DNA of 64,000 nt from Prochlorococcus sp. MIT 1223. Lineage in GTDB: Bacteria > Cyanobacteriota > Cyanobacteriia > PCC-6307 > Cyanobiaceae. Location: NCBI RefSeq assembly GCF_034092465.1, contig NZ_CP139303.1, forward strand, positions 248,001-312,000, in the 5' to 3' direction. The notes under the pieces are model-generated. The model saw only the letters and a list, made by a program, of their open reading frames with translations. It was not told the origin of the DNA and ran no database searches. The translations under genes were made by a program, and so were the position numbers. Each line of letters opens with the position of its first letter. Position 1 is the first letter of the stretch. Positions 1 to 64,000 of the stretch are shown here, piece by piece.

Positions 1-1
1 T

Positions 2-523
2 GAATATCCTTCTGAAGAAATTGTTTCATTTATTATGAGGAGATTTTCAGATGTAAAGGATTTTTCGAATATAGAATGTTTAGACTTGGGATGTGGTTGG
101 GGCAATAATCTTAGGTTTCTGAAAGACAAAGGATTTTCTTATTCAGGTGTTGATTTTTCAAAAACGGCAATTAATCACTGCAAGCTAAATCATAAGAATG
201 TATATTGCAATTCAGTTGAGGATATGCCGTTCCCTAATGAATCTTTTGATGTTGCGTTTGATCGTATGTGTATACAGCATAATGAATTAAGTAAAATACC
301 AAAAATTTTTAGTGAGGTCCACAGAGTATTAAAAAGTTCTGGGGTCTTTTTTTCTATTTTAGTAGAGAAAGCAAATTATAACTATACTACAAGTTACTTA
401 AGTCGAGATCAAATAGAAGAAATAAGCTCCATTTTTTCCTCTATTAATCTAGATTATATAGAGAGATCTTATGAAGGAGGGCATCATATTGTTAGGGCGA
501 ATATATTAACAGCCATTAAATAA
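2..523 (+). CDS. Class I SAM-dependent methyltransferase, 5'-truncated by the window edge
   Basis: The reading frame is open to the left edge, so the N terminus lies outside the window. An internal ATG at 35 is unlikely to be the true start, because the codons before it (EYPSEEIVSFIM) read like the usual lead-in to this fold. Motif I, the SAM-binding loop, is LDLGCGWGNN. It is followed by an acidic motif II (GVDFS) and a motif IV region with PFPNESFDVAFDR. This is the generic Methyltransf_11/25 fold. The substrate cannot be read from sequence. The stop at 521-523 is followed by about 300 bases without genes. The family is sure; the role is unknown. Confidence 0.8.
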   Translation, partial: EYPSEEIVSFIMRRFSDVKDFSNIECLDLGCGWGNNLRFLKDKGFSYSGVDFSKTAINHCKLNHKNVYCNSVEDMPFPNESFDVAFDRMCIQHNELSKIPKIFSEVHRVLKSSGVFFSILVEKANYNYTTSYLSRDQIEEISSIFSSINLDYIERSYEGGHHIVRANILTAIK

Positions 524-790
524 TAATCTCATTATTTAATTTTAGAAGTAAGAAATCAGTTTGCATAAAATAGACTTTATTTATATAAATATTTATGAGA
601 GTGATTTTAATGGAATAGTCTTTTTAATTTGGATGTCGGGTTCTGAGTCCTAAATGAATTAGGGACCCAGGTTGCATCGCAAAAATAGATAGGACAATTA
701 AATAAGAACAAATTCGATCAAGCTATAACTTGAATCATTAGGTTTTTGCTCTTTATATAATTTCCGCGTCTATCTACTAAGGTTCGCATT
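524..790. other. Intergenic region with a possible structured RNA
   Basis: I find no convincing ORF. Positions 632-678 can fold: GATG at 632-635 pairs with CATC at 675-678, and GTCCTAA at 647-653 pairs with TTAGGGAC at 659-666 with one bulged G and a five-base loop. An A-run follows at 681. It could be a small RNA or the 3' end of the methyltransferase mRNA. I do not see the conserved SRP RNA tetraloop core or the RNase P core. Confidence 0.3.
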
Positions 791-819
791 AAAAAAGCCT
801 GTCATAGACAGGCTTTTTT
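791..819. terminator. Perfect bidirectional intrinsic terminator
   Basis: The 13-base arms AAAAAAGCCTGTC (791-803) and GACAGGCTTTTTT (807-819) are exact complements with a three-base loop. The A-run on one side and T-run on the other let it act on both strands. It lies just 3' of the minus-strand tRNA-fMet and also ends the plus-strand region behind the methyltransferase. Confidence 0.9.
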
Positions 820-822
820 AAT

Positions 823-899
<77 letters not shown>

Positions 900-942
900 T
901 CGATATAACAAGCATACATGTTAGAGAATCAATCTTGTTTTT

Positions 943-1926
943 TTAGAGAAAGTTTTCTTGAAATCTCAACTCACCATCAACTTCAATTTGAAATTGTTGA
1001 TTTTGGGGCAAGACAATTTTCTCAACTTCTTCAATTCCTGTTGGAGTTATCCATTCAAGTTGTTTTAGTAAATGCAATGCTACGGCATGTTTAGCCCTTC
1101 TAGAGCCGTCTTCAACCTTGATGGCAAGTCCAATTCCCTCTCCTAGTCTTCCCAGGCATTGAATGCCTTCTGAACCTCCTTTGCTTATCACCTGTAAATG
1201 CGATCTTTTCATTAATTCATCATCAAATCCTCCTTCTCCAGAAATTAAATTGGTGTTCCTCATAATGGCTCTTGTTATTTGCTCAAATTCAGGTTGAGTT
1301 GAACCACACAAATTCGCATAAAGCATAGCCATTTGATTAATTCCTAAGAAGAGTGTTGGTGCTCCACAATTATCATTTGCGCTTATTAATTCATCTGGTG
1401 GAATCAATAACATTTCAGCAACTCTTCTTCTTATTTCTAATTGAATTGGGTGACTTTCATCTAGATAATTATCTTGTGGCCAATCCATTTTTTTGCATGT
1501 AGCAAGAAATGCTGCATGTTTACCTGAACAATTATGTTCAAGTCTGCTTCTCTTTTGAATAGGAATTGGACATTTTAAAGAGGATACTTTTATATCTGCG
1601 TTCCATAGGAGTTTAAAAGCTTCTCTTGCTTGTTCTGGTGTTCCTTTGTGAGATCCACAGGCTATTGCTATTCCTTTTTCACCAGTCTTAAGACTTTCGG
1701 ATGTCCCGCTTGTAATGAATGGAATTACTTGAAAAGGTTTTAATGCAGACCTTATAAATGTTTCGTATTTGAAATCACCCGCGGACATTAATAGCCTTCC
1801 TTTAGAGTCGCATACAGCTGCATGTGCCTTGTGAAATGATTCCTTCATTCCTCCCCTTTTGAGTAAAACTTTAATTGCTGATTTTTTTGAACTAATTTTA
1901 TTTAGTAGATTATTTTTATCCTTCAT
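943..1926 (-). CDS. L-asparaginase II family protein
   Basis: This 327-residue protein belongs to the COG4448 (asparaginase II) family, which hydrolyses asparagine to aspartate and ammonia and is unrelated to the AnsA/AnsB fold. Recognisable segments are KPFQVIPF near residue 65, ACGSHKGTPEQAR near 90, HNCSGKHAAFLA near 130, and NDNCGAPT near 185. Length is normal for the family. The ATG at 1926 starts the protein, and the next gene upstream on the same strand (CGLD27 family) ends five bases before it, so the two are probably co-transcribed. Substrate range is inferred from the family only. Confidence 0.88.
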   Translation of the reverse strand: MKDKNNLLNKISSKKSAIKVLLKRGGMKESFHKAHAAVCDSKGRLLMSAGDFKYETFIRSALKPFQVIPFITSGTSESLKTGEKGIAIACGSHKGTPEQAREAFKLLWNADIKVSSLKCPIPIQKRSRLEHNCSGKHAAFLATCKKMDWPQDNYLDESHPIQLEIRRRVAEMLLIPPDELISANDNCGAPTLFLGINQMAMLYANLCGSTQPEFEQITRAIMRNTNLISGEGGFDDELMKRSHLQVISKGGSEGIQCLGRLGEGIGLAIKVEDGSRRAKHAVALHLLKQLEWITPTGIEEVEKIVLPQNQQFQIEVDGELRFQENFL

Positions 1927-1931
1927 TTATA

Positions 1932-2438
1932 TTAAATTTGATGAAAAGAAATTGTTAAGTTTAAGGCTAAACCTATAAAAAATATTGTAAAAATAACTAA
2001 TAGAGATTGTTTTAAAATGAGTAGAATAGGTTTAATGTCATGTTGCGCTGTGAGAAGATCTTTCTCTCTCATCTCAATAGTCTTTTCCCATATTTGTCCA
2101 TCATACCAACCAGACTCCTCATATTCTACTCTCTCAGATTTTAGCCTTTTATAAATATAACTCCAGCCAAGTATATGTCTTATTATGATGCCTATAGGTA
2201 TAACCAATGACCAGACAAGACTAGAAAAAATCAACTTATCTATGTAAGGCCTTAATTGTACACTTCCAGTAGATATTATAAGCATCAGAGGTAATGCCAT
2301 TAGCCAGCTATATATAATTTTTCTGTAAAAGTAAGTAGTACTAATTAATGGCCAATTGAAGAATAAAGATTCTGATAATTTTTGATATTCTTCAATAGGA
2401 ATCTGCGCTTTCGGGACTGGGCACATAGAATATTTCAT
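1932..2438 (-). CDS. CGLD27 family (DUF1230) membrane protein
   Basis: The 168-residue protein opens with the family signature CPVPKAQIPIEEYQKL, typical of CGLD27 (conserved in green lineage and diatoms), found in cyanobacteria and plastids. Membrane segments are visible near residues 47-65, 75-95 and 143-165. Some members have been linked to plastid iron homeostasis or photosynthesis, but no reaction is established and none can be read here. It lies between rsfS and the asparaginase gene with gaps of three and five bases, so it sits inside a four-gene minus-strand operon. Confidence 0.85.
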   Translation of the reverse strand: MKYSMCPVPKAQIPIEEYQKLSESLFFNWPLISTTYFYRKIIYSWLMALPLMLIISTGSVQLRPYIDKLIFSSLVWSLVIPIGIIIRHILGWSYIYKRLKSERVEYEESGWYDGQIWEKTIEMREKDLLTAQHDIKPILLILKQSLLVIFTIFFIGLALNLTISFHQI

Positions 2439-2441
2439 GAA

Positions 2442-2804
2442 TCAAGTTTCCAAGCTAGAATATATTTCTCCATTGCTCCAGAAGCCTTCTAAATCATAGT
2501 AATTTCTCTCTTTAAGTTGAAAGACATTTACTATTAAGTCTCCATAGTCAAGCAAAGCCCATTTGGCTTCATTTATTCCTTCTTTTCTTATTGGCTCAAT
2601 ATCAGTTTCTTCTTTTACTCTTTTCTCTACTGAATTAATTATTGCTCTAACTTGTACATCTGATAAGCCATTTGTTATTAATATCCAGTCAGATAAGGTT
2701 GATACATTGTCAATTTTGATAAGACTTATGTTTTGAGCCTTCTTGTCTTCACAAGCGTTGGCTGCAATTCTGGCTAGTTCTTTACTATCCATATACATTT
2801 TCAC
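2442..2804 (-). CDS. rsfS: Ribosome silencing factor RsfS (Iojap)
   Basis: This is a 120-residue protein of the Iojap/RsfS family. These proteins bind ribosomal protein L14 on the large subunit and block subunit joining when nutrients are short. The signature parts are WILITNGLSDVQVRAI near residue 35-50 and WALLDYGDLIVNVF near 83-95. Length is typical. The ATG at 2804 lies inside the end of the upstream DUF3318 gene (20-base overlap), indicating translational coupling. Confidence 0.93.
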   Translation of the reverse strand: MKMYMDSKELARIAANACEDKKAQNISLIKIDNVSTLSDWILITNGLSDVQVRAIINSVEKRVKEETDIEPIRKEGINEAKWALLDYGDLIVNVFQLKERNYYDLEGFWSNGEIYSSLET

Positions 2805-3420
2805 TTGTTACAGATGATCTTGATCCTTCTTGCTCAGCCATTTCTGCTCTAGCCTTTTCTGCACTTTTTCTTAATGCTTCTAATCTGTCTTCGAAGAAAG
2901 TCCTTTTCTTCTTCTTACGCGATTTTTCAATTAAATCTTTAAGTGCACCACCTAGGCTTTTATACGCATTTGGAACGCTGTAACCAAATCTACATGCAAG
3001 ATCAATAGCCCTTTCGTCTGCTGAAATGGCATCCTGAAGCCTTTTTTCAGAATTGTTCTTAAGGTACAACCGATATCCTGCAAAACCTGAGAGGCCCAAG
3101 GCCATTAAGAGTAATAGACCATCTTGTACCCATAGCTCTCCAATTGCTCCGCCGAGGCCAATAGCCAAAGCAGCCATTTCCCATCCATCTCTTGGAATTG
3201 TGTCGTTTTGTATACGACCAACTTCGTGCCAGAAGAGGAGATTTCTATGGTCTTGGGCAAGGAAATCCCATTGTTCTAGATCAACTTGAATTTCGACCTC
3301 GTCTCTACCGATCTCTTCAAGGGTTATTAATGGAGGGTCAAGAGCTGCAGCCGCCTCCACGAACACCCAGCTTTGGTTTTCTGGGGGCAGCAGCCCTTTT
3401 AGGCGCTGGAGTTCGCTCAT
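2785..3420 (-). CDS. DUF3318 domain cyanobacterial protein
   Basis: The 211-residue protein matches the cyanobacteria-specific DUF3318 family: an acidic, aromatic N-terminal part (LEQWDFLAQDHRNLLFWHEV), a hydrophobic hairpin near residues 82-118, and a basic, probably coiled-coil C terminus rich in Lys, Arg and Glu. Function is unknown. It heads the operon with rsfS, the CGLD27 gene and the asparaginase gene, and is divergent from carB with 119 bases between the two starts, which must hold both promoters. Confidence 0.82.
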   Translation of the reverse strand: MSELQRLKGLLPPENQSWVFVEAAAALDPPLITLEEIGRDEVEIQVDLEQWDFLAQDHRNLLFWHEVGRIQNDTIPRDGWEMAALAIGLGGAIGELWVQDGLLLLMALGLSGFAGYRLYLKNNSEKRLQDAISADERAIDLACRFGYSVPNAYKSLGGALKDLIEKSRKKKKRTFFEDRLEALRKSAEKARAEMAEQEGSRSSVTSENVYG

Positions 3421-3539
3421 AAGAATGATTTCTATACGACAAATCTAGCTAGTGTGTCATTGTAGGTGTTGAAACTATTAGCTGATGAAAATTAGCATCG
3501 CTTACAAACTTTATTTAATGGAATTAGGAAGTAAAGCTT

Positions 3540-6500
3540 ATGCCGCGGCGTGAGGATATTAGAAGAATATTAATCTTAGGTTCTGGACCTATTGTCATCG
3601 GCCAGGCCTGTGAATTTGATTATTCTGGTACACAGGCCTGTAAGGCATTAAGAAAAGAGGGATATGAGGTTCTCCTGATTAACTCAAATCCTGCATCGAT
3701 CATGACTGATCCTGATCTTGCAGATAGAACATATATTGAACCTCTTAATCCAGATTTTGTAAGATCAGTAATTGAAAAAGAACGTCCTCAGGCTTTATTG
3801 CCAACAATGGGAGGGCAAACCGCACTAAATATTGCGGTTTCATTAGCTGAGGATGGAACACTTTCTAAATATCAAGTTGAACTTATAGGGGCTGATCTGA
3901 AATCGATACGCAAAGCAGAGGATAGGAAACTGTTTAAGCAAGCGATGAATAAAATTAATATAAATGTTTGTCCTTCTGGTATAGCTTCTAATTTAAAAGA
4001 GGCTAAGCAAGTTGGTAATGAAATATCTAGTTTTCCAAGAATAATTAGACCTGCTTTTACACTTGGAGGAAGTGGAGGTGGAATTGCTTATAACGAAGAG
4101 GAATATCTATCTATCTGTAAAGAAGGAATAGAAGCTAGCCCGGTTTCTCAAATTCTCATAGAAAAGTCATTAATTGGCTGGAAAGAATATGAATTAGAAG
4201 TTATGCGTGATTTTGCCGATAATGTTGTGATTATCTGCAGTATTGAAAACTTTGACCCAATGGGGGTGCATACAGGAGATTCTATAACTGTCGCCCCAGC
4301 ACAAACATTAACTGATAGAGAATATCAATTATTACGGGACTATTCAATAAATATAATTAGAGAGATAGGTGTTGCCACTGGTGGTAGCAATATTCAATTT
4401 GCCGTAAATCCTGTTGATGGGCAAATAGTAGTAATTGAGATGAACCCTAGAGTAAGTAGATCATCTGCATTGGCTAGCAAAGCGACAGGTTTTCCAATAG
4501 CAAAAATTGCCTCTTTATTAGCAGTTGGTTATAACCTTGACGAAATAGTTAATGATATAACTGGCAAAACCCCAGCATGTTTTGAACCGACGATAGATTA
4601 TGTTGTTACTAAAATTCCTAGATTTGCATTTGAGAAATTCTCAGGTAGTTCTTCGGCTTTAACTACTTCAATGAAGTCTGTTGGTGAAGCTATGGCTATA
4701 GGAAGGTCTTTTGAGGAGTCATTTCAGAAAGCTGTTAGATCTTTAGAAATTGGTTATTCAGGATGGGGATGTGATGGAAAAGAACCTAAATTTAATGAAA
4801 CGGAAATAGATAAACTTTTAAGGATTCCTTCCCCTGACAGAATAATTGCAATACGCTTAGCGATGAAAAATGGTAAAAGTGATAGTGAAATTCATCTTCT
4901 TTCTCAAATTGATCAATGGTTTCTCTCTAAGCTAAGAAATATTATAGATCTTGAAGAAAAGTTATTAGTTGGTAAGTCACTAAATGATCTTAACTATGAT
5001 GATATATTTGAATTAAAGCAATATGGATTCTCCGATAGTCAGATTGCTTGGTGTACTAAGTCAGCAGAGAGTGAAGTTAGACAATATCGCAAGAAACTTA
5101 AGATAACTCCAGTCTATAAGACTGTAGATACTTGTGCTGCCGAGTTTCTTTCATCAACACCTTATCATTATTCTACCTATGAGAGGTGTATAAAAGTATT
5201 TAATTCTGACTCTTACGAAGATTTAACCTATTCCAACGAAAGAGATTCTATAAATACTAAGAAAGTAATGATATTAGGAGGAGGACCTAATCGGATTGGT
5301 CAAGGAATTGAATTTGATTATTGCTGCTGTCATGCCTCTTTTCAAGCACAAGATGAAGGGTACTCAACGATAATGGTTAATAGTAATCCTGAAACAGTAT
5401 CGACAGATTACGACACTAGTGATGTTCTGTATTTTGAACCAGTTTTTCTAGAGGATATATTAAATATAATTGAGCTAGAAAAGCCAGCTGGGATAATTGT
5501 TCAGTTTGGAGGCCAGACTCCATTAAAATTATCGATGAAACTTTATAATTGGCTTAAAAGTGATGAAGGATTAAAAACTAAATCATCCATATGGGGTACT
5601 TCTCCAGTTTCTATAGATAGTGCGGAAGATAGGGAACAGTTTAATTATCTTTTAGATAAATTAATTATCCAACAACCTAAAAACGGTATCGCTCGTACTC
5701 CTGATGAGGCTATATTTGTAGCCTCTAATATTACGTACCCTCTTGTTGTTAGACCCTCTTATGTTTTAGGTGGTAGGGCTATGGAAATTGTTTATGATGA
5801 GAGAGAATTAAATACATATATAAACGAGGCAGTTAATGTTGAACCTGATCACCCAGTTTTGATTGATCAGTATTTAGAGAATGCTGTCGAAGTAGATGTT
5901 GATGCTTTATGTGACAGAAAAGGTCGTTTAGTTATAGGCGGTTTAATGGAACATATTGAGCCAGCAGGAATTCACTCTGGAGACTCAGCATGCTGCTTGC
6001 CTTCCGTTTCACTTAGCGATGATTCGCTGAAGATTATTCGCAAATGGACGCATCAAATTGCTAATTCATTAAATGTAATTGGCTTGATTAACATTCAATT
6101 TGCAGTACAAAAAGATGCTTCTGGAATAGAGAAAGTTTTCATTATTGAAGCTAACCCCAGAGCATCAAGAACAGTTCCTTTTGTCTCCAAGGCAACAGGT
6201 ATACCCTTGGCCAGAATTGCCACGAGTCTTATGGCAGGCAAAACACTTGATCAGGTTGGCTTTTTGGAGGAACCCGTTCCTCCTTTGCAGGCAATTAAAG
6301 AAGCTGTCATGCCTTTTAGACGTTTCCCTGGTTCAGATACAGTTTTAGGTCCAGAGATGAGATCTACGGGAGAAGTTATGGGCACATCGTCAAGCTTTGG
6401 AATGGCTTACGCAAAAGCTGAGATAGCGGCTGGAGAAGCCTTGCCTGTTTCAGGAGTTGTTTTCCTGTCCACTCACGATCGAGATAAACCATCATTAATT

Positions 6501-6854
6501 CCTATAGCAAAACGTTTAGAGGGATTAGGGTTTGGTCTTATTGCTACGTCTGGTACAGCTAAATTCCTTTCAAAAGCTGGTGTCAATATAAAAGCGGTAC
6601 TTAAAGTACATGAAGGTCGTCCAAATATTGAAGATCTAATTCGTTCACATAAAATTCAATTAGTAATTAACACTCCTATTGGAAGACAAGCCATACACGA
6701 CGATAAGTATTTGAGAAGAGCAGCCTTAGATTATTCAGTACCGACTGTCACAACGCTTGCTGGAGCAAGAGCTGCTGTAGAAGGTATATCAACGTTGCAA
6801 TCTCAGACAACTGAAGTCTATGCACTTCAAGATTTATTTAAGAGTACAAAGTAA
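3540..6854 (+). CDS. carB: Carbamoyl-phosphate synthase large subunit
   Basis: CarB makes carbamoyl phosphate from bicarbonate, ammonia (delivered by CarA) and two ATP, feeding arginine and pyrimidine synthesis. The 1104-residue protein has the expected duplicated layout. The first half begins [20 protein letters not shown] and carries an ATP-grasp domain around residues 130-340. A helical oligomerisation region follows. The second half starts [20 protein letters not shown] near 577 and has a second ATP-grasp domain. The C-terminal MGS-like allosteric domain spans about 950-1090, with [12 protein letters not shown]-binding loops such as [10 protein letters not shown] and [10 protein letters not shown] are intact. 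The carA gene is not in the window. Confidence 0.98.
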
Positions 6855-6883
6855 ATAAAACAAATAAATATTAATTTACTTCT

Positions 6884-7108
6884 TTAAATTGGCTTTATAT
6901 CTTTTAATTTAATTTTTAGTTGTTCGGCTAGAGATTGTCTTCCGACAACAAGCACTTTAAGAGTATCTTCATGCATTCGTAATTGGGCATCTGCTACCTG
7001 CATACCTTTTACAAGCTCTTTGACTTCGTCAGGTAGTGTTTTTAAATCATAATTATGGTCTTCGAATGTTAAAATTGGATCACCTTGCGGTTTAATACTT
7101 TCATCCAT
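6884..7108 (-). CDS. DUF6447 family small protein
   Basis: A 74-residue soluble acidic protein with the family pattern ILTFEDHNYDLKTLPDEVKE followed by a helix containing LRMHEDTL. DUF6447 proteins are small and common in cyanobacteria. No function is known. It is convergent with carB (stops 29 bases apart) and lies just downstream of the ABC transporter gene on the same strand, 57 bases away, so the two may share a transcript. Confidence 0.75.
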   Translation of the reverse strand: MDESIKPQGDPILTFEDHNYDLKTLPDEVKELVKGMQVADAQLRMHEDTLKVLVVGRQSLAEQLKIKLKDIKPI

Positions 7109-7165
7109 TTCTATTAGAGTAGTTGATAATAATATAACTTAATTTATTGAATAATTTTTTCAAAT

Positions 7166-8899
7166 TTACTTATTGATAAATTGTTTATTACATAATTCAC
7201 TATATTTACCAGATAGTTTAATTAAGTCAGAATGTTTTCCAACTTCTAGGATTCTACCTTTATCTATAAATACTATTAAATCGGCTTCTTGAACAGTTGA
7301 GAGTCTATGCGCAATAATTATTACTGTCCTTGATTTCATAGCTTGTTTTAAAGCTAACTGGACTTCTTCTTCGGAATCAGCATCTAGAGCACTAGTAGCT
7401 TCATCAAGAAGAAGTATAGAAGGATCGCCAACTAATGCTCTTGCTATAGAAATACGCTGTAATTGTCCGCCAGAAAGATTCGTACCTCTTTCTTGTAATA
7501 CTGTTTGATATCCGTCTTTCATATTTGTAATAAACTCATGAGCATTAGCTATTTTTGCTGAGTTTATAATTTGTTCTTCAGAACAAACTCTACCGAAACT
7601 AATAGCCTGATTAATTGATCCAGAAAAAACGGTAGAAACTTGGGGAACAAGGGCTATCTGTCTCCTCAAATGTTTAGTATTTAGTGTAGACATTTCTATG
7701 CCATCTATTTTTATAGATCCACTAGTAGGTTTGATAAAACCTAGTAGTAAGGAAAATAATGTGCTTTTCCCAGCGCCAGAAGGTCCTACAAAAGCAATCT
7801 TTTTTCCTCTCTCAATTGTTAGAGAAAGAGAATCTATTACTTTTTTATTTAATTTATAAGAAAAACTTACTTCATTAAAATCGATATTACCAATTCGACT
7901 AGATATTGATACTTTTGATTTATTATTTATGTTTTCTTCTGCTTCTAGATGTATCTCCTTAAGTCTCCGAAGAGAAGCTTGACCTTGCTGTAATTCATTA
8001 AAGTTAGTTGTCAAATGGCTAATTGGATCAATTAACATAAGTAGTGCTGCAAAATAACTACTAAACTGTTCACCATTTAATCCTCCTTGTTGTATTCTTG
8101 CGGCTCCTAGCGTTAGGATTGTAAGTATGCCAGCTGCTTCAAGAAAACCTATTACTGGGTGTTGTAAAGCAAGTAATTTAAGAGTTTTGAACCGAGCATT
8201 TTTGTGACTTTTCACTTGAGCGTCAAATCTTTCTTGCATCCAATCTTCGACAGCAAATGCTCTAATAAGAGGTAATCCTTGTATTGCTTCGCCAAGTAAA
8301 CTAGCTAATTCACTAACTCTTTCTTGGCTTCTTTCTGCTGTTAGCATTACTTTTTGCCCAAACTTACTTATAAGTAAGGTCATTATTGGTGCTAGTAATA
8401 GCGTTGCCATAGATAACTTCCAATCGAGAAAAATCATATAAACTAGAACAGCAACTAGTTGTAAAAATGATGGTGTTGTATCTTGAATTGTTTTATAAAT
8501 TACTTCTCCAATACGATCAGCATCTTCTGTTAACCTATAAGTTATATCTCCGCAAGATAATTTCTCTAATGAAACTAATTCTATTTTTTGTAATTTACTA
8601 AATAAGCTAGTTCTTAGATTTTGACTTATGGATAGCGCAGGTTTGGCAAAGAGTATGTCCTGTGAAAACTGAGATAATTTCTGAACTAAAAAAACAATTA
8701 ATGCTAGAAAAATTACTTTAATTACTTGTTCTAGATTTCCTTCTCCGATAGCTGGTATAAGTTTTCCTGCAAGCCACGCAAGTAAGGGCCAGCATAAAAC
8801 GTATACGAACATTGAAATCCCACCGAGGACTAGTTCATTTATATGAGGCCTCAGCAGTTCGAGGATATATTTGAAATTAAAAACTCTTTGATAAGCCAT
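7166..8899 (-). CDS. ABC transporter, fused permease and ATPase (MsbA-like exporter)
   Basis: The 577-residue half-transporter has an N-terminal six-helix membrane domain (about 15-300) and a C-terminal ATPase. Walker A is VGPSGAGKST near residue 375, the signature is LSGGQLQRISIARAL near 480, and Walker B with the D-loop is ILLLDEATSALDADS near 500. The switch His lies in IIIAHRLSTV. This is a type IV exporter of the MsbA/HlyB kind, working as a homodimer or heterodimer. Substrate (lipid, peptide or drug) cannot be told from sequence. It is divergent from the S4 gene with only 18 bases between starts. Confidence 0.92.
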   Translation of the reverse strand: MAYQRVFNFKYILELLRPHINELVLGGISMFVYVLCWPLLAWLAGKLIPAIGEGNLEQVIKVIFLALIVFLVQKLSQFSQDILFAKPALSISQNLRTSLFSKLQKIELVSLEKLSCGDITYRLTEDADRIGEVIYKTIQDTTPSFLQLVAVLVYMIFLDWKLSMATLLLAPIMTLLISKFGQKVMLTAERSQERVSELASLLGEAIQGLPLIRAFAVEDWMQERFDAQVKSHKNARFKTLKLLALQHPVIGFLEAAGILTILTLGAARIQQGGLNGEQFSSYFAALLMLIDPISHLTTNFNELQQGQASLRRLKEIHLEAEENINNKSKVSISSRIGNIDFNEVSFSYKLNKKVIDSLSLTIERGKKIAFVGPSGAGKSTLFSLLLGFIKPTSGSIKIDGIEMSTLNTKHLRRQIALVPQVSTVFSGSINQAISFGRVCSEEQIINSAKIANAHEFITNMKDGYQTVLQERGTNLSGGQLQRISIARALVGDPSILLLDEATSALDADSEEEVQLALKQAMKSRTVIIIAHRLSTVQEADLIVFIDKGRILEVGKHSDLIKLSGKYSELCNKQFINK

Positions 8900-8917
8900 C
8901 CGAATTAGGTATTAATA

Positions 8918-9130
8918 ATGAGAATAGCCTTTTATATTCAGATGAAATTGAATCAATTTCTGAAATTTCAAGGTTTGGTTTCTACTGGAGGAGAAGCTAA
9001 ACAATTGATTAATTCTGGGTTAATAACTGTTAACGGTATTGTCGAGACTAGGCGTGGACGCAAGTTATGCCCAGGCGATCTCGTAAGTTTTGAAAACCAA
9101 GATTACATCCTTGCTCACTCGGACTTATAG
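8918..9130 (+). CDS. S4-like RNA-binding domain protein (YbcJ/YaaA type)
   Basis: This is a 70-residue single-domain S4 protein with the pattern FLKFQGLVSTGGEAKQLI, then VNGIVETRRGRKL and GDLVSF. Such proteins bind structured RNA, often rRNA, but the target is not known. I keep the ATG at 8918 because a weak AGG lies eight bases before it. The ATG at 8942 (MKLNQF) would match the usual N terminus of many homologues and is the main alternative. The next gene, tpiA, starts 38 bases downstream. Confidence 0.85.
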   Translation: MRIAFYIQMKLNQFLKFQGLVSTGGEAKQLINSGLITVNGIVETRRGRKLCPGDLVSFENQDYILAHSDL

Positions 9131-9168
9131 AATCGTAGCTTGGTTGCTTGTGTTCACTAGGGGGAATT

Positions 9169-9900
9169 GTGCGTAAACCAGTAATCGCAGGAAATTGGAA
9201 GATGAATATGACATGTTCTCAATCAAGGAACTATCTATCCGACTTCCTTCCTTTAGTAAAAGATATTCCTGCTGACCGCAAAATTGTACTTGCACCACCT
9301 TTTACTGCAATTTCGACTGTGGCTAATTTGATTAATGGAAATACTGTTCAGTTATCGAGCCAAAATGTTCATTGGGAAGATAATGGTGCTTTTACTGCTG
9401 AAATATCACCCATGATGCTTATAGAACATAATGTCGAATACGCAATAGTTGGACACAGCGAACCTCGCAAGTATTTCAGTGAGAGCGACGAACAGATAAA
9501 CAGAAGAGCTATCTCTGCTCAGTCTCATGGCTTGATTCCGATTGTATGTGTAGGCGAAAGCTTTGAGCAACGAGAAAGAGGTGAAGCTGAAAGAGTTATA
9601 AGAAGACAAGTCGAACAAGGACTTGAAGGTACAGATTTAGAGAGACTAATAGTTGCCTATGAACCTATTTGGGCTATAGGTACTGGAAAAACATGTCAGG
9701 CAAAAGAAGCTAACAGAATATGCGGTTTAATTAGAGAATGGGCTGCCTCTAGTCATTTGATAATTCAGTATGGTGGCTCAGTTAAACCTACCAATATTGA
9801 TGAAATTATGTCTATGAGTGATATTGATGGTGTGCTTGTTGGTGGGGCATCTCTAGACCCAACAGGTTTCGCGAGAATAGCAAATTACAAAGTTGATTAG
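9169..9900 (+). CDS. tpiA: Triosephosphate isomerase
   Basis: TpiA interconverts dihydroxyacetone phosphate and glyceraldehyde 3-phosphate in the Calvin cycle and glycolysis. Substrate-binding Asn and Lys are in AGNWKMN (residues 7-13). The catalytic His is in [12 protein letters not shown] and the catalytic Glu in [14 protein letters not shown]. The phosphate loop is [10 protein letters not shown] choose the GTG at 9169 because an AGGGGG ribosome-binding site stands just before it and it gives the normal N terminus [15 protein letters not shown] at 9148 is in frame but lacks both features. The protein is 243 residues, and folP follows immediately. Confidence 0.96.
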
Positions 9901-9901
9901 T

Positions 9902-10726
9902 ATGAATTGGCCAATTTCTTGGCGGAAAAGTACATGCATTATGGGAGTGCTAAACATTACTCCCGATTCATTCAGTGATGGGGGTTTATTTAATGACCCT
10001 ATAAAAGCAATTGAACGGGCAACTGAGTTAGTAAGTCAAGGAGCTGATGTATTAGATATAGGTGCTCAAAGTACAAGGCCTGGTTCTATAGAGGTCGGTG
10101 CAAATATTGAGTTAAGTAGATTAATTCCTGTTTTAATACCTATACGAGACAAATATCCAAATTTAATTATTTCAATTGATACCTTCCTTTCCAAAGTTGC
10201 AGATAAAGCTTTAGAAATTGGAGCGAATTGGATCAATGATATAAGTGGAGGAAGACATGATCCAGAAATACTTAACGTAGTTTCAAAATATCAATGCCCA
10301 TATGTGTTGACTCATAGTAGAGGTAATAGCCAAACTATGAATAATCTAACTGACTATAACGATCTGATAAATGATATATATTCAGAGCTCGAGAATCTTA
10401 CTTATATAGCCATTGAAAAAGGAATTACTAAAGAAAATATAATTTGGGATCCTGGCTTAGGATTCTCGAAAACAACTGATCAAAATATTCAAATTATTAG
10501 GTCTTTAAAAAAATTTTCTAAATCTGGATACCCACTATTAATAGGCCCTTCTAAAAAAAGATTTGTTGGGGAAGTCACAGGTGAATTACAACCAATTAAC
10601 AGGACATTTGGTACTCTCGCTGTTATTTGCAAGTGTGTTCAAGACAATATCGAAATTGTAAGAGTACATGATGTCAAAAGTACTAAAAAGACAATATTAA
10701 TGGCAAGTCAGATTTGGACAAAATAA
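9902..10726 (+). CDS. folP: Dihydropteroate synthase
   Basis: FolP joins p-aminobenzoate to hydroxymethyl-dihydropterin pyrophosphate in folate synthesis. The TIM-barrel signatures are intact: MGVLNITPDSFSDGG near residue 13-27, DIGAQSTRPGS near 55, ISIDTF near 93 and WINDISGG near 115. Another is LIGPSKKRF near 220. I place the start at the ATG at 9902, one base after the tpiA stop; a TTG at 9893 would overlap tpiA. Length 274 residues is normal. Its product folate serves MetH and the methionyl-tRNA formyltransferase also encoded here. Confidence 0.95.
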   Translation: MNWPISWRKSTCIMGVLNITPDSFSDGGLFNDPIKAIERATELVSQGADVLDIGAQSTRPGSIEVGANIELSRLIPVLIPIRDKYPNLIISIDTFLSKVADKALEIGANWINDISGGRHDPEILNVVSKYQCPYVLTHSRGNSQTMNNLTDYNDLINDIYSELENLTYIAIEKGITKENIIWDPGLGFSKTTDQNIQIIRSLKKFSKSGYPLLIGPSKKRFVGEVTGELQPINRTFGTLAVICKCVQDNIEIVRVHDVKSTKKTILMASQIWTK

Positions 10727-10729
10727 AAG

Positions 10730-13700
10730 TTAATCGTCTGTCTTCACTCCTTCTATCCTATCCTCAGCTTCTTGATAAAGCTCTTTAAGTTGTTCTATAT
10801 TCTCTTCAGAAGTTTCCCAATAACCTCTGCCATTAACTTCTAGCAAAGTACCAACTATTCTTCGGAAACTGTGAGGGTTCAATTTCATTAGACGATCCCT
10901 CATCTCAGGATCATTTATAAATGTTTCATTAGATTCCTCATAGACAAAGTTATCTACTTGACCGCTTGTAGCACTCCACCCAAGAGTATAATTAAGCCTA
11001 TTTGAAACTTCTCTAACGCCTTCATAGCCGGATTTAAGCATTCCTTCATACCATTTTGGATTTAGGAGTTTTGTCCTTGAATCAAGTCTAATAGTTTCAC
11101 TTAGTGAGCGAACCTGAGCATTTGCAGTCGTTGTATCAGCGATATAACTACTAGGAGCTTTTCCGTCATCTCTAAGGTTTTTTATTAAATTAGTAGGATC
11201 AGAGTCAAAATAATGACTTACATCAGTTAGAGATATTTCTGATGAGTCAAGATTTTGGAATGTTGCATCAGCTGTTTTCATTACTGATTCAAATACTTCT
11301 CTATTCTGATTCATTTCACCAGGATTATCAGCATTAAATGCATATGTCTTTCTTGAGAGATACATTTCTTGTAGTTCGTTTTCTTCTTCCCAGGTTGAGT
11401 TTTCTACTGCAAGATTTACATTCGAACTATAACTACCACTTGCATTAGAAAATACTCTGCAAGATGCATCTCTTAGACTGGTTCCTTGTTCCTTTGCTTG
11501 TTCAAGAGAATGTTTTCGTACAAAGTTCATATCTAATGGCTCATCAGCTTCAGCAGCAATTTTTACTGCTTGATCTATTAGTGCCATTTGATTTATAAAA
11601 AGATCTCTAAATACACCAGAACAATTAACTACTACATCAATCCTTGGGCGTTTTAGTTCATCTAAAGGTATTAATTCCAATTTATTTATTCTACCAACAG
11701 AATCTGGCTTAGGTCTTACACCTACAAACCATAGAATTTGTGCTAATGATTCACCATAAGTTTTTATATTATCTGTTCCCCAAAGTACACATGCAATAGT
11801 TTCTGGCCAAGTACCCTGCTCTTCTTTTTGTCTTTCTATAAGTTTATCAACAACAATCTTTGCTGCGGCAACAGCCGCTGTTGTAGGAATTGATTGAGGA
11901 TCTAATGCATGAATATTTTTTCCGCTAGGTAACACTCCTGGATTCCTAATAGGATCTCCTCCTGGACCAGGAATTACATAATCACCATCTAGTGCCTTTA
12001 AAAGGCTTTCCATTTCTTGATCAGCACAAATTTGTTGTAAACAAAAGCGAAGATAATCAAAAAGTTTGTCGAGATTATTTGTATCTATTTTCTTAAAACC
12101 TTCTTTATTACAAACTCTTTGCCAAGGAGAAGGAAAATTGAATCCAAGTAATTTAAGAAAATCAAGGAACTTCTCAAGCATACTTTTCTGCATATTAACC
12201 CTGCCGTCTCTTCCTGTTAGAGAGAAGACCATTGCTCCCACTGCTTTTCTTGAGGTTTCGGTTATTAACTTATTTAGTTCGACATCTTTAAGATTACCTT
12301 TATTGTTACCTCTATAAACTTCCTCCATTTTTCTTCCCATTGATTCTGCTAATAGACTTGGTAATGATTTAATTCCTTCATCTTCTCTTTCTAGAGAGGC
12401 TATATTTACAAGAGTAGCTATTGCTTCTTCTGCTGTAGGAGGTTTGCCAATAGTATGCAATCCGCATGGTAGTAACCTACTTTCTATTTCCATTAACTGC
12501 TTATATACAGAGCCAACTATTTCGTCTCTTTCGTCTATATTTAATGAGGATATATCTTCATCTGGAAAAGTAATATCCTGATCAAGATTGCATTTGCGAG
12601 ACGTCTCAATAATTGCATTAACTATTTGAACTCCACGTCCACTTTCTCTTAACTGTTGATAAGAACCTACTAACTCTCCTAGTTCTTTTAAACCTTTATA
12701 TAACCCTGCATTTTCAGCTGGTGGGGTTAAATAACTAATAGTTGAGGCATATCCTCTACGTTTTGCGATTGTTGCCTCAGAAGGATTATTAGCAGCATAG
12801 TAGTAAAGGTTAGGAAGGCCTCCTATTAATGAGTCTGGATAACAGCTTTCACTCATTCCCATTTGCTTACCAGGCATGAATTCCAATGAACCATGAGTTC
12901 CAAAATGGAGAACGGCATCTGCTTTCCAAATTTTTTCTATATATGTGTAATAAGCTGCAAATCCATGGTGAGGACTTGCACTCCTAGAATATAGAAGTCT
13001 CATTGGATCACCTTCGTATCCAAAGGTAGGTTGAACTCCTACAAATACGTTCCCAAAATGTCTGCCGAAAATTAATAAGTTTTGACCATCACTATTTAGT
13101 GTTCCAGGAGGTTTACCCCAATTTTCTTCCAGACGGTGTGAATAGGTAGTGAATTTTTCGTATTCTTTTACACTCATTCTGTGAGCTATCGAAAGTTCTG
13201 GAGATCCTTGCAATGCTTCAGGGTCATTAATTAAACACTCCATTAATCCTTTTGGATCATTTGGCATATCGTTTATCACATAACCTTTTGTCTTCATTTC
13301 TTGTAGGACTCTATAAATTGAGCCAAAGACATCGAGGTATGCAGCCGTTCCAACATTTCCTTTGTCAGGAGGAAAACTAAATACTGTTATTGCTAATTTT
13401 TTCTCTGACCTCGGTTTTATTCTTAAAGATGACCATCGTATTGCTCTTTCAGCTATTGCATCCACTCGATCTTGCAAGGTATGGGCTTTGCCTGTTGCAT
13501 CATCTCTACCAGAAAGAACAATAGGTTCAATAGCTCCATCAAGTTCTGGAATAGCTATCTGTAAAGCTACTTGAACAGGGTGTAGTCCTAGGTCACTGCC
13601 TTCCCATTCTTGAGTGGTTTGAAAGACAAGAGGAAGAGCGACCATATAAGGTCTATTTAACCTTTTTAGTGATTCGATAGCTTTTGGATGGTCTTGTCTT

Positions 13701-14746
13701 GCAGGACCACCTACTAATGCAAAACCTGTTAGAGAGACAACACCGTCAACAATTGGGGTATTGCTATCTATTTTTTCATAAAAGAAGGAATTAACTGGTC
13801 TGGAAAAATCAAGTCCACCACAAAATATTGGTATAACAGAAGCACCCCGATATTCCAATTCTTGTATTAAAGCTACGTAATGAGCATCATCTCCGGTAAC
13901 TATGTGACTTCTTTGTAGAACAAGACCTATAACAGGACCTTCTTTAGCCTTTGGAGATAGGTCTTCTCTGCTAGATGTCCAGTCCAAATATTCTTTTATA
14001 TCCTCGAACATGTTTGGTGCAATAGGATGCCAAATACCTAAATCGGGGAAAACTTCAGGATCTGCAATCTCAATATCCTTTACTTCCTGTGTTTTTAATG
14101 TTGGAAAAACATACTTGTCCCCAAGAAGTAATAGAAAATTACGTAAGTTATCAGGGGTGCCACCAAGCCAATATTGGAAGCTAAGCATGAAGCTTCTAGC
14201 GTCTTGAGCTTTATCTACGGGTAGGTATTTAAGTATTGCAGGAAGTGTATTTAGTAGCTTGAGCATTGAGTCTTGAAATCCAGCGCCGCCAGATTCCTTC
14301 CTCTTTTTCATAAAGTCGCCAATTATACTTTTACTTTGTCCTAATTGAGACATGGAAAAGCTGCCTAGCTTATTTAGTCTCATCACTTCTGGCATTGAAG
14401 GGAAGACAATAGATGCCTTTAGTTTTTCCTTGTGAGGCGAAACAGCATCTACAACTTTCTGCGCAAGATCCTCAATAAATATTAGTGAGGCAATAAAAAC
14501 ATCGGCTTCTGCTATGTCACTTTGAAAGTTTTGGTAATTAACGTCATCTCTGAGCTCTTCTATAAGATATCCATTAAGTTCAATACCAATTGGGCCATCT
14601 TGAGAATTTAATGATTTTGCTGCTTGTGTAAGAGCATTTTGGTACTGCGGTTCCAGAACCACATAAACAGCTTTCATTACTGCTTTATGCTTGTGATTCT
14701 CTACAGGTGAGACTCTGCGGTTGGCGGAGCGGACCTGTGTAAACAT
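10730..14746 (-). CDS. chlH: Magnesium chelatase subunit H (ChlH)
   Basis: ChlH is the porphyrin-binding catalytic subunit that, with ChlI and ChlD, inserts Mg2+ into protoporphyrin IX, the first committed step to chlorophyll. The 1338 residues match the family's usual length. The CobN/Mg-chelatase signature is [17 protein letters not shown] near residue 615. Other landmarks include [28 protein letters not shown] and [14 protein letters not shown]. The start at 14746 is 103 bases from the start of dapB on the other strand. Its distant paralogue cobN lies at the right edge of the window. Confidence 0.98.
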
Positions 14747-14849
14747 TTTCTTATCTGAGTATTTTGACCAAGCCTACTTTTATCTTGCCCATTACTGTGG
14801 ATATGAACATATCCCTGTTACAAGAAAAACAAATAACTTCTCAATTTCA

Positions 14850-15701
14850 ATGAATACTTTTACTGAAAATCCAATTCCCGTTATAGTTGCAGGAGCTCTA
14901 GGTCGTATGGGCGCTGAGGTTGTTAAAGCAGTATTAGATTCAAAAGATTGTGATTTAGTTGGTGCTATAGAATCTCTTCCGGGAAAAGAAGGTATTGATG
15001 TTGGAATATCATTGGGTCTAGGAGACACTGGCATTGCACTTACATCAGATTTTGAAGGTTGTTTGTGTGAAGCCAGTCAAAAAGTCCGAGATCTGGGTCA
15101 AGGTCAAGGAGTGGTTTTAGTTGATTTCACTCATCCCTCAGTGGCGTATGAACATACAAGAGCAGCTATTGCTTACGGAGTACATCCTGTTATTGGTACA
15201 ACGGGTTTAAATCCAGATCAAATTAACGATTTGGATAAATTTTCTCAAAAAGCTTCGATAGGAGGAGCAATTATCCCCAATTTTTCAGTAGGGATGGTTC
15301 TCTTACAACAGGCAGCAGCAGCAGCTTGCTCTTTTTATGAAAATGCAGAATTAACGGAATTACATCACAATCAAAAAGCTGATGCTCCAAGTGGTACATG
15401 CATTAAAACGGCAGAATTAATGGAAGATTTAGGTAAGAAATTTAATGAATGCAATGTTACAGAAAATGAGTCCATACCAGGATGCAGAGGAGGTTTAAGG
15501 GAAAGTGGCCTACGAATGCATTCAATCAGATTGCCTGGTTTAGTTGCTCATCAAGAAGTTATTTTTGGGGCTCCTGGAGAAACTTTTTTATTGAGGCATG
15601 ACACAATTCAAAGATCCGCCTATATGCCAGGAGTACTTCTAACTATAAAAAAGGTTAGGAAGGTTACAGGAATTGTTTATGGGCTCGAAAGGATTCTTTG
15701 A
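14850..15701 (+). CDS. dapB: 4-hydroxy-tetrahydrodipicolinate reductase
   Basis: DapB reduces hydroxy-tetrahydrodipicolinate with NAD(P)H in the lysine and diaminopimelate pathway. The Rossmann loop is VAGALGRMGAEV near residue 13, and the active-site signature is ELHHNQKADAPSGT near 170-183. I start at the ATG at 14850 (MNTFTENPIP), giving 283 residues. The frame stays open upstream to 14721, but that stretch overlaps chlH on the other strand and has no homologous character. Confidence 0.96.
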   Translation: MNTFTENPIPVIVAGALGRMGAEVVKAVLDSKDCDLVGAIESLPGKEGIDVGISLGLGDTGIALTSDFEGCLCEASQKVRDLGQGQGVVLVDFTHPSVAYEHTRAAIAYGVHPVIGTTGLNPDQINDLDKFSQKASIGGAIIPNFSVGMVLLQQAAAAACSFYENAELTELHHNQKADAPSGTCIKTAELMEDLGKKFNECNVTENESIPGCRGGLRESGLRMHSIRLPGLVAHQEVIFGAPGETFLLRHDTIQRSAYMPGVLLTIKKVRKVTGIVYGLERIL

Positions 15702-16356
15702 GAAAATGTTGATACCTTTGCGTCCAGGAGAACTACAAAAGCTTATTCCAGCTGTTGCAACTAGCAATCAATTTGGCTCAGCACTAGGAAATCCAAGAAA
15801 AATATTGCAGAAAATTATGATTTCATCAATTGGTGGAGTAATAACTTTATTAATAAGTCAGAGCCAGGTTACAAGTAGATTTTATTCCTTATGGCTTATT
15901 TTAGGAGTTGTTTTCATTCTATATATACTGTGGAGTCCAATTTACGAAGCCAGTAAAAGGAATTCTTCTTTACGTAGCTATACTACTGCAGCTATTTTTG
16001 AAGGTATAGTATCTGACGTTTATACAAAAGAATTGATTGAAGATCGTCATGAACAGGCAAACAAAAGAGGCCAATTGGAACTAGTTGAGAACCGCAGATT
16101 ATGGATGATAATTGAATTAGAAGATGATGATGGATACCTTGGTGAATTAAAATTCCCAATAGAAAAACAACATCAGTTTATTAGAACCGGATTAATATTT
16201 AGATGCCTAGTCTTTAGTAATAATAGACAATTTGATTCTATTGCAGATATTAGTGATGGATGGCTTCCTGAAATTAAGCTATGGGTTGGAGAGTATCCTT
16301 TCTTGCTTAGACCAGCTTTCGAGGACCTATGTAATATGCGTTTAAATAGAGTATAA
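15679..16356 (+). CDS. Conserved cyanobacterial membrane protein, function unknown
   Basis: The protein of about 225 residues begins with a conserved-looking segment (LIPLRPGELQKLIPA). Two transmembrane helices follow near residues 50-65 and 75-95, and then a soluble domain with LWMIIELEDDDGYLG and FLLRPAFEDLC. I choose the ATG at 15679 because AGGA lies seven bases upstream. An ATG at 15706, just after the dapB stop, is an alternative. It overlaps dapB by 23 bases with the first start and is probably co-transcribed. I recognise it as a family of marine cyanobacteria but cannot name a role. Confidence 0.65.
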   Translation: MGSKGFFEKMLIPLRPGELQKLIPAVATSNQFGSALGNPRKILQKIMISSIGGVITLLISQSQVTSRFYSLWLILGVVFILYILWSPIYEASKRNSSLRSYTTAAIFEGIVSDVYTKELIEDRHEQANKRGQLELVENRRLWMIIELEDDDGYLGELKFPIEKQHQFIRTGLIFRCLVFSNNRQFDSIADISDGWLPEIKLWVGEYPFLLRPAFEDLCNMRLNRV

Positions 16357-16411
16357 TTAATTAAGTTATAGTTAATAAGGGTCCATTTATAGTAATAGAA
16401 TAAAGAATGAG

Positions 16412-17551
16412 ATGAAGAATTTAAGAATTAAAATCATAGGAGCTGGTCCAACTGGTTCTCTACTAGCTATATCTTTAGCAAAAATCGGTTGTAATGTAAT
16501 GATTTTCGATAACAAAACATCAGAACAATTATCTAGTAGAACACATTCTTATGCTATTACACATTCATCTTATAATTTATTAGTCAAGTTAGATTTATGG
16601 AAATTACTGGAAACTAAAATAAATTCATTCAATAAGTTGTGTGTAATAGATGAAGGCATAAAAAAGAAATTAAACTTAAACCATATGGACCTAGGTATAT
16701 CTCAAAGGGAATCAGGATCAATTGGATGGATAATAGATCATTCAGTATTAATGAAAACCCTAATATCAAAATTACAAACAACTAAGAACATTAATGTTAA
16801 ATTTAATTATTCAGCAAATAGTAATTTAGAAAGTTACGACTATGTTATAGCAGCAGATGGAATAAATTCAAAATCAAGGGATTTTTATGGTATCAAGGGT
16901 TTTAAGTTCAAATATAAGCAATCTTGTCTAACTTCTAAGGTTTTAATAAGAAATAGCAATTCTACTACTGCTTATGAAATTCTTCGAGAAGAAGGACCAT
17001 TTGCAATTTTGCCTATGGGGCGAAACATTTATCAATTAGTATGGAGTTCCTCAACTGGTAAATGTAATGATAGAATTATTTTATCTAAATCAAACTTGTT
17101 AGATCGTATATCAACTATATTGCCAACTGGATATGAACCTGATGTTATTTTAGAGGAACCAATTGTTTTCAATAACTATTTCTATTTAGCTAAATCATTC
17201 TTTAGCAAAAGGTTTATATTGGTAGGTGAGGCGGCTCATAGTTTTCATCCTGTAGGAGGACAAGGACTCAATTTATGTTGGAGGGATGTTTATAGTCTGT
17301 CTCAACTTATAAAGATATCTGCTAATAATAGATATCTTATAAGACACTTACCATTTATTTATTTCTTAATTAGATTGCCTGATGTTTTACTGGTAGCTTT
17401 CACCACTCATTCCTTAGTTGCTATTTTTTCTACAAGCTTTGCCCCACTTCTTATTATTAGAAGATTAACCTTTAAATTGTTATCATTATCCAAGAGTTTG
17501 CGTAAGGCATTACTGGCAATTATGACAAACAGTCTCCATAATATTAAGTAA
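16412..17551 (+). CDS. FAD-dependent monooxygenase, UbiH/COQ6 type
   Basis: The 379-residue flavoprotein has the N-terminal FAD-binding motif IIGAGPTGSLLAISLAKIG. It also has the C-terminal motif GEAAHSFHPVGGQGLNL near residue 272, which binds the FAD ribityl chain and is typical of UbiH-like aromatic hydroxylases. In cyanobacteria, relatives have been proposed to hydroxylate a quinone precursor, but the substrate here is not settled. A hydrophobic stretch near 305-350 suggests membrane association. It stands 55 bases after the previous gene and nine bases before the DUF2949 gene. Confidence 0.85.
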   Translation: MKNLRIKIIGAGPTGSLLAISLAKIGCNVMIFDNKTSEQLSSRTHSYAITHSSYNLLVKLDLWKLLETKINSFNKLCVIDEGIKKKLNLNHMDLGISQRESGSIGWIIDHSVLMKTLISKLQTTKNINVKFNYSANSNLESYDYVIAADGINSKSRDFYGIKGFKFKYKQSCLTSKVLIRNSNSTTAYEILREEGPFAILPMGRNIYQLVWSSSTGKCNDRIILSKSNLLDRISTILPTGYEPDVILEEPIVFNNYFYLAKSFFSKRFILVGEAAHSFHPVGGQGLNLCWRDVYSLSQLIKISANNRYLIRHLPFIYFLIRLPDVLLVAFTTHSLVAIFSTSFAPLLIIRRLTFKLLSLSKSLRKALLAIMTNSLHNIK

Positions 17552-17559
17552 TTAATTAA

Positions 17560-17775
17560 ATGGTTAATACGAATGAGACACAACCTCAACACTCAAGTGA
17601 ATTTCTCCTATTCATAGAAAGGGATATTGGTCTAAGTAAAGAAGCCCTCGATCTTGGTATTCGTCAATCAAGGCTTGAAAACGCTCCTCTATCTGTAGTA
17701 TTATGGAGCCTTGGATTAATTAGCCTTGAGCAATATCAAGAGATTATTAAATGGTTATATCAAAAGAATAATTAA
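17560..17775 (+). CDS. DUF2949 small protein
   Basis: The 71-residue protein carries the DUF2949 pattern: FLIF-like helix, SKEALDLGIRQSRLENAPLS, then LWSLGLISLEQYQEIIKWL. The family is confined to cyanobacteria and its function is unknown; the fold looks all-helical. It begins nine bases after the UbiH-like gene and is followed by about 150 bases of AT-rich spacer. Confidence 0.8.
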   Translation: MVNTNETQPQHSSEFLLFIERDIGLSKEALDLGIRQSRLENAPLSVVLWSLGLISLEQYQEIIKWLYQKNN

Positions 17776-17924
17776 CAATGTTTTACTACTATTGTTCTTC
17801 TTATATGGTTTTATAGAAATTAATAGAAAAAGTTATATTGTTTCTTTTATATTAGTATAGCTTTATTTCACAACCTTACGACAATTTCACTAGCCTTAAG
17901 TAATTGATCAGTTATAATCGAATT

Positions 17925-18494
17925 ATGAAATTAAACTCAACTAATACAATTTTAAATAATGAAGTCACAATATCAAATCTTTCAGGATCTAATTTCTGCA
18001 GAAGAGCTATTGAAAGACTTGATTTTCTATTATTATTAATTGAATCCTTAGAAATTAATGGATTAAATTCGATGCTCTCAAACAATAAATTATTAGAAAA
18101 TACAATAGATATGCCTAGTCCCGTTGAGTTATGGAAAAAAAGAGCTCATAACCCTCTAAGAAAAGCATCACGTCGAGGCGCTTTAACTAGCGGCGAAGTT
18201 GAATCACTTATATTTCTAGTTTCAACAAGTGCAGACAGATTATATCCCTTGTTAAGACAATTGCTTTCTTCAAAAGAGCCAGATATAGTCACTTCTCAAC
18301 GATGGAAAGCTTTAAATGATAGATTTTGCGAATTAGTAAATGAACGCATGAATTTGCGAAGAGTTGCGATTAAGAAGTTATTTATCGTTGATGAAAATTA
18401 TAGTTTTCTTAGAGAATTGGTATTACTTCTAGCTTTTTCTACTGGCAGCGAAGGTATGGTTAGGTTAAAAAATAGTTTAAATGATATAAGTTAA
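17925..18494 (+). CDS. DUF3038 family protein
   Basis: This is a 189-residue helical protein of the cyanobacterial DUF3038 family, with CRRAIERLDFLLLLIESLE near residue 24 and ELWKKRAHNPLRKASRRG near 66. The ATG at 17925 gives the likely start; a TTG at 17904 is in frame upstream. The gene is followed after seven bases by a DUF4335 gene. This pairing recurs in cyanobacteria and suggests a joint role, but none is known. Confidence 0.8.
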   Translation: MKLNSTNTILNNEVTISNLSGSNFCRRAIERLDFLLLLIESLEINGLNSMLSNNKLLENTIDMPSPVELWKKRAHNPLRKASRRGALTSGEVESLIFLVSTSADRLYPLLRQLLSSKEPDIVTSQRWKALNDRFCELVNERMNLRRVAIKKLFIVDENYSFLRELVLLLAFSTGSEGMVRLKNSLNDIS

Positions 18495-18501
18495 CCTATC
18501 A

Positions 18502-19104
18502 ATGTTAAACCTTACATATTACTATGATCAAAATTCTAGTAGGCTAGAAGTTTCTGGACTACCAGATCTATCACTTGACGGTAATAATCAGTCTATAGGA
18601 ATAATATCTTCCTGGAAATTAAATATAACAGGTAGTATTGAATTAGAAGGAAAGAAAGAACACCTGCTTGATTTGATGCGAACACTATACCCTTATTCTC
18701 AGTCATATTTACTAGGAGCTAGGCCTACTATTGGTAACTCTACATCCCCTGTTCAAATTGAACATACAGATACTGGCCATAAGTTAACATTAAGAAGCTC
18801 AAGAATCGAATATAAACCATTAGTTATTTATCTTGATGATGCGGAGCTTGTTGATTTAACTACTTGTTTAGATAAATTCAAAAGGGATTCTAGGGTTAAG
18901 TTTGATATTAAGGACTTTTCATATGAGCATTCTACTACTGATATATTTCGGAAATATGAGCTAAATCCTTCAAAGCTTCTACCTTCAATGCTTGGTATTA
19001 CATCATTAATCTTGATCTCAGCATTATTTATGTTTGTCCCTGAAAAGGATACTGATCTTAGAATAATAGAAGACAATAAATTTGAAAATATAGAGAAAAG
19101 CTAG
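18502..19104 (+). CDS. DUF4335 family protein
   Basis: The 200-residue protein fits DUF4335: an N-terminal beta-rich start (LTYYYDQNSSRLEVSGLPDL), LDLMRTLYPYSQSYL near residue 54, and a single transmembrane helix near 161-178 close to the C terminus. It probably sits in a membrane with a large soluble domain. It is the partner of the preceding DUF3038 gene in what looks like a two-gene operon. Function is unknown. Confidence 0.78.
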   Translation: MLNLTYYYDQNSSRLEVSGLPDLSLDGNNQSIGIISSWKLNITGSIELEGKKEHLLDLMRTLYPYSQSYLLGARPTIGNSTSPVQIEHTDTGHKLTLRSSRIEYKPLVIYLDDAELVDLTTCLDKFKRDSRVKFDIKDFSYEHSTTDIFRKYELNPSKLLPSMLGITSLILISALFMFVPEKDTDLRIIEDNKFENIEKS

Positions 19105-19245
19105 TCTTTAGTAAGTTTTTATACAAAGAATTCAATTCATCTTCTTCTTCTTGCTATATAGGTTTGTCATATATTCAAAGCAGGCTAGAATGATAAAAAA
19201 ATGTGATTCACTATTTAGTGAGCTGTTAATTCACAAGAAGTTTTT

Positions 19246-19614
19246 ATGAAGATTCTGAATACAGACTTATTAAATAATTCCTTTAATAAAACGAGTAAGC
19301 AGAGGAATATTTACAAAAAAACAATGTCTAACAGTAGGCTTTTAATAGAGAGTATTCTTATGTTTTTTATTGGAATAAATCTTGTTATATTCTTAAATTC
19401 AATACCTGAAAGATTCTCCTGGTCAGATTTCTTGAATGATATTTGGACCGATCTTTCTGAAGGTATTATCCAATTAATCCAATCATTAATTAAAATTGGA
19501 ACTGTCACTTCTATTATTTTCTTACTTCTATTTTCTATATTCCTATTACTTGGAGGAATAATTAGGGCTTTTAAGCTGTTTTCAAGAGTAAAACATAGCT
19601 CAAGAAAGAGGTAA
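19246..19614 (+). CDS. Small two-helix membrane protein, unknown
   Basis: This is a 122-residue protein with a polar N terminus, a membrane helix near residues 35-52, a short loop with WSDFLNDIWTDL, and a second helix near 80-108 ending in a basic tail (RVKHSSRKR). No family is recognised. An internal ATG at 19324 would give a shorter product. The codon pattern and hydrophobicity look protein-coding. It is followed closely by another small membrane protein gene. Confidence 0.6.
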   Translation: MKILNTDLLNNSFNKTSKQRNIYKKTMSNSRLLIESILMFFIGINLVIFLNSIPERFSWSDFLNDIWTDLSEGIIQLIQSLIKIGTVTSIIFLLLFSIFLLLGGIIRAFKLFSRVKHSSRKR

Positions 19615-19637
19615 TCTTTACTTCACTTAACTTCACT

Positions 19638-20039
19638 ATGCATAAGTTGAATACGTCACTTTACCCTAGTTATTCTCATACGATTGCCACACTGGCTTTA
19701 ATTTTTTCTTTTTATTCTATATTTGCATTATTTATTTCATCATCATTTGTATGGGTTATAATTGGCATTAGTTATACTTCATCATTTATTTGTTATATTA
19801 AGGGAGCTAACTTTGTTCATTCATTCCTTACCACGCATATTAATTCTAAAATATTGGTGAATTCTATCTTATCAGTTAATGCAATTATTCTTTTTATATC
19901 TTCTGTTGTAGGCTTAATAGATTTCTTGTACCTACTTAAATTTAGTAGCCGTACAAGCTTGTATATACCTATTAGTATATTTGTAATCCTTCTCTTTGCC
20001 TCATGTTTAGGTTTACATCAGCCAGTAAAGTCAAAATAG
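19638..20039 (+). CDS. Small four-helix membrane protein, unknown
   Basis: The 133-residue protein is almost entirely hydrophobic, with probable membrane helices near residues 15-32, 35-52, 71-92 and 105-124. I see no catalytic motif and recognise no family. It starts 23 bases after the previous small membrane gene, so the two may be co-expressed. It is part of a set of poorly conserved genes from about 19.2 to 21.1 kb. Confidence 0.6.
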   Translation: MHKLNTSLYPSYSHTIATLALIFSFYSIFALFISSSFVWVIIGISYTSSFICYIKGANFVHSFLTTHINSKILVNSILSVNAIILFISSVVGLIDFLYLLKFSSRTSLYIPISIFVILLFASCLGLHQPVKSK

Positions 20040-20073
20040 CTGTATATTAAATCAACTATTTTGATTTCATTTT

Positions 20074-20727
20074 ATGAGTAAGGATCTGTTAAGTAATTAT
20101 GATCGAAATAAGATAGACAGTACAGATGATATACTGTTTTATTCTCAACCAAGATTCGTATATCATTTGGATATTTTTTTCAGGAATAGATTAACTAAAC
20201 TGTATAGTTCTCAACTTAATCCAAATTCTATTGTTCTAGATATGATGAGCAGTTGGGTTAGCCATTTGCCAAATTTAAAATTTAAAAAAGTGATAGGACA
20301 CGGTATGAATATTCAGGAGCTTGAAGCTAACAAGCGCTTAGATTCATTTTGGAATCAGGATTTAAATAAGAATCAAATTCTTCCACTTGAAAACTCTTCT
20401 GTTGATTACTGTCTAATAGTTGCTGGCTGGCAGTATTTACAATTTCCAGAACTAGTCTCTTCAGAGATCTTACGCGTATTAAAACCCCATGGTAAATTTA
20501 TAATATCTTTTTCAAATAGGGCTTTTTGGAATAAATCTCCAAATATTTGGGTAAATTCAGATGATCAAGGAAGGATAGATTATATATCTAGAGTTTTAAA
20601 ATCAGTAGGATGGAAAATCGATTCTGTTATTGCAGAGTATTTAAAAGGTCAGAGTTTATTTAGTTTATTTAAATCTCAATCAGATCCATTCTTTAGTGTT
20701 ATAGCTACTAAGCCTAGTGACTTATAG
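20074..20727 (+). CDS. Methyltransferase-fold protein with atypical motif I
   Basis: The 217-residue protein has the class I methyltransferase topology, with PLENSSVDYCLIVAGWQYL and ILRVLKPHGKFIISFSNRAFWNK near residues 108-160. Instead of the usual glycine-rich loop it has VLDMMSSWVSHLP near residue 52. I recall this as the normal form in a subfamily of DMSSW/LMSSW proteins rather than damage. SAM binding is likely, but the substrate is unknown. It stands between small membrane genes and a thioredoxin-like gene. Confidence 0.75.
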   Translation: MSKDLLSNYDRNKIDSTDDILFYSQPRFVYHLDIFFRNRLTKLYSSQLNPNSIVLDMMSSWVSHLPNLKFKKVIGHGMNIQELEANKRLDSFWNQDLNKNQILPLENSSVDYCLIVAGWQYLQFPELVSSEILRVLKPHGKFIISFSNRAFWNKSPNIWVNSDDQGRIDYISRVLKSVGWKIDSVIAEYLKGQSLFSLFKSQSDPFFSVIATKPSDL

Positions 20728-20776
20728 TTTATTTTAAATATTCAACTATAATAGTAACTATATTAAAATAAAAAAC

Positions 20777-21082
20777 ATGAAGCTTTCAGTTCTTAAATTC
20801 AGCTCTGAGGATTGTGGTACATGCCATCGAATGAGTCATTATGATGAAAAAGTTACAGTTGAGCTTGGTTGTGATTTTATTAACGTTAAGCTTCAAGATA
20901 CTCAGGTATATCGTAAATATAGAAAGATTCTACTTTCACAGTATCCGAATAAAGAAGGAATGGGTTGGCCAACCTATTTATTAGTAAGCAATCCAGACGA
21001 TGATTTTGCAATTATTGGGGAATTAAGAGGAGGAATGTCAAAAGGGGACTTCAGAACTAAATTAAAAGCTATTATCAACTAA
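20777..21082 (+). CDS. Thioredoxin-like protein
   Basis: This is a short 101-residue thioredoxin-fold protein with a CGTC redox centre (Cys13, Cys16) in SSEDCGTCHRM and a cis-Pro region in GWPTYLLVSNP near residue 76. It has no signal peptide, so it should act in the cytosol as a small disulfide reductase or electron carrier. The partner is unknown. It is convergent with mfd (stops 31 bases apart). Confidence 0.8.
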   Translation: MKLSVLKFSSEDCGTCHRMSHYDEKVTVELGCDFINVKLQDTQVYRKYRKILLSQYPNKEGMGWPTYLLVSNPDDDFAIIGELRGGMSKGDFRTKLKAIIN

Positions 21083-21113
21083 TTCAATATTAAGCATTAA
21101 ATATTCATTTATA

Positions 21114-24100
21114 TTATTCTGGCGTAATTTGTGATTCCATTAACTCAAACCAACTTATTAATTGATCTATTTGTTTATCTATTGATTGCAAAGCTATTCC
21201 CCTAGCTAATACTTCAGAGTTTCTATTATTTCTTTTGTAGATAAGTCTTCCATGTAGATGATTTGGTAATCCCTTCCTAAGTAGTTTGAATCCTGGTTCA
21301 TCCATATTTGTTTCAAGAACTATATTTGGCTTTTCAGATCTTATTCGGGTAATACCACACTTTCTAGCAATAATCTTTAACTTCATTAATTCTAATAATG
21401 ATTCTACGGCTTTTGGTATAGGTCCATATCTATCAGTCCAATTAGCTGCTAATTCGATTATCTCCTTCCTTGTATTACATTTAGAAGCAAAACGATACGC
21501 CGCAATTTTTTCGTCATTATCGATTATGTAATCTGCAGGAATAAAGGCTGTTAATGGTAAATCAATCTGCGTTTCGTCAACTTTTGGGATATTTTGTCCT
21601 TGTATATCAGATAAGGCTTCCTGAAGTAATTCCATGTAAAGGTCAAACCCTATTATCTCCATCTGGCCACTTTGTTCTACTCCAAGGAGGTTACCAACGC
21701 CTCTTATTTCCATGTCTCTCATAGATAATTGGTATCCACTACCTAAAGAGGTAAATTGTTGAATTGCTTTTAATCTTTGTCGAGAAGAATCGTTTAATTT
21801 GACCTTATCTGGATAAAATAGCCAAGCATATGCTTGGATACCACTTCTTCCAACTCTACCTCTTAATTGGTAAAGTTGAGCTAATCCAAACCTATGAGAA
21901 TCTTCAATAATAATTGTATTTACACGAGGTATATCTAATCCACTTTCTATAATCGTTGTACATAGCATTAAATCAGCTTCACCTTCGTTAAATGCAATCA
22001 TTGAATTTTCTAAATCACCTTCACTCATTTGTCCATGAGCTATAATTAACTTTATATTTGGTATCATATTTCTCAACTTTATTCCTATTTCTTCTATTCC
22101 ATCAACTCTTGGTACAACATAGAATACTTGACCGCCTCTATCTAATTCCTGTTTAATTGCGCTTCTAATTGCTTCATCATCCATATGTGAAAGATTGGTC
22201 TTAATCGATCTTCTTAATGGCGGTGGAGTAGTTATTAAACTCATCTCTCTAACTCCTGATAAGCTCATATATAAAGTTCTGGGTATAGGAGTTGCGGATA
22301 GGGTTAAAACATCAACAGACTTTTTAAGCGATTTTATTTTCTCTTTTTGATTAACCCCAAATCGCTGTTCTTCGTCAATTACGAGTAATCCAAGCTTAGC
22401 AAATTTGGTTTTTTTATTTAATAATTGATGTGTTCCTACAACGGCATCAATAGTACCCTCATCTAGACCTTCTAAAATCTCATTCTTTTCCGATGTTGTT
22501 CTGAAGCGATTTAGTAAAGATACTTTTATAGGATAAGGTGCAAATCTTTCAGATAAGGTTCTCCAGTGTTGCTGAGCTAGTATGGTTGTTGGAGCTAATA
22601 ATGCAATCTGCTTGCCAGAAGTAATAGCCTTAAATATTGCTCTAATAGCTACTTCAGTTTTGCCGAAGCCAACATCACCACAGACCAACCTATCCATAGG
22701 TTTTTCATTTTCCATATCTTTTTTAACATCTAAAACAGCAGAAACCTGGTCCTTTGTTGCTTCGTAGGGAAAGGAATCTTCTAATTCTTTTTGCCAAGGA
22801 CCATCTTGGGGATAAGCAAATCCACTTTGCTTTTCTCTTTCTGCATACAACTTTACTAAGTCAAGTGCAACCTTCTTTAGTCCCTTACGAGCTCGTTCTT
22901 TTGTAGAAAACCAAGAAGTACCACCTAATTTATTAATCTTTGGTGCTTTGTCTGAGGAAGACCGATACCTGCCTAAGCTTCCTAATTGATCGGCGGCCAC
23001 TCTAAGAGTTCCATCTAAATATTTAACAACTAAGTAATCTCTTATTTCACCTGCCATAGTTACTTTCTCTATCTTTTTGAAAATTCCTATACCATGACTA
23101 CGGTGAACGACATAATCACCAGGATGCAATTTATAAGGATCAATTGACTTACTGTGAGCTTTCCTTCTCCTTCTTATATATGAACTATTTATTATACTTT
23201 GCTGTCCAAAAAATTCCTTGTCTGTAATAATAAGTATTTTGAATGTAGGTAAGTAGAATCCTTCTATTTTAGCCTCACTAGTACATTTAAGAGCTACAGG
23301 TATTTTCTGAGAATTAAGTAATTTAATCGTTTCATAATCAACAGGATTAACAACAAACTGAGAATGACAATCGTGTTCTTGTAACAAGGCAACAGCTCTA
23401 CTTGGCTGTGCAGATAGGAGAAAGATAGAATTATTTTGTTTAATATAGTCTTTTATATCTGTTGCGAGTTTACCAAACTGATTAGGAAGGAACTGTAAGC
23501 TTTTTTCATTAATATCATGATTGTTTTTGCTAGTACTATTAATATTATTTGTTGAGGAAAGTTCGACTAGTTTATATTCATCTAGGCTAAGTAGAGTCTT
23601 CTCAACATTTGGCAATAAAGCTGTACAAGCTTCTTTATCATATATATCAAGAATTGATTTTGAAGTCTGGATATCTTTTTGTATCTGATTAACCCAATAA
23701 TTTCCATGCGCTATACACTGATTCTTATCCTCTATAACAATAAGAGTTTCATCGTTTATATAATCAATAAGATTTGATGGCTTTTTCCATGCTACACCTA
23801 ATAATTTTCTCGAAACTTTATCTGTTTCATTAAGATCTGAATATGGATTTATGGTATTTAGAGAGTCTAAATTAATATTTTGTCTTTCTTCTAATATTTT
23901 TTCGGATATAAGAGGTGTTATCCCTATAGGTGTTATACAAATTGTATTTATCCTATCTTGCGATCTTTGTGATATTGGATCAAACTCTTTTATTTTATCT
24001 ATTGCATCTCCGAAAAACTCCACCCTAATAGGGAGCTCATTATTTACTGGATAAATATCTACAATGTCTCCTCTCCTAGACCAAGTACCTTCCTGATCTA

Positions 24101-24611
24101 CAGTATTTCTTCTTTCATATCCTATTTTTGTTAGTTTATTTGAGAGATCTTCTAAATCAACATCCATATTATCTTTTAATTGGATAGATAATTTCTTAAT
24201 GAATTCAGGTGGAGGTAGATGTGGCTGAAGGCATCTTTCAGTTGCTACAATACAATAATTTTGATTATTCTCTTCGCTTATTAATTCACTAAGTACTTGT
24301 AACTGTCCCCAAAGAATCTCTGTTGATGGTTCGTTATCATCAAAAGGTGAGACTTCACTGCTTGGATATATATTTGATTTATCCCAACCTAAAAGGCATA
24401 ATATTGGATACCATTTAGCTGCCTCCTCAATAGTTGGAACAATAATTAGTAATGGACTATTATTAGTTTTAGCAAGGGAACTTAAGATTATTCCATTAGC
24501 CAATCTAGAAGTTCCATTAAGGTTAAGATTATCTTCCCTTTCAGTTCGAGAAAGCAAGTCACATATAAGGTTAGTATTACTAACTGTATTTACGATTGAA
24601 CTTAGTTGCAT
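21114..24611 (-). CDS. mfd: Transcription-repair coupling factor
   Basis: Mfd removes RNA polymerase stalled at DNA lesions and recruits UvrA. The 1165 residues show the full layout: an N-terminal UvrB-like part with SPFDDNEPS, and the polymerase-interacting CarD-like domain starting HPGDYVVHRSHGIGIF near 497. The RecG-like helicase has Walker A GDVGFGKTE near 645, DEEQRFG near 745 and RGRVGRSGIQAYA. The C terminus is the D7 (TRCF) domain. The gene lies 51 bases behind a hypothetical gene on the same strand. Confidence 0.97.
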   Translation of the reverse strand: MQLSSIVNTVSNTNLICDLLSRTEREDNLNLNGTSRLANGIILSSLAKTNNSPLLIIVPTIEEAAKWYPILCLLGWDKSNIYPSSEVSPFDDNEPSTEILWGQLQVLSELISEENNQNYCIVATERCLQPHLPPPEFIKKLSIQLKDNMDVDLEDLSNKLTKIGYERRNTVDQEGTWSRRGDIVDIYPVNNELPIRVEFFGDAIDKIKEFDPISQRSQDRINTICITPIGITPLISEKILEERQNINLDSLNTINPYSDLNETDKVSRKLLGVAWKKPSNLIDYINDETLIVIEDKNQCIAHGNYWVNQIQKDIQTSKSILDIYDKEACTALLPNVEKTLLSLDEYKLVELSSTNNINSTSKNNHDINEKSLQFLPNQFGKLATDIKDYIKQNNSIFLLSAQPSRAVALLQEHDCHSQFVVNPVDYETIKLLNSQKIPVALKCTSEAKIEGFYLPTFKILIITDKEFFGQQSIINSSYIRRRRKAHSKSIDPYKLHPGDYVVHRSHGIGIFKKIEKVTMAGEIRDYLVVKYLDGTLRVAADQLGSLGRYRSSSDKAPKINKLGGTSWFSTKERARKGLKKVALDLVKLYAEREKQSGFAYPQDGPWQKELEDSFPYEATKDQVSAVLDVKKDMENEKPMDRLVCGDVGFGKTEVAIRAIFKAITSGKQIALLAPTTILAQQHWRTLSERFAPYPIKVSLLNRFRTTSEKNEILEGLDEGTIDAVVGTHQLLNKKTKFAKLGLLVIDEEQRFGVNQKEKIKSLKKSVDVLTLSATPIPRTLYMSLSGVREMSLITTPPPLRRSIKTNLSHMDDEAIRSAIKQELDRGGQVFYVVPRVDGIEEIGIKLRNMIPNIKLIIAHGQMSEGDLENSMIAFNEGEADLMLCTTIIESGLDIPRVNTIIIEDSHRFGLAQLYQLRGRVGRSGIQAYAWLFYPDKVKLNDSSRQRLKAIQQFTSLGSGYQLSMRDMEIRGVGNLLGVEQSGQMEIIGFDLYMELLQEALSDIQGQNIPKVDETQIDLPLTAFIPADYIIDNDEKIAAYRFASKCNTRKEIIELAANWTDRYGPIPKAVESLLELMKLKIIARKCGITRIRSEKPNIVLETNMDEPGFKLLRKGLPNHLHGRLIYKRNNRNSEVLARGIALQSIDKQIDQLISWFELMESQITPE

Positions 24612-24662
24612 ATGATAAGTTATGTCTGTTTAATATATCAAATTATATTGAATTAGGATTGA

Positions 24663-25394
24663 TTAAACAGAATAATTTGAGTTTAGATGATCTTCTAATA
24701 TCATATTAAACTCTAAAAGTTGATTTTGGTTTAATTCATTACGGCTATTACAGTCAAAATGTAATTTTAATAGCTCTCTGCCTTTTGACATATCCCAATT
24801 TAACTTTTCAATTAGTTTAGTTGATTTCAATATGAGTTCTTCTAAATTGAAATCGATCTGGTTAGGAAAGGTACCAACTTCTAGAGAGTTTAGATTATAT
24901 AGATATATTTTTAGTTTGGAGTAACTGGTTATTTTAGAGCGATCAGATAAACCCAATATCTTTAAGAGATATTGTTGCTCATCAGTTTTACTCCAACCTA
25001 ATTTTTCCAACTGTAGATCTATTGAGGAAAGTTCTTTACTCCAGTCAACCGGAATATTAGGTAAATCTAGCTTAGTATGTTCTACTCTATTATTACTAAT
25101 ATTGGAGTTAGCTTTATAACTACGATTTTTATATTTATCTAGCTTATTTTCTTCGATCTGTTCCTCTTGCATAGGTAAGTTCTTATTTATACGTAAATCA
25201 TCTTTATTTAATAATCTCTTGTATATTTTTTCAATTGCTTCATTTTCTGCTTCATTAATTGTTTTTCCTTCTGCTAAGGTGCTTCCTATAGTTTGCTCCT
25301 TATACCAACCCCTTACTTTTACTATAACTCTGCTATTGTCAACGTATGATAAGTATGACTCTGTTCTAATATTAGTTGAATTGCTTAATTCCAT
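24663..25394 (-). CDS. Cyanobacterial protein with two helical LGW-type repeats
   Basis: The 243-residue protein has an N-terminal beta-alpha module (about 10-62) with VIVKVRGWYKEQ and a helix of ENEAIEKIYKRLL, reminiscent of a small RNA-binding fold. A charged linker follows, then two related helical segments. Their cores are LEKLGWSKTDEQQYLLKI near 130 and IEKLNWDMSKGRELLKLH near 195. This kind of repeat occurs at the ends of other cyanobacterial proteins. Function is not known. It heads a possible operon with mfd. Confidence 0.65.
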   Translation of the reverse strand: MELSNSTNIRTESYLSYVDNSRVIVKVRGWYKEQTIGSTLAEGKTINEAENEAIEKIYKRLLNKDDLRINKNLPMQEEQIEENKLDKYKNRSYKANSNISNNRVEHTKLDLPNIPVDWSKELSSIDLQLEKLGWSKTDEQQYLLKILGLSDRSKITSYSKLKIYLYNLNSLEVGTFPNQIDFNLEELILKSTKLIEKLNWDMSKGRELLKLHFDCNSRNELNQNQLLEFNMILEDHLNSNYSV

Positions 25395-25449
25395 TATTTA
25401 TTTATCTCGCTATTGATTTTTAAATATTTGTTTAATTATAATACCTTAT

Positions 25450-26172
25450 ATGGACTCAGCTGCTTTAACATCCCTAACCCCTCTACTAGACGGTATAGAT
25501 CGATGGGTTGAGTTAGCACCATTATTACCAGTTATTATTTCCCTAGAATTAGTCTTGTCAGCAGACAATGCTGTTGCTCTAGCAACTATTACTAAGACAC
25601 TAAAGCAAAAAGACCTTCAAAGCCTGGCATTAAATATTGGCATATCTATTTCATTGTTCCTTAGAATGCTTCTTATAATATTTTCTCAGTATTTATTAAA
25701 TTATAAACTTATTAATCTATTCTGTGGAATATACTTAATTTTCTTATGTCTCAAAAATATAAATAGCATTAAAAAATCAAATACTACCATTACAAATTCC
25801 AATAAATATAACCAAAATAGATTTTCCTTACTCAGAGTAGTTTTGATGCTGTCCGTAACTGACTTAGCATTCTCCATTGACAGTATTACAGCAGCTGTTT
25901 CTATTAGTGATCAGCTTTTCCTTGTTATCACTGGCGCGTTAATAGGAGTATTGGCACTTAGGTTTACTTCGTCTCTATTTGTAAGATGGTTGGATGTCTT
26001 TTTAAGGTTAGAATTGGCAGGTTATATTGCTATTGGTTTAATAGGTCTTAAATTAATAGTTAAATTAGTTTATCCATTGGTATATATACCTGAATATCTT
26101 GTCTTTTTATCTATGACATTATTGTTTATGTGGGGCTTTTCCCTTAAAAATGAAAAATATATTAATGAGTAA
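25450..26172 (+). CDS. TerC family integral membrane protein
   Basis: The 240-residue protein has about seven membrane helices and the TerC signatures SLELVLSADNAVAL near residue 30-43 and SVTDLAFSIDSITAAVS near 138-154. The acidic residues within these helices are typical of metal-linked transport. TerC members are implicated in tellurite resistance, Mn2+ efflux or thylakoid biogenesis, depending on the branch. Here metal export or membrane protein assembly are both possible. It is convergent with fmt. Confidence 0.88.
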   Translation: MDSAALTSLTPLLDGIDRWVELAPLLPVIISLELVLSADNAVALATITKTLKQKDLQSLALNIGISISLFLRMLLIIFSQYLLNYKLINLFCGIYLIFLCLKNINSIKKSNTTITNSNKYNQNRFSLLRVVLMLSVTDLAFSIDSITAAVSISDQLFLVITGALIGVLALRFTSSLFVRWLDVFLRLELAGYIAIGLIGLKLIVKLVYPLVYIPEYLVFLSMTLLFMWGFSLKNEKYINE

Positions 26173-26179
26173 ATTATCT

Positions 26180-27199
26180 TTATTCAAATTTCAAACTTTC
26201 GATTGTGCCTAATTGTTGAACTAGTTTATTGCCAGATGTAGGCTTTTTACCTTCTATCTGAGCCTCTCTTATTATTATTGGGCTATCGCCTGTTAAAACA
26301 GTGATTCCATGTTGATGATGTCTATCTATTATTAAACCTGGCTCTAGATTATTAGAATTATAAGATATTGATTTTAATGAATTATAATGAACTTGGTCAT
26401 TGTACCTTATACTTTCTAAGCTTTTTGTGCAAAGTACTTTGACTCTCTTTCCAGATATAGTAGTATAGGCATTCGGATAAAGTCCCCTAACCTTATTACT
26501 TATATCATAACTTTTTTGATTCCAGTTTATTAAATATTCTTTCTTATCGATGATTTTTGCATATGAGGAATTATCACTTACATTGGATTGCTTAGATAGA
26601 TCTAATCTTTGCGTGTCAAAAACACCTAGCCTTTTATATTGTTCTTGGATAAGACTAATCGTATCTACCAACAACTCTGCAGAGATTTCACTAAGTCTTT
26701 TAGATAATTGAATAGAATTCTCTGTAATATTTATCTGTATTTTCTTTTCCAGCAATATTGGCCCAGTGTCTAAGCCTTCTTCCATATATATAATATTAAC
26801 TCCAGTTTCTTTATCACCATTTATAATACTTCTCTGAATAGGAGCTGCTCCTCGCCATTTAGGTAAAAGAGAAGCATGCGCATTCCAACAACCAAGTTTA
26901 GGCCTATTTAATACCTCTATTGGAAGTATTTGTCCAAAAGCAACAACTATATAAATATCTGCCTCTAACTCTAATATCTTACTCCTTACCTCTGACTCAT
27001 CTCTTATTCTTGTGGGTGTGAAAACTGGTATTGATAAATCTATACCTATTTTTTTTACTGGTGAGTAAGAAAATTTATTACCCCTAGTTCTTCTTTTATC
27101 AGGTTGTGTAACTATACCTATTACATTATATCCGTTATTAACAATTGCTTTAAGACTAGGTACAGAATATTCAGGAGTACCCCAGAAAACAACATTCAT
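26180..27199 (-). CDS. fmt: Methionyl-tRNA formyltransferase
   Basis: Fmt formylates Met on initiator tRNA using 10-formyl-tetrahydrofolate. The 339-residue protein has VVFWGTPEYSVPSL at the N terminus. The catalytic region AHASLLPKWRGAAPIQRSI is near residue 107, followed by EEGLDTGPIL near 143. A C-terminal tRNA-binding domain follows. The start ATG overlaps the pmbA stop by four bases, so it is the third gene of the tldD-pmbA-fmt operon. Its tRNA substrate is encoded at 823-899. Confidence 0.96.
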   Translation of the reverse strand: MNVVFWGTPEYSVPSLKAIVNNGYNVIGIVTQPDKRRTRGNKFSYSPVKKIGIDLSIPVFTPTRIRDESEVRSKILELEADIYIVVAFGQILPIEVLNRPKLGCWNAHASLLPKWRGAAPIQRSIINGDKETGVNIIYMEEGLDTGPILLEKKIQINITENSIQLSKRLSEISAELLVDTISLIQEQYKRLGVFDTQRLDLSKQSNVSDNSSYAKIIDKKEYLINWNQKSYDISNKVRGLYPNAYTTISGKRVKVLCTKSLESIRYNDQVHYNSLKSISYNSNNLEPGLIIDRHHQHGITVLTGDSPIIIREAQIEGKKPTSGNKLVQQLGTIESLKFE

Positions 27200-28569
27200 G
27201 CTTCACCAGTTATAGAAAGTTTATCAACCCATATGTGAGGAGAAACTCCATTATGAGTGGTATGTTGCTCTTCTTCAATCTGCAGAATTTGCAAAAGTAA
27301 GGCTTTAATATCCCCAGCTACTGTTGCTGCTTCAATGGAAGTCCTTGTCCCATTCTCCACTATCCAACCATCAAATGGCAAGGAGAAAGATCCCTGACTT
27401 GATTTAACGCCAGCATGTAATGCATTTAGATTATCTATTAAGACATACTTACATTTTGACTGTGTGTGACTTAAATCATTTCTTAAACATTTACTTTTGT
27501 TCGTTTTACTTATTACAAACCATTCTGGAGAAACTGATGCCTTGGCACCCATACTTGCATGACCAGTAGGACTCACATTAAATTTCCTAGCAGTTGCTTC
27601 AGAATGTATGAAATTAATTAATTTGCCGTCTCTAACTAAAATAATATTTCTTTTCGGTGTTCCTTCTCCATCAAATGAAAAACTTCCGATATTATCTTCA
27701 TGTAATGGCTCGTCAGATATTGATATAAATGGAACAGATATATCAGTTCCTAATGATGAGATTGTCGATAGACTTTGGCCATCAATTATAGAACGAGCAT
27801 TGAAAATATTACTAAAAGCTCCAATCAAATCAAGAAAAGCTTCTGGGCTAAAACATACCAGATACTTGTCTGTAATAATTGGCTTATAGTCAATATGGCT
27901 AATAGTCTTACTAATTGATTCATCTATGCATTCCTGAATGTGTAAATCATCAATTCCGTTTGCCACTTTTACAGAACCAGCACTTCTAGGTTTCCTTCCT
28001 TCTTTTTCTGCCTTTGCATAAAGGTAAATACTTGCCTGACTTACCTTCATATATCTATTTGCCCCAAGACTATTTAAGTAAAGTCTCTCTATTAGACTTT
28101 CTGAAAGTCCATTGTAAGGAACAGAGTTAATATACTGACAAGAATTAATTAACTCAAACTCTGCTTTCTTTAGTAAGTCAAGTAATTTATTAATTCCTGA
28201 GTTTTGATGAATGATATTCTTAACTTGTGCTAACGGACTCATAGCTAACTTTGAGAAATCAGGGGGCTCAATATCATTTCCATATTGACTGGCAATTGAA
28301 GCACCTTTGAATGCTTTCCTAATTCCATATTCTGATACATCATTTGTACTTGTAATACCAACAAGACACTGTTCATTCCATACTCTTATTGTCATTGAAT
28401 AACGTTGAGAACCTTTTAATTGCTTAGACTCTCCTTTATCTACTTGTACTGAAATATCTGTACTGGATGATGCACCTATATCCCATTTATAGATACCTTG
28501 TTCTTCGGCTATAACTTCAATTTGTTTTTTTAGAACTTCTGGGTTTAAAATAGATTTGTTAGTTGTCAT
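27196..28569 (-). CDS. TldD/PmbA family protein (PmbA/TldE-like)
   Basis: The 457-residue protein is the non-catalytic-type partner of the TldD/PmbA (TldE) protease pair, which forms a heterodimeric metalloprotease processing peptides and modified precursors in bacteria. Family segments include VSQASIYLYAKAEKEGRK near residue 180, FSFDGEGTPKRNIILVRDG near 300 and SPTGHASMGAKASVSPEWF near 340. No HExxxH motif is present, as expected for this half. Its start is directly at the end of tldD (no gap) and it overlaps fmt by four bases. Confidence 0.88.
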   Translation of the reverse strand: MTTNKSILNPEVLKKQIEVIAEEQGIYKWDIGASSSTDISVQVDKGESKQLKGSQRYSMTIRVWNEQCLVGITSTNDVSEYGIRKAFKGASIASQYGNDIEPPDFSKLAMSPLAQVKNIIHQNSGINKLLDLLKKAEFELINSCQYINSVPYNGLSESLIERLYLNSLGANRYMKVSQASIYLYAKAEKEGRKPRSAGSVKVANGIDDLHIQECIDESISKTISHIDYKPIITDKYLVCFSPEAFLDLIGAFSNIFNARSIIDGQSLSTISSLGTDISVPFISISDEPLHEDNIGSFSFDGEGTPKRNIILVRDGKLINFIHSEATARKFNVSPTGHASMGAKASVSPEWFVISKTNKSKCLRNDLSHTQSKCKYVLIDNLNALHAGVKSSQGSFSLPFDGWIVENGTRTSIEAATVAGDIKALLLQILQIEEEQHTTHNGVSPHIWVDKLSITGEA

Positions 28570-30015
28570 TTATCTTCCTCCAATTGTTATTGAATCAACC
28601 TTTATATGAGGTTGGCCAACAGTTACATTGACACTTCCACTAATTGAGCCACAAAATCCAGCTGCTAAATCTAAGTCATTTGCACACATAGAGATTCTGG
28701 GCATTATTTCCTTTGCTTCCCCAATTAATGTTGCTCCTTTTACTGGTTTAGTTAATTTTCCGTTCTCAATCAGATAACCCTCTTCTACAGAAAAATTAAA
28801 CTGTCCTGTTGGTCCAACACTACCTCCACCCATAGACTTACAATAAAGACCATTTTCAACACTATTAATTAACTCTTGCGGATTATATTTACCTGCTGAT
28901 ATATATGTATTTCTCATTCTACTTGCAGCTGAAAATGAATAATTCTGTCTGCGACCACTTCCAGTTCTCCTATGACCAGTTCTTAAACTACCCGCTCTGT
29001 CACTTAAAAAGTTTTGTAAAACACCATCTTTAATAAGAACTGTTTTCTCAGCTTCCATTCCCTCATCATCTATCGATATTGAACCAAAAGCACCATCTAT
29101 ACCTCCTTCATCAATAGCCGTTACAGCTTTATTTGCTATTTGTTTGCCTATCTTATCTAAAAAAGGAGTTGTTCCTCGTTCAATTTGAGTAGTTTCTAAG
29201 AGATGCCCGCATGCCTCGTGGAATATCACTCCTCCAAATTTGTTAGCCAATACAACAGGCTTTTGTCCTGCCTGAACATATTCTGCATAAAGCATTTTGT
29301 TTGTGCTATTACAAATTTCCTGAGCAGAAGCATCAATATCCCAATCACTAAGATGCGTAGTTTTGCCCTCACTTCCATATCTTCTTCCAATGCTTGCTCT
29401 ATTTTCTCTATCAGAAGCAATAACACTTAACCCATGTGACTGATGTAATCTGATATCTCTACAAAATGTTCCATCGGACGCTGCAATTATGACTTCCTGC
29501 AACGAGCGAGCATAGTTTCCTCTTCTTGATTGTAATTTTGATCCATGTTTCTCTAGTAACTGTGTCCCTTGAAGTAGGTGATTACAAGCATCATTTATTG
29601 AAGGAGTGTCCATTACAAAACTATCTTTACTGGCTCCATAGTCTTTCAGCTTATTAAGACCATTAAATATTTTAGTCTCACAATTAGATGAAGATAGAGC
29701 AAGCATTGCTAGTGCTTGATCGACAGCAAAAATCAATCCAGAAATTGATAGGTCATTGGTGCTAATAAAGCCGTCTCTCAATCCTCTAAAAATTCTGATA
29801 CCGGCTCCTTTGCTAAATGAAGGATTTACAGATGTTATCTTGTCCTGTTCCGCTAAAACAGAGAAATTGTCTGAGCTCTCAAGAAATATTTCAACAAAAT
29901 CAGCTCCTGCATTACATCCATACAAAATAATATCTTCTAGTTCTGATGGTGATGGAAAATCATTTAGTTGCAATTTTCTATCATGTTGATGAGTTTTCGT
30001 TATTGCAGGTACCAA
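28570..30015 (-). CDS. tldD: TldD metalloprotease
   Basis: TldD is the catalytic zinc protease half of the TldD/PmbA complex. The 481-residue protein has the HEACGH zinc motif in GGVIFHEACGHLLETTQ near residue 262 and the C-terminal GGSVGPTGQFNF region near 405. There is no ATG in the open frame upstream of the conserved sequence; an in-frame stop lies at about 30049. The start is therefore most likely the TTG at 30015. A TTG a little further in is the only other candidate. This suggests weak initiation, unusual for the first gene of the operon. Confidence 0.9.
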   Translation of the reverse strand: MVPAITKTHQHDRKLQLNDFPSPSELEDIILYGCNAGADFVEIFLESSDNFSVLAEQDKITSVNPSFSKGAGIRIFRGLRDGFISTNDLSISGLIFAVDQALAMLALSSSNCETKIFNGLNKLKDYGASKDSFVMDTPSINDACNHLLQGTQLLEKHGSKLQSRRGNYARSLQEVIIAASDGTFCRDIRLHQSHGLSVIASDRENRASIGRRYGSEGKTTHLSDWDIDASAQEICNSTNKMLYAEYVQAGQKPVVLANKFGGVIFHEACGHLLETTQIERGTTPFLDKIGKQIANKAVTAIDEGGIDGAFGSISIDDEGMEAEKTVLIKDGVLQNFLSDRAGSLRTGHRRTGSGRRQNYSFSAASRMRNTYISAGKYNPQELINSVENGLYCKSMGGGSVGPTGQFNFSVEEGYLIENGKLTKPVKGATLIGEAKEIMPRISMCANDLDLAAGFCGSISGSVNVTVGQPHIKVDSITIGGR

Positions 30016-30255
30016 CTTTATAGTGTAATTGTCTTCTATTATGGCACCTTAAAATATGAATCGTGGAATGGAATATGAATTTATAATATAAGTAAATATA
30101 AATTAGCTTCTGTTATTTAATAATAATCTTAATAAGATATATGATTTTCTTAAATAGAGTAAAAAGTATTATATGAATATATAATATAGAAATAATATTG
30201 TATCTATATATAATATTATTTAGCCACTAACAAACTGTATATTTTTTATAAATTA
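30016..30255. other. Very AT-rich intergenic spacer
   Basis: No ORF is visible. An inverted repeat has arms 30190-30199 and 30212-30221 (AAATAATATT and its complement) with a 12-base loop. It is too AT-rich to stand out strongly from its background. It separates the DUF2996 gene from tldD on the same strand and must contain the tldD promoter's upstream neighbour or terminator. Confidence 0.3.
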
Positions 30256-30720
30256 TTAATTAGATAACAACCATTTCTGACCATTTAACCTTTGCAAAAT
30301 TCTAGACCTTAACAAGGGTAATGTTGTTTTCTTTTCATCAATCAAAAAAGACTCAAGAAGGCTTGGTTCACTGCCTGTCTCTGCAATTAAAAATGTCTTA
30401 CTAGAACTTATTTTTTTTTCAGCAAAGCATAACCAAAATCTCCTTCCTTGATTAATTGTTCCTTCTAATATCCAACATTTACCCCCCACAACTGGTCGTT
30501 CTTTTTCTTCAAGAGTTATTTTAGTTTGTAGAATACCATTAGATTTAAATGATGTTATTAAATCTGGGATTAAGTGATCATTAATAAATTCTTCAAATGG
30601 CTTATCTTCTAGCTTCGGCGGTTTTTCAGGCTTTTTTGATCCTGATTTGGTATCAGGTAGTGACTGATCAGTCTTAGAAGTTGCTTGGTCTTCTGTTCCT
30701 GGCTTTTGTATCTCAGACAA
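30256..30720 (-). CDS. DUF2996 family protein
   Basis: The 154-residue protein has a low-complexity polar N terminus (about 1-40, rich in Lys, Ser, Pro and Asp). A DUF2996 domain follows, with PFEEFINDHLIPDL near residue 42, WILEGTINQGRRFWLCFA near 83 and LLRSRILQRLNGQKWL at the end. The family is cyanobacterial and of unknown function. It is the last of the minus-strand group with the RNB-like and ubiX genes, 72 bases after the previous gene. Confidence 0.8.
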   Translation of the reverse strand: MSEIQKPGTEDQATSKTDQSLPDTKSGSKKPEKPPKLEDKPFEEFINDHLIPDLITSFKSNGILQTKITLEEKERPVVGGKCWILEGTINQGRRFWLCFAEKKISSSKTFLIAETGSEPSLLESFLIDEKKTTLPLLRSRILQRLNGQKWLLSN

Positions 30721-30792
30721 GATAAGTAGTCTATTGAGTATAATTTAGCTTAGGTATGTCTTATATAGGGAAGATGTTTAATTATTAAAATA

Positions 30793-31335
30793 TCACCAAT
30801 TTTCAAGTTGTTCGTTAAGCCAATCATCAGTATTATTTTGGTCCTTAGAGCTATCAGTAGATTGTTTGGCAATGTTATCATTTCTGTAAATATATTCTGA
30901 ATTTACAGCAGAAGAATCATCAGAAGTTCGAGGTCTTGCTTTTTGAACTATCTTGTATGGGATAGATACAGTTGGAGAAGGATCTCTTGGATCTCTTTCA
31001 ATGTAATTAAAACTAGAAGAATCCGAGAAATTGTCAGCATAATTCGTCTGACCTAAAGGTTGCTCAATGTATGGCGTTTGATATTCCGGTTTTGAGATCA
31101 CACGTCTTGATTGAAAGGTATTAGAATTAGTATCAGGTAAATTAACAATAATAAATGAAGATATAAATCCTAAAGTACTACCTATAGCTGTTAAGTAACC
31201 TAATTCTAGAGGGGGAATTGTCCAAACTAATACTTTTAAATTCGACTTCTTTTCTAAATTTAGTGTTGAAATTAATAATATAAGTGAAAATGGTAATATT
31301 GAAAGTGTAAACAAAAAAGTATTAATCGATCTCAT
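30793..31335 (-). CDS. Membrane protein with long polar tail, unknown
   Basis: The 180-residue protein has two N-terminal membrane helices (about 5-25 and 45-65). A long polar, Ser/Asn/Asp-rich tail follows, ending WLNEQLENW. The tail looks disordered apart from short conserved-looking pieces such as DPRDPSPTVSIPYK near residue 120. Its start overlaps the ubiX stop by four bases, so it is translationally coupled to ubiX. I do not recognise a named family. Confidence 0.65.
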   Translation of the reverse strand: MRSINTFLFTLSILPFSLILLISTLNLEKKSNLKVLVWTIPPLELGYLTAIGSTLGFISSFIIVNLPDTNSNTFQSRRVISKPEYQTPYIEQPLGQTNYADNFSDSSSFNYIERDPRDPSPTVSIPYKIVQKARPRTSDDSSAVNSEYIYRNDNIAKQSTDSSKDQNNTDDWLNEQLENW

Positions 31336-31937
31336 TTCCTACCTTTCCATCTTTTTATTGGAGCTAGATCCTCTCCAATTGTATCAAAAAATCTAACAAC
31401 TATAAATTCAATCATATCTTCTAATGTTTCTGGGTTTGTATACCAGGCAGGCATAGGTGGTATAATCTTTGCTCCAGATTCCTTTATGGCTATCATATTT
31501 CTTAAATGAATCAAGCTTAGTGGACTCTCCCTTGGTGCTATTAATAATTCTCTACCTTCCTTCAAATGTACATCAGCACATCGTTCAATTAAATCCAAAG
31601 AATAACCAGATGATATTCTCCCAAGTGTTCCCATAGAACATGGAATTATTGCCATCGCTTTGGTTTTAAAACTTCCACTAGCTATTGCTGCTGAATGGTC
31701 ATTCCATTTATAACACTTAAGTTTTCCTGTATATATGTTTAATCTATTTCTCCAGAATGTTTCTTGCTTAACAGAGTCTATGGGTATTTTGATATTACGT
31801 TCAGACAAGAAGACTTCGTATGCTCCTTTACTTAAGATTAGATAAACTTCTTTTTGGTTCGCAAGTAAAAGTTCTAACGACTTCTCGCCTAGCTGTAATG
31901 CTGAAGAACCTGTAATAGCAAGAATAATTGGACTCAT
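31332..31937 (-). CDS. ubiX: Flavin prenyltransferase UbiX
   Basis: UbiX makes prenylated FMN, the cofactor for UbiD-type decarboxylases in quinone synthesis. The 201-residue protein shows ITGSSALQLGEKSLELL (flavin loop), PCSMGTLGRISSGYSLDLIERCADVHLK in two parts near residue 105-132, APRESPLSLIHLRNM near 138, and PPMPAWYTNP near 162. Length is normal. The gene overlaps its neighbours on both sides by one and four bases. The presence of UbiX fits plastoquinone-related metabolism. Confidence 0.94.
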   Translation of the reverse strand: MSPIILAITGSSALQLGEKSLELLLANQKEVYLILSKGAYEVFLSERNIKIPIDSVKQETFWRNRLNIYTGKLKCYKWNDHSAAIASGSFKTKAMAIIPCSMGTLGRISSGYSLDLIERCADVHLKEGRELLIAPRESPLSLIHLRNMIAIKESGAKIIPPMPAWYTNPETLEDMIEFIVVRFFDTIGEDLAPIKRWKGRK

Positions 31938-34255
31938 TAATTACTTATAGATACGGTTACAGGTGCTTGCTGTGTAACTTTAATATCTGCTTTAGTCATA
32001 TCTTCTTGAGTATTAATCTCTAAATCAATCTGATTCCTTAATAAATCAACCTTTACAATTTTGACGGTTATTTTATCGCCTAACTGATAGGTTTTTTTGT
32101 ATTTTCTGCCTATAAGAAGTGTTTGTCTTGATCTGTACTCGTACCAATCGTCATTTAACGTACTTACGTGAACAAGTCCTTCAATTTTAAGATGATCCAA
32201 TTCAGCAAAGAAGCCATAACTTTGAACTCCTGTTATATAGGCTTCATGGTTCTTATTTATAACCTTTAGTGCCTCTCTTGATTTGCTCATTGAAATCAAT
32301 CCATCATAGAATATATTCAACTTCTGTGTACTTTTAGTAATTGTATCTAGTGAGTTTTCATTTATCAAAGAATTAAATGTATTCAATGTTGATGGTGTAA
32401 ATAAGTCATAGTCTATAGAATTCCATGAGTCCTTCCTTCCCACGAGTAATTTTTTCGCTTCTTTACTTTTCTTTTTTAACTTTGCTTCTTTTAGCAGAAG
32501 AACAATGGTTCGTTGATTTAAAAGATCTAAATAACTACTAGAAGGACAAATCCATGGAGATTGATTGCTATATTGTATGAATTGATCATTTAACAAATTA
32601 CTATCATTTTTTTCCTTAATTTCTTGTAAAGATCTACAAATAACAAATCTTTTATGTTTTGTAGACTGTTTAAGTATTTTGTATAATATTCTCTTATTGG
32701 GGTTATCTTCTATTGTAGTTAATAGCTCTGATGGTTCTACATAGCCGTTCTCGTCAAGATCAATCTTTATATTTAAAGAAATTGCTGATTTAATTACTTC
32801 ATTAATTGAATTTTGATCTATATTTTGCAAATAAGTGGAAATAGTTGGTATTCCATAAGCTCTAGAATGAAAATGCCAGATAGAGTTTGCAGTCTTAATG
32901 AACTCTCTTAAAACGCAATTCGGATCGGAATTATCAAATTTACTATCCGATCCAAAATAATCTCTAAGTGGATTATATATTCTTAATTCAGTTAACTTAT
33001 CAATATTAGGTATTTCTAAATCTAATTCTATATTCTTAGTATTATGCCTATGTAATTGCGTACTACAGAAAATAATTGTTTGTATTTGAGTAATATGATC
33101 TTTAATTGGTTTGAGTATTTGCGGAATATTTCGTGCCTTTGGTTTTCTATTAGCAACTGCTTGAAGTTGATCCTTGTTTACTGATGCAACAGGTCTAATT
33201 CTACTCAAAAAGAATTCCCAGTCCTTAATTGATCCATTACTGTCTAAGTCTATTGCGAGAGTAATTGCCTCATTAATCTCGCCTACTTCAAATTTTGATG
33301 CTTTTATGAGTTCTTGGTTAAGAAGAGGTCTCCATTTATTGCCAAGACAAATAGATTCTCCTCTTTCCTTTATCCATTCATCTAACTTTCCTCCTTGATT
33401 AATTCTTTCAGCAATTGCGGTTGAGTGTATCCAAATTCTAGTACCTCCCTCTTGCTGTTGAGATGAAATTGCTGGAAGTATTGGAGAATTAACTGATTGC
33501 CAACTAGAAAGAAGGAGGCATGCTTGATCTGTAAGATCAACTCTATTTGTCGTTGATAAACTTTTAAGAATTGCTTTTGGACTTGGTGTATTTTCCTGTA
33601 AGTTAGACTTAGTTAGAAGAATATTTTCGTCTCCTTCATCACCTTTGTCTAAAGGTAAAGACCTAACAACTGTACCTTCAGCTGAGTATTGTGCTATAGG
33701 GTACTTATTAATCTTAACTTCAACTATATTATTTAATTCATCTTCTTTTAGAAATTTCTTATCTTTATCGCTTAATTCTATATCTTCCAATAATCTATCA
33801 TCTAGAGGGTTGGCTATTAGTTTGCTTTCAGATTGCCTGATTGTTGATATTAAGGATGAAGTATTTCTTTCTAGAATGCATAGAACAGATCCTTCTGGTG
33901 ACTTACGTCTATGACCTTCTTTATGTAATCTAACGAGTACACTATCTCCATGCCAAGCGTGATTCAATGAATGTTCTCTTATATAAATATCTTCATGGTC
34001 ATCTTCTGTATAAGCGAAACAATAACCTTTACTGCTACATCTAATCTTTGCTTTTATATTATTAGTATTATCTGAAAGTTTTACATTATATAATTCATCA
34101 ATATCAATAATATCTAGTTTAGCAAGGGCCTTTAATGCTATATCAAGTTTAATTTTTAGATCCTTTTTTGTTAATTTAAGAGCCTTTTCAAGCGTTTTTA
34201 TTTCTATAGTCTCATCCTTACTCAAAAAGCTAAGAATATTCCGAATAGTAATCAT
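31937..34255 (-). CDS. RNB-like (ribonuclease II/R family) protein lacking the acidic motif
   Basis: The 772-residue protein has the order of an RNase R: N-terminal RNA-binding region with a CSD-like segment near 75-130 (YIREHSLNHAWHGDSVLVRL), a central RNB-like domain, and a C-terminal S1 domain near 660-750 (GVQSYGFFAELDHLKIEGLVH). The catalytic motif of four aspartates (usually RDFDDA) is not visible. The corresponding part, near RVDLTDQACLLLSS at residue 235, lacks it. It may bind RNA without being a nuclease. It heads an operon with ubiX. Confidence 0.8.
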   Translation of the reverse strand: MITIRNILSFLSKDETIEIKTLEKALKLTKKDLKIKLDIALKALAKLDIIDIDELYNVKLSDNTNNIKAKIRCSSKGYCFAYTEDDHEDIYIREHSLNHAWHGDSVLVRLHKEGHRRKSPEGSVLCILERNTSSLISTIRQSESKLIANPLDDRLLEDIELSDKDKKFLKEDELNNIVEVKINKYPIAQYSAEGTVVRSLPLDKGDEGDENILLTKSNLQENTPSPKAILKSLSTTNRVDLTDQACLLLSSWQSVNSPILPAISSQQQEGGTRIWIHSTAIAERINQGGKLDEWIKERGESICLGNKWRPLLNQELIKASKFEVGEINEAITLAIDLDSNGSIKDWEFFLSRIRPVASVNKDQLQAVANRKPKARNIPQILKPIKDHITQIQTIIFCSTQLHRHNTKNIELDLEIPNIDKLTELRIYNPLRDYFGSDSKFDNSDPNCVLREFIKTANSIWHFHSRAYGIPTISTYLQNIDQNSINEVIKSAISLNIKIDLDENGYVEPSELLTTIEDNPNKRILYKILKQSTKHKRFVICRSLQEIKEKNDSNLLNDQFIQYSNQSPWICPSSSYLDLLNQRTIVLLLKEAKLKKKSKEAKKLLVGRKDSWNSIDYDLFTPSTLNTFNSLINENSLDTITKSTQKLNIFYDGLISMSKSREALKVINKNHEAYITGVQSYGFFAELDHLKIEGLVHVSTLNDDWYEYRSRQTLLIGRKYKKTYQLGDKITVKIVKVDLLRNQIDLEINTQEDMTKADIKVTQQAPVTVSISN

Positions 34256-34359
34256 TTTACAATGCTCCTTGATTTGATACAGGTTAAATAATGGATAAGT
34301 TCAATTGTAATTAAATGTCGATAACAAAAGGGAATTAATCATTTTATTCAAGTTGATAG

Positions 34360-34659
34360 TCATAAGGATTGTATCTCTTTTTGTTCCATTAATGCATTTC
34401 TCAAAAGGGTTATCCCAAGATATATAAAAATAACAGCGGCTAAGGCTTCAAGTAGTTCCTCTGGAAAGAGTGATGATATAGAACCACCAGCGAGAGCTCC
34501 TATAAGGCTAGTAATGATGAGAGCTAATGAAGAGCCTAAAAAAACTGCATAAGGTTTATTGGTTGATCCACTTAAAGCAAAAGTGGCTAGCTGGGTCTTA
34601 TCTCCTAACTCAGCTAAGAATACAGTGGTGAAAATGGATAATAATAAAGTAAAGTCCAT
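34360..34659 (-). CDS. Half-size GDT1/TMEM165 family cation exchanger
   Basis: The 99-residue membrane protein is a single repeat of the UPF0016/GDT1 family, with the signature AELGDKTQLATFALS near residue 16 and helices at about 3-20, 35-55 and 70-88. Full-length members such as Mnx of Synechocystis carry two such repeats and export Mn2+ or Ca2+ across thylakoid membranes. Two half genes lie side by side here, so they probably form a heterodimer (hemi-exchangers). It ends the pair, nine bases after its partner. Confidence 0.88.
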   Translation of the reverse strand: MDFTLLLSIFTTVFLAELGDKTQLATFALSGSTNKPYAVFLGSSLALIITSLIGALAGGSISSLFPEELLEALAAVIFIYLGITLLRNALMEQKEIQSL

Positions 34660-34668
34660 TTATTAAAA

Positions 34669-35025
34669 TTAGTTAGAAGAAAAATAAGTTTGCAATGATT
34701 GAAAACCAAACCATAGGCCTAATGACATCATAATAAAAGAAGAGATAAAACTAATTCTTACTTGAGAAATCTTCTTAGAAAGCCAACTACCGAGTATTAC
34801 GACAAAAAGTGTTGAGGATATTAATGCTAATGCAGCTCCAGCAAAAACCACAGCCGGTTTTCCAGATTTAGCTGATAATAGTAATGTTGCTATTTGTGTT
34901 TTGTCGCCTAACTCGGCTATAAAAACACTTATAAAAGTTGAGGTAAATATAGCAAAAAAACCGTCAGATAGTTTTTCTTTACTCGTTTCTGACAGATCGC
35001 TAGTATCTTCATTATTTTTAGTCAT
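34669..35025 (-). CDS. Half-size GDT1/TMEM165 family cation exchanger, partner
   Basis: The 118-residue protein is the companion repeat, with a polar N-terminal tail, FIAELGDKTQIATLLLS near residue 36-52 and further helices near 57-80 and 90-112. The motif E-x-G-D-K-T is intact, as in its partner. It lies first in the two-gene unit. Mn2+ supply to photosystem II would fit its context near a photosystem-type small gene, but cation specificity is inferred from the family. Confidence 0.88.
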   Translation of the reverse strand: MTKNNEDTSDLSETSKEKLSDGFFAIFTSTFISVFIAELGDKTQIATLLLSAKSGKPAVVFAGAALALISSTLFVVILGSWLSKKISQVRISFISSFIMMSLGLWFGFQSLQTYFSSN

Positions 35026-35390
35026 AAGAGAAAAAAAGTGTTATTTGCATTTCTCTTACCAAAATCTGATATGTTAATGATTTATTGTTTATTATATATT
35101 GCTATTGCTACAAGAGGTATAATATTTACTTTTTATTTTCTCAGTTTTGTATGTAATTTCTATTCCTAATCAAACACGCGGCTTTCGATCTAAGGCTCTA
35201 TAGAAGAATCGTGCACAAGCCAAAGCACCAAAGTAAGAGGACGCTTCCAAAATATTAATCTGCTTAAACCGCTTAAGGAGACTGTTTTTCGAAAGATATA
35301 TAAGGCTTTTTGACACTTTTAAAAATATCGTAACGATTTTCAAAAAAAGAGTACTTACCTTAGTAAGATATATGGAGTTAAAAAAATTAA
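35026..35390. other. Divergent intergenic region upstream of the small photosystem-type gene
   Basis: This region of 365 bases holds the promoters for the hemi-exchanger pair (minus) and for the Psb30-like gene (plus). I see a short inverted repeat ACTTACC/TTAGTAAG near 35352-35368 and AT-rich stretches. On the minus strand a frame ends here with a protein-like tail (see the rejected list). I cannot place a promoter firmly. Confidence 0.3.
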
Positions 35391-35468
35391 ATGGGTAACT
35401 TAATTCCTTTAGTAGCTGTTGTACTAGCAGGACCAGCAATAATTGCTTTGATTTTCTACAGAAGATAA
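35391..35468 (+). CDS. psb30: Photosystem II small subunit Psb30 (Ycf12)-like, 25 residues
   Basis: A 25-codon frame encodes a single hydrophobic helix. It begins MGNLIPLVAVVLAGP and ends ALIFYRR, with small residues around a central AGPA. This is the pattern of Psb30/Ycf12, a one-helix subunit of the photosystem II core near cytochrome b559. A GGAG lies upstream near 35374, rather far from the ATG. The stop is at 35466-35468 and recJ ends 41 bases further on the other strand. I am fairly confident it is a real tiny thylakoid protein, less so that it is Psb30 rather than another short photosystem subunit. Confidence 0.6.
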   Translation: MGNLIPLVAVVLAGPAIIALIFYRR

Positions 35469-35508
35469 AAAAGTCAAGAGCATAACGCACTTAACTAAAA
35501 CAGTACTC

Positions 35509-37422
35509 CTATACTACTGCTCCAAGAGAAAGCTTGGCAGAGTTAAAGAGATATTCAATATATTCTTTAGATTCTCTTTTTTTACAAATATCACTCATAT
35601 CAGAGCTAGAACTTAGTAACTTTCCAAGACTATTTCTGATAATAACATTCTTATTTTCATCTAAAAAACATGAATATGATCTATCTTTGATGTTTAATTT
35701 GCAAACTCTTTGATATTCTCTTACATTCTTTATAATCAGTTGCTTCCTTATATCATTCTTTACTTTGTAGAAATCTAGATAAAAAACAATATCAACCTTC
35801 TGATATAATTGATAATTAAAATTAGAGGACCAGTGAATAGCATTTAATTTTATACTATCATTTTTTAGAACCAACTTCGTATGATTATTCCCTATATTAT
35901 ATATACTTTTTATCTCACATTCTCTTGTCCAGAAGAGAGGTTTCGGGTTCCCAACACCAAATGGTTCTAATAAGTCCAATCCTTGTATAAGTTCCTCATT
36001 TAGATCTGAGAAAACAATATGTGATTCAGGTTCAACTTTCTTTTGGAAAATATCTAGTGGATATTCATTTGCTATTGAGTTGAGTTTAGTTTCTAGAAAT
36101 TCTATCTTCTCTTCGCCGATAGTAAATCCTCCAGCAGCTGGATGTCCTCCATAAGATTCAAATAGGTCTCTACATTTTTCTAAAGCTGCTATTAGGTTAA
36201 AACCTTTTGGAGCTCTAGCAGATGCTCTGTAAATCCCAGGAGAAACTAAAGTCAAGATAGCTACAGGTTTATTATATCTATCCAGGATTCTTGAGGCGAC
36301 TATACCTATAACACCAGAATGCCATGTATGGCTTTTCAAAATAATAAAATTTTGATTAGTACAGTTGTTATCTAATATATTATTTAAAGCTTCTAATGTT
36401 ATTGATTCACATAATGCCCTTCTTTTAGAATTAATAGACTCTATCTCTATAAGAAGATCATTGATATTCTTTTCATCGTTCTCAGAAAAGAGATCTAAAA
36501 TAATCTTTGGGTCAGCTATTCGTCCAATAGAATTAATTCTAGGAGCTAGCTTAAAAGATATATCTTCACTATTTATTCTATTATTTTTTATTTTAGAAGA
36601 CTTTAGAAGTGCCTTAAGTCCTTTAGAACTTGTATTAATTAAGTTAGGTATTCCCCTTTTTAACAGAACTCTATTAGCTCCTTTTAGCTCTGTCATATCT
36701 GCAATTGTTCCTATACAGAAATAATCAAGGGTATTTTCTAAAAGAGGTTTGCCTGGATTAATACTTATAATTTCTTTGGCTATGATATAAGCAAGTCCAA
36801 CACCAGCTAAATATCGATAAGGAGAATTAATAGGTGTATTATGTGGGTGAATTAAAGCGTAGCAATCAGTAAAGTCCTTTGGGATTTGGTGGTGATCACT
36901 TACAATTACATCAATATTTAATTCCTTCGCTTTCCTCAAAGCTTCCTTAGCTGAAATACCATTGTCTACGGTAATTATTAAGCTTACATTTTTATGATAT
37001 AGATTACTCACCATTGCCTTGCTTAAACCATAGCCGTCTTTTTGTCTACTAGGAATTGATACTTCGCATTTACCATCAAGAAGACTGATAACCTCATTAA
37101 GCAAGGCAGAACTTGTCATACCATCGGCATCATAATCTCCACAAATTGCTATATTTTCCTTATTTATACAAGCGTTCTTTATCCTTAAGCTCGCTTTAGC
37201 TAATTCTTCAAAATGATTTGTAGCTTTTGGCAAATCGTTTTTAGTAGTGAGGTCTTTTACTTCAGAAGAACTACAAAAACCTCGTCTTAATAGAATTGCT
37301 TTTAAGTGAATGGGTAATTCCACTTCTGACAATTGATTACAATTAACGAATGTAGGTAAAATCCACTTCTCTCTGGATATACTAGAATTATTATGGTGGT
37401 TATGATTAATAGAATTAGTCAT
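35509..37422 (-). CDS. recJ: Single-stranded-DNA-specific exonuclease RecJ
   Basis: RecJ degrades single-stranded DNA 5' to 3' in recombination and repair. The 637-residue protein has the DHH phosphoesterase motifs: ICGDYDADGMTSSAL near residue 93, TVDNGIS near 152 and VIVSDHHQIP near 172. The DHHA1 motif SYGGHPAAGGFTI near 430 follows, then an OB-like C-terminal region near 475-560. All the usual metal-binding Asp and His residues are visible. The start is divergent from the HAD gene with 26 bases between them. Confidence 0.95.
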   Translation of the reverse strand: MTNSINHNHHNNSSISREKWILPTFVNCNQLSEVELPIHLKAILLRRGFCSSSEVKDLTTKNDLPKATNHFEELAKASLRIKNACINKENIAICGDYDADGMTSSALLNEVISLLDGKCEVSIPSRQKDGYGLSKAMVSNLYHKNVSLIITVDNGISAKEALRKAKELNIDVIVSDHHQIPKDFTDCYALIHPHNTPINSPYRYLAGVGLAYIIAKEIISINPGKPLLENTLDYFCIGTIADMTELKGANRVLLKRGIPNLINTSSKGLKALLKSSKIKNNRINSEDISFKLAPRINSIGRIADPKIILDLFSENDEKNINDLLIEIESINSKRRALCESITLEALNNILDNNCTNQNFIILKSHTWHSGVIGIVASRILDRYNKPVAILTLVSPGIYRASARAPKGFNLIAALEKCRDLFESYGGHPAAGGFTIGEEKIEFLETKLNSIANEYPLDIFQKKVEPESHIVFSDLNEELIQGLDLLEPFGVGNPKPLFWTRECEIKSIYNIGNNHTKLVLKNDSIKLNAIHWSSNFNYQLYQKVDIVFYLDFYKVKNDIRKQLIIKNVREYQRVCKLNIKDRSYSCFLDENKNVIIRNSLGKLLSSSSDMSDICKKRESKEYIEYLFNSAKLSLGAVV

Positions 37423-37448
37423 ATAAAAACATTTAACATGATATATAA

Positions 37449-38195
37449 ATGACTCAGTTAAAAGGAGTATTTTGGGACGTTGATGGTACCCTAGCTGATA
37501 CTGAAATGCATGTGCACAGAAAGGCCTTTAACAAAGCATTTAGTTATTTTGGCTTAAAATGGTATTGGGGTGAAGATCTATATGAAAAACTATTAGATAT
37601 AGCAGGAGGTTTGAATAGGATAGCTTTCTATATAAAGCAAAAGAACATAGATATTGATAAAAATAAAATAAAAGCTATACATAGTAAGAAGCAGTTATTT
37701 TACCAGCAAATTTTAAAAGATGAAATTATACCTCTAAGGCCTGGAGTTGGAAGACTGATAAAGGAATTAGCAGATCATAATATTAGTCAGTGGATAGTTA
37801 CAACATCAGGAAGAAAGGCTATAGACGCATTATTTGTTTCTTCCTTAGCAAAATATTTATATTGCTTTAAGGGGTCTATTACCTATGAAGATGTACTTAA
37901 TCATAAGCCAAAACCTGACGCATATTTAAAAGCTCTTTCAATGAGCAAACTTAGTAAAAATGAGTGTATCGTTATAGAAGATTCAGAGATCGGGTTAATG
38001 TCAGCTAAAGCAGCAAATTTAAAGTGCATAATCACTATCTCACCATGGAAGAAAGTTGATCGCACAAACTTCGAATCGGCTGATTGTGTTGTTAATAATT
38101 TGGGTGAAAGTTCCTCTAATTCTAAATTTATTATTGGTCCTGCAAGTAAAGAAGGTTTTATTAATTTCTCATATTTACAAAAAATTATTTCTTAA
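37449..38195 (+). CDS. HAD hydrolase, CbbY-like
   Basis: The 248-residue protein has the nucleophile motif WDVDGTLADTE (Asp10, Asp12), motif II VTTSGRKAID near residue 117, motif III Lys near KPKPDAYLKAL, and motif IV IVIEDSEIGLMSA near 174. A helical cap lies between motif I and motif II, as in CbbY and beta-phosphoglucomutase relatives. The likely job is dephosphorylation of a small sugar phosphate such as a Calvin-cycle side product. The specific substrate is not determined. It is followed by the ycf20 homologue after eight bases. Confidence 0.88.
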   Translation: MTQLKGVFWDVDGTLADTEMHVHRKAFNKAFSYFGLKWYWGEDLYEKLLDIAGGLNRIAFYIKQKNIDIDKNKIKAIHSKKQLFYQQILKDEIIPLRPGVGRLIKELADHNISQWIVTTSGRKAIDALFVSSLAKYLYCFKGSITYEDVLNHKPKPDAYLKALSMSKLSKNECIVIEDSEIGLMSAKAANLKCIITISPWKKVDRTNFESADCVVNNLGESSSNSKFIIGPASKEGFINFSYLQKIIS

Positions 38196-38203
38196 GAATA
38201 ATA

Positions 38204-38542
38204 ATGTCTATTCAAAAAACCAGAATAAATCTTTTTGTCAAATCGCTCTCAAGTGCCTTTCTTTACTCTGCAAAGGGACCATGGAAAAGTAGGTCAGTTG
38301 GAATTCTGTCTATTTTATTTGGTTATTATTTCTCAAGTAATCTTTTAACTTACCTTATTGATAGCAAGACACAGAAGGTTATTGTACTTATTCTTCTTCT
38401 TATATTTTTAGAAGTAATTGTAAGATTACGGACAAGAATATTAAAAATCTATAGCTTTTCGGTGTATTTCTACCTTTTAGATAACTTTCGTCTTGGTACT
38501 ACATACTCAATAGTTCTCGAGGCTTTTAAGCTGGGTTCTTGA
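38204..38542 (+). CDS. Ycf20 / DUF565 family membrane protein
   Basis: The 112-residue protein has two membrane helices (about 30-50 and 55-78) and the DUF565 features GPWKSRSVGILSILFGYYFSS near residue 25 and a C-terminal FRLGTTYSIVLEAFKLGS. The family includes plastid Ycf20, which in green algae affects non-photochemical quenching. A role in thylakoid biology is plausible but not shown. It is probably in one transcript with the HAD gene. Confidence 0.82.
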   Translation: MSIQKTRINLFVKSLSSAFLYSAKGPWKSRSVGILSILFGYYFSSNLLTYLIDSKTQKVIVLILLLIFLEVIVRLRTRILKIYSFSVYFYLLDNFRLGTTYSIVLEAFKLGS

Positions 38543-38578
38543 AAAATGATTAAAGAGTTGCTCAGCATTCTTTAAGAG

Positions 38579-38755
38579 CTATTCCTCTGATTCTTCGTTT
38601 TCAGTAATTGGATATACAAAGCCTTGCGCCCTTCCTGTTAAAACAGATTTTCCAATAGATAAGGCCTTTTGAGCCGCAACAGAAGCTTTTGCCTTCCATG
38701 TTGCATGTCTCTGGTTTCGCTTGCCTTTCGAGGTTTTCTTCTTAGGTACTGCCAT
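38579..38755 (-). CDS. rpmF: 50S ribosomal protein L32
   Basis: A 58-codon minus-strand frame begins [20 protein letters not shown] and ends in an acidic tail (TENEESEE). This is the cyanobacterial L32, with the basic N terminus and without the CxxC zinc ligands, as in several cyanobacteria. The ATG is at 38753-38755 and the TAG at 38579-38581. It stands alone between the Ycf20 gene (convergent) and the FtsH-like gene (divergent). Confidence 0.93.
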
Positions 38756-38932
38756 TAAAATTTTACCAATTTAAGCATTTTCTCTCTTAATACGGCCATT
38801 CGTCAAATAACTATGGTTATTAGTGGAATTCAGGATATTATAATAATATAAGTCTTGCATCTTTAAATAGATTCCAAAAGAATTATTATGAGAATATCTA
38901 TAATAACTTATAAATCAATAAACTAGATTAAA

Positions 38933-40651
38933 ATGTATGATAGTTATAGTCAACTTCTAAAAGATATTAGTAGCAATAATATAGAATCTATAATTCTTAT
39001 TCCAAAAAGAAGAGAAGTATTAGTAATTTATAAGAATGGAACTAAAAATATTGTTTCAATACTTAATAACGATCAAACAATTTTGCGAGAAACAAAATTA
39101 AACGCGGTACCACTTGTAGTGAATGATCTTAAGTCAGAACAAGCATACGCAAACTTTGTTTCAAGTACTGGTTCCATTCTAATCTTTCTAATTGGTTTTT
39201 TTCTCATAATTAATAGAACAGCAAAGTCACTAAGTAGTACATTTAGATTTTTTAATAAAATTAGAACCCCTATACCAGAAGAGAATCTGCAAACAAATTT
39301 TGACGATGTAGCAGGCCTAAAAGAAATTAAAAGTGAATTAACAGAGATTCTTGGATTTATTTCTAATCCAGAGAAATTATCAAAACTTGGGGCCAGAACA
39401 CCTAAAGGGATTATGCTTATCGGCTCACCAGGTACAGGGAAAACTCATCTAGCCAGAGCTTTAGCTGGAGAGGCAAAGGTACCCTTTTTCAATATTTCAG
39501 CAGCTGAGTTTGTCGAAATGTTTGTAGGGATAGGAGCTTCAAGAATTAAAGAACTTTTTAAACAAGCTAAAACAAAATCACCATGCATTATCTTCATAGA
39601 TGAAATTGATTCCATAGCAAGAAAAAGAGGATTTGGAACTGGTATCGGTAATGACGAACGAGAGCAAACTCTCAATCAATTATTAACGGAAATGGATGGT
39701 TTTAACGATAACTCAGGAGTTTTAGTGTTGGCCGCAACTAATCGGGCTGACACACTAGATCCAGCATTTACTCGGGCTGGCCGATTTGACAAAAAGTTAT
39801 TCCTATCTTTACCAGATTCAAATGAGAGACTAGAAATCCTAATGCTACATTCATTGTCTTATCCAATTTCAGATGAGGTTAGCCTTGAAGACTGGCCCGC
39901 TAAAACAACAGGTTTCAGTGGTGCAGAAATCAGGAATCTATTAAATGAAGCAGCTATTATAGCGGCACAATCAAAAGATCTAGAGGTAAAGAATAACCAT
40001 TTAGTACTTGCCCATCAAAAATTAACTACTGGTACTTCCAACAGTTATATTAATGATCGAAAAAAGCTCCTTATTAGTTATAGAAATGCATCGAAAGCTT
40101 TAGTTTCCTTCATACTTTCTCACCCAGATAAAATAAATAGAATTACTTTATTCTCGAGATCTGGTAACGGAGATGCAATCTTTGTCAATAAGTCAGACGA
40201 TATGGATAAGGAGTTAATCTCTAAATCATATCTGCTATCCAAAGTAAAAATACTCTTAGCGCCTAGAGCCACAGAGTTAATTATATTCGGACCAAAAGAA
40301 CTTACACAGATATCATCATTGGATTTATCTGAAGTATATATCTTGTTAAGGAACATCATAGAAAAGTTTGGACTTTCTAATCTAGGTAACTTATATATAG
40401 ATAGACCGAAAGAAAAGAGTATATTACAATCACTTTCAAGAAATAAGACTTTTTACTCTCAATCACTTACTAAAAAGATTGATAATGAAATTCAATCATT
40501 AGCTAAGTCATTGTTAGAGGAGGTTAAAATGATTATTACTCTAAACAGAAAAACTCTTGATTTACTAGTAAATGAACTTTTAGATAAAGAAATTATTCCT
40601 TCTGAATTATTCTATGATTTAATGTCCAAAAACAATGTAGAAAACGTATGA
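38933..40651 (+). CDS. FtsH-like AAA+ protein with inactive protease domain
   Basis: The 572-residue protein aligns with FtsH, but the protease centre is lost. Walker A (GSPGTGKT) is near residue 164, the pore-loop region [12 protein letters not shown] near 187, Walker B (IIFIDEIDS) near 219, and the second region of homology [15 protein letters not shown] near 276. At the zinc site, where FtsH has HEAGH, it has YRNASKAL near 382. It also lacks the first membrane helix: the ATG is at the periplasmic-type domain and only the helix near 81-97 remains. It resembles the FtsHi pseudo-proteases of chloroplasts. Unfolding without proteolysis is a likely role. Confidence 0.9.
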
Positions 40652-41445
40652 GATTATCAATAAATAAGCTAAATATTAGTTTTAAACTACTATGTAATAA
40701 TTTACTTGTACAAATTTTTATTTCCTTCTTATTGGCTAGAATTACTAATGAATGGTACTTACTATCTAGATTTGATAATCAAATAGCTACTTCATATGAG
40801 TTACTATGGAATTATTCAGGATATTTCCTTGCAACTTTAGTTGTACTATGGCTTTCGAGTTATAGTAAGTCTATAATAAACGATTTATCACTAATACCTT
40901 CATTAAAAGATAGTCGAAAAATAGATGGAAGTTACTATAGCTACACTTTATTATTTATTAATCTATTTATTACATTAATAATATTATTTTTCTTCTATAT
41001 ATTGTTAAATATACAAGATTTCCTAGCAACTCCGATTGATATTACAATTATATACTTTAAGAAAATGTTAGCAATTAGAAATTACAAGCTATTAATCATA
41101 TCAATCTTTTTACTTATTAATCAAGCTAGAATAATTGTTTATTACGCTGTTAATATTACTTATATTATGATTTTAGGAAGGATGTGGTTTATCTACTCTA
41201 ATACCTACAATGCAATTGATGGTAATTTAATTTCCAACATATCTATTACTGAGATTAGTCTAATCTCAGTAATAATAATTTTATATTGCGTAGTTATTAA
41301 ATATTTAGCATTATGGTACTTTCATTCCACATACAACAATCTAAGTGAATGGTCAAGTTATAAAATATCTAGATTTACTAGAAGTCGACTTAATAATGCA
41401 TATCTTATTCTTCCAGTAATATTATTCTTTTTTATTGGTATGTGA
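40648..41445 (+). CDS. Polytopic membrane protein overlapping the FtsH-like gene
   Basis: The 265-residue protein has about five or six membrane helices, roughly at 18-36, 51-70, 97-122, 145-167, 200-222 and 246-264, with a polar loop near 70-95. No known family is recognised and no catalytic motif is visible. Its ATG overlaps the FtsH-like stop by four bases, which implies coupled translation and a likely joint function, for example as substrate, anchor or adaptor. The stop lies close to the convergent peroxiredoxin gene. Confidence 0.75.
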   Translation: MRLSINKLNISFKLLCNNLLVQIFISFLLARITNEWYLLSRFDNQIATSYELLWNYSGYFLATLVVLWLSSYSKSIINDLSLIPSLKDSRKIDGSYYSYTLLFINLFITLIILFFFYILLNIQDFLATPIDITIIYFKKMLAIRNYKLLIISIFLLINQARIIVYYAVNITYIMILGRMWFIYSNTYNAIDGNLISNISITEISLISVIIILYCVVIKYLALWYFHSTYNNLSEWSSYKISRFTRSRLNNAYLILPVILFFFIGM

Positions 41446-41453
41446 TTCACCTA

Positions 41454-42050
41454 TTAAAGAGCAGAGAAATATTCCTTGCTGCCCTTAGGATCCTCTAGCA
41501 TTGTTTTGTCACCAGGTGTCCAATTCGCTGGGCAAACTTCGTCTGGATGGGCTGAAACATATTGATAACCCTGAAGAATCCTCAATGTCTCATCTACATT
41601 TCTACCGACAGGTGCTTTATTTATAGTGCAATGCATAATTACACCCTCTGGATTTATAAGAAATAGTCCCCTGTCAGCTTCTCCATCATCATTAAGGACA
41701 TTATAGGCTGTACTAATTTCCCTTTTAAGATCTGAAATGAGAGGATAATTAATATCTCCAATACCTCCTTCATTACGTGGGGTTTGGATCCAGGCAAGAT
41801 GACAATTCTTACTATCTACTGATACGCCTAAAATCTCTGTATCTTTTGACGAGAAATCTGAGTACCTATCGCTAAACGCTGTTATTTCAGTAGGGCAAAC
41901 GAATGTAAAATCAAGTGGATAGAAAAATAAAACAACCCACTTACCCCTGTAATCAGTAAGACTTACTTCTTTGAACTCCTGATCAATAACAGCAGAAGCA
42001 GTAAAATTTGGTGCTTGTTGACCTACTCTAAGGCAATCATTTGTTGTCAT
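41454..42050 (-). CDS. 2-Cys peroxiredoxin
   Basis: This thiol peroxidase reduces hydrogen peroxide and organic peroxides, an important defence in photosynthetic cells. The 198-residue protein has the peroxidatic Cys52 in [14 protein letters not shown] and the resolving Cys173 in [10 protein letters not shown]. An upstream extension to 42113 is in frame, but the ATG at 42050 gives the usual N terminus ([16 protein letters not shown]). The C-terminal tail ending GSKEYFSAL is typical of eukaryotic-like sensitive 2-Cys enzymes. Electrons would come from thioredoxin. Confidence 0.95.
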
Positions 42051-42205
42051 GATTTTGATAAAAGCAATTTCTAAATTGAAGTCTTGATGGTCTTTTAGGT
42101 ATTGACCAAACAATTCTTCTAAGAATTTAACATAGTATTTGGAACAATTAGAACTTTAATTTATCCTTAAGACAATGTATGATATAAAGAGCTATAGATA
42201 GGAAA

Positions 42206-42370
42206 GTGAAGTGGGATCAAGGTTTACTAAAAAAGTTTAGCGCTACCACACATTATAGGTTAATTAAGCAATTAAAAACTGAACTTAAAGCCTTTAACAA
42301 ACAAAATCATTTCAAGAATAGTTTATCAAATGAAAAACTAAAAACTAGAAAGTCTACTAATCAAAGTTGA
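42206..42370 (+). CDS. Small basic protein (54 residues), GTG start
   Basis: A 54-codon frame starts at GTG 42206 and ends at TGA 42368-42370. It begins VKWDQGLLKKFSATTHYRLI and has a helix-rich, Lys-rich tail. The first 30 residues match my memory of a small family in marine picocyanobacteria starting with a W-x(4)-L-K-K-F-S/T pattern, although I cannot name it. In-frame TAA at 42185-42187 leaves no ATG. AGGAAA sits right before the GTG. The role is unknown. It lies between the peroxiredoxin gene and the tRNA-CAU gene. Confidence 0.62.
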   Translation: MKWDQGLLKKFSATTHYRLIKQLKTELKAFNKQNHFKNSLSNEKLKTRKSTNQS

Positions 42371-42434
42371 GAATATCTAACAAAAAATTATCTGCAATAG
42401 AAATAATAGTCAAAAAAACAGAAATAATAAATAG

Positions 42435-42508
42435 TACCTGGAGAGAGACTTGAACTCTCGACCTCGGGTTTATGAATCCCGTGCTCTAACCAGCTGAGCT
42501 ACCCAGGC
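42435..42508 (-). tRNA. tRNA with CAU anticodon (elongator Met, or Ile2)
   Basis: The minus strand from 42508 reads GCCTGGGTAGCTCAG, then an anticodon loop TTCATAA, variable AGGTC, and T arm GAGAGTTCAAGTCTCTC, ending TCCAGGTA. The acceptor pairs G1-U72, C2-G71, C3-G70, U4-A69, G5-C68, G6-C67, G7-U66. Positions 31 and 39 are both A, so the anticodon stem has four pairs with a mismatch. No CCA is encoded, unlike the initiator at 823-899. CAU is elongator Met unless C34 becomes lysidine (Ile2). I favour Met but cannot settle it. Confidence 0.9.
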
Positions 42509-42781
42509 ATGAATTTCTATTCTACTTCAAACTTGATCAGATTGTACACTGTGGATGAAATATTGTTTAATTAGTATTTAAGCCATATGTGGTTTAAATA
42601 ACATACATTTAAAATAAACATATACTAATTAGTATTATCTATTAATGAAAATTAGAATGGTTTTTCGTTAATATAGTTTCTAAGATAAAGACTGACCTTT
42701 GAGGTTTGGCAACTCCTAACGGAAGACTTAATTTTAAATTAAAAGAGTCGTTAATAACTGATAAAAGAGCTATGAGAGAGT

Positions 42782-43090
42782 CTAGGGCAAAATATTTAGA
42801 CTTGTTGTGGTCAATTTGTCCTGATTATCTGCAAGCCAATCATGCTCGTATGAGTTTTTATCTATGGTACTAGGTGCATCTACAACCATAAAGAAGTCTG
42901 TTGAATAACCTATTACTAGAGGCGAATTGCAGGGAAACCATCTATCACTCCATATCCAATAGGATTTCATCTCTTTTGTGCATTCAGCTATACCAAACCA
43001 TCCTCCGTTCTTGCATTTGGAAAGCTTTCCTATAAGCCAAAGAAGTCTACGAGAAGTAGATTCCGCTTTAATATCAGATGTCTTATGCAA
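42782..43090 (-). CDS. Hypothetical protein, 102 residues, TTG start
   Basis: The frame has protein-like character: RRLLWLIGKLSKCKNGGWF near residue 14, WIWSDRWFPCNSPL near 45 and FFMVVDAP near 66, with many aromatic residues. It is soluble and contains three Cys. There is no ATG in the open frame before the conserved-looking part; the only start is the TTG at 43090, without a clear ribosome-binding site. It may be a real but weakly expressed gene or one in decay. No family is recognised. Confidence 0.5.
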   Translation of the reverse strand: MHKTSDIKAESTSRRLLWLIGKLSKCKNGGWFGIAECTKEMKSYWIWSDRWFPCNSPLVIGYSTDFFMVVDAPSTIDKNSYEHDWLADNQDKLTTTSLNILP

Positions 43091-43286
43091 ATTCTTAAAA
43101 TTGTAAGATTGAGTCTCCCTTTATAGTATTAGTCAATATTTCCCATAATGTCATTAATTATAAACACTCATAATTAAGCTGAATATAATCATTCATGCAT
43201 AAAAAACATGGAAATAATAAGATGTCATCGCTCTAGAGAATCCCATATAGGATATCTTCTCAATTAGAACCCTAGAATTTATTCTA

Positions 43287-43457
43287 CTAAGATTGCCTTG
43301 ATAGTAAATTTCCGTATTCAGATAGAGCCTTTAGAGTCTCGTCAGAAGCAAATGTTGATGAGGATATGCACCTTCCTCCTTCCATGATGATATTGAATTG
43401 GATAGTCATATCCTCCAGGTTATGATTAGGTTTTCTTTCTCTGAACCAGAATTTCAT
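43287..43457 (-). CDS. Small soluble protein, 56 residues, unknown
   Basis: A 56-codon frame from ATG 43457 to TAG 43287 begins MKFWFRERKPNHNLEDMTI and contains FNIIMEGGRC followed by a Ser/Thr-rich turn and an amphipathic helix near 38-54 (SDETLKALSEYGNLL). The mixture of helix and turn residues looks coding rather than random. AAGG lies about 12 bases upstream. Family unknown. It lies in a stretch otherwise poor in genes. Confidence 0.5.
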   Translation of the reverse strand: MKFWFRERKPNHNLEDMTIQFNIIMEGGRCISSSTFASDETLKALSEYGNLLSRQS

Positions 43458-44134
43458 AAGTTAATAATTGCCTTCCTTTTAAATTTAACAATATTTTCAA
43501 TATAACGTGAGGTTTACGAGAAATCAATTTAATTGATAATGCTACCTATTCAGAATAAATGGCAACTAAAAAGCTCTACTAAAGAGAGAGTTCTTAACTT
43601 TAATGTTAACCAGATAGATTAGAAATCGCAGAAAGCGACTATAGATTTATTCTCATCCTTCTAGAAGAGTATATGAAGAATAAGTAGTGGTCATAGTAGA
43701 CTAGATATAGAAATAATATCACCAGTCCCAGAAAATCTCGTAAGGGAAAAGGTTAGTAAGTAGAAGGTTTTATTGCGAACAATTGTTGAGAGTAATCTCT
43801 TAAAGTGTAGGAAAGTAATATCGAACATAACTATTTCAGTATAAACCATTGTTTTAATATATGTAGGAAATGTATTGCTAGAAAAGTATCATGAGATTGC
43901 TTTAGAAGAAATACTTTTATATATATGTAAAATTTTTTTATAGGTATATCATCTAATATATGATAACTATAATATTAAGGTTATAATTTAGACTTTTAGT
44001 TAATAACCTTTGCTTATAAATAAAAGTAGAAGTTTATTATATTAAATAATAATTATAAGCAGAATAACTAAACTATCTAGTTACATAAATATAGGAAATC
44101 CGATTATATATAAGTTCTTTTGGGTAGGTAAAGT
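43458..44134. other. Gene-poor region
   Basis: This stretch of 677 bases shows no convincing gene. Short frames at 43539-43622 (27 codons, plus) and 43691-43828 (45 codons, minus) exist but lack support. The second half is very AT-rich. It could hold small RNAs or the remains of a deleted gene. I see no strong repeat, and only an 8-bp hairpin (43154-43177) just outside it. Confidence 0.35.
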
Positions 44135-44407
44135 CTAATTATTATATTTAGAAGATTCAAGATTTGGATTAGTGCAAGCGTTTACAGCATTAGACAAATT
44201 CATTTTACTTGATCCCCATTTGTTATATACACATGAGTAAAATTCATGATTTGGATCAGTTAAAGTATCCTTATGATGGATAACATTTCTTAGGTACTTA
44301 GCCTTAGCCTCTAAATACTGTTTTCTCGATACCCAATAAACAGACTCAGCTATAACAAAAAAACTAGCTATAAAAATAGTTAGAATAAGGATTTCTTGTA
44401 CGATCAT
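44135..44407 (-). CDS. Small single-helix membrane protein, unknown
   Basis: A 90-residue frame begins with a hydrophobic helix (ILILTIFIASFFVIA) at residues 6-20, then an amphipathic region (YWVSRKQYLEAKAKYLRN) and a polar tail with two Cys (FYSCVYNKWG, VNACTNP). It could be a membrane-anchored protein or have an uncleaved signal. The ATG at 44407 has AGGAG immediately before it, which is closer than ideal. No family is recognised. Confidence 0.55.
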   Translation of the reverse strand: MIVQEILILTIFIASFFVIAESVYWVSRKQYLEAKAKYLRNVIHHKDTLTDPNHEFYSCVYNKWGSSKMNLSNAVNACTNPNLESSKYNN

Positions 44408-44631
44408 CTCCTATGGACGGAATATCATTCTAGGAAGATATTAAATTGTTAGTTATAGTCACTAATACTCATCTTTGGGAATTTTTATAAAAAGCGTTAA
44501 AATTCAATTAGTTGAATCTGAGGCCTGCACATAGCCCAAAAAGGTAATAAAACTCTAATTATTTATATTCGTATTTAAATCACAACCTTAAATATATACT
44601 CTATATTTACTTTTTTGGAAAAGGTTTTTAT

Positions 44632-45123
44632 CTAGTATTTTTGCTTCATTGCTTCATAAGCAACGATACCACAAGCAACAGATAAGTTAAGACTTCTAAC
44701 TCCTTTGTCTCCTTGCTTATAAGCACCACATGGCATAGGAATAGAAAGAACTGTTGAACATTTGTCCCTTACAAAATTGGGTAAACCATTATCCTCTCTC
44801 CCAAAAATAAATACATCATCTTCAAGTAGCTTAAAACTTGCTATTGAAGTAGTACTCGACTTGCTTAAAGCCAGAAGTCGTGAGGAAGTTATAGATGAAC
44901 AGAATTTGTCAAAATTTTCATGGACTCTAATATCCATATATTGCCAATAATCAAGACCTGCCCTTTTTAAGTATTTGTCCTCCAAGGTAAAACCAAGAGG
45001 CTTAATTAAATCAAGTTTTAGATTGAATGCCGCACAAGTTCTGGCTATGTTTCCAGTGTTTTGAGGAATTCTTGGCTCAAACAACGCAATCCTGAATTGA
45101 CTTCGAGGTTTAATAGCTATCAT
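44632..45123 (-). CDS. trmL: tRNA (cytidine/uridine-34 2'-O)-methyltransferase TrmL
   Basis: TrmL methylates the ribose of the wobble base in tRNA-Leu. The 163-residue SPOUT protein has motif I in RIALFEPRIPQNTGNIART near residue 11, motif II in FIFGREDNGLP near 107 and motif III in SIPMPCGAYKQGDKGVRSLNLSVA, split over 127-149. The knot-forming C terminus is complete. Its ATG overlaps the cobU stop by four bases, so the two are co-translated. Confidence 0.93.
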   Translation of the reverse strand: MIAIKPRSQFRIALFEPRIPQNTGNIARTCAAFNLKLDLIKPLGFTLEDKYLKRAGLDYWQYMDIRVHENFDKFCSSITSSRLLALSKSSTTSIASFKLLEDDVFIFGREDNGLPNFVRDKCSTVLSIPMPCGAYKQGDKGVRSLNLSVACGIVAYEAMKQKY

Positions 45124-45659
45124 ATAGATACGGATATTTGGTTTAAATCAATAGCTCTACCTTGAACAACAAGCCAACTCTCACTGCTGATTGACTGCAG
45201 TTCTCTAGAAAGTTCACCTAGCCTATCTCTAAAAGTATTTCCTATTTTGGTAGGAGCGACAAGTCCCCAGCCAGTTTCTTCAATGACAATAATGATCAAT
45301 TGTTTGGAAGCCTTAAGAGTTGAAATCAACTCTAATTTATGATCCTTCCACAAACAATATGAACTGTCTAGATAACAGCTAACAAATCCTCCTAAGGAGT
45401 CTATAAGAATAGAGTGTGATTGTTCTACCAAGGATATGGATTTACTTAAATCCTTAGGACACTCAATTAAGTCCCAATTATCTGGCCTCCTATTTCTATG
45501 TAATTGAATTCTATTCTGCCAATCATCATCTCCGGATACAGGTCCAGTGGCAATGTAGGTAATATGAGGTTGGTCAGAAATTAACTTTTCTGACCATTCA
45601 CTTTTTCCAGCTTTTGTTGGACCACTAACTAATATTAATTTAGAGGTATCAATAGGCAT
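45120..45659 (-). CDS. cobU: Adenosylcobinamide kinase / cobinamide-phosphate guanylyltransferase
   Basis: CobU phosphorylates adenosylcobinamide and then transfers GMP to it, a late step in building the lower ligand loop of cobalamin. The 179-residue protein has the P-loop SGPTKAGKSEWSE at residues 9-21 and the guanylate region RIQLHRNRRPDNWDLIE near 49-65. A third segment, FRDRLGELSRELQ, is near 147-159. Length is normal. It is coupled to trmL by a four-base overlap. It links with cobN at the right edge and metH, all cobamide genes. Confidence 0.93.
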   Translation of the reverse strand: MPIDTSKLILVSGPTKAGKSEWSEKLISDQPHITYIATGPVSGDDDWQNRIQLHRNRRPDNWDLIECPKDLSKSISLVEQSHSILIDSLGGFVSCYLDSSYCLWKDHKLELISTLKASKQLIIIVIEETGWGLVAPTKIGNTFRDRLGELSRELQSISSESWLVVQGRAIDLNQISVSI

Positions 45660-45795
45660 TTCTTCTTTTAATGATATATCTAATATGAGTCTTATATTAT
45701 CACTTACTAATTTGCTGGCAATCTAACAACAAGCTCAATAAAGATATTAGACATAAAAGAAATTATTAGTTAATATAGAAATATTAGATAAATAT

Positions 45796-46419
45796 ATGCT
45801 TAATTTCTCAGGGACATTTATATCTGCAGGATTGGTATTACTAATAATGTCTATTATAAATTTTTATTTTGGTACAGATTTGGCACAAAGCTATCAGAGG
45901 GCGGAAATTCTTGCTTGCATTTCTTCTATTGTACTTGTTGGTGTAGGCTTATCATTAAGAAAAATTGAACCCAACAAACCTGAGAAAGTTAAATTTGAGA
46001 ATGACCAAGGTATTTATATAGATGACGAATTAGACATCAATATAAAGAATGAATTAGCATGGGGAAGCAAATTAATACTGACTGCAACACCAGCAGCATC
46101 AATGTTAATCTACTTTAATAATAAAATTATTCTACGAAGAGGTTACATAACGAAAGAAGAGTTTATTCCAGGTCGTATATGTAAGTCAGTATCAAAAAGA
46201 CAAAAATTTATTTCCCTAGCAAATACAAAGAATTATCCAGATAGTTATGAATTTGACTCAATTACCCCAGGACTACCCTCCGTACTAGTATATCCATTAT
46301 TCGATAATGGGTATATAATTATTGGGGGATTTAGCGTCAGATGCTTTAGCAAGTCAGACGAAATATGGATTTCTGGTTGGACAGAAAAAATAAATAATTT
46401 AATTGAGTTAAACTGCTAG
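45796..46419 (+). CDS. Cofactor assembly of complex C subunit B (CCB2/CCB4-like)
   Basis: The 207-residue protein has two N-terminal membrane helices (about 7-25 and 35-55) and a soluble C-terminal part. It has family segments such as ELAWGSKLILTATPAASML near 90, LPSVLVYPLFDNGYIIIGG near 158-177 and IWISGWTEKI near 190. In plastids, CCB proteins attach haem c(i) to cytochrome b6 of the b6f complex; the cyanobacterial protein is assumed to do the same. It is convergent with lptC, and the stops overlap by four bases. Confidence 0.8.
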   Translation: MLNFSGTFISAGLVLLIMSIINFYFGTDLAQSYQRAEILACISSIVLVGVGLSLRKIEPNKPEKVKFENDQGIYIDDELDINIKNELAWGSKLILTATPAASMLIYFNNKIILRRGYITKEEFIPGRICKSVSKRQKFISLANTKNYPDSYEFDSITPGLPSVLVYPLFDNGYIIIGGFSVRCFSKSDEIWISGWTEKINNLIELNC

Positions 46420-47060
46420 TTAAGATTTAAATTAATTACACTCTTCACCTGATTCTTATCTGAAGTAAATTGAATTTTACCTGACAAATAATCTATAACT
46501 GCTTTGTCAGATTGAAAACTTATAATTAATTCATTGTCATCAGGTTCTGATTTATAAATATTATAATTGGATAGATCGTAGAATTCAATGATACCTTCTT
46601 TAAGAAAATAATTAGCACTATGTGCTTCTAACTCTGTTGAATTAAATTTCAGTTTTATATTACCATTAATTGAAATCGATGAGTTATCGATATCCCATGA
46701 AACCTTGTCAGCTTTAACATAGTTATCATTAATTTTATTATGAAGTAAGACATTATTTCTCAACTTAAGTTCATTTTTGGACCTATTTAAATAGAGCTTA
46801 TCTGAACTTATCTTGGAAAATATTCTTTTATTTCCTAATAGTTCTATTTCAACACTCTCAGCATTAATATCGTTAGTGATAGGATCAATTGAAGCTTTTT
46901 GACTAAATAACTTAAACGTATTTTCCCCAAGTTGATTAATTTGATCAAGCTTAAAATTGCTTATTTGATAATTATTAGACTTTTCAACTAGTGTATTTGA
47001 AGAACAGCCACTAATGCTTACGATTAAGAAAAGATTTCTAATAACTCTTATGAGTTTCAT
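46416..47060 (-). CDS. LptC-like LPS export lipoprotein
   Basis: The 214-residue protein carries an N-terminal signal peptide with a lipobox (LIVSISGCSS, lipidated Cys near residue 19). It then runs as beta-rich repeats of LptC/OstA type, for example NDINAESVEIELL near 64 and LRNNVLLHNKINDNYVKADK near 97. LptC links the inner-membrane LPS transporter with the periplasmic bridge. The lipoprotein form differs from the single membrane anchor of E. coli LptC. Its start overlaps the metG stop by four bases. Confidence 0.82.
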   Translation of the reverse strand: MKLIRVIRNLFLIVSISGCSSNTLVEKSNNYQISNFKLDQINQLGENTFKLFSQKASIDPITNDINAESVEIELLGNKRIFSKISSDKLYLNRSKNELKLRNNVLLHNKINDNYVKADKVSWDIDNSSISINGNIKLKFNSTELEAHSANYFLKEGIIEFYDLSNYNIYKSEPDDNELIISFQSDKAVIDYLSGKIQFTSDKNQVKSVINLNLN

Positions 47061-48604
47061 AATTCCTCTTGTATTTCTATTCTTTCCATTACTGGTTTAG
47101 GCTCAGGGAGTGGCTTGCTTTCCTCCAGTTGTCCCCATTTCAAATTATCTGCCCAATTTTGTATAGATGGGTCAATTGATAATTGGCTAAGAATTCTTAT
47201 ACTTAAGTCCGGTGTTAAAGGTTCTATTAAAAAACCAATAATTCTACATGTTTCAAGTACATCATACAAAATATTCTCGACTGTTTGACGTTCATCTTCA
47301 TTTTTGATTTTCTTCCAAGGTTCTTGCTCATTTAAATATAAATTAGCTAGTGAAGCGATTGTGATTATTTCAGATGCTGCTTTCTTAAAATCTAATTTTA
47401 CAAATGATTTAATATAATTTTCAATAGCTTCTTCACAACATGATTTCATATAAATGTTATTTCTAAGCTTATCTGGTTTAGATGTTTTATTCTCAAACCA
47501 CTTCCTAGACATAGAAGTACTTCTATTTAGTAAGTTCCCAATAGTGTTCGCTAGATCACTGTTTACAGTATCTATAAACCTCTTATTTTGAAAATCTCCA
47601 TCTTTACCAAATTCGATATTTCGAAGAAGAAACCATCTAACAGAATCCATTCCATATGAATCAATAAGACTCTTGGGATCAAGAACATTTCCTAATGATT
47701 TTCCCATTTTTTTACCTTCTCTTGTCAAGAATCCATGCCCAAAAACCTTTTCTGGTAATGCTAGGTTGGCTGACATAAGCATTGCTGGCCAATAAACGGC
47801 ATGAAACCTAAGTATGTCCTTTCCTATAACATGGACTGATGCAGGCCAACCATTTTTTGATAAAGAAGATAAAGACTTTGACTTACTAGGTAATAAACAT
47901 CCACTTAAATAACCTAATAAGGCATCAAACCATACATAGAAAGTATGGCCTGGATAGCCAGGTACATTTATTCCCCAATTTACATCAATTCTTGAGATTG
48001 AAAAATCACGAAGACCAGAAGAGACAAAGCTTCTAACTTCATTTCTTCTTGATTCTGGCATAATAAAACTATCTTTCTTAACTAATTCCTCTATTTTTTC
48101 TTGATAGTTAGATAAGCAGAAAAATAGATTCTCCTCATCTCTCCATTCTAATTTTCTTAAGTGAATAGGGCATTCTGGCTCGTTATTTTTATCATTTGGT
48201 TCAATATCTTTATATTCTTCACAACCAACGCAATACCATCCTTTTTGTCTTCCAAGCCTTATATCTCCTGATGCTTCAACTCTCTTAAAGAACTCATGAA
48301 CAAGGCTCTTGTGACTGTTGGAGGAAGTACGAATAAAGCGATCAAAGGTAATTTGTTGCGAGGTCCATAAATTCTTATATTGTTGTGCAATTTGATCGCA
48401 ATGGTCTTGAGGTAAAAGATTATTAGATTGTGCGGTCCTTTCAATTTTTTGACCATGTTCATCTACTCCGGTTATAAAGATAACCTCCTGACTCTGTCTT
48501 CTATAAAATCTGGATAATGCATCACAAGCTATTGTCGTGTAGGTACTACCAAGATGTGGTTTATCATTAACGTAGTACAGGGGTGTTGTTAAGGTGAAAC
48601 TCAT
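47057..48604 (-). CDS. metG: Methionyl-tRNA synthetase
   Basis: MetG charges elongator and initiator tRNA-Met. The 515-residue class I enzyme has the HIGH-type motif in YYVNDKPHLGSTY near residue 10, a zinc-knuckle region with WYCVGCEEYKD and CPIHLRKLEW near 125-150, and the KMSKS-type loop GKKMGKSLGN near 300. The C-terminal anticodon domain is present, but there is no extra EMAP-like tail. It lies within the rpmG-rpsR-RNB-metG-lptC run on the minus strand. Confidence 0.96.
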   Translation of the reverse strand: MSFTLTTPLYYVNDKPHLGSTYTTIACDALSRFYRRQSQEVIFITGVDEHGQKIERTAQSNNLLPQDHCDQIAQQYKNLWTSQQITFDRFIRTSSNSHKSLVHEFFKRVEASGDIRLGRQKGWYCVGCEEYKDIEPNDKNNEPECPIHLRKLEWRDEENLFFCLSNYQEKIEELVKKDSFIMPESRRNEVRSFVSSGLRDFSISRIDVNWGINVPGYPGHTFYVWFDALLGYLSGCLLPSKSKSLSSLSKNGWPASVHVIGKDILRFHAVYWPAMLMSANLALPEKVFGHGFLTREGKKMGKSLGNVLDPKSLIDSYGMDSVRWFLLRNIEFGKDGDFQNKRFIDTVNSDLANTIGNLLNRSTSMSRKWFENKTSKPDKLRNNIYMKSCCEEAIENYIKSFVKLDFKKAASEIITIASLANLYLNEQEPWKKIKNEDERQTVENILYDVLETCRIIGFLIEPLTPDLSIRILSQLSIDPSIQNWADNLKWGQLEESKPLPEPKPVMERIEIQEEL

Positions 48605-48661
48605 TTATAAAATTTATTTACTTTAGGTTAAGTCATACAATTTTAAGAATAAAGCAAATTC

Positions 48662-50011
48662 TTACGTTCCTAGCATAAGTGCTTGTACGAATATTTTACT
48701 ATGTTCTTCATCTTCTCCTGAGTTTAATATTTTCAATGTAATTTTATCCCCAAAGTTGATGTTGGAATTGGTATGTATGCAAAAGACAAATTCAAATGAA
48801 TAATTGATTACAAAAACTAATGCGGAAGATCTTTTATAACTTAACCAACGAAGAAAATAACATTGTATTATTTCAGCTTTATTTATTAATAAATAATTAG
48901 CTAACCATTTAGTTTTATTATCTTTCATCTTTTCATTGACTTGAATCTGATTAGATTTAAAGCTACAAATAAGTTGATCCATTAATTCTCGTGAAATTAA
49001 ATCCTTTTTAAGTATCTTATTAGTAATTTGATAGTGAGTGAGAAGATCTATATATCTTCTTATTGGCGATGTACACTGAACATAGCAACTAAGTCCCAAG
49101 CTAAAATGTATTGAAGGAATTTGAGATATATAACTCCTGCATAGCGATTTTCTAAGTAAGTTATTTCGCAATGAATAATGAAGATTGTAATCTAAAGTAG
49201 GAATCGTTGAACTATCCTGACATCTGAATGGTATGTTTATATTGTGATCTATAGAATACAAAGAAATTACATGTCCCATAAGCAGCATAGCCTCTTCAAT
49301 TAAAACTCTTGAAGGAGTTTTTTCATAAAAAGATATAGATAATTTATTATTCAGGAGTTTAACCCTACCCTCAATTCCCTCGATGGATAGAGATCCATTA
49401 TTCAATCTCCATCTTCTTCTCTTATCCAAAAGAATGTGTAATAAAGAAAGATCCTCTTCTTCTTTTGGGGCTAATTCTATTAATTCGTCGGCATCCTCAT
49501 ATGTCAATTTATAATTATTACAAATTTTAGATATATAAACCTCTGAACTTGCGATAGAGCCATCAATATTTAATTCTACACAGCAACTAAGACAGAAGTT
49601 ACTTTTATTCGCTTTTATAGTTAACAATTCATCTATTATGTTAGAAGGAAACATTGTAACCGTCTCCTCACCAAGATATATAGTAGCTGCATTTCTTCTA
49701 GCAATTTGATCTAATGGATCATTTAATTCAATAAATAAAGAAGGAGATGAAATATGTACCCAAACTTTCAAACTATCTTCGTTTCTCTCAATAGAAATTG
49801 CATCATCAACTTCAATTGTGTCTATATCATCTATGGTATAAGTCTTAAGATGAGTTAAATCTCTATAAAATTGACATTCTTCTAATAAACCAATCTTATA
49901 TGAAGTTACGCAAGTCTTTGTTATTTGCTTATTATCTACAGTTTGATAGATATCAAAATGTTTTAAATTACTAGAAGTTATAATACTATTATTTGAGTCA
50001 TTAAATGACAT
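48662..50011 (-). CDS. RNB-domain exoribonuclease (RNase II family), compact
   Basis: This is a 449-residue RNB protein whose acidic catalytic motif is intact: TIDDIDTIEVDDAIS near residue 58-72, followed by LKVWVHISSPSLFIELNDPLD. Other RNB segments are SNFCLSCCVELNIDGSI near 145 and CTSPIRRYIDLLTHYQI near 320. The N-terminal cold-shock-like domains of RNase II/R are absent, and only a short C-terminal S1-like part may be present. It is likely the active 3' to 5' hydrolytic RNase of the pair in this window. It lies directly behind rpsR. Confidence 0.85.
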   Translation of the reverse strand: MSFNDSNNSIITSSNLKHFDIYQTVDNKQITKTCVTSYKIGLLEECQFYRDLTHLKTYTIDDIDTIEVDDAISIERNEDSLKVWVHISSPSLFIELNDPLDQIARRNAATIYLGEETVTMFPSNIIDELLTIKANKSNFCLSCCVELNIDGSIASSEVYISKICNNYKLTYEDADELIELAPKEEEDLSLLHILLDKRRRWRLNNGSLSIEGIEGRVKLLNNKLSISFYEKTPSRVLIEEAMLLMGHVISLYSIDHNINIPFRCQDSSTIPTLDYNLHYSLRNNLLRKSLCRSYISQIPSIHFSLGLSCYVQCTSPIRRYIDLLTHYQITNKILKKDLISRELMDQLICSFKSNQIQVNEKMKDNKTKWLANYLLINKAEIIQCYFLRWLSYKRSSALVFVINYSFEFVFCIHTNSNINFGDKITLKILNSGEDEEHSKIFVQALMLGT

Positions 50012-50031
50012 TAAATAAAATTAATAAAAGA

Positions 50032-50253
50032 CTATCCTTCTGGATTAACAAATGGCAATAAAGCTATGATTCTTGCTCTTTTCACAGCTATTGTGAGATC
50101 TCTTTGCTGTTGAGCAGTTAAGCCAGTCAAGCGTCTAGGTAATATTTTCCCTCTATCAGTTATAAATTTTTTTAGAAGTTCAACATCCTTATAATCAATT
50201 GGATCGCCAGGTTTAATAGGAGATAACTTCTTCTTAAAGAAAGAATTGTTCAT
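50032..50253 (-). CDS. rpsR: 30S ribosomal protein S18
   Basis: A 73-residue S18 with the family pattern [19 protein letters not shown] and [25 protein letters not shown]. It begins 24 bases after the rpmG stop and is followed by the RNB gene after 20 bases. The rpmG-rpsR-RNB order is usual in cyanobacteria and supports co-transcription. Confidence 0.97.
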
Positions 50254-50277
50254 AATAAGATTGAGTGAGTGTTTTTT

Positions 50278-50475
50278 CTATTTAATTTCTCTGTGTATAG
50301 TCATTTTATTAAGTTCAGGACAGAATTTCTTGAGTTCCAATCTTTCTGTGGTGTTCCTTCTGTTTTTTTCTGTCGTGTATCTTGAAACGCCAGGAAAACG
50401 TTTTTGTGAAGTTGGGACGGAACGCGATTCAGTACATTCTAAGGTGACAACAAGCCTGGTACCCTTTTTAGCCAT
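50278..50475 (-). CDS. rpmG: 50S ribosomal protein L33
   Basis: A 65-residue L33 starts [16 protein letters not shown]. The family pattern continues with [20 protein letters not shown] and KFCPELNK. One Cys of each usual CxxC pair is present (Cys14 and the later FCPELNK), so zinc binding is likely lost or partial. It heads the minus-strand run down to lptC. A long plus-strand frame over the same bases is an antisense artefact. Confidence 0.96.
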
Positions 50476-50591
50476 AGGTAGATGCTCTCTTCTAGCGTAG
50501 CTTAAATACGATTATCTATTCTACAACGTGGCATGCTTAAGTTATAAACTTATTAGTATTCCATCAGATCTCATCATAAACAAGATTCTTT

Positions 50592-53090
50592 ATGAAGGTC
50601 CCATATTCCTGGCTTAATGAGCTTGTCTGTATCCATGAAACAGTTTATGAGATTGAAGAATCTCTTTCTATGGCTGGCTTTGAGGTTGAATCAATCGAAG
50701 ATCTATCAAAGCGAGTTGAGGGCGTAGTTGTTGGATACATTGAAGAAATAGAGAAACATCCAAATGCAGATAAACTAAGGGTTTGTACTGTAAATACGGG
50801 AGACGAGGTCAAAAGTCAAATAGTCTGTGGTGCCTCTAATGTAAGAAAAAATATCCATGTACTTGTTGCTGTACCAGGTGCGTATTTATCAGCTAAGGAT
50901 ATAGAAATAAAATCTTCGAAGTTAAGAGGTGTTAAAAGTGATGGGATGATCTGTTCGCTTTCTGAAATAGGTTTAACGGATAAATCTAATGGAATAGCAA
51001 TTCTTGAGGAATTAGATATAAATATTCCAAATATTGGTGAAAATGTTTTATCCCTTTTTAATTTAAATGATTATATAATTGATATTGCAATTACGGCAAA
51101 TAGACCCGATGGAATGTCAATAGTTGGTATTGCACGTGAATTATCAGCTTTGACAGAGAATGAACTGTCCATACCAACAATTAACTTTAGAAATAAGACA
51201 AGTTTATTCAAACCTATGTATAAGGATAATGATTCATTTGACAAGAATTCGTTATATTCACTAACAATACTAACTAAAATTGAAAGTGTTACCAAATCTC
51301 CTTATTATATAAAAGATAGGCTAAATAAATCAGGATTAAATAGTGTTAATACAATTGTAGACTTAACAAATTATATTATGCTTGAACAAGGACAACCATT
51401 ACATGCTTTTGATCTCGATTCCCTAGAGAAAATAACAAACAGGCATGTAAGTCAAGAAAGCTTTGGCATTAGAAAAGCACTTAACTCTGAAAAAATAAAT
51501 GCTCTAGATGGAAAGACATATAATTTATCAAATGATATTACAATTATTACATGTCACGATATACCTATTGCTGTTGCTGGAGTTATAGGTTCAATAGAAT
51601 CATCTGTTCATGATGCCACAAAAAGTGTGGTTTTAGAAGGAGCATTGTTTTCGTCTAAATCTGTTCGATTATCTGCAAGGAAATTAGGCCTAAGAACAGA
51701 GTCAAGTAGTAGATATGAAAAAGGAATATCAGAACAAAATACAATATATTCAATTAATAGATTTCTAGAGTTACTACAGAGATCATTTACTTCTGATATA
51801 TCTGAAACTTATATGTCAAACGATATAGAGATTATTCCTCACATTATCTTACTAAGAAAGGATCGTATAGATAAAGTTCTTGGCCCTCTACAAAACAATT
51901 TAGTTGAAACAGATAATATAACTCCTATGCATAGCCTAAGTCATAAAAATAGTAGTAAAAAGTACCTATCAGACTCTGATGTAGAAAAAAAATTAATTCT
52001 TTTAGGCTGCAAATGCATTCGAAAAGAAAAGTCTTGGCAAGTTACAGTTCCTTCCTATAGAAGCATAGATTTACGAAGAGAGATAGATTTAATTGAAGAA
52101 ATAGCTAGATTAATTGGTTACGATAGATTTGAAGCAAAGCTTCCATATCCAATAAAACCAGGTGGTTTAACCCCCTCTCAGTCTATACAAAGAAAGATTA
52201 GATCATACTTATGTAGCTCTGGACTTCAAGAGATAACAACCTCTTCCCTTGTATCAGAAAGTAAGTTTAAGGAAAAAAGAATAGCAATAGCAAATCCTCT
52301 TTTAGCAGAAACAAGTCATTTAAGAACAAACCTATGGGAGGAACATTTAAACATATGCAATAGAAATATGTCGGCTGGACAAAAAGGATGTTGGATATTC
52401 GAAATAGGTTCTCTCTACAATTATAATAATAATAAGATGACAGAGGAAATAATTATAGGAGGAGCTATCACAGGTAAAAGGACATTAGAGCAATGGACTA
52501 ATTATGGAAGAAAAAGCTCATTAGACTATAATGAGGCTAGAGGATTAATAGAATCTATTTTTAGAATATTAAAGCTAAATATTATAGATAAGACATTATC
52601 AGATGATAAACTACTACATCCAGGAAGAGCCTCTGAAATATATCTTGAATCAAAATGTATTGGTAAATTTGGTCAAGTTCATCCATATAAGTTGACTGAA
52701 TATGACTTAGACAATGCTTCGTACTTATTCGAGCTGGAACTTAATCCAATTATAGAAGCAGCATCACGTAAAAATAAACTTTGTCCAAAATTCGCCCCTT
52801 ATCCAATAGTTCCTACGATGGAAAGAGACCTAGCTTTGATTGTTGATAAAAAGTGCACCTCGCAAGAAATTACAGCAATTATTCAGAAAACAGGCAAACC
52901 TCTCTTGGAAAAGGTAGAACTAATAGACAGATATGAAGGAGAGAATTTACCTAAAGGAAAAATTAGTAAAGCTTTTAGAATCACATATAGGGATTCTAAA
53001 ACCACACTTCAAGAAGCTGATATAAATCCAATACACGACAAGATAAGACAAATGCTTGTAGACAAATTAAAAGCCGAACCAAGGAGCTAG
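50592..53090 (+). CDS. pheT: Phenylalanyl-tRNA synthetase beta subunit
   Basis: PheT pairs with PheS to charge tRNA-Phe; it carries the editing site and anticodon contacts. The 832-residue protein has the tRNA-binding (EMAP-like) domain near 40-150 (HPNADKLRVCTVNTG), and the B3/4 editing domain near 200-390 with ALDGKTYNLSNDI and LGLRTESSSRYEKG. The B5 domain follows near 430-520, then the catalytic-like core, and the FDX-ACB domain at 745-832 (TMERDLALIVDK). Long Lys-rich inserts are typical of this low-GC lineage. Confidence 0.97.
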   Translation: MKVPYSWLNELVCIHETVYEIEESLSMAGFEVESIEDLSKRVEGVVVGYIEEIEKHPNADKLRVCTVNTGDEVKSQIVCGASNVRKNIHVLVAVPGAYLSAKDIEIKSSKLRGVKSDGMICSLSEIGLTDKSNGIAILEELDINIPNIGENVLSLFNLNDYIIDIAITANRPDGMSIVGIARELSALTENELSIPTINFRNKTSLFKPMYKDNDSFDKNSLYSLTILTKIESVTKSPYYIKDRLNKSGLNSVNTIVDLTNYIMLEQGQPLHAFDLDSLEKITNRHVSQESFGIRKALNSEKINALDGKTYNLSNDITIITCHDIPIAVAGVIGSIESSVHDATKSVVLEGALFSSKSVRLSARKLGLRTESSSRYEKGISEQNTIYSINRFLELLQRSFTSDISETYMSNDIEIIPHIILLRKDRIDKVLGPLQNNLVETDNITPMHSLSHKNSSKKYLSDSDVEKKLILLGCKCIRKEKSWQVTVPSYRSIDLRREIDLIEEIARLIGYDRFEAKLPYPIKPGGLTPSQSIQRKIRSYLCSSGLQEITTSSLVSESKFKEKRIAIANPLLAETSHLRTNLWEEHLNICNRNMSAGQKGCWIFEIGSLYNYNNNKMTEEIIIGGAITGKRTLEQWTNYGRKSSLDYNEARGLIESIFRILKLNIIDKTLSDDKLLHPGRASEIYLESKCIGKFGQVHPYKLTEYDLDNASYLFELELNPIIEAASRKNKLCPKFAPYPIVPTMERDLALIVDKKCTSQEITAIIQKTGKPLLEKVELIDRYEGENLPKGKISKAFRITYRDSKTTLQEADINPIHDKIRQMLVDKLKAEPRS

Positions 53091-53309
53091 TCTCACTCCT
53101 ATCATATTAGACTAATATAAAGTCTAAAAGGTAGACAATAGTGAGAACATTAATAACAGAATATTGGTCTCTGTCCCTTAGTGATGGTCGATGCATCGAG
53201 AAACTAAAGAGTACCTATTCAGGCATCTTATATAACACTAATTAAGAGTCTGGAGTAATTCTTATCCAAGACATATGAAAACGTATCAACTAAATGCTTC
53301 AAAAAAGAA

Positions 53310-53368
53310 GCGTAACTGTCATATAAACAGTTACGCGAGTTCTTGAAACCCTTCCCAGACTGGGTTTC
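53310..53368. ncRNA. Candidate structured RNA with two adjacent hairpins
   Basis: The arms GCGTAACTGT (53310-53319) and ACAGTTACGC (53327-53336) pair perfectly with a seven-base loop. Nine bases later GAAACCC (53345-53351) pairs with GGGTTTC (53362-53368). CCCA/TGGG at 53354-53364 is a competing stem. No T-run follows, so these are not simple terminators. Strand is not determinable from sequence. This could be a small RNA or a processing site. Confidence 0.35.
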
Positions 53369-53514
53369 TGCGCATGGTTATAACGTTGGACAATATATGG
53401 ACGATAAAGATATCTCTAATTCATTTTTAAACTCTTTAGATATACATAGCTCATTATCAGAATGACTCAGAGTTCATTTAGGAAAATAAGAACATCGATT
53501 TTTTATATTTAACA

Positions 53515-53551
53515 ATCTACTAATAGACTCATCCTGAGTCTATTAGTAGAT
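53515..53551. terminator. Perfect 17-bp hairpin between convergent genes
   Basis: ATCTACTAATAGACTCA at 53515-53531 is the exact complement of 53535-53551, with a three-base loop TCC. Because it is symmetric, it could end transcription from both pheT (plus) and the J-domain gene (minus). There is no T-tract on either side, so termination is not certain, and it could equally be a recognition palindrome. Confidence 0.5.
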
Positions 53552-53657
53552 CTTAAATGAGAATAATGAATTTATAAAAATAATATTTTTTCGCTAGTCT
53601 TGTATAAGACCTAGATCTGGACTAGTAGCCGGTCTAGAATGAGACTATGTAGATTAG

Positions 53658-54674
53658 TTATTTCTTTTTATATAGGTCCTTAAGAAGTTGATACGCTTCA
53701 TTTAGCTTTCTCATTGTTTCTGTAGAGCCACCGGAATCAGGGTGACTCTCCATGGCTTTAGTTTTATAAGCTTCTCGTATCGATATGAGAGTCAATGAGG
53801 ATCCTGCTTGAGTTGGCAGGCCTAAAAGCTTGAGTGCTCCATGTACTGTCATTGTCGATTCTATAGTTTGAAAAGATGTGCCGTTTTGCCTTCTTTTAAA
53901 TCGATTTACAAACCTTCTGATAATTGTCGGAATTCTTGTTACTAAGTTATTTGATGAAAATGGATCTTCTAAAATACCGGCCGTAACAATTATCCGTTCA
54001 AAACTAGGGCTTTCTAAGGTCCAGTTAGAATAATATTCTCTCATTGATTTATTTGATGCCGACCACGTAAATGCTTTGTTTTCACTGCTATCTATGTGCG
54101 GCCATATATCTCTTGCTAGCCAGATCATAGCGGCTTCAACAACATTTTCTCCAGGGTGGCTTCCATATAGATATATCCAATGTTCTTTGGCTTTTTTGAG
54201 TGATAAATTAATGTCAGAATCTTTAACTGTATTTATATAGGAAACAAACTCAGATGTTTGAACCTTCTTAGAATTTAAGCTACGTTTAAGGTTCTTTGTT
54301 TTCGAGCTAACAAAGCCTGGCAAATCAATTATAGTTGGATTATTAACAGCTTCCTTAATCTCAATTTTCGATGTATTACTTTGTTCTAATTCTTTAGTTT
54401 CTACAAGTGCAATATCTGATTTACCAATAAGAACAATTGCTTTATCTTCATTATAATTAGTTACGTCATTAATATTATCTTCATCAGATAGTGAGTGAAG
54501 ATCACTGCTAATTACATTGCCATTCTCAGTAAATAAACTTTCCAAAAGTCTTTCAAGAACAGCCCCTCTACTCCTTAATCCCCATTCTTTCTTCAATTCA
54601 TCTACACCTTCTATCAGTTCCTGTGGAAGATTAGCGGAGATTCTTCTAGTTCCATTATTCTCACTACCTTGCAC
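53658..54674 (-). CDS. Ribbon-helix-helix / J-domain fusion protein
   Basis: The 338-residue protein joins two domains rarely seen together. The N terminus (about 8-55) reads TRRISANLPQELIEGVDELK and RGAVLERLLESLF, a ribbon-helix-helix DNA-binding pattern. The C terminus (about 283-338) is a J domain with the HPD triad in AMESHPDSGGSTETMRKLNE near 310. The middle, about 60-280, contains EHWIYLYGSHPGENVVEAAM and no recognised domain. A J domain would recruit DnaK. A DNA-linked chaperone or regulator is a guess. It is convergent with pheT. Confidence 0.8.
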   Translation of the reverse strand: MQGSENNGTRRISANLPQELIEGVDELKKEWGLRSRGAVLERLLESLFTENGNVISSDLHSLSDEDNINDVTNYNEDKAIVLIGKSDIALVETKELEQSNTSKIEIKEAVNNPTIIDLPGFVSSKTKNLKRSLNSKKVQTSEFVSYINTVKDSDINLSLKKAKEHWIYLYGSHPGENVVEAAMIWLARDIWPHIDSSENKAFTWSASNKSMREYYSNWTLESPSFERIIVTAGILEDPFSSNNLVTRIPTIIRRFVNRFKRRQNGTSFQTIESTMTVHGALKLLGLPTQAGSSLTLISIREAYKTKAMESHPDSGGSTETMRKLNEAYQLLKDLYKKK

Positions 54675-54900
54675 AATTTAAATTCGTCTATATCAATCGT
54701 AATCAATTTTGAGCCTAATACAAATAATTTTTGAATTTTAAATAATAAATCACATACTTTTATAATAATTATCTAGCTTATGTTCGATGAGACAAATTTG
54801 TCTCAAAACTCGATAGAAATTACTTATTTTGTTAACGCCTACTGAATAATCCACAGTTTATAGATATTTGAGTCATAATTAATTTATCTAATATAATCTT

Positions 54901-55086
54901 ATGACATCAAAAGCATGTATAGATTTCGGAACGATAGAAGCTCGAAGACTCCGTATACATAAGAGAAAGATGGCAATGCTTACTTTTATAAGAGATGGGC
55001 TAGAGCGTCGAATTGCTTCAGTCAATGCGTCCATAGAAAAACTACAAGAACAGATTAAAAGAGATGAATCACTACCTACAGAATAA
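54901..55086 (+). CDS. Small basic helical protein, 61 residues
   Basis: The 61-codon frame starts ATG and encodes MTSKACIDFGTIEARRL, then a basic helix (RIHKRKMAMLTFIRDGLERR) and a C-terminal coiled-coil-like helix (SVNASIEKLQEQIKRDE). It looks like a small conserved gene of marine cyanobacteria. Function is unknown. Its last bases face the end of the HIT-like gene on the opposite strand, nine bases away. It is divergent from the J-domain gene. Confidence 0.62.
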   Translation: MTSKACIDFGTIEARRLRIHKRKMAMLTFIRDGLERRIASVNASIEKLQEQIKRDESLPTE

Positions 55087-55095
55087 CTAATTAAT

Positions 55096-55944
55096 TTAAA
55101 GAGGAATAACAACTTCATTTAGTATCGATAATGGACTGTTTCTTCGGAGCCAGCTTAGATCAGAATTAAAGGTAATTAGAAAATAGCCAGCAAAGCCTAA
55201 AGCGTTAATATTAAAACCTTTATATGACTCCTTAGATCTTCTAATTAATGAAATCCAATCGCTAGTAATTATCAAATTATATGAGATAGAAGGCTTTGTA
55301 TTTACAATGGTATTACCTATTTTCATCTCTTCACAGACTTGTTTATAAAGATCATCTAATTCATCAGCAGATGACTTATCTCTATAATAATATCTTCTTT
55401 TTACAGATACACTTCTTACCAAACTAGAATTTGAATGATTCTTATCCTGAAGATGATCTTCAAACCATCTTTGACGAGGAAATAGATATTTTGTTCCTTT
55501 TCGATATAGTAGTTGCAAATGTCTATGTGGTTGACTGGCGCCAGAATTCTCAGAATTATTAAAGAACCAAAATCCATCAATTTTAGATTCTACTGATGCT
55601 AATGCTTGCCAGTCTTTATATGTTAGCCATCCATTCTGGGGAGCCCAGTATTTTGTAATCAAGAGTAAATGGCCTAGCTCTACTGGGTACTTATTTAAAA
55701 TTAATACATGATCATTGTTAACCTTTGCCACCTCTAATTCCCTTTCCCAAGGAAGGAAGGGATTCTTATTTGGTCCTATTTTACTATTCTGAGTTCTGGG
55801 TTTTCCAATTAAACTCCTTAATTCATATTCGTATCCTTCAAATAGATACCTTTCAAGTTTTGTTTTAAAGGGTCTAATAGCGTTCGACTGTAATGCTTTC
55901 TGATTAGTTCTTAAAACCCTATCCCATAAACTATTTTGATACAC
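55096..55944 (-). CDS. HIT-superfamily ATP adenylyltransferase (Ap4A phosphorylase-like)
   Basis: The 282-residue protein has a HIT-like catalytic triad region NSGASQPHRHLQLL near residue 134-147 (His-x-His-x-x), preceded by VLILNKYPVELGHLLLITK near 80, as in Ap4A phosphorylases of the Apa1/Apa2 group. Such enzymes split Ap4A to ATP and ADP using phosphate, or run in reverse with sulfate. Length is typical. The nucleotide preference is inferred. The start at 55944 is an ATG in MYQNSLWDRVLRT. Confidence 0.85.
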   Translation of the reverse strand: MYQNSLWDRVLRTNQKALQSNAIRPFKTKLERYLFEGYEYELRSLIGKPRTQNSKIGPNKNPFLPWERELEVAKVNNDHVLILNKYPVELGHLLLITKYWAPQNGWLTYKDWQALASVESKIDGFWFFNNSENSGASQPHRHLQLLYRKGTKYLFPRQRWFEDHLQDKNHSNSSLVRSVSVKRRYYYRDKSSADELDDLYKQVCEEMKIGNTIVNTKPSISYNLIITSDWISLIRRSKESYKGFNINALGFAGYFLITFNSDLSWLRRNSPLSILNEVVIPL

Positions 55945-56154
55945 GTATCTCTATTCTTAAGGTATAAAGCTACCAATATATTAATCACTGTTATTGAAAT
56001 AAGATATATATATGGATTTTAGTTAATATTTTTTAGATCCTCTTCCCTAGAAGCGCCTTTATTTTAGTCAAAATGACTCAGAGAGCTTTTAGCCTCATCA
56101 AACACTTTTATACTGCCTAAAAACCTTCTGAGGCGTTTCCAGCCCAGATTTGAC

Positions 56155-56205
56155 TGCTCTTATGCTTTTCAATTTTAAATTGACTTTTGATACAAAGGAA
56201 GAGCA
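56155..56205. ncRNA. Candidate nested hairpin RNA
   Basis: An outer 7-bp stem (TGCTCTT 56155-56161 with AAGAGCA 56199-56205) surrounds an inner palindrome (TCAATTT 56169-56175 with AAATTGA 56177-56183, one-base loop). The nested layout is more than I expect by chance in AT-rich sequence, though AT-rich palindromes do arise. No T-run follows. Confidence 0.3.
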
Positions 56206-56481
56206 TAAAAAATTTGTTGTTCAAAAACCATAGATAAACTGCTTAATAATGGTAATTGGCGAATATTAGAAATTTAAAAGCTTCGGAGGTCACCGATATT
56301 TCTAAATTAATGGATTGGAGGCAAATCAATATATTGAATGTTTTGTACCAAAAATTTTACGTGATTAAAATTAGGTCTCATATTCATAAAATCCTTGTAT
56401 ATTACTGGCTTTTCTGGAAACTAAACTAAGATTAAGATTATTTTGAATTGCTAATTAGTGACACATTCTGCACATATAAGG

Positions 56482-56510
56482 TTGACGTGACCGGGGGGGA
56501 AGGGTTTAAA
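56482..56510 (+). promoter_or_regulatory. Possible promoter for the 76-residue protein gene
   Basis: TTGACG at 56482-56487 resembles a -35 box and TTTAAA at 56505-56510 a -10 box, 17 bases apart. The gene starts at 56534. The spacing is ideal, but the -10 fits only four of six bases. A G-rich run (CCGGGGGGG) lies between the two elements. Confidence 0.35.
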
Positions 56511-56533
56511 GATCAAGCAGTAATACATCCTCA

Positions 56534-56764
56534 ATGGATTGGGAGTTTCTCGAAGACGCTGCTTTCCTTGCTCTTTGCGACGCATTTCGCGAGAGCGGAG
56601 AGACCTCAGCAATGGAATTTTTAGCTAATGGAGAAGGAGCCTTCCATTTCCAGGAGCTAACTCAGAATGCAGCAGGAGAAGGTATTGACCTAAGTGATTC
56701 TGATGCTATGGATGAATTTCAACAGGAAGTAATTGAGTCTATGGAATCCTTATGTAATGGGTAA
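56534..56764 (+). CDS. Small acidic protein, 76 residues, unknown
   Basis: The 76-residue protein is strongly acidic, with a predominantly helical pattern: DWEFLEDAAFLALCDAFRES, AMEFLANGEG and FQQEVIESMESLCNG. It has two Cys and no membrane helix. Codon use looks coding and the frame begins with ATG. I recall similar short acidic proteins in marine Synechococcus and Prochlorococcus, without a function. It is convergent with metH (stops 28 bases apart). Confidence 0.65.
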   Translation: MDWEFLEDAAFLALCDAFRESGETSAMEFLANGEGAFHFQELTQNAAGEGIDLSDSDAMDEFQQEVIESMESLCNG

Positions 56765-56791
56765 ATATGTAACTAATTAAAAAGAGAAAAG

Positions 56792-59700
56792 CTAAGCACT
56801 AAAATACTTTGCTTGGCTATGTAAAGAAACAATTGCTGTTGTACTTTGCTCTGGATGTAATTGGTCGCTTGAATCAATTGTTAATCCAATTCTTTCAGTA
56901 TTAAGCCATTCTAATTGTTTTCTCGAATCACTTACATTAGGGCATGCTGGGTATCCGAAGGAGTACCTGCAACCCCTATATTTCATTGAGAGAATATCTT
57001 TATTTGTTTTAGGTTCGAGGTTACCAAATCCACATTCCCTCCTAATAATTGAATGAACATATTCAGCTAGTGCTTCTGCTAATTGAACACTTAGGCCATG
57101 AAAGTATAAATAATCCGTATATTGATTATTATTAAACAGCATTTTTGAATATTCATTTGCTACAGAGCCCATTGTTACGGCTTGCATAGGCATTATATCT
57201 TGAGGCTTAGAATCCTCAATCCCAATATAATAATCAGATATGCAGAGTCTCTTGCCAGATTTCTGCCTTGGAAAATCAAAATGTCCAATTTTATTTATAG
57301 ATTGAGGATCGAATAACTCGACAGAATTATTAATTGAACCACAAGGAAAATATCCATAAATTGCTGATGGGTTTACTAAACACTTCTCTTCGATAATATT
57401 AATCCATTTGCTTAATATTGGTTCTGCGGTAGTTGCTATGAAATTGTCATATTCATTCTTAGATTGACTGCGCATTCTTTTCATTTGCCATTGCCCAGAA
57501 AATAAAGCCTGTTTGTCTAGATAATGGATCAAGGAAGTCAAAGATATATCTTTAGCAATTAAGATTTTAGTACCAACAAAAGGTGGTTTTACACTAGGCT
57601 CAGGATTAATTATTTTTGACCTTTTAAAATCTAAGGTAACTTCTTTTTTAACTTTATTAAGACTATCATTTTTGTTGAGTTTGTCATTAGTTAATTCCGA
57701 TGAAGAGTTAATTGGGACATAAACACCTTTTGGATTTCCGTCTATAAATCCTTCAATGTTGTCCCATTTACCGTTATTCTTGGCCTCCATATAAGATTCC
57801 ATAAATCTTAAATCAGTAAAAGCATCCTTGCCGTATATCACCTTTCCTTTGTAGACATCATTACAATCTTTATTTACGAAACCTGGAGTTAAAGCTGCTC
57901 CTCCTAGTATTACAGGAACATTGATACCGGATTCATTAAATGCCTCTAAATTAGTCTTCATAAATGCTGTCGATTTAACTAATAAACCACTCATAGCTAT
58001 GCAGTCAGCTCCATACTTTTGTTGAGCTGAAATAATAGACTTTATTTCCTGTTTAATACCTAAATTAATTACTTCATATCCATTATTACTTAATATTATG
58101 TCTACAAGATTTTTACCAATGTCGTGAACATCTCCTTTGACAGTAGCAATTAGAAATTTTCCCTTAGAAGTACTTTTCCCATCTATTTTCTCCATGAAGG
58201 GCTCTAAAAATGATACTGCATGTTTCATTGTCTCCGCTGATTGAAGAACAAAGGGGAGTTGCATTTGTCCTGAACCAAATAGTTCACCTACAACTTTCAT
58301 ACCTTCTAATAAATATTTATTTATTATGTCAAGAGGGCTATAGTTTTTAAGAGCAATATTTAGATTTTCTTCTAAACCTATTCTTTCTCCATCAACAATA
58401 TGTTGCCTTAATCTATCAGTAATCTCCAAACTATTAAGTTTTTCAATAGAATTAGAATTAGAGTCTGGACTAACAGAATCAAACATAGATGTTAATTCTG
58501 TTAGAGGGTCATAGGTGCAGATTTTATTCTCAAATCTCCTTTTATCATATATAAGGTCTAAGCACACTTGTAGCTCATGTTCTTCAAATCTTGATAAGGG
58601 TAATATCTTATTAGGTGAAACTATTGCTGAATCCATACCTTCTTTTATAGCTTCATTTAAAAATACTGAGTTTAACTTAAGCCTAGCAAGTTTAGATAAT
58701 CCAAAACTAATATTTGAAATTCCTAAAACAATATGTACTTGAGGTAGAGTTTTAACTATTTCTCTTATTGCTAATAAAGTTTCTTTAGCATTATTTCTAT
58801 CTTCTTCTATACCTGTAGATATTGGCAAAGCAAGTGGATCATAAAAAATCTCATATGGTTTTATACCAAATTTAGTGGCATCATAATATGCTCGTTTGGC
58901 GATAGCTACTTTCTTCTCTGAGGTTCTTGCCATGCCTTCTTCATCTATAGTTCCAATAACAACACCCGACCCATAATTCCTCGCTAATTCAAGAACTTTA
59001 TAGAATCTATCTGGGCCATCCTCATAATTAGTTGAGTTAAGTATACATTTACCTCCGCATTTCTTTAAACCACTCTCCATCTTTTCATAATCAGTTGAGT
59101 CAAGCATTAACGGTAAATTTATATTAGTAACCACTCTCTTTACGAGTTCACTCATATCTGAGACTCCATCTCTACCAACATAATCAACATTGACATCTAA
59201 TATATGAGCATTTTCTTTTTGTTGACTTTTAGCTATTGAAATAAGTCCATCCCAGTCATCCTTAACCAATAATTCTCTTACCTTTTTTGATCCACTAGCA
59301 TTTAACCTTTCACCTATTATAAGAAATGAGTTGTCCTGCTTATATGGGGTAATATCATAAATTGATGCTGCTGAAGGAATAAATACTTTATCAGGAAGAG
59401 AATGTATGTTATTACTTCTACTCTTATCATTGTTAATTGACTTTGCGTATTTAGCAAGCACAGCAATGTGCTCAGGTGTCGTTCCACAACATCCACCAAT
59501 AAGTTGTACTCCTAAATCTTGTACAAAATGCATTAGCTGCATTTGTAATTCAATAGGTGTTAATTTGTAATGAGCCACACCTCCAACGTTTTCCGGGAGG
59601 CCTGCGTTTGGTATACAACTAATAGTGAATGGTGAATGTTCTGATAAATATTTAATATGATCCTTCATCTCAAATGGACCTGTAGCACAATTAAGTCCCA

Positions 59701-60367
59701 ATATATCTATATCAAATGGTTGAAGAATTGATACAACAGCAGAAATATCTGTCCCAACTAGCATTCTGCCATTAGTTTCCATTGTTACGGAAACCATAAT
59801 TGGTATTTTAGAATCTAATTCTAATTTTGCTTCATTTACAGCTTGAATAGCAGCTTTAATTTGCAAAACGTCTTGACAAGTTTCTATTAGTACTAAGTCA
59901 ACACCTCCTTCAATAAGAGCTAATGATTGTTCTTTGTAGCTACTCTTTAACTCATCAAATGTTATATGTCCAAGAGTAACTAACTTCGTTGTTGGGCCAA
60001 TTGATCCAGCAATAAATCTTGGTTTCTCATCACTTTGATATTCACTTATTACTGACTTGGCTATTTCAACTGCAACTTTATTAATCTCATATGTTTTATC
60101 TGATAGCCCATATTCTTCAAGGACAATTGATGTTGCTCCAAAAGTATTAGTTTCAATAATGTCACAACCAGCATCAAGAAACCCTCTATGTACTTTCTCA
60201 ACTGACCTGGGACTTGAAATAACTAAATTCTCATTACATCCTTCATATTTTGTTCCACCAAAATCTTCAGCTGTTAAATCGAATGTTTGTAAGGAAGTAC
60301 CCGTAGCACCATCAAAGACAAGAATCGGTCTAGCAGTTTTATTTAAATAGCTTTTAAAATCAATCAC
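56792..60367 (-). CDS. metH: Cobalamin-dependent methionine synthase
   Basis: MetH moves a methyl group from methyl-tetrahydrofolate via cobalamin to homocysteine. The 1191 residues show the full modular order. The Hcy-binding barrel comes first, with zinc-binding Cys in [11 protein letters not shown] near 305. A pterin-binding domain follows near 350-600 ([20 protein letters not shown]). The B12 domain has the signature DVHDIGKNL near 747, and the reactivation domain ends with [16 protein letters not shown] near 1140. Its cofactor genes cobU and cobN are in the same window. ilvE lies upstream on the same strand. Confidence 0.98.
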
Positions 60368-60400
60368 TTCAGATTAAATGCATTTAAGTTAAAACAATAA

Positions 60401-61327
60401 TTAACTTTTATTATTATTTAATTCTATTCTTTTGATCCAATGCTCATAATTAGAATCTCTTCCTTCTGTAATATTAATCAATTTATTTTTTAGTTTATTC
60501 ATTATTGGCCTTTTGGATGAAAATTCTGTACATTCAATACGTTTTATTGGTGTTATTTTAGCTGCAGTTCCTGTTAGGAACAATTCATCAGCTATAAATA
60601 ATTCGGTTTTATCGACTGGTCTTTCAATGACCGTAATTCCTTCTTTCTTTGCTAACTCTATTACACTTGAACGTGTAATGCCTTCCAGGATATCTTGATC
60701 TACTCCTGGGGTAATCAATTCTCCATTTCTAACTATAAAGAGATTCATACCACTTGCCTCACTTACTTTTCCATGTCGATTCATGAGGAGGGCTTCATCA
60801 AATCCTGATTTCACTGCTTCTGTCTTGGCTAATGAACTTGTTATATAAGCTCCACTAATTTTCCCTCGTAAAGGTAGTGCACAATCCTCTTGTCTAGTCC
60901 AACTACTTATTCTGCATGTAACGCCGTCAGGTGATAGGTAATCTCCTAGTTCAATTGCATATATAAAAAAGTCTGTCTCAATATTGTGAAGTCTAGGGGC
61001 TATTCCAAGGTCACTTGTATAGACAAAAGGACGAATATATATAGGCATGTCGGGTTTATTGGCTTTAATGATTTCAGTCAGACTTTCCATAACATATTCT
61101 TCTGATAGATCAGTCAAAAGTAACTTTGCGCTTTGGCAAAGTCTTTTGATGTGCTTGTCAACTCGGAAAAGTAATATTCTTTCTCGCTTTAGTGGGTCTG
61201 GAATCGCTCTCATTCCTCCAAAAGCAGCTGTTCCATAATGTAGAGAATGAGTTGCTATCGAAACATTTGCCTCTTCGAAGGGTACACACTTACCTTGGAA
61301 CCAAGCGTATTTAAGGAATCTATGCAT
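60401..61327 (-). CDS. ilvE: Branched-chain amino acid aminotransferase
   Basis: IlvE transfers amino groups to and from the keto acids of Leu, Ile and Val with pyridoxal phosphate. The 308-residue class IV enzyme has KYAWFQGKCVPFEEANVSI at the N terminus, SLHYGTAAFGGMRA near 28-41, RGKISGAYITSSLAKTEA near 150-167 with the catalytic Lys, and DELFLTGTAAKITPI near 245. Length is normal. The metH start lies 33 bases downstream of its stop, so the two genes may be transcribed together. Confidence 0.95.
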   Translation of the reverse strand: MHRFLKYAWFQGKCVPFEEANVSIATHSLHYGTAAFGGMRAIPDPLKRERILLFRVDKHIKRLCQSAKLLLTDLSEEYVMESLTEIIKANKPDMPIYIRPFVYTSDLGIAPRLHNIETDFFIYAIELGDYLSPDGVTCRISSWTRQEDCALPLRGKISGAYITSSLAKTEAVKSGFDEALLMNRHGKVSEASGMNLFIVRNGELITPGVDQDILEGITRSSVIELAKKEGITVIERPVDKTELFIADELFLTGTAAKITPIKRIECTEFSSKRPIMNKLKNKLINITEGRDSNYEHWIKRIELNNNKS

Positions 61328-61404
61328 CTATGAACTGACTTTTATCTAACAATATCTCATATCCCTCGTATTTATATATATTCTAAGTAAACAAAAAAAT
61401 ATAT

Positions 61405-64000
61405 ATGCATCGTTTAGCAAATCAGATCTGCGAGGATGGGCAACAAGAAGTTGTTTTAATTGAGCAGATCGGAGCACCAGTACTTTTTCTCACAAGTGCT
61501 TCTACAGATATTTCTTCATTAGATCAAGCTATTAATTTAAAAGCTAATAAAACGTGGAAAAATAAAATAAGGGCTTTACTTATTAATGAGTTAGAACATA
61601 ATGCAAAAATAGATCACTATATAAATACTACAGCTAGTGAAAGTGAAATTATATTAATTAGACTATTAGGTGGAAAGAGTCATTGGTCATATGGTTTAGA
61701 GCAATTACAGCTATGGTCAAGAGAGAAGAAGGAAAGAGAGTTAATTGTAATATCAGGAACCCAGGAAAATCAAATAGCTCTACATGAACTAAGTACAATA
61801 CCAATAGATATCGTTGATTTTGTAGCTTACTTATTAAGGGTTGGTGGAATAGAAAATATGACAACCTTCCTTGATATAATATATAAACTAAGAAATAATA
61901 AAGAACTTAATATTTTAGATTATAATGTTAAGTATCATGAAGATCCTTATAAGTGGGATTGGAGAAAGAATAACGATTGCAAGGTTGGAATTATACTCTA
62001 TAACTCATTATTAAAGGCGAATGATATAATTTTTGCTAAGCAATTAAATAAATTATTAAGAGCTTCTGGGCTCGAACCAAGGTCTCTTTGGATATCATCA
62101 TTAAAAGATCATAAAGTAGCGAATAAAGTCTTAAAGATTTTTCAATCTGAAAATATCGAGGCAATTATCACAACAACATCATTTTATTCAAACATTATCT
62201 CTGATAAAGGTAACGAATATAATTTATGGCAAGAACTAAATTTACCAGTATTTCAATTTCTTATAAGTAGTATGTCTAAAAAGTATTGGGATAATTCCTC
62301 TCTTGGTCTTAACTCAACTGACTTAACATTACAAATAGCGCTGCCTGAATTAGACGGTCGTATTACAACAAGACCAATAGCTTTCAAAGAAATACACAAA
62401 TCTAATTCTTCTCTAGATACTTCAATTAAGAAGCTCTTACCTCTAAATAACTCAATTTCATGGTCTATTGATCTATTAAAAAATTGGTTAACTTTAAGAA
62501 AACTAAATAATAGCGATAAATATATTAGTATTATCCTTGCAAATTATCCCGTAAGAAATGGTAGATTAGCTAATGGAGTTGGACTAGATACCCCCGCTAG
62601 TTTATTAGAAATACTGAAATTATTACGACTTCAAGGATATGATTTAGGCCAAGAAAAGTTACCTGATTCAAGTATTGACTTAATGTCGTCAATATTATCA
62701 AGAAGAACTAATGATCCAGAGTCAAGTCACAGAGAACCTCTCGACTATTTATCTCTAGAGTCTTACATATCTAATTGGAAAAAGATTAATGAGGAATCTA
62801 AGCTCAAAATAATTAGTAGATGGAATACTCCAGACTTAGCAGAAGACTTAGAAGAGAAAGGCTTCGCAATACATGGCATAAGATATGGGAAAGTTTCAAT
62901 TCTAATTCAACCAAGCAGGGGATATGATCCGTATTCTAAGAGTGATCTGCATTCGCCAGATCTACCTCCTCCTCATAGATACCTAGCTCAGTATATATGG
63001 ATCGATAAAGTCCAGAAATCTAATGCAATGATCCATCTTGGTAAACATGGTAGTGTTGAATGGTTACCTGGTAAGGGTGTAGGTCTAAGTAACAAGTGTT
63101 TTCCTCATATAGTTTTACCACCACTACCAAATATCTATCCTTTTATAGTGAATGATCCAGGAGAAGGATCACAGGCGAAGAGGCGTACTCAGGCTGTAAT
63201 AATTGATCATTTAACGCCTCCCCTTGGAAGATCTGAATTGTATGGGAGCTTAATGAGATTAGAGAGCATTATAGATGAATACTACGAATCAAAATTATTA
63301 TCTTCAGAACGCACTGATGTTCTGCTCAAAATGATTAAAGAGGAAATTCAAAATGAGGAGTTTCCCTTTCTTAATAATAATAGTCTCTTAAGTGAGAATG
63401 ATATTGATTTTGATTCAGTAATTAGTGAAGTAGAAGGCTACCTATGTGAAATAAAGGAATCGCAGATACGAACAGGTTTACATATATTCGGAACTTTACC
63501 AAAAAAAGAAAAACTCTCTGAGCTCGCACTTTCAATTGCAAGAGCACCGCAAAATAATTGTTTAGGCTTAACAGAAAAGGTTTCTAGATTACTTAAATTT
63601 GAAATTAATCCTTGGTTAGAAAATGAAGATGATCTAGCGATAAAGGAAGATATTGATTTATATAAACTAATAACAAATAAAACCATAAGAAAGAAAGGTG
63701 AAATAATCGCTTATATAGAAGAGCAATCACTTCTAGTAATCAAACATATCTTAAATACAAAGGTATCAGAAACTATAAATGAGTTTCCAAATGGAATAAA
63801 TAAGCACATAATAAAATATCTCAAGGATAGAAAAGGATTAGAAGATATTTCAACTTTGATTGAACCTGTTATTAGGAAAATAAATCAATCATGCTCAGAT
63901 GAGCTACTAAATCTCGGTAGATCTCTTAATGGCGAATACATCAATAGTGGACCATCTGGAGCGCCAACAAGGGGGAGAATTGATGTCTTACCAACCGGTA
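61405..64000 (+). CDS. cobN: Cobaltochelatase subunit CobN, truncated by the right edge
   Basis: CobN is the large subunit of the ATP-dependent cobaltochelatase that inserts Co2+ into hydrogenobyrinate diamide (aerobic route) or the cyanobacterial equivalent. The frame opens with ATG at 61405 and runs off the window after 865 codons. The chelatase signature HLGKHGSVEWLPGKGVGLS lies near residue 545. The segment SGAPTRGRIDVLPTG is at the edge. Residues before 400 are divergent, as usual in the family. Divergent from ilvE, with 77 bases between starts. Confidence 0.94.
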   Translation, partial: MHRLANQICEDGQQEVVLIEQIGAPVLFLTSASTDISSLDQAINLKANKTWKNKIRALLINELEHNAKIDHYINTTASESEIILIRLLGGKSHWSYGLEQLQLWSREKKERELIVISGTQENQIALHELSTIPIDIVDFVAYLLRVGGIENMTTFLDIIYKLRNNKELNILDYNVKYHEDPYKWDWRKNNDCKVGIILYNSLLKANDIIFAKQLNKLLRASGLEPRSLWISSLKDHKVANKVLKIFQSENIEAIITTTSFYSNIISDKGNEYNLWQELNLPVFQFLISSMSKKYWDNSSLGLNSTDLTLQIALPELDGRITTRPIAFKEIHKSNSSLDTSIKKLLPLNNSISWSIDLLKNWLTLRKLNNSDKYISIILANYPVRNGRLANGVGLDTPASLLEILKLLRLQGYDLGQEKLPDSSIDLMSSILSRRTNDPESSHREPLDYLSLESYISNWKKINEESKLKIISRWNTPDLAEDLEEKGFAIHGIRYGKVSILIQPSRGYDPYSKSDLHSPDLPPPHRYLAQYIWIDKVQKSNAMIHLGKHGSVEWLPGKGVGLSNKCFPHIVLPPLPNIYPFIVNDPGEGSQAKRRTQAVIIDHLTPPLGRSELYGSLMRLESIIDEYYESKLLSSERTDVLLKMIKEEIQNEEFPFLNNNSLLSENDIDFDSVISEVEGYLCEIKESQIRTGLHIFGTLPKKEKLSELALSIARAPQNNCLGLTEKVSRLLKFEINPWLENEDDLAIKEDIDLYKLITNKTIRKKGEIIAYIEEQSLLVIKHILNTKVSETINEFPNGINKHIIKYLKDRKGLEDISTLIEPVIRKINQSCSDELLNLGRSLNGEYINSGPSGAPTRGRIDVLPTG

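Follow-up and report, generated by a model that had tools for sequence, protein, structure and literature searches.

Zam of Prochlorococcus sp. MIT 1223, an RNB-family protein with a replaced active site, and the shortened catalytic Rnb of the same genome

Zam, the acetazolamide resistance protein (A1543 in Synechococcus PCC 7002), has as its hallmark that deletion leads to acetazolamide resistance and low phycocyanin. Thomas et al. (2022) described Zam as a cyanobacterial clade of RNB proteins that is related to RNase R and carries degenerate active sites, and concluded that it is no nuclease (PMC9145284). The same report describes two cysteines in the first cold-shock/OB domain (CSD1), C73 and C79 in Synechococcus PCC 7002, that are redox-active and needed in vivo, a lower phycocyanin synthesis when Zam is missing, and a purified, aggregation-prone PCC 7002 protein for which neither nuclease activity nor RNA binding was seen (PMC9145284). 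In Synechocystis, the zam gene is given as sll1910 in a review (PMC10989914). A similar situation is described for the fungal pseudonucleases Ssd1 and Sts5, in which an RNB fold without the catalytic Asp is combined with conserved cold-shock domains (PMC8934651, PMC8097288); yeast Ssd1 is reported to be an RNB protein without enzymatic function to which RNA binds at the outer side of these domains (PMC8934651). However, the fungal proteins are of independent origin, from Dis3L2, and channel-blocking insertions are a feature of Ssd1. The core finding for the gene described here, that it encodes a Zam with a degenerate RNB active site, is already in print, and Prochlorococcus is not mentioned in the accessible text of the Zam paper (PMC9145284). 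The added value of the present analysis is in three observations, a complete rewriting of the catalytic pocket in the family to which this organism belongs, a lineage of Zam that retains three Asp, and a second RNB protein, Rnb, that is stripped of its N-terminal part.

The window, that is, the whole stretch of DNA that was analysed, covers 64,000 nucleotides of the Prochlorococcus sp. MIT 1223 genome. Only two RNB genes were found in this one-contig genome of 1,795,922 bases, zam and the separate catalytic gene rnb, and both are located in the window (Table 1). The zam open reading frame is intact and has an ATG start and 772 codons. An initial annotation, made from the letters of the sequence, had assigned to the product the CSD-like start and the S1 end of an RNase R, and this was borne out by Pfam, which identified, in order along the protein, OB_RNB (2.3e-19), CSD2 (1.6e-10), RNB and S1. 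The profile check against PF00773 that had been proposed at that time gave a full RNB match, spanning profile positions 1-325 of 326, yet the catalytic residues are missing from it. Because of the E-values and coverage of these domains, the assignment of Zam to the RNB superfamily is not a matter of chance. When compared with the curated RNase R model TIGR02063, the protein scored 184.4 bits, below the cut-off of 597.85. A structure prediction had also been suggested; AlphaFold2, supplied with an alignment of 105 of the 113 distinct Zam sequences described below, returned a model (mean pLDDT 90.4, pTM 0.89) in which the RNase R fold is kept. This model matched RNase R structures 7dcy (Z 34.2 over 608 residues), 8cdu (Z 33.3) and 5xgu (Z 32.2), and the top Foldseek match by E-value was 8cdu, an RNase R on a 30S degradation intermediate. 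Thus, domain order, model and structure comparison all gave the OB/CSD - RNB - S1 architecture of Zam. Known Zam proteins and the window protein are alike in this domain order, in the degenerate RNB site, in the two CSD1 cysteines and in their presence beside a catalytic Rnb.

Table 1. Positions in the window of the zam and rnb genes, of domains and sites of Zam, and of neighbouring elements.
Feature	Position	Strand	Basis
zam, non-catalytic RNB-family protein, 772 aa	31937..34255	minus	ORF, Pfam, AlphaFold2 model, RNase R fold
Shine-Dalgarno-like AAGGAG, 9 bases 5' of the zam ATG	34265..34270	minus	sequence read
Zam CSD1 (first cold-shock/OB domain), residues 67-131, contains the redox cysteines	33863..34057	minus	Pfam OB_RNB 70-125
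Zam cysteine pair, C73 to C79	34019..34039	minus	reported as essential in Synechococcus PCC 7002 Zam (PMC9145284)
Zam RNB domain, residues 238-589, catalytically empty	32489..33544	minus	Pfam PF00773 6.7e-40
Former four-Asp loop of Zam, residues 246-262, now CLLLSSWQSVNSPILPA	33470..33520	minus	alignment to E. coli RNase R
Zam C303, at the place of RNase R active-site Tyr324	33347..33349	minus	alignment; Cys in 57/67 of the family
Former TSPIRRY motif of Zam, residues 566-581, now SPWICPSSSYLDLLNQ; R572 equivalent is S574	32513..32560	minus	alignment
Zam S1 domain, residues 671-747	32015..32245	minus	Pfam S1 1.7e-10
UbiX-like flavoprotein gene, 3' of zam	31332..31937	minus	Pfam Flavoprotein 7.1e-36
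rnb, catalytic RNB-family protein, RNB and C-terminal S1-like barrel only, 449 aa	48662..50011	minus	Pfam RNB 9.3e-63 only; AlphaFold2

In RNB nucleases, four Asp bind metal, a Tyr stacks on the 3' end and an Arg holds the backbone. None of these residues is present in the window Zam: in the alignment to E. coli RNase R, positions D272, D278, D280, D281, Y324 and R572 correspond to S250, P258, L260, P261, C303 and S574, respectively. The earlier remark that the four-Asp motif could not be seen in this 772-aa protein was therefore correct, and it extends to the active-site Tyr and Arg as well. RNase R of E. coli, B. subtilis and Mycoplasma genitalium and the window Zam are alike in the whole fold (Z 32-34), but no catalytic residue is left in the latter. 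We also considered that the catalytic acids might only be displaced in the alignment, an outcome that would have spoken against the initial annotation, and this was rejected. The former loop, SSWQSVNSPILP, is flanked by predicted strands 246-249 and 262-268 and contains no acidic residue, which excludes a shift of the acids to a nearby loop position. We conclude that the window protein is almost certainly Zam and no RNB nuclease.

To place this protein among its relatives, 300 genomes of the window's family and 194 genomes of its class were searched at an E-value of 0.001, and Zam matches were detected in 272 and 192 of them, respectively (a few matches in the class were weak and may be Rnb); among good-quality genomes of the family, a match was present in 195 of 197. 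From these, 117 Zam loci were extracted, which corresponded to 113 distinct sequences when identical ones were counted once; of these, 67 came from 44 genus codes of the window's family and 46 from elsewhere in the class. All 67 distinct family members lacked all four Asp, and the initial question of whether the catalytic loss is shared by relatives is thereby answered positively for those sampled in the family. In the 46 sequences outside the family, no Asp was retained in 19, one in 11, two in 11, three in 5 and four in none. The other two catalytic positions differed even more between these groups: Arg572 was kept in 1/67 within the family vs 43/46 elsewhere in the class, and Tyr324 in 0/67 vs 27/46. 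Replacements in the family were highly uniform (D278 by Pro in 67/67, D280 by Leu in 62/67, D281 by Pro in 60/67, Tyr324 by Cys in 57/67 and Arg572 by His in 43/67), and P258, W308, K385, N580 and Q581 were each invariant (67/67). Thus, unlike known Zam proteins, those of the window's family also lack the Tyr and the Arg, possess new invariant residues in the pocket and have an invariant C126 in CSD1. Scattered acids do occur in the former loop across the family (0, 1, 2 or 3 of them in 17, 27, 21 and 2 of the 67 sequences), none of them at the four catalytic positions. At the level of single residues the alignment of this loop is uncertain, whereas the invariance of the motif holds regardless of it. 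Pocket columns were better conserved than the rest of the RNB domain in the window's family (median 2.37 vs 1.88 bits, p 1.7e-4 in a Mann-Whitney test uncorrected for kinship), and in other cyanobacteria the difference was not significant (p 0.22). The seven Zam sequences of genus code g17, whose RNB match reaches only 52-60 bits, were analysed both with and without the remaining rows.

A different pattern was observed in the family coded f24, the Elainella, Drouetiella and Oculatella group. All 20 of its Zam sequences (L187-L205 and L077) have D272, D280, D281 and R572 in place, with D278 always replaced by Ala, and Tyr324 is present in 15 of the 20. Among 80 named relatives, a set that overlaps the other Zam samples, three Asp were found in 27, two in 21, one in 6, none in 26 and four in 0, and Arg572 in 80/80. 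As three Asp and the Arg are strictly retained in f24, some Zam may be not fully dead, and the view that all of them are dead may be too broad. In addition, two genomes of family f33 (L164 and L165; G386 and G395) contain a single RNB gene, which is of the Rnb type. This finding runs against the printed statement that all cyanobacterial genomes searched contain Zam (PMC9145284). In one f30 genome, too, a single RNB gene was found, although this assembly is a draft of 350 contigs.

Judged from these alignments, the old catalytic pocket of the window's family has been rewritten and is held under constraint. We read the pattern as two probable steps, in which the metal ligands would have been lost while the RNA clamp was kept, and the whole pocket would then have been replaced under selection in the window's family. 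Zam proteins have been described as inactive throughout, with a role in photosynthesis that is under redox control, and our survey shows three states of them: three Asp and the Arg kept, partial decay, and a fully rewritten pocket. These states provide natural before and after versions for testing at what point nuclease activity was lost and by what it was replaced. The family with the rewritten pocket would include the most abundant phototrophs of the ocean.

The two cysteines C73 and C79 of CSD1 are found in the window Zam at the same residue numbers as in PCC 7002, C73 being kept in 64/67 of the window's family and 45/46 of the rest of the class, and C79 in 66/67 and 44/46, respectively. 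A few relatives are without them (C73 is missing in 4/113 and C79 in 3/113 distinct sequences), and the proposed cysteine switch is therefore not universal. A third CSD1 cysteine, C126 (33878-33880), was present in 67/67 sequences of the family and in 0/46 elsewhere. Conservation in the family was highest in the OB and S1 domains, with CSD1 having the top mean of all Zam domains. In 12 close pairs, dN/dS was 0.07-0.20 for the whole zam gene, 0 to at most 0.11 for CSD1, at most 0.12 for S1 and 0.09-0.29 for RNB. These values indicate that zam is not decaying and that strong purifying selection acts on its CSD and S1 domains.

The second RNB protein of the window had been annotated as having an intact motif. 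The motif is indeed present; however, it reads D-E-D-D (D61, E68, D69 and D70), with the second Asp replaced by Glu, as is usual in cyanobacterial Rnb. In all 58 distinct cyanobacterial Rnb rows examined, the catalytic positions are occupied by D, D/E, D, D, Y and R. Pfam, alignment and model agreed that the window Rnb is without any N-terminal RNA-binding module. In its AlphaFold2 model (pLDDT 90.2), residues 1-26 are below 50 and disordered and are followed by RNB and an S1-like barrel. At least 277 residues precede the motif in 44 of the 58 rows and 16-79 in the other 14, which include the window's. The N-terminal module of a full-length Rnb (L164 of f33) consists of a CSD-like domain (PF23163), a winged helix (PF25255) and a double HTH (PF23161), and for two full-length proteins of the window's own family (L064 and L118), Pfam gave only RNB above the cut-off despite approximately 300 residues before the motif. 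Our initial view of the window Rnb, an RNase II of the E. coli kind minus its two cold-shock domains, was corrected, the N-terminal module of full-length cyanobacterial Rnb being different. The best structural match to the window Rnb was 2r7d, an RNase II family protein of Deinococcus radiodurans (Z 43.7, 397 residues, 2.9 A, 25% identity), which likewise consists of RNB and S1 and has no N-terminal cold-shock domains. The match starts at Rnb residue 29 and chain residue 66, and therefore the N-terminal part of the Deinococcus protein has no counterpart in Rnb.

When Rnb length was mapped on a tree built from the Zam of 50 family members, two changes were needed to explain the short form, one in a clade in which 27/27 members have it (SH-aLRT 100) and the other, separately, in genus code g8, all 6 listed genomes of which have short Rnb frames (436-502 aa). 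Strains with short Rnb are, by strain names that we presume to be right, SS120, MED4, MIT 9211, MIT 9301 and MIT 9312, and MIT 9313 presumably has the long one; since the former are short and MIT 9313 is long, the N-terminal loss would postdate the divergence of the MIT 9313 lineage. On the same presumed strain identities, it sits at the base of the clade that comprises Prochlorococcus without the MIT 9313 type. The loss clearly alters the architecture of an RNA-decay enzyme that is otherwise conserved, and recognizing it would aid the reading of data on RNA decay in these organisms. Among the literature matches listed, none was found to report it. The Rnb is reported to be essential in Synechocystis PCC 6803 (PMC3293843). 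We also considered compensation, that is, a Zam more constrained where Rnb is short, but this was unsupported, as dN/dS showed no stronger constraint in short-Rnb lineages. As a separate observation, in the Rnb frames of g17 (L066, L067 and L186; 398 aa) the first catalytic Asp is preceded by just 16 residues, and no ATG is present at the beginning; the start is likely a TTG shortly after rpsR.

Published statements on Anabaena Alr1240 bear on the activity of Zam. This protein is reported in a review to bind and stimulate RNase E and to be able to degrade unstructured RNA (PMC10989914). Its gene heads the transcription unit alr1240-1241-1242 (PMC10287535), and Thomas et al. regard Alr1240 as Zam (PMC9145284). 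In family f32, which may, as a guess, be close to Anabaena, the next two genes after zam on the same strand are a ubiX-like one and another, and rnb comes after rpmG and rpsR (these two named by eye from sequence). Our first guess that Alr1240 is Rnb was dropped on the basis of the transcription unit, the neighbours of zam and rnb in f32 and the statement of Thomas et al., and for the same reasons we consider that Alr1240 is probably Zam. If it is, an active Alr1240 is hard to reconcile with a dead enzyme. The two f32 Zam sequences (L083 and L089) have no Asp at the four catalytic positions.

We propose that Zam is no nuclease and acts as a redox-gated RNA-binding accessory, with catalytic RNB work left to Rnb; to this statement as a whole we give an even chance, and its functional part, redox-gated RNA binding, is put forward tentatively. 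Zam would bind RNA through CSD1 and S1, would be switched by a C73-C79 disulfide, and would hand RNA to, or modulate, a real nuclease, for which RNase E may be the candidate from the literature, or Rnb. Catalytic RNB work would fall to Rnb, which in this clade is reduced to a catalytic core. Against this reading stand the lack of RNA binding by purified, though aggregated, PCC 7002 Zam (PMC9145284), the RNA degradation described for Alr1240 (PMC10989914) if that protein is Zam, and the few relatives in which a cysteine of the pair is missing. Yeast Ssd1 is the best precedent that works in a similar way; its structure 7am1 matched the Zam model (Z 30.1, 605 residues, 3.6 A), and the window Zam, too, has lost the catalytic Asp and retained the fold. 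A division of roles between one nuclease and one non-nuclease had been suggested by the initial annotation, and it fits the two sequences, Zam being without catalytic residues and Rnb keeping them. As Rnb has shed its N-terminal domains, the split fits more strongly than could be appreciated at the time. It can be extended, for streamlined Prochlorococcus, to a division of one function over two chains, in which Rnb would be stripped to an RNB-S1 core without the CSD-like, winged-helix and HTH module, and Zam would be a non-catalytic, redox-gated platform that retains the RNA-binding domains and whose dead pocket would now be a new docking site for Rnb or RNase E; we regard this elaborate version as clearly unlikely.

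A somewhat unlikely alternative is that Zam works by protein contact alone, its RNase R shape docking on RNase E or the ribosome with no need for RNA binding. This would agree with the complete RNase R fold and with 8cdu, the RNase R on a 30S degradation intermediate, as the top Foldseek match, with the reported binding and activation of RNase E by Alr1240 (PMC10989914) and with the reported lack of RNA binding in vitro (PMC9145284), but conservation is highest in the OB and S1 domains, the RNA-binding parts. The old pocket could also have been turned into a new site for a ligand, a metal or redox chemistry, formed by the equivalents of C303, H574 and C569/C570. Cys is found at the Tyr place in 57/67 and His at the Arg place in 43/67 sequences of the family, both in 41/67, and both with a Cys at 569 or 570 in 37/67; however, all 7 sampled g17 members are without the Cys and the His, the window Zam itself has Ser at the His place, and such a site is very doubtful. 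The description of Alr1240, probably a Zam, as active (PMC10989914) and the f24 proteins with three Asp and Arg in 20/20 and mostly the Tyr would suit a Zam that has remained a nuclease by an unorthodox catalytic mechanism, which we nevertheless consider highly improbable: the window's family has lost the active site entirely, and RNase II domains without catalytic Asp are called unambiguously inactive by Ballou et al. (PMC8097288). Finally, that RNB is the least constrained folded part (dN/dS up to 0.29) and that its match drops to 52-60 bits in g17 could suggest that Zam is a relic heading for loss. This is hardly credible in view of its intact presence in streamlined genomes, of its detection in 195/197 good-quality family genomes (E 0.001), and of dN/dS values well under 1 in every close pair, which speak against recent decay.

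In the window, the stop codon of zam and the start codon of the ubiX-like gene share one base (TAATG). A co-oriented ubiX-like gene lies 3' of zam in 57/66 family loci and in 26/44 other loci with enough sequence, and in 0/7 loci of g17. UbiX is linked to quinone synthesis. Upstream of zam, at 34360-35025, are two adjoining half-size genes for GDT1-type cation antiporters of 99 and 118 aa.
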